8,903 bases of DNA from Bacteroidales bacterium UBA2559 (lineage in GTDB: Bacteria; Bacteroidota; Bacteroidia; Bacteroidales; Bacteroidaceae). The notes under the pieces were generated by a model. It had not been told where the DNA came from. It did not search any database and was given only the letters and a program-made list of their open reading frames with translations. The stretch is taken from assembly GCA_002340405.1 (NCBI GenBank), contig DDLZ01000138.1:1-8903 (forward strand), read 5' to 3'. The translations under genes were made by a program, and so were the position numbers. Below are positions 1-8,903 of the stretch, in pieces; position 1 is the first letter of the stretch, and each line of letters opens with the position of its first letter.

Positions 1-43
1 TGTCACGGACAGCCTTCCTTAAAATATCTATTACCCTTATCAT
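1..43 (-). CDS. Possible start of a leftward gene cut by the window edge
   Basis: Reading leftward from an ATG at 43-41 there are 14 open codons to the window edge, giving MIRVIDILRKAVRD. The start is preceded by AT-rich DNA, as is usual here, and comes one base after the stop of another open frame (45-194). The peptide is too short to assign to a family, and an open stretch of this length is easily due to chance. The case for it is position: it lies downstream of a terminator that closes the neighbouring operon, where a new transcription unit in the same direction would be expected. I saw no clear TAnnTTTG box upstream. Confidence 0.3.
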   Translation of the reverse strand, partial: MIRVIDILRKAVRD

Positions 44-459
44 GTTACAACAATTTAATTGATCGACTCCCGCGTTCGTCAATACCCATATATTCAACAA
101 GTAGATGTTTCTTTATTGTCTCTTTACTGTCTCTCTTTTGCAGTCCGCGGTCATCATATCGGCAAGCGATTGTTAGTGCCCTTTGCTTTGCATCTTATAA
201 AAAGAGTTCGGAGGTGCTGAAACACCTCCGAACAAAAAAGGGTCAAACAAGAAGAGGAATTGAATGCTTCAATTTATTGTTGTAATAAAAGGAAGTCAGT
301 TGTTGTTATCATAAATTGTACGTATGGCAAGGCCAAACCAAGCCAACGAATAAGTCTCTCATTAGTCAATATATGAAAAGAGGGCCGATGTTAAATTTGC
401 TGTGGCCGAGTGGTGCAACATTCATGCCCCAACAATTGGCATTGACACCCACGGTTTGA
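44..459. other. Gap without a confident gene
   Basis: This stretch holds the hairpin at 206-233 and no reading frame long enough to call. On the minus strand, 45-194 is open for 49 codons but has no ATG near its beginning. On the plus strand, 366-503 is open for 45 codons without an ATG at the start and runs into the end of the leftward 90-aa gene. An imperfect 11-bp tandem duplication (TCTTTATTGTC / TCTTTACTGTC) lies at 110-131. No tRNA, CRISPR array or insertion-sequence end was recognised. The bases from 234 to 459 would be the long 3' untranslated end of the leftward operon if the hairpin is its terminator. Confidence 0.5.
199..233 (-). terminator. Hairpin terminator of the leftward three-gene operon
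   Basis: Two perfect 11-bp arms, GTTCGGAGGTG at 206-216 and CACCTCCGAAC at 223-233, enclose a 6-base loop. Read on the minus strand, the stem is followed at once by TCTTTTTATA, which fits an intrinsic terminator for leftward transcription. On the plus strand the stem is followed by A residues, so it is not a good rightward terminator. It lies about 226 bases past the stop of the 90-aa gene, so the operon would have a long untranslated tail, or another short transcribed element lies between. Confidence 0.65.
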
Positions 460-732
460 TCAAAAAGAGTTTGGCTGAACGGAGGTTGTCGTATAACCGC
501 TGACAGTAAATGTGTTCAGAACAATTATTATAGCCAGGCTGATAATAATCTGTAACAGAATAACTGCAACCAGTACTTTTTTGTTACTGATATTGTTTAT
601 AAAAAACAACGCCAAACAGAAATCAAGTATCAGCCATCCGGCAAATTGGCATTGATAACAAGGCAAACATATCAATACGCATGCTATTATCAGCCGCGAT
701 ATACCATATATGAAATTAATCTGCTGTTTCAT
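460..732 (-). CDS. Small hypothetical membrane protein, about three membrane segments
   Basis: This 90-residue protein has no family I recognise. It is very hydrophobic, with likely membrane segments at about residues 8-25, 30-46 and 53-72, and a short polar Ser/Thr-rich tail (VSGYTTTSVQPNSF). Two cysteines (C25 and C28, in CYQC) lie at the end of the first segment. The ATG at 732-730 is 4 bases past the stop of the upstream LuxR-type gene, so the two are very probably co-transcribed and translationally coupled. It is the last gene of the leftward operon and is followed by the hairpin at 206-233. The context suggests a membrane partner of the two genes before it, but nothing in the sequence shows a function. 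It is probably real, given the coding-like composition and tight spacing. Confidence 0.7.
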   Translation of the reverse strand: MKQQINFIYGISRLIIACVLICLPCYQCQFAGWLILDFCLALFFINNISNKKVLVAVILLQIIISLAIIIVLNTFTVSGYTTTSVQPNSF

Positions 733-736
733 CTCT

Positions 737-1282
737 CTATGTGTTGAATATCAAACAAATCTCTTCTTCTGACAGCTTATTGATAGCCCTTGCCTTGTGT
801 GTGCGCACAGTAGAGTAAGATATAAACATCAGATCCCCGATGAATTGGGGTTTTATTCCCATATAAAAAAGGATACATATTTGTTTTTCCTTATCGGTCA
901 GGGATTTGGGTAATAATGTCAGAGGCTCACTGTAGCAATCCATTATTTTATTCATAATATATTTGCTATCGGTATTGTCAATGGTGTAATCACTCTCTAT
1001 TTTTATCAAATTAATCGTTGAGATACAATCTGTCAATTTGATCTTTTTATCGGCCGATGCAAGGGCGGAATGCAGATCCTCAACAGTTGATTCCTCTCCG
1101 CCGGCTCTGTCTGCACCGGGATGTTTCTTCTTAAAAACCAGATAAACCATGGGAAATAACGAGGCGAGCAAAGGATGTCTGATATCCGGCTCTTTACTGT
1201 CATTAGTAATGTTTCTGATTGCGATTATTTCTACAATCATAATAAAACCTGTAATAACAAGAACTGTCGGCATAAAAATCAA
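737..1282 (-). CDS. Membrane-anchored protein with a C-terminal LuxR-type helix-turn-helix
   Basis: The C-terminal ~45 residues (LTDKEKQICILF... through STVRTHKARAINKL) match the LuxR/GerE DNA-binding fold: the LT-x-K/R-E opening, a central helix, and the recognition helix S-x-S-TVRTH followed by NKL. The usual KEIA of the second helix is replaced by QFIG. The N-terminus is hydrophobic (MPTVLVITGFIMIVEIIAI), giving one membrane anchor, with a second short hydrophobic stretch (LLASLFPMVYLVF) about 15 residues later. There is no receiver or autoinducer-binding domain. The frame can open with TTG at 1282, overlapping the upstream stop, but the ATG at 1273 (5 bases past that stop, 178 aa) is more likely. 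It sits between a secreted protein and a small membrane protein and may be their regulator. Its target and signal are unknown. Confidence 0.75.
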   Translation of the reverse strand: MIFMPTVLVITGFIMIVEIIAIRNITNDSKEPDIRHPLLASLFPMVYLVFKKKHPGADRAGGEESTVEDLHSALASADKKIKLTDCISTINLIKIESDYTIDNTDSKYIMNKIMDCYSEPLTLLPKSLTDKEKQICILFYMGIKPQFIGDLMFISYSTVRTHKARAINKLSEEEICLIFNT

Positions 1283-2496
1283 AAATGAGTATGAGTACCT
1301 GTCCCTCCTATGTTAGAATTGAAATCAGATGAGAAGGAGACACTATAAACTTCGTTATCATAGGTTATTGTTATTTCAACAAGCGACGTGGATAATCCAT
1401 AACCGTAAGAAATCTTGTTGAATGCAACCTCAGTTCTTTCGGCTGCAGCGTTTCCCATGGTCATATAAGCAAAGGCCTCGGAATCTTGTCCAACAATTTT
1501 GCCATTGGTGAAATGACAGATATGTGTTATCTCCACCCTGCCTCTCTCTGTTCCCCACAACCAATTTGCCGTAACAAACAATGACCATTTTTTTATTCCG
1601 GTATAATTCGGATCCTCACTTTTTGCCGCCTTGTCCTCTATGATGGGAGGAGAATGCATTTCCAGAACTCTCATTGTCATATCTCTGGTGGAGTCTCTAT
1701 TGTCACCGGCGATGGTTGCATCGGCGAAAACGGGCGATGCACCGACATATTCAATCTTCCTCCCGCTGTCATGGACGATGTCCACACCGGCGACGGCAGG
1801 GCTGTCACTTAATATAACAATGTAAGTGGAGTCACCGTCAATGGGAACGATGTGTATGGTCGGAACGGAAGAACTTTCATTCATTGAAATATAGTCATCG
1901 TCATAATCGAGGTATGTATTGTAGGCATTGCTTTCAAACATTATCGAATTGGTGATGAAATCGTCATAAATTATCCCCAATGAATCGGAAACCACACAAT
2001 ATGAATTGTACAAATTCTCATTGTTTCTCCATTGCAATTTGATCAGACTCATGCCCGGTGTCACATTTTGCCTTATAAAGTCATTGCGTTTGTTGAAGTC
2101 GAATTCAATGTTTTCATTTTCGGCCGGACCGGTAATGTCTTCTTTGGACATAGCACCACTCAGACGATTGTCGGCATCATATTTCGGGAATATCTCCTCG
2201 CTGTCTATCAATATCTTTATAACATCCGACAGGTTTTCCTCCGATATTTTACAAACCTCCTCAAACCCCAGCAAAGACAGTCCGCTGCCCGTTATAATAT
2301 TCGTGCCTTTATTGATCAATATGTTCAAGATTTCACGCCACGGTGTTCTGTCCACAGTGACAACATGGTCATCTATCATCAACGTATCCGAATCATCCGA
2401 GGTATTAAAAACAGGGCAATCACTGTTGTTACCGTACAGAGTGACTGTTATAGCCGTCATCGCCATAACAAACAAAAATTTAATCGGCCTGAACAT
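1279..2496 (-). CDS. Hypothetical secreted acidic protein, first gene of the leftward operon
   Basis: I do not recognise the family of this 405-residue protein. It begins with a typical signal peptide (MFRPIKFLFVMAMTAITVTL) with probable cleavage near residues 22-23; C27 is not in a good lipobox. The mature part is rich in Asp, Glu and Ser. The region 1-150 looks partly helical. From about 150 on there are alternating hydrophobic/polar strands (for example TYIVILSD, LVEITITYD, VYSVSFSS) typical of beta-rich exported proteins. It ends in a small His-containing tail (GTGTHTHF). Other cysteines are C82, C167 and C327. It opens a three-gene leftward unit: its stop overlaps the furthest possible start of the LuxR-type gene. 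A -7-like box lies about 23 bases upstream of the start. The presence of an export signal is fairly sure; the function is not known. Confidence 0.75.
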   Translation of the reverse strand: MFRPIKFLFVMAMTAITVTLYGNNSDCPVFNTSDDSDTLMIDDHVVTVDRTPWREILNILINKGTNIITGSGLSLLGFEEVCKISEENLSDVIKILIDSEEIFPKYDADNRLSGAMSKEDITGPAENENIEFDFNKRNDFIRQNVTPGMSLIKLQWRNNENLYNSYCVVSDSLGIIYDDFITNSIMFESNAYNTYLDYDDDYISMNESSSVPTIHIVPIDGDSTYIVILSDSPAVAGVDIVHDSGRKIEYVGASPVFADATIAGDNRDSTRDMTMRVLEMHSPPIIEDKAAKSEDPNYTGIKKWSLFVTANWLWGTERGRVEITHICHFTNGKIVGQDSEAFAYMTMGNAAAERTEVAFNKISYGYGLSTSLVEITITYDNEVYSVSFSSDFNSNIGGTGTHTHF

Positions 2497-2518
2497 TCTA
2501 GTTTTTATAATTTAAATA

Positions 2519-2549
2519 CAAATATACCAACAGTTCCTACAAATTCAAT
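2519..2549 (-). promoter_or_regulatory. Candidate promoter for the leftward three-gene operon
   Basis: On the minus strand, 2526-2519 reads TATATTTG, an exact match to the Bacteroides -7 consensus TAnnTTTG. Nineteen bases further upstream, 2549-2546 reads ATTG, one base off the -33 TTTG element. Transcription would begin near 2512, leaving a leader of only about 16 bases before the ATG at 2496. The match is to a short AT-rich consensus and could be chance, but the placement is right. Confidence 0.45.
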
Positions 2550-2626
2550 GTCAAAAACTGTTTCTTTTCTGTTGCAACATCCATTTAGGTGTTGTCAAAC
2601 CGACAAAAAGATATTAACTTGTCAAA
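2549..2626. repeat. Three TGTCAAA words in the divergent promoter region
   Basis: TGTCAAA occurs at 2549-2555, 2593-2599 and 2620-2626. The last two lie within an identical 10-mer, TTGTCAAACC (2592-2601 and 2619-2628), spaced 27 bases start to start. On the opposite strand the word is TTTGACA, which resembles a -33/-35 promoter element, so the copies could be operator half-sites or remnants of alternative leftward promoters. Confidence 0.35.
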
Positions 2627-2713
2627 CCAACCATAATCAAAAAGAAATATGAAAATCAACCTTTTTTAAAATTGTATTTCTTTGGTAATTTTACTCATCG
2701 GAAATAGGATTTT

Positions 2714-2745
2714 TTTAGCAATATCCACATTTATTGGTATATTTG
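2714..2745 (+). promoter_or_regulatory. Candidate promoter for the frdCAB operon
   Basis: TATATTTG at 2738-2745 matches the Bacteroides -7 box TAnnTTTG exactly. About 19 bases upstream, the T-rich run ending TTTTAG (to 2718) is an imperfect -33 TTTG. The predicted start near 2752 gives a leader of about 44 A-rich bases before the frdC ATG at 2796, without a strong ribosome-binding site, as is normal for this phylum. Placement between divergent operons supports it. Confidence 0.55.
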
Positions 2746-2795
2746 CGGACACATTCAAGTAACAAACAAAAATTTCAATATTAAACTAAAAATTT

Positions 2796-3479
2796 ATGTG
2801 GTTAATTGATTCATCAATCGGAAGAAAAGTGGTGATGAGTGTTACCGGTGCTGCTTTGATCCTTTTTTTGACTTTCCACATGGCAATGAATTGCGTGGCC
2901 CTGATCTCGGGTGATGCATACAATGCCATTTGCGAATTTCTGGGAGCCAACTGGTATGCACTGGTAGGTACGGTGGGACTTGCTGTTCTAGTCTTAATCC
3001 ACTTTGTTTATGCTTTTTGGCTTACGCTGTTAAACAGAAAAGCCAGAGGCAGGGAGAGGTATGCCGTTAACAAGAGGTATGATACAGTGGAGTGGGCATC
3101 ACAAAACATGTTTGTGCTGGGCATAATCGTAGTTTTGGGACTCTGCCTCCATCTGTTCAACTTCTGGTACAAGATGCAGTTGCAGGAGATTTTGGGTACA
3201 ACCGCAGTTATTAACGGTCAGTCAATATCTCCCACAGACGGTGCATTCTTAATTCGGTACACCTTCTCACAGTGGTACTATGTGCTGGCTTACGTAGTAT
3301 GGTTGGCGGCGTTATGGTTCCATCTCTCACACGGTTTTTGGAGTATGTTCCATAGTGTGGGATGGAGTGGAAGCAAATGGCTGGGACGCTGGCAGGTTAT
3401 AGGGAACATTTACGTTACCTTGCTGGTTTTGGGATTCCTGAGCGTGGTGCTTTTTTACTTTTTCAAGAGTATTTTTTAA
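2796..3479 (+). CDS. frdC: Fumarate reductase / succinate dehydrogenase cytochrome b subunit
   Basis: This is the single membrane-anchor subunit of the class-B (Wolinella/Bacillus type) complex, 227 aa. It carries two b hemes and passes electrons between menaquinol and the FrdAB part. Five membrane segments are visible at about residues 12-32, 55-79, 104-124, 159-180 and 201-223. Candidate axial heme ligands are H28, H69, H119 and H176 (H179 is an alternative), one in each of the first four segments; their spacing resembles the four heme histidines of the B. subtilis SdhC family. The ATG is the first after the predicted promoter, and frdA starts 7 bases after its stop. The order C-A-B with one anchor is typical of Bacteroidales, where the enzyme mainly reduces fumarate to succinate. 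Direction of catalysis cannot be read from sequence. Confidence 0.93.
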   Translation: MWLIDSSIGRKVVMSVTGAALILFLTFHMAMNCVALISGDAYNAICEFLGANWYALVGTVGLAVLVLIHFVYAFWLTLLNRKARGRERYAVNKRYDTVEWASQNMFVLGIIVVLGLCLHLFNFWYKMQLQEILGTTAVINGQSISPTDGAFLIRYTFSQWYYVLAYVVWLAALWFHLSHGFWSMFHSVGWSGSKWLGRWQVIGNIYVTLLVLGFLSVVLFYFFKSIF

Positions 3480-3486
3480 ACTGTAA

Positions 3487-5457
3487 ATGCAAACGAAAAT
3501 GGCTACTATAGATTCAAAAATTCCCGAGGGCGCGTTAGCAGAAAAATGGTCTAACTACAAGGCTCATCAGAAGCTTGTCAACCCGGCCAATAAGCGTAAG
3601 CTCGATATTATCGTGGTAGGTTCCGGCCTTGCCGGCGCTTCGGCGGCCGCAACGCTTGGCAGCCTCGGTTTCAAGGTAAAATGTTTCTGCATTCAGGACT
3701 CTCCCCGTCGTGCACACTCAATAGCTGCACAGGGCGGTATCAACGCAGCAAAAAACTATCAGAATGACGGAGACTCCGTGTATCGTCTCTTCATGGATAC
3801 GATCAAAGGCGGCGATTACCGTGCACGTGAGGCTAACGTATATCGTCTGGCTGAAGTCTCGAATAATATAATAGATCAGTGTGTGGCGCAAGGAGTACCT
3901 TTTGCGCGCGAGTATGGCGGCACACTTGCCAACCGCTCATTCGGCGGTTCTCAGGTGTCGCGTACATTCTATGCCCGCGGACAGACAGGTCAGCAGTTGT
4001 TGCTGGGGGCCTACTCCGCTTTATGTTATCAGGTTAATCAGGGTAATGTGGAGCTGTTCACCCGTTGCGAAATGCTGGATCTTGTCATGATAAAGGATGA
4101 TAAGGGCAAGGAGCGTGCACGCGGCATAATCTACCGTGACCTTGTGAGCGGCGAAATCAAGCGTTGCTCGGCCCACGCCGTGGTAGTGGGAACAGGCGGA
4201 TACGGAAATGCCTATTTCCTCTCTACAAATGCCATGACAAGTAACGGATCGGCTATTATGCAGTGCTATCGTAAGGGTGCATGGTTTGCCAACCCCGCTT
4301 TTGCACAGATCCACCCCACCTGTATTCCTGTACAGGGTGACAAACAGTCCAAGCTGACTCTTATGTCGGAGTCTCTTCGTAACGACGGCCGTATATGGGT
4401 TCCCAAGAAACTTGAGGATGCGCAGAAGCTGCAGAAAGGTTTGATAAATCCCAACGATATTCCCGATGAGGACCGTGATTTCTATCTGGAGCGCCGTTAT
4501 CCTGCATTCGGCAATCTGGTGCCCCGTGACGTTGCTTCACGTGCCGCCAAGGAGCGTTGCGACAAGGGCTATGGCGTGAATGCCACCGGTTTGGCCGTCT
4601 TCCTGGATTTCAAATATGCCATACAGACTTTTGGCAAACAGGTTATAGCCGACAAATACGGCAATCTGTTTGACATGTACGAGGAGATAACCGATGTCAA
4701 TCCCTACGAAAATCCTATGATGATATTCCCCGCCATACACTACACAATGGGCGGTCTTTGGGTTGACTACGAACTTCAGACCTCAATACCCGGTCTTTTC
4801 GCCATAGGTGAATGTAACTTCTCTGACCACGGAGCCAACCGTTTGGGAGCATCGGCCCTTATGCAGGGACTTGCCGACGGTTACTTTGTGCTGCCATATA
4901 CCATCCAGAGCTATCTGGCCGACCAGATCTCTATCCCGCGTTTCAGCACCGACCTGCCGGAGTTCGAGGCTGCCGAGAAAGCTGTCAAGGAGAGGATAGC
5001 CAAGCTGATGAGAATAAACGGAAAACGTTCCGTTGACTCCATACACAAAGAGCTTGGCCACATCATGTGGGAGTATGTGGGTATGGGACGCACCGAGGAG
5101 TCGCTTAAGACTGCCATCAAGAAACTGGACGAGGTTGAAAAGACATTCTGGACAGACCTGCGTATTCCGGGCGACGCTCAAACTCTGAACGTCGAACTTG
5201 AAAAGGCTCTGCGTCTGATAGATTTCATTGAGACCGGCAAGCTCATGGCTTATGATGCCCTTAACCGCGAGGAGTCGTGCGGCGGTCATTTCCGCGAGGA
5301 GCATCAGACACCCGAAGGCGAGGCACTGCGTCACGATGACAAATTCTCATACGTGGCCTGCTGGAGCTATAAGGGCGAAGGCAAGAAGCCCGAAATGCTC
5401 AAGGAGCCGCTCAACTATGAGTTTGTTAAGGTAGAAACCCGTAATTATAAGAACTGA
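3487..5457 (+). CDS. frdA: Fumarate reductase / succinate dehydrogenase flavoprotein subunit
   Basis: This catalytic subunit reduces fumarate to succinate on covalently bound FAD, on the cytoplasmic side. Visible motifs are the dinucleotide fold GSGLAG (45-50); HSIAAQGG with H77 as the likely flavin-linking histidine; HPT (276-278) of the dicarboxylate site; PRDVASRA with R347 as the likely proton-donor arginine; H418 in HYTMGG; and [15 protein letters not shown] near the C-terminus. The length (656 aa) fits class-B FrdA and the protein appears intact. The frame can start at 3487 ([11 protein letters not shown]) or at the ATG at 3499 ([11 protein letters not shown]). From memory, Bacteroides homologues begin close to the second, so 652 aa may be the true length. 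It lies 7 bases after frdC and 15 bases before frdB. It ends with tandem stops, TGA TAA. Confidence 0.96.
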
Positions 5458-5472
5458 TAAAAAAGCATCAAT

Positions 5473-6051
5473 ATGGAAAAGACTATAAGCTTTAAACTGA
5501 AAATTTGGCGCCAGAGAGGACCCAAGGAGAAAGGACAGTTCAAGGTGTATGAAATGAAAGACATCTCGACTGACGCCTCGTTCCTTGAGATGCTTGACAT
5601 CTTGAATGAGCAGCTTATCAATGCCGGCGAGGAACCGGTAGTGTTTGACCATGACTGCCGTGAAGGCATTTGCGGCATGTGCTCACTATATATCAATGGT
5701 TATCCCCATGGCCCTGCTACAGGTGCTACCACCTGCCAGCTCTATATGCGTCGTTTTAAGGATGGTGAGACAATTACGGTTGAACCCTGGCGTTCGGCAG
5801 GTTTCCCCATAATACGCGACCTTATGGTTGACCGCACAGCATACGATAAGATCATGCAGGCAGGCGGTTATGTATCAATTAACACCGGCGGTGTACCCGA
5901 TGCTAATTCGATCCCGATATCCAAGGAGAAGGCCGATCTGGCTATGGACGCCGCTTCGTGCATAGGCTGCGGCGCTTGTGAGAATCTCTGTCCGTCACGC
6001 CCCATAAGTGCCATTACAGTTAATGGAATATCTATCCACCACAACGCTTGA
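5473..6051 (+). CDS. frdB: Truncated, apparently chimeric fumarate reductase iron-sulfur subunit
   Basis: FrdB normally carries electrons from the cytochrome to the flavin through [2Fe-2S], [4Fe-4S] and [3Fe-4S] clusters and is about 240-255 aa in class-B enzymes; this frame has only 192. Residues 1-169 are ordinary FrdB: the [2Fe-2S] cysteines C62, C67, C70 and C88 are present, and the next cluster begins correctly at C163, C166 and C169 (CIGCGAC). After that the text changes in frame to [16 protein letters not shown] and ends at 192. C173 completes a ferredoxin-like CxxCxxCxxxCP, but the rest of the C-terminal domain, including the later cysteines needed for [3Fe-4S] and for the fourth [4Fe-4S] ligand, is missing. 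The new tail resembles small 4Fe-4S ferredoxins. As written it is unlikely to be a working FrdB. The upstream genes frdC and frdA look intact, so either a true fusion/deletion or an assembly join is suspected. Confidence 0.85.
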
Positions 6052-6055
6052 TATT

Positions 6056-7384
6056 ATGAAAAGAAGAGAATTTTTAAAATATATGGGATTGGGAACGGCT
6101 GCTGTTGCACTTGATTCCTGTACCCCGGAATCTGTCAAGAAAGAATCAACATCAAATAAAGAGCTGCGCGGAAAGATGTTGCAAAACTATCCCGGTGTCG
6201 GCATATTGGGCTATGGCTGCATGCGCTGGCCCCAAAAACGTAATGAACAGGGCCGTAATGTCGTAGATCAGGAAGAGGTAAACCGTCTGGTAGATTTTGC
6301 TCTTGAGCATGGAGTGAACTATTATGATACAGCGCCTTCCTATATAGGCGGTGAGTGTGAACGCATTACTTCCGAGGCACTGAATCGTCATCCGCGCGAA
6401 AGCTGGTTGCTGGCAACCAAACTGTCTGCCTTCGGTAATACCACATACGACGGTTGTGTGACAATGTACCGCCGTTCAATGGAGATTTTCAAAACGGACT
6501 ATATTGACTATTACCTGCTCCACTCCGTCCCGAACGAAAATGATCTGAACAACCGTTTCGCCAGGATAGGAATTATGGATTTCCTTCTCAAAGAACGCGA
6601 ATTGGGCCACATCCGAAATCTCGGATTCTCGTTTCACGGCAATAAAGAGGGTTTTGACGAACTGATGGTACTGCATGACAAATACAGATGGGATTTCGTG
6701 CAGATCCAGATGAACTACATTGACTGGGAAAATGCCGGCGGCCGAAATGCCCCTGCCAACTACCTATATGCCGAGCTTGACAAGCGCGAGATACCTATTA
6801 TCATTATGGAACCGCTTCGGGGCGGAGCATTAGCGGACATCCCCGCACAGGTAGCCGATCAGCTTAAAGAACGTGAGCCCGAACGCTCCATTGCCTCTTG
6901 GGCATTCCGTTTTGTGGGCAGTTTCCCGCGCGTAAAATGTGCCCTAAGCGGCATGACCTACATGGAGCACCTGCAGGACATTCTGGAGACATTTATGGAC
7001 TTCCAAAAGTTGGACGAGGAGGAAAATAAACTGCTGCTCGACATTGCCGACCAGATGGTAAACTATCCGCTGGTAAACTGCACGACCTGCAACTACTGCA
7101 TGCCCTGTCCTTACGGCATCAATATTCCCGGTATATTCGCGTTTTACAATGATAACGTGATTGCCGGTACCTACGTCAGAAGCAAGGAGCAGAAGAATTA
7201 CAACCGGGCGCGCCGTAAGTACCTGCTGGCCTACAACGAAGCCATTTCCACCGTACGCCAGGCCGACCACTGCATATCCTGCCGCCGGTGCGAAAGGGAG
7301 TGTCCGCAAAACATCCGTATTGCCGATGAATTGCGCCGTATTGACCGCTACATAGAGAGCCTCAAGCGCGAAACACTCGAATAA
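6056..7384 (+). CDS. Aldo/keto reductase with C-terminal 4Fe-4S dicluster domain and twin-arginine-like leader
   Basis: A 442-aa redox protein. The leader MKRREFLKYMGLGTAAVALD has the twin-arginine pattern RREFLK, then a hydrophobic core and S-C at 21-22, which could be a weak lipobox; export folded and perhaps lipid-anchored is therefore likely. The barrel (about 45-330) shows the aldo/keto reductase tetrad D91, Y96, K122 and H156 (YYDTAPSY, ATK, YYLLH). The C-terminus carries CTTCNYCMPCP (C342, C345, C348, C351) and CISCRRCERECP (C406, C409, C412, C416), enough for two [4Fe-4S] clusters. The ATG at 6056, 4 bases after the frdB-fusion stop, gives the leader; the same frame is open back to 6008 but would bury it. 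The substrate is unknown. The tight link to the ferredoxin-like tail suggests that a ferredoxin was its original operon partner. Confidence 0.88.
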   Translation: MKRREFLKYMGLGTAAVALDSCTPESVKKESTSNKELRGKMLQNYPGVGILGYGCMRWPQKRNEQGRNVVDQEEVNRLVDFALEHGVNYYDTAPSYIGGECERITSEALNRHPRESWLLATKLSAFGNTTYDGCVTMYRRSMEIFKTDYIDYYLLHSVPNENDLNNRFARIGIMDFLLKERELGHIRNLGFSFHGNKEGFDELMVLHDKYRWDFVQIQMNYIDWENAGGRNAPANYLYAELDKREIPIIIMEPLRGGALADIPAQVADQLKEREPERSIASWAFRFVGSFPRVKCALSGMTYMEHLQDILETFMDFQKLDEEENKLLLDIADQMVNYPLVNCTTCNYCMPCPYGINIPGIFAFYNDNVIAGTYVRSKEQKNYNRARRKYLLAYNEAISTVRQADHCISCRRCERECPQNIRIADELRRIDRYIESLKRETLE

Positions 7385-7484
7385 TATTACAAAAAAACGG
7401 AGACTTTACTCCTTACTCTGTTCGGGACCTTATACATCCCGAAACTGACGTAAGAAAAGGATCAGCTTACAGACGTAACAGGTA

Positions 7485-7538
7485 ATAAGTGTTTGACCCC
7501 CGAAGATTTTTCACAATCTTCGGGGGTCAAACACTTAT
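7485..7538. terminator. 24-bp perfect hairpin between convergent operons
   Basis: Bases 7485-7508 and 7515-7538 are exact reverse complements, with the 6-base loop TTTCAC. The core is GC-rich (CCCCCGAAG paired with CTTCGGGGG). It lies about 100 bases past the aldo/keto reductase stop and 25 bases past the nqrF stop, so it most likely ends transcription from both sides. Neither side has a clean run of T after the stem, which is a weak point; a dispersed palindromic element is the alternative. A smaller 7-bp stem (7421-7427 with 7437-7443) lies before it. Confidence 0.7.
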
Positions 7539-7563
7539 CTATCAATTTCAGACAGAATAATTA

Positions 7564-8829
7564 TCAACCGAAATCATCGAACATGATCGATGCAGGTTCC
7601 ACACCCAGATTATCGAGCATCTCCTTGACAGCCTCTGACATGGGGCCGGGGCCGCACATGTAGTACTCAATATCCTCAGGCGCTTCATGGTCTTTCAGAT
7701 AGGTTTCATACATCACTTTATGTACAAATCCCGGAGTGTACTTGACGCCGGCTGCATCGGCAGCGGGATCGGGACGGTCCAGAGCCAGATGGAAACGGAA
7801 GTTTTTGAACTCTTTCTCCAACTGCAGGAAGTCATCCAGATAGAAAACCTCGTTAAGGGCACGGGCACCATAGAAATAGTGCATTATGCGGTCAGTGGTT
7901 TTGAGTGTCTTGGTCATATGCATGATCTGTGCGCGCAGAGGAGCCATACCGGCGCCACCGCCTACCCATATCATCTCCTTATCGGAATCGTAAATCGGAT
8001 GGAAATCACCATAAGGACCGGACATCATAACCTTATCGCCGGGCTTCAGGCTGAATATATATGACGATGCCACGCCTGTAGGAACATTCTGGAAACCCAC
8101 CTCCGGTTTCGGCTTAAAGGGCGGGGTCGCAATACGTACGGTCAACATGATCAGATCACCTTCAGCCGGATAGTTGGCCATTGAATAGGCACGGACAGTA
8201 GGCTCGGTTACAACCGATTTAAGGTCAAAGAGACCGAATTTCTCCCAGGCGGGCAGATACTCCGGACCTATCAGTTCCTTATCTATATCCTTGTTATAGT
8301 CCATTGAGTGTACGGGAATCTTGATCTGGGCATAGCTTCCGGGAATGAAATCCATATGCTCTCCGGCAGGAAGTTTTACAATGAACTCCTTGATAAAGGT
8401 GGCCACGTTCTTGTTTGAGATAACTTCGCACTCCCACTCTTTCACACCCAATATACTCTCGGGAACCTTGATCGAGATATCGCCCTTGACCTTGAACTGG
8501 CAGCCCAAACGCCAATGATCCTTGATCTGCTTACGGGTAAAATGTCCTCTCTCGGAGTCCAGTATCTCACCGCCGCCTTCAACGACCTGGCATTTACACT
8601 GTGCGCATGAACCCTTGCCTCCGCATGCCGAAGGGAGATATACACCTTCCTGAGCCAATGTATTCAAAAGAGTATCGCCTGAATTGACCTCAAGTTCCTT
8701 CTCGCCGTTAATATTGATTTTGACCGTTCCCGATGCCACGAGATATCTCTTGGCTATCAGCAATATGACCACCAGCAACAGTATAACGGCCAGAAATACT
8801 ACAATACTTGATATATAGAGATTATTCAT
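7564..8829 (-). CDS. nqrF: Na+-translocating NADH:quinone reductase subunit F
   Basis: NqrF is the NADH-oxidising entry subunit of the Na+-pumping NQR complex in the inner membrane. The 421-aa protein (V. cholerae NqrF is about 408) has one N-terminal membrane helix (about 5-26), then a [2Fe-2S] ferredoxin domain with C69, C75, C78 and C110, followed by a ferredoxin-reductase domain. The FAD site RAYSMANYP has R213, Y215 and S216, with TGVASS at 251-256. The NADH part has WVGGGAGMAPLRA (288-300) and MCGPGPM with C392. It ends in the family-typical FDDFG. All key residues are present. The ATG at 8829 is 12 bases after the nqrE stop, the usual nqr gene order, so it is the last gene of that leftward operon. 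Its stop is TGA followed by TAA. Electrons go on to other NQR subunits and menaquinone. Confidence 0.97.
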   Translation of the reverse strand: MNNLYISSIVVFLAVILLLVVILLIAKRYLVASGTVKININGEKELEVNSGDTLLNTLAQEGVYLPSACGGKGSCAQCKCQVVEGGGEILDSERGHFTRKQIKDHWRLGCQFKVKGDISIKVPESILGVKEWECEVISNKNVATFIKEFIVKLPAGEHMDFIPGSYAQIKIPVHSMDYNKDIDKELIGPEYLPAWEKFGLFDLKSVVTEPTVRAYSMANYPAEGDLIMLTVRIATPPFKPKPEVGFQNVPTGVASSYIFSLKPGDKVMMSGPYGDFHPIYDSDKEMIWVGGGAGMAPLRAQIMHMTKTLKTTDRIMHYFYGARALNEVFYLDDFLQLEKEFKNFRFHLALDRPDPAADAAGVKYTPGFVHKVMYETYLKDHEAPEDIEYYMCGPGPMSEAVKEMLDNLGVEPASIMFDDFG

Positions 8830-8841
8830 AATGTACCTTTT

Positions 8842-8903
8842 TTAAATTGCCAAGCCTGAGAAACACATAAATGCCATAGACATCAGACCTACAGTAATGA
8901 ATG
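8842..8903 (-). CDS. nqrE: Na+-translocating NADH:quinone reductase subunit E, C-terminal end only
   Basis: Reading leftward from the window edge, 19 codons (FITVGLMSMAFMCFSGLAI) run to a TAA at 8844-8842. This hydrophobic end fits the last membrane helix of NqrE, and its position 12 bases before nqrF is the conserved nqrABCDEF order. NqrE is one of the membrane subunits that form the Na+ path; only the last helix is seen here and the rest lies beyond the window. Confidence 0.88.
   Translation of the reverse strand, partial: FITVGLMSMAFMCFSGLAI

Follow-up and report, generated by a model that had tools for sequence, protein, structure and literature searches.

Genes of the frd region and make-up of the 5473–6051 frame

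The window analysed takes up all 8903 bases of contig C141. Its draft genome is 82.69% complete and comprises 158 contigs totalling 1,776,696 bases. The window carries complete genes for two subunits of fumarate reductase: the cytochrome b subunit, frdC (2796..3479, plus strand; TIGR02046), and the flavoprotein subunit, frdA (3487..5457, plus strand; NF005749), both of which match their models over nearly the full length. Upstream of frdC lie three minus-strand genes (460–2496) that were not found in the frd regions of seven relatives. One of these specifies a 405 amino acid protein without a Pfam or NCBIfam match, with matches in only three of 37 genomes, its own included; the product of its neighbour (737–1282) has a LuxR-type DNA-binding domain.

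After frdA, a frame of 192 amino acids (5473..6051, plus strand) reads as FrdB through the motif CIGCGAC, which ends at residue 169, and then continues for 23 residues of a different protein. Three parts can be distinguished. Residues 1–162 (5473..5958, plus strand) are the 5' part of frdB, comprising the 2Fe-2S domain and the start of the second domain, as recognised by NF005746, Fer2_3 and identity to the database protein P0001. The 21 bases that code for CIGCGAC (5959..5979, plus strand) are common to FrdB and a polyferredoxin, as judged by codon comparison with both gene sets. The remainder (5980..6051, plus strand) is the 3' end, the last 23 codons and the stop, of a gene for a NapH-like membrane polyferredoxin, identified by its tail matches and by protein P0192. 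The next gene specifies an aldo/keto reductase with C-terminal 4Fe-4S motifs (6056..7384, plus strand; Aldo_ket_red, Fer4), which the adjacency of orthologues reveals to be the usual partner of the polyferredoxin. It is followed on the opposite strand by nqrF, and the region between the two (7385–7563) holds a perfect 24-base inverted repeat (7485–7508 / 7515–7538).

The FrdB model NF005746 covers only residues 6–176 of the 192, corresponding to profile positions 2–172 of 250 (299 bits), in agreement with an earlier, sequence-only reading in which FrdB was normal to residue 169 and ended at 192. The N-terminal 2Fe-2S domain is present (Fer2_3, residues 8–124, 77.5 bits), with cysteines at 62, 67, 70 and 88; the other cysteines kept are 163, 166, 169 and 173. 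Cysteines 218, 224 and 228 of P0001, which we take from FrdB/SdhB structures to be ligands of the [4Fe-4S] and [3Fe-4S] centres, are absent and the C-terminal helical domain is incomplete; because of this absence, that reading was right to state that the frame has no second cysteine cluster. Residues 1–169 are a normal FrdB front; the helical second domain that follows the motif in the FrdB/SdhB family is missing together with its three cysteines. The nearest solved chain, 9lay_B (FrdB/SdhB), matches residues 7–180 of the frame and 7–250 of P0001. The tail retains a CxxCxxCxxxCP motif; the frame has neither the membrane part with which the polyferredoxin begins nor its remaining 4Fe-4S motifs.

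In order to place the join, the frame was compared codon by codon with 27 frdB and 21 polyferredoxin copies from relatives. The frame is frdB-like before 5959, like both genes from 5959 to 5979, and mostly polyferredoxin-like from 5980; across the seven motif codons the identity to frdB drops while that to the polyferredoxin climbs. The join is thereby placed at the 21-base motif, as had been proposed from the letters alone (some 20 bases coding for CIGCGAC).

The parent genes in related genomes

Fumarate reductase of Bacteroides is described as passing electrons from quinol to fumarate (PMC7002350) and the Fe-S subunit of the enzyme as the electron wire to the flavin (PMC5210497). Some match to the 192-residue query was obtained in 59 of 61 genomes, the source genome included. 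Among the 36 other genomes of the same genus, 28 have an frdB match that stops at query residue 175 while the open frame around it goes on (in G012, G013, G020 and G023 it begins part-way into the gene), three have a partial or broken frdB (G010, G026 and G036) and five show no frdB body (G004, G015, G019, G028 and G033). The distance from CIGCGAC to the stop is 89 residues in 28 of the 29 frdB loci fetched from relatives, as it is in the 251-residue FrdB; in the 29th (L025), which was left out of this count, the motif continues normally. frdB runs into the tail of the window in none of the 36 genomes and in none of the 60 relatives overall. Full-length homologues ending in this tail, which the earlier reading had regarded as the mark of a normal family variant, were thus not encountered among these 60.

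The protein search gave a similar picture for the best 120 of 8000 scored matches, which are cluster representatives and may not include the genome of the window. P0001 (251 amino acids; 10 members on nine contigs) shows no difference from the window over residues 1–169 and then continues as a normal FrdB, while the other 119 proteins listed differ at six or more of these 169 positions. The tail motif ENLCPSRP occurs in none of the 120, all of which cover only 90% of the query. A degenerate junction pattern had no match in a collection of species genomes, which may lack records close to that of the window. The exact junction had none in viral contigs, where relatives of FrdB were likewise not found; these two negative results are uninformative. 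Two of the proteins listed, P0015 and P0023, are FrdB of odd length (217 and 224 amino acids); each stems from a single contig and ends abnormally. They are likely to be sequence or assembly errors, and neither has the tail of the window.

The donor of the tail is well represented in the genus. In 21 of 36 genomes of the genus, residues 161/162–192 correspond to the closing residues of a long frame, with 84–94% identity; this count leaves out weaker matches (46–71%) in G019, G024, G030 and G032. In the same 21 genomes an orthologue of the reductase (75–81%; two cut short) starts 7–9 bases after the tail match. That an Fe-S protein gene upstream of the aldo/keto reductase had supplied the tail was therefore correctly anticipated. 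The donor is not the small ferredoxin that had been envisaged; it is the C-terminus of a membrane polyferredoxin of about 470 amino acids, which matches many 4Fe-4S ferredoxin models and is named "4Fe-4S binding protein" in some sources. The NapH model gave 87 bits with a relative's copy (L045), which is under its curated cut-off of 213. P0192 (493 amino acids) has the last 30 residues of the window exactly, and is the only one among 120 matches listed to do so. The window has these 30 residues, and the distance to the reductase, in common with such polyferredoxins, but it contains no more than their C-terminal end. From protein identity, P0001 and P0192 would both appear to derive from the species of the window. 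The polyferredoxin and the Fe-S aldo/keto reductase form a conserved pair (L045 92–2838 and orthologues, 21 of 36 same-genus genomes), and the start of the reductase of this pair resembles, by eye, a Tat-type signal.

The two parent loci lie apart. Both frdB (whole or part) and the polyferredoxin-reductase pair are present in 18 same-genus genomes, in three of which frdB is broken or partial, and in all 18 they are on separate contigs; in G011 the positions on the contigs put them at least about 215 kb from each other. The reductase was found in none of the seven frd regions fetched from relatives, and frdC, frdA or nqrF in none of the 13 reductase regions. Upstream of the polyferredoxin, rnhB lies within about 1 kb in three loci (L162, L164 and L168). 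On the other side of frdB, a cobalamin adenosyltransferase gene faces it in five of seven relatives and is not in the fetched region of the remaining two, which reveals that real changes of synteny also occur in this genus.

The source assembly and the shared motif

The missing halves of both genes were sought in the source genome. The complete FrdB of a relative matched C141 alone, up to query residue 176, apart from a hit on C71 at chance level (E-value 0.02). Neither a second contig carrying the 3' end of frdB nor another full-length frdB, both proposed earlier as checks, was therefore found in this genome. The same applies to a ferredoxin gene ending in the same tail: the tail is on C141 only, and the 5' part of the polyferredoxin orthologue was not recovered from this genome. 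C66 carries a paralogue, with an identity of 43–44% for the main match and 37% for its front part; weak stretches of similarity to the polyferredoxin were seen on C121, C71 and C2.

The DNA that follows frdB in G002 has counterparts in the source genome, on C76 and C91. The last base of C76, 4897, falls within the first part of the cobalamin adenosyltransferase gene. Judged from the distances in G002, about 1 kb of sequence that would connect the frdB break with this contig is missing. The draft is heavily gapped: 47 runs of N, of which 26 are exactly two N long, were counted in 24 stretches (266,567 bases), with one contig wholly N and some of the longer runs possibly due to masking, as against two runs in 24 stretches of relatives (369,637 bases). 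The window itself has no N, at the join or elsewhere.

It had been suggested that the two genes could be near-identical over some 20 bases. In 14 relatives having both, the 21-base motifs are identical at 15–17 of 21 positions with exact runs of at most eight, and the longest word common to the two genes (10–16 bases) lies outside the motif. Using the codon usage of the window, the chance of one gene pair sharing all 21 bases is about 0.0023. The source genome has no other copy of the motif within three mismatches, and the repeat search within the window listed no repeat at the frdB join. Since the intact parent genes are absent from this assembly, a long bridging word between them can only be inferred; the relatives do not bear out the near-identity that had been suggested.

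Origin of the join

We consider it highly probable (about 90%) that the 192-residue frame arose when the assembler wrongly joined the first part of frdB to the 3' end of the polyferredoxin gene, at the cysteine motif that the two have in common. Two loci that are apart in relatives would have been joined by a short-read assembler where both encode CIGCGAC; graph paths or reads of both would have met at the motif, C141 taking the wrong exit, and the 3' end of frdB and the 5' end of the polyferredoxin gene would have ended up in fragments that were not assembled or not binned. The cell itself would then have an ordinary fumarate reductase, with a normal frdB of 251 codons. The join retains both frame and register, as expected of joining through a common motif and as a random chimera would seldom do; therefore sequence similarity was the probable bridge, most likely in the assembly graph and less likely in the cell. 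Also in favour of a misjoin are the heavily gapped state of the draft, the absence of both missing halves, the retention on C76 of the genes that follow frdB, and the reductase-nqrF neighbourhood, which is likewise unlike that of relatives (on different contigs in 12 of 12). Against it stand the lack of N at the join, the failure to see a long shared word in the 14 relatives, the low chance of identity over all 21 bases, and the real synteny changes in the genus.

The first two of these facts also speak for the next explanation, that frdB and the polyferredoxin gene recombined at the motif in this strain by a natural inversion, translocation or other rearrangement such as a deletion, through which both genes were lost and a truncated FrdB is made. 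An in-frame, in-register join at a homologous motif is also expected from recombination, and neither missing half is in this genome. In such a case a real strain would have lost quinol:fumarate reductase through recombination between frdB and the polyferredoxin gene, its short FrdB consisting of the 2Fe-2S domain and one ferredoxin-like motif. We regard both the rearrangement and this consequence as improbable. Without the three cysteines taken to be cluster ligands the fusion protein is unlikely to work, P0001 is an intact FrdB with no difference at the 169 residues, and a reciprocal product was not found in the 83% complete assembly. A simple deletion fusing two operons, the other origin considered in the sequence-only reading, fits badly because the genes of the usual 3' side of frdB, those found there in five of seven relatives, remain in this genome on C76. 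Of the two origins considered there, the join by an assembler is favoured. The join was in no other genome or protein searched.

Less probable still is that the join belongs to a minority strain, the main population being normal, and that the assembler chose the minority path. The bin does come from a draft assembly of many contigs, and P0001 is a normal FrdB with the same front; this explanation, however, requires a real rearrangement as well as an unusual choice of path, and a second instance of the join was not found among the 120 proteins listed or in the species-genome collection. That a normal short FrdB of this lineage ends in a ferredoxin-like tail is hardly credible, in spite of the CxxCxxCxxxCP of the tail, and was rejected, with no instance in 60 relatives, 120 listed proteins or, for the junction pattern, the species-genome collection.

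An assembler misjoin would make the window resemble chimeric contigs of metagenome-assembled genomes, in which, likewise, a short homologous stretch brings together loci that relatives keep apart, within a draft that is fragmented and gapped. It differs in that its two parents look native to one genus, so lineage-based checks for mixing or contamination would probably not flag the join. The case illustrates clearly how a plausible in-frame fusion gene can come out of a fragmented metagenome bin, and how an organism could then be falsely concluded to be without fumarate reductase. Conserved Fe-S cysteine motifs may be natural spots for such joins.

Two other places in this genome deserve attention. 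On C55, rnhB (L180 1841–2372) is interrupted by a two-N gap at which roughly 75 bases are lost, which may be another assembly scar; the end of this gene overlaps a convergent ABC-transporter gene. Within the window, the reductase is next to nqrF, while all 12 same-genus genomes having both genes carry them on separate contigs, and in nine of the 13 reductase regions fetched from relatives an SprT-like gene accompanies the reductase in place of nqrF. A search of this genome found no repeat behind this neighbourhood, since a 20-base arm of the hairpin is confined to C141. The adjacency may reflect another false join, or else a local rearrangement that is real.
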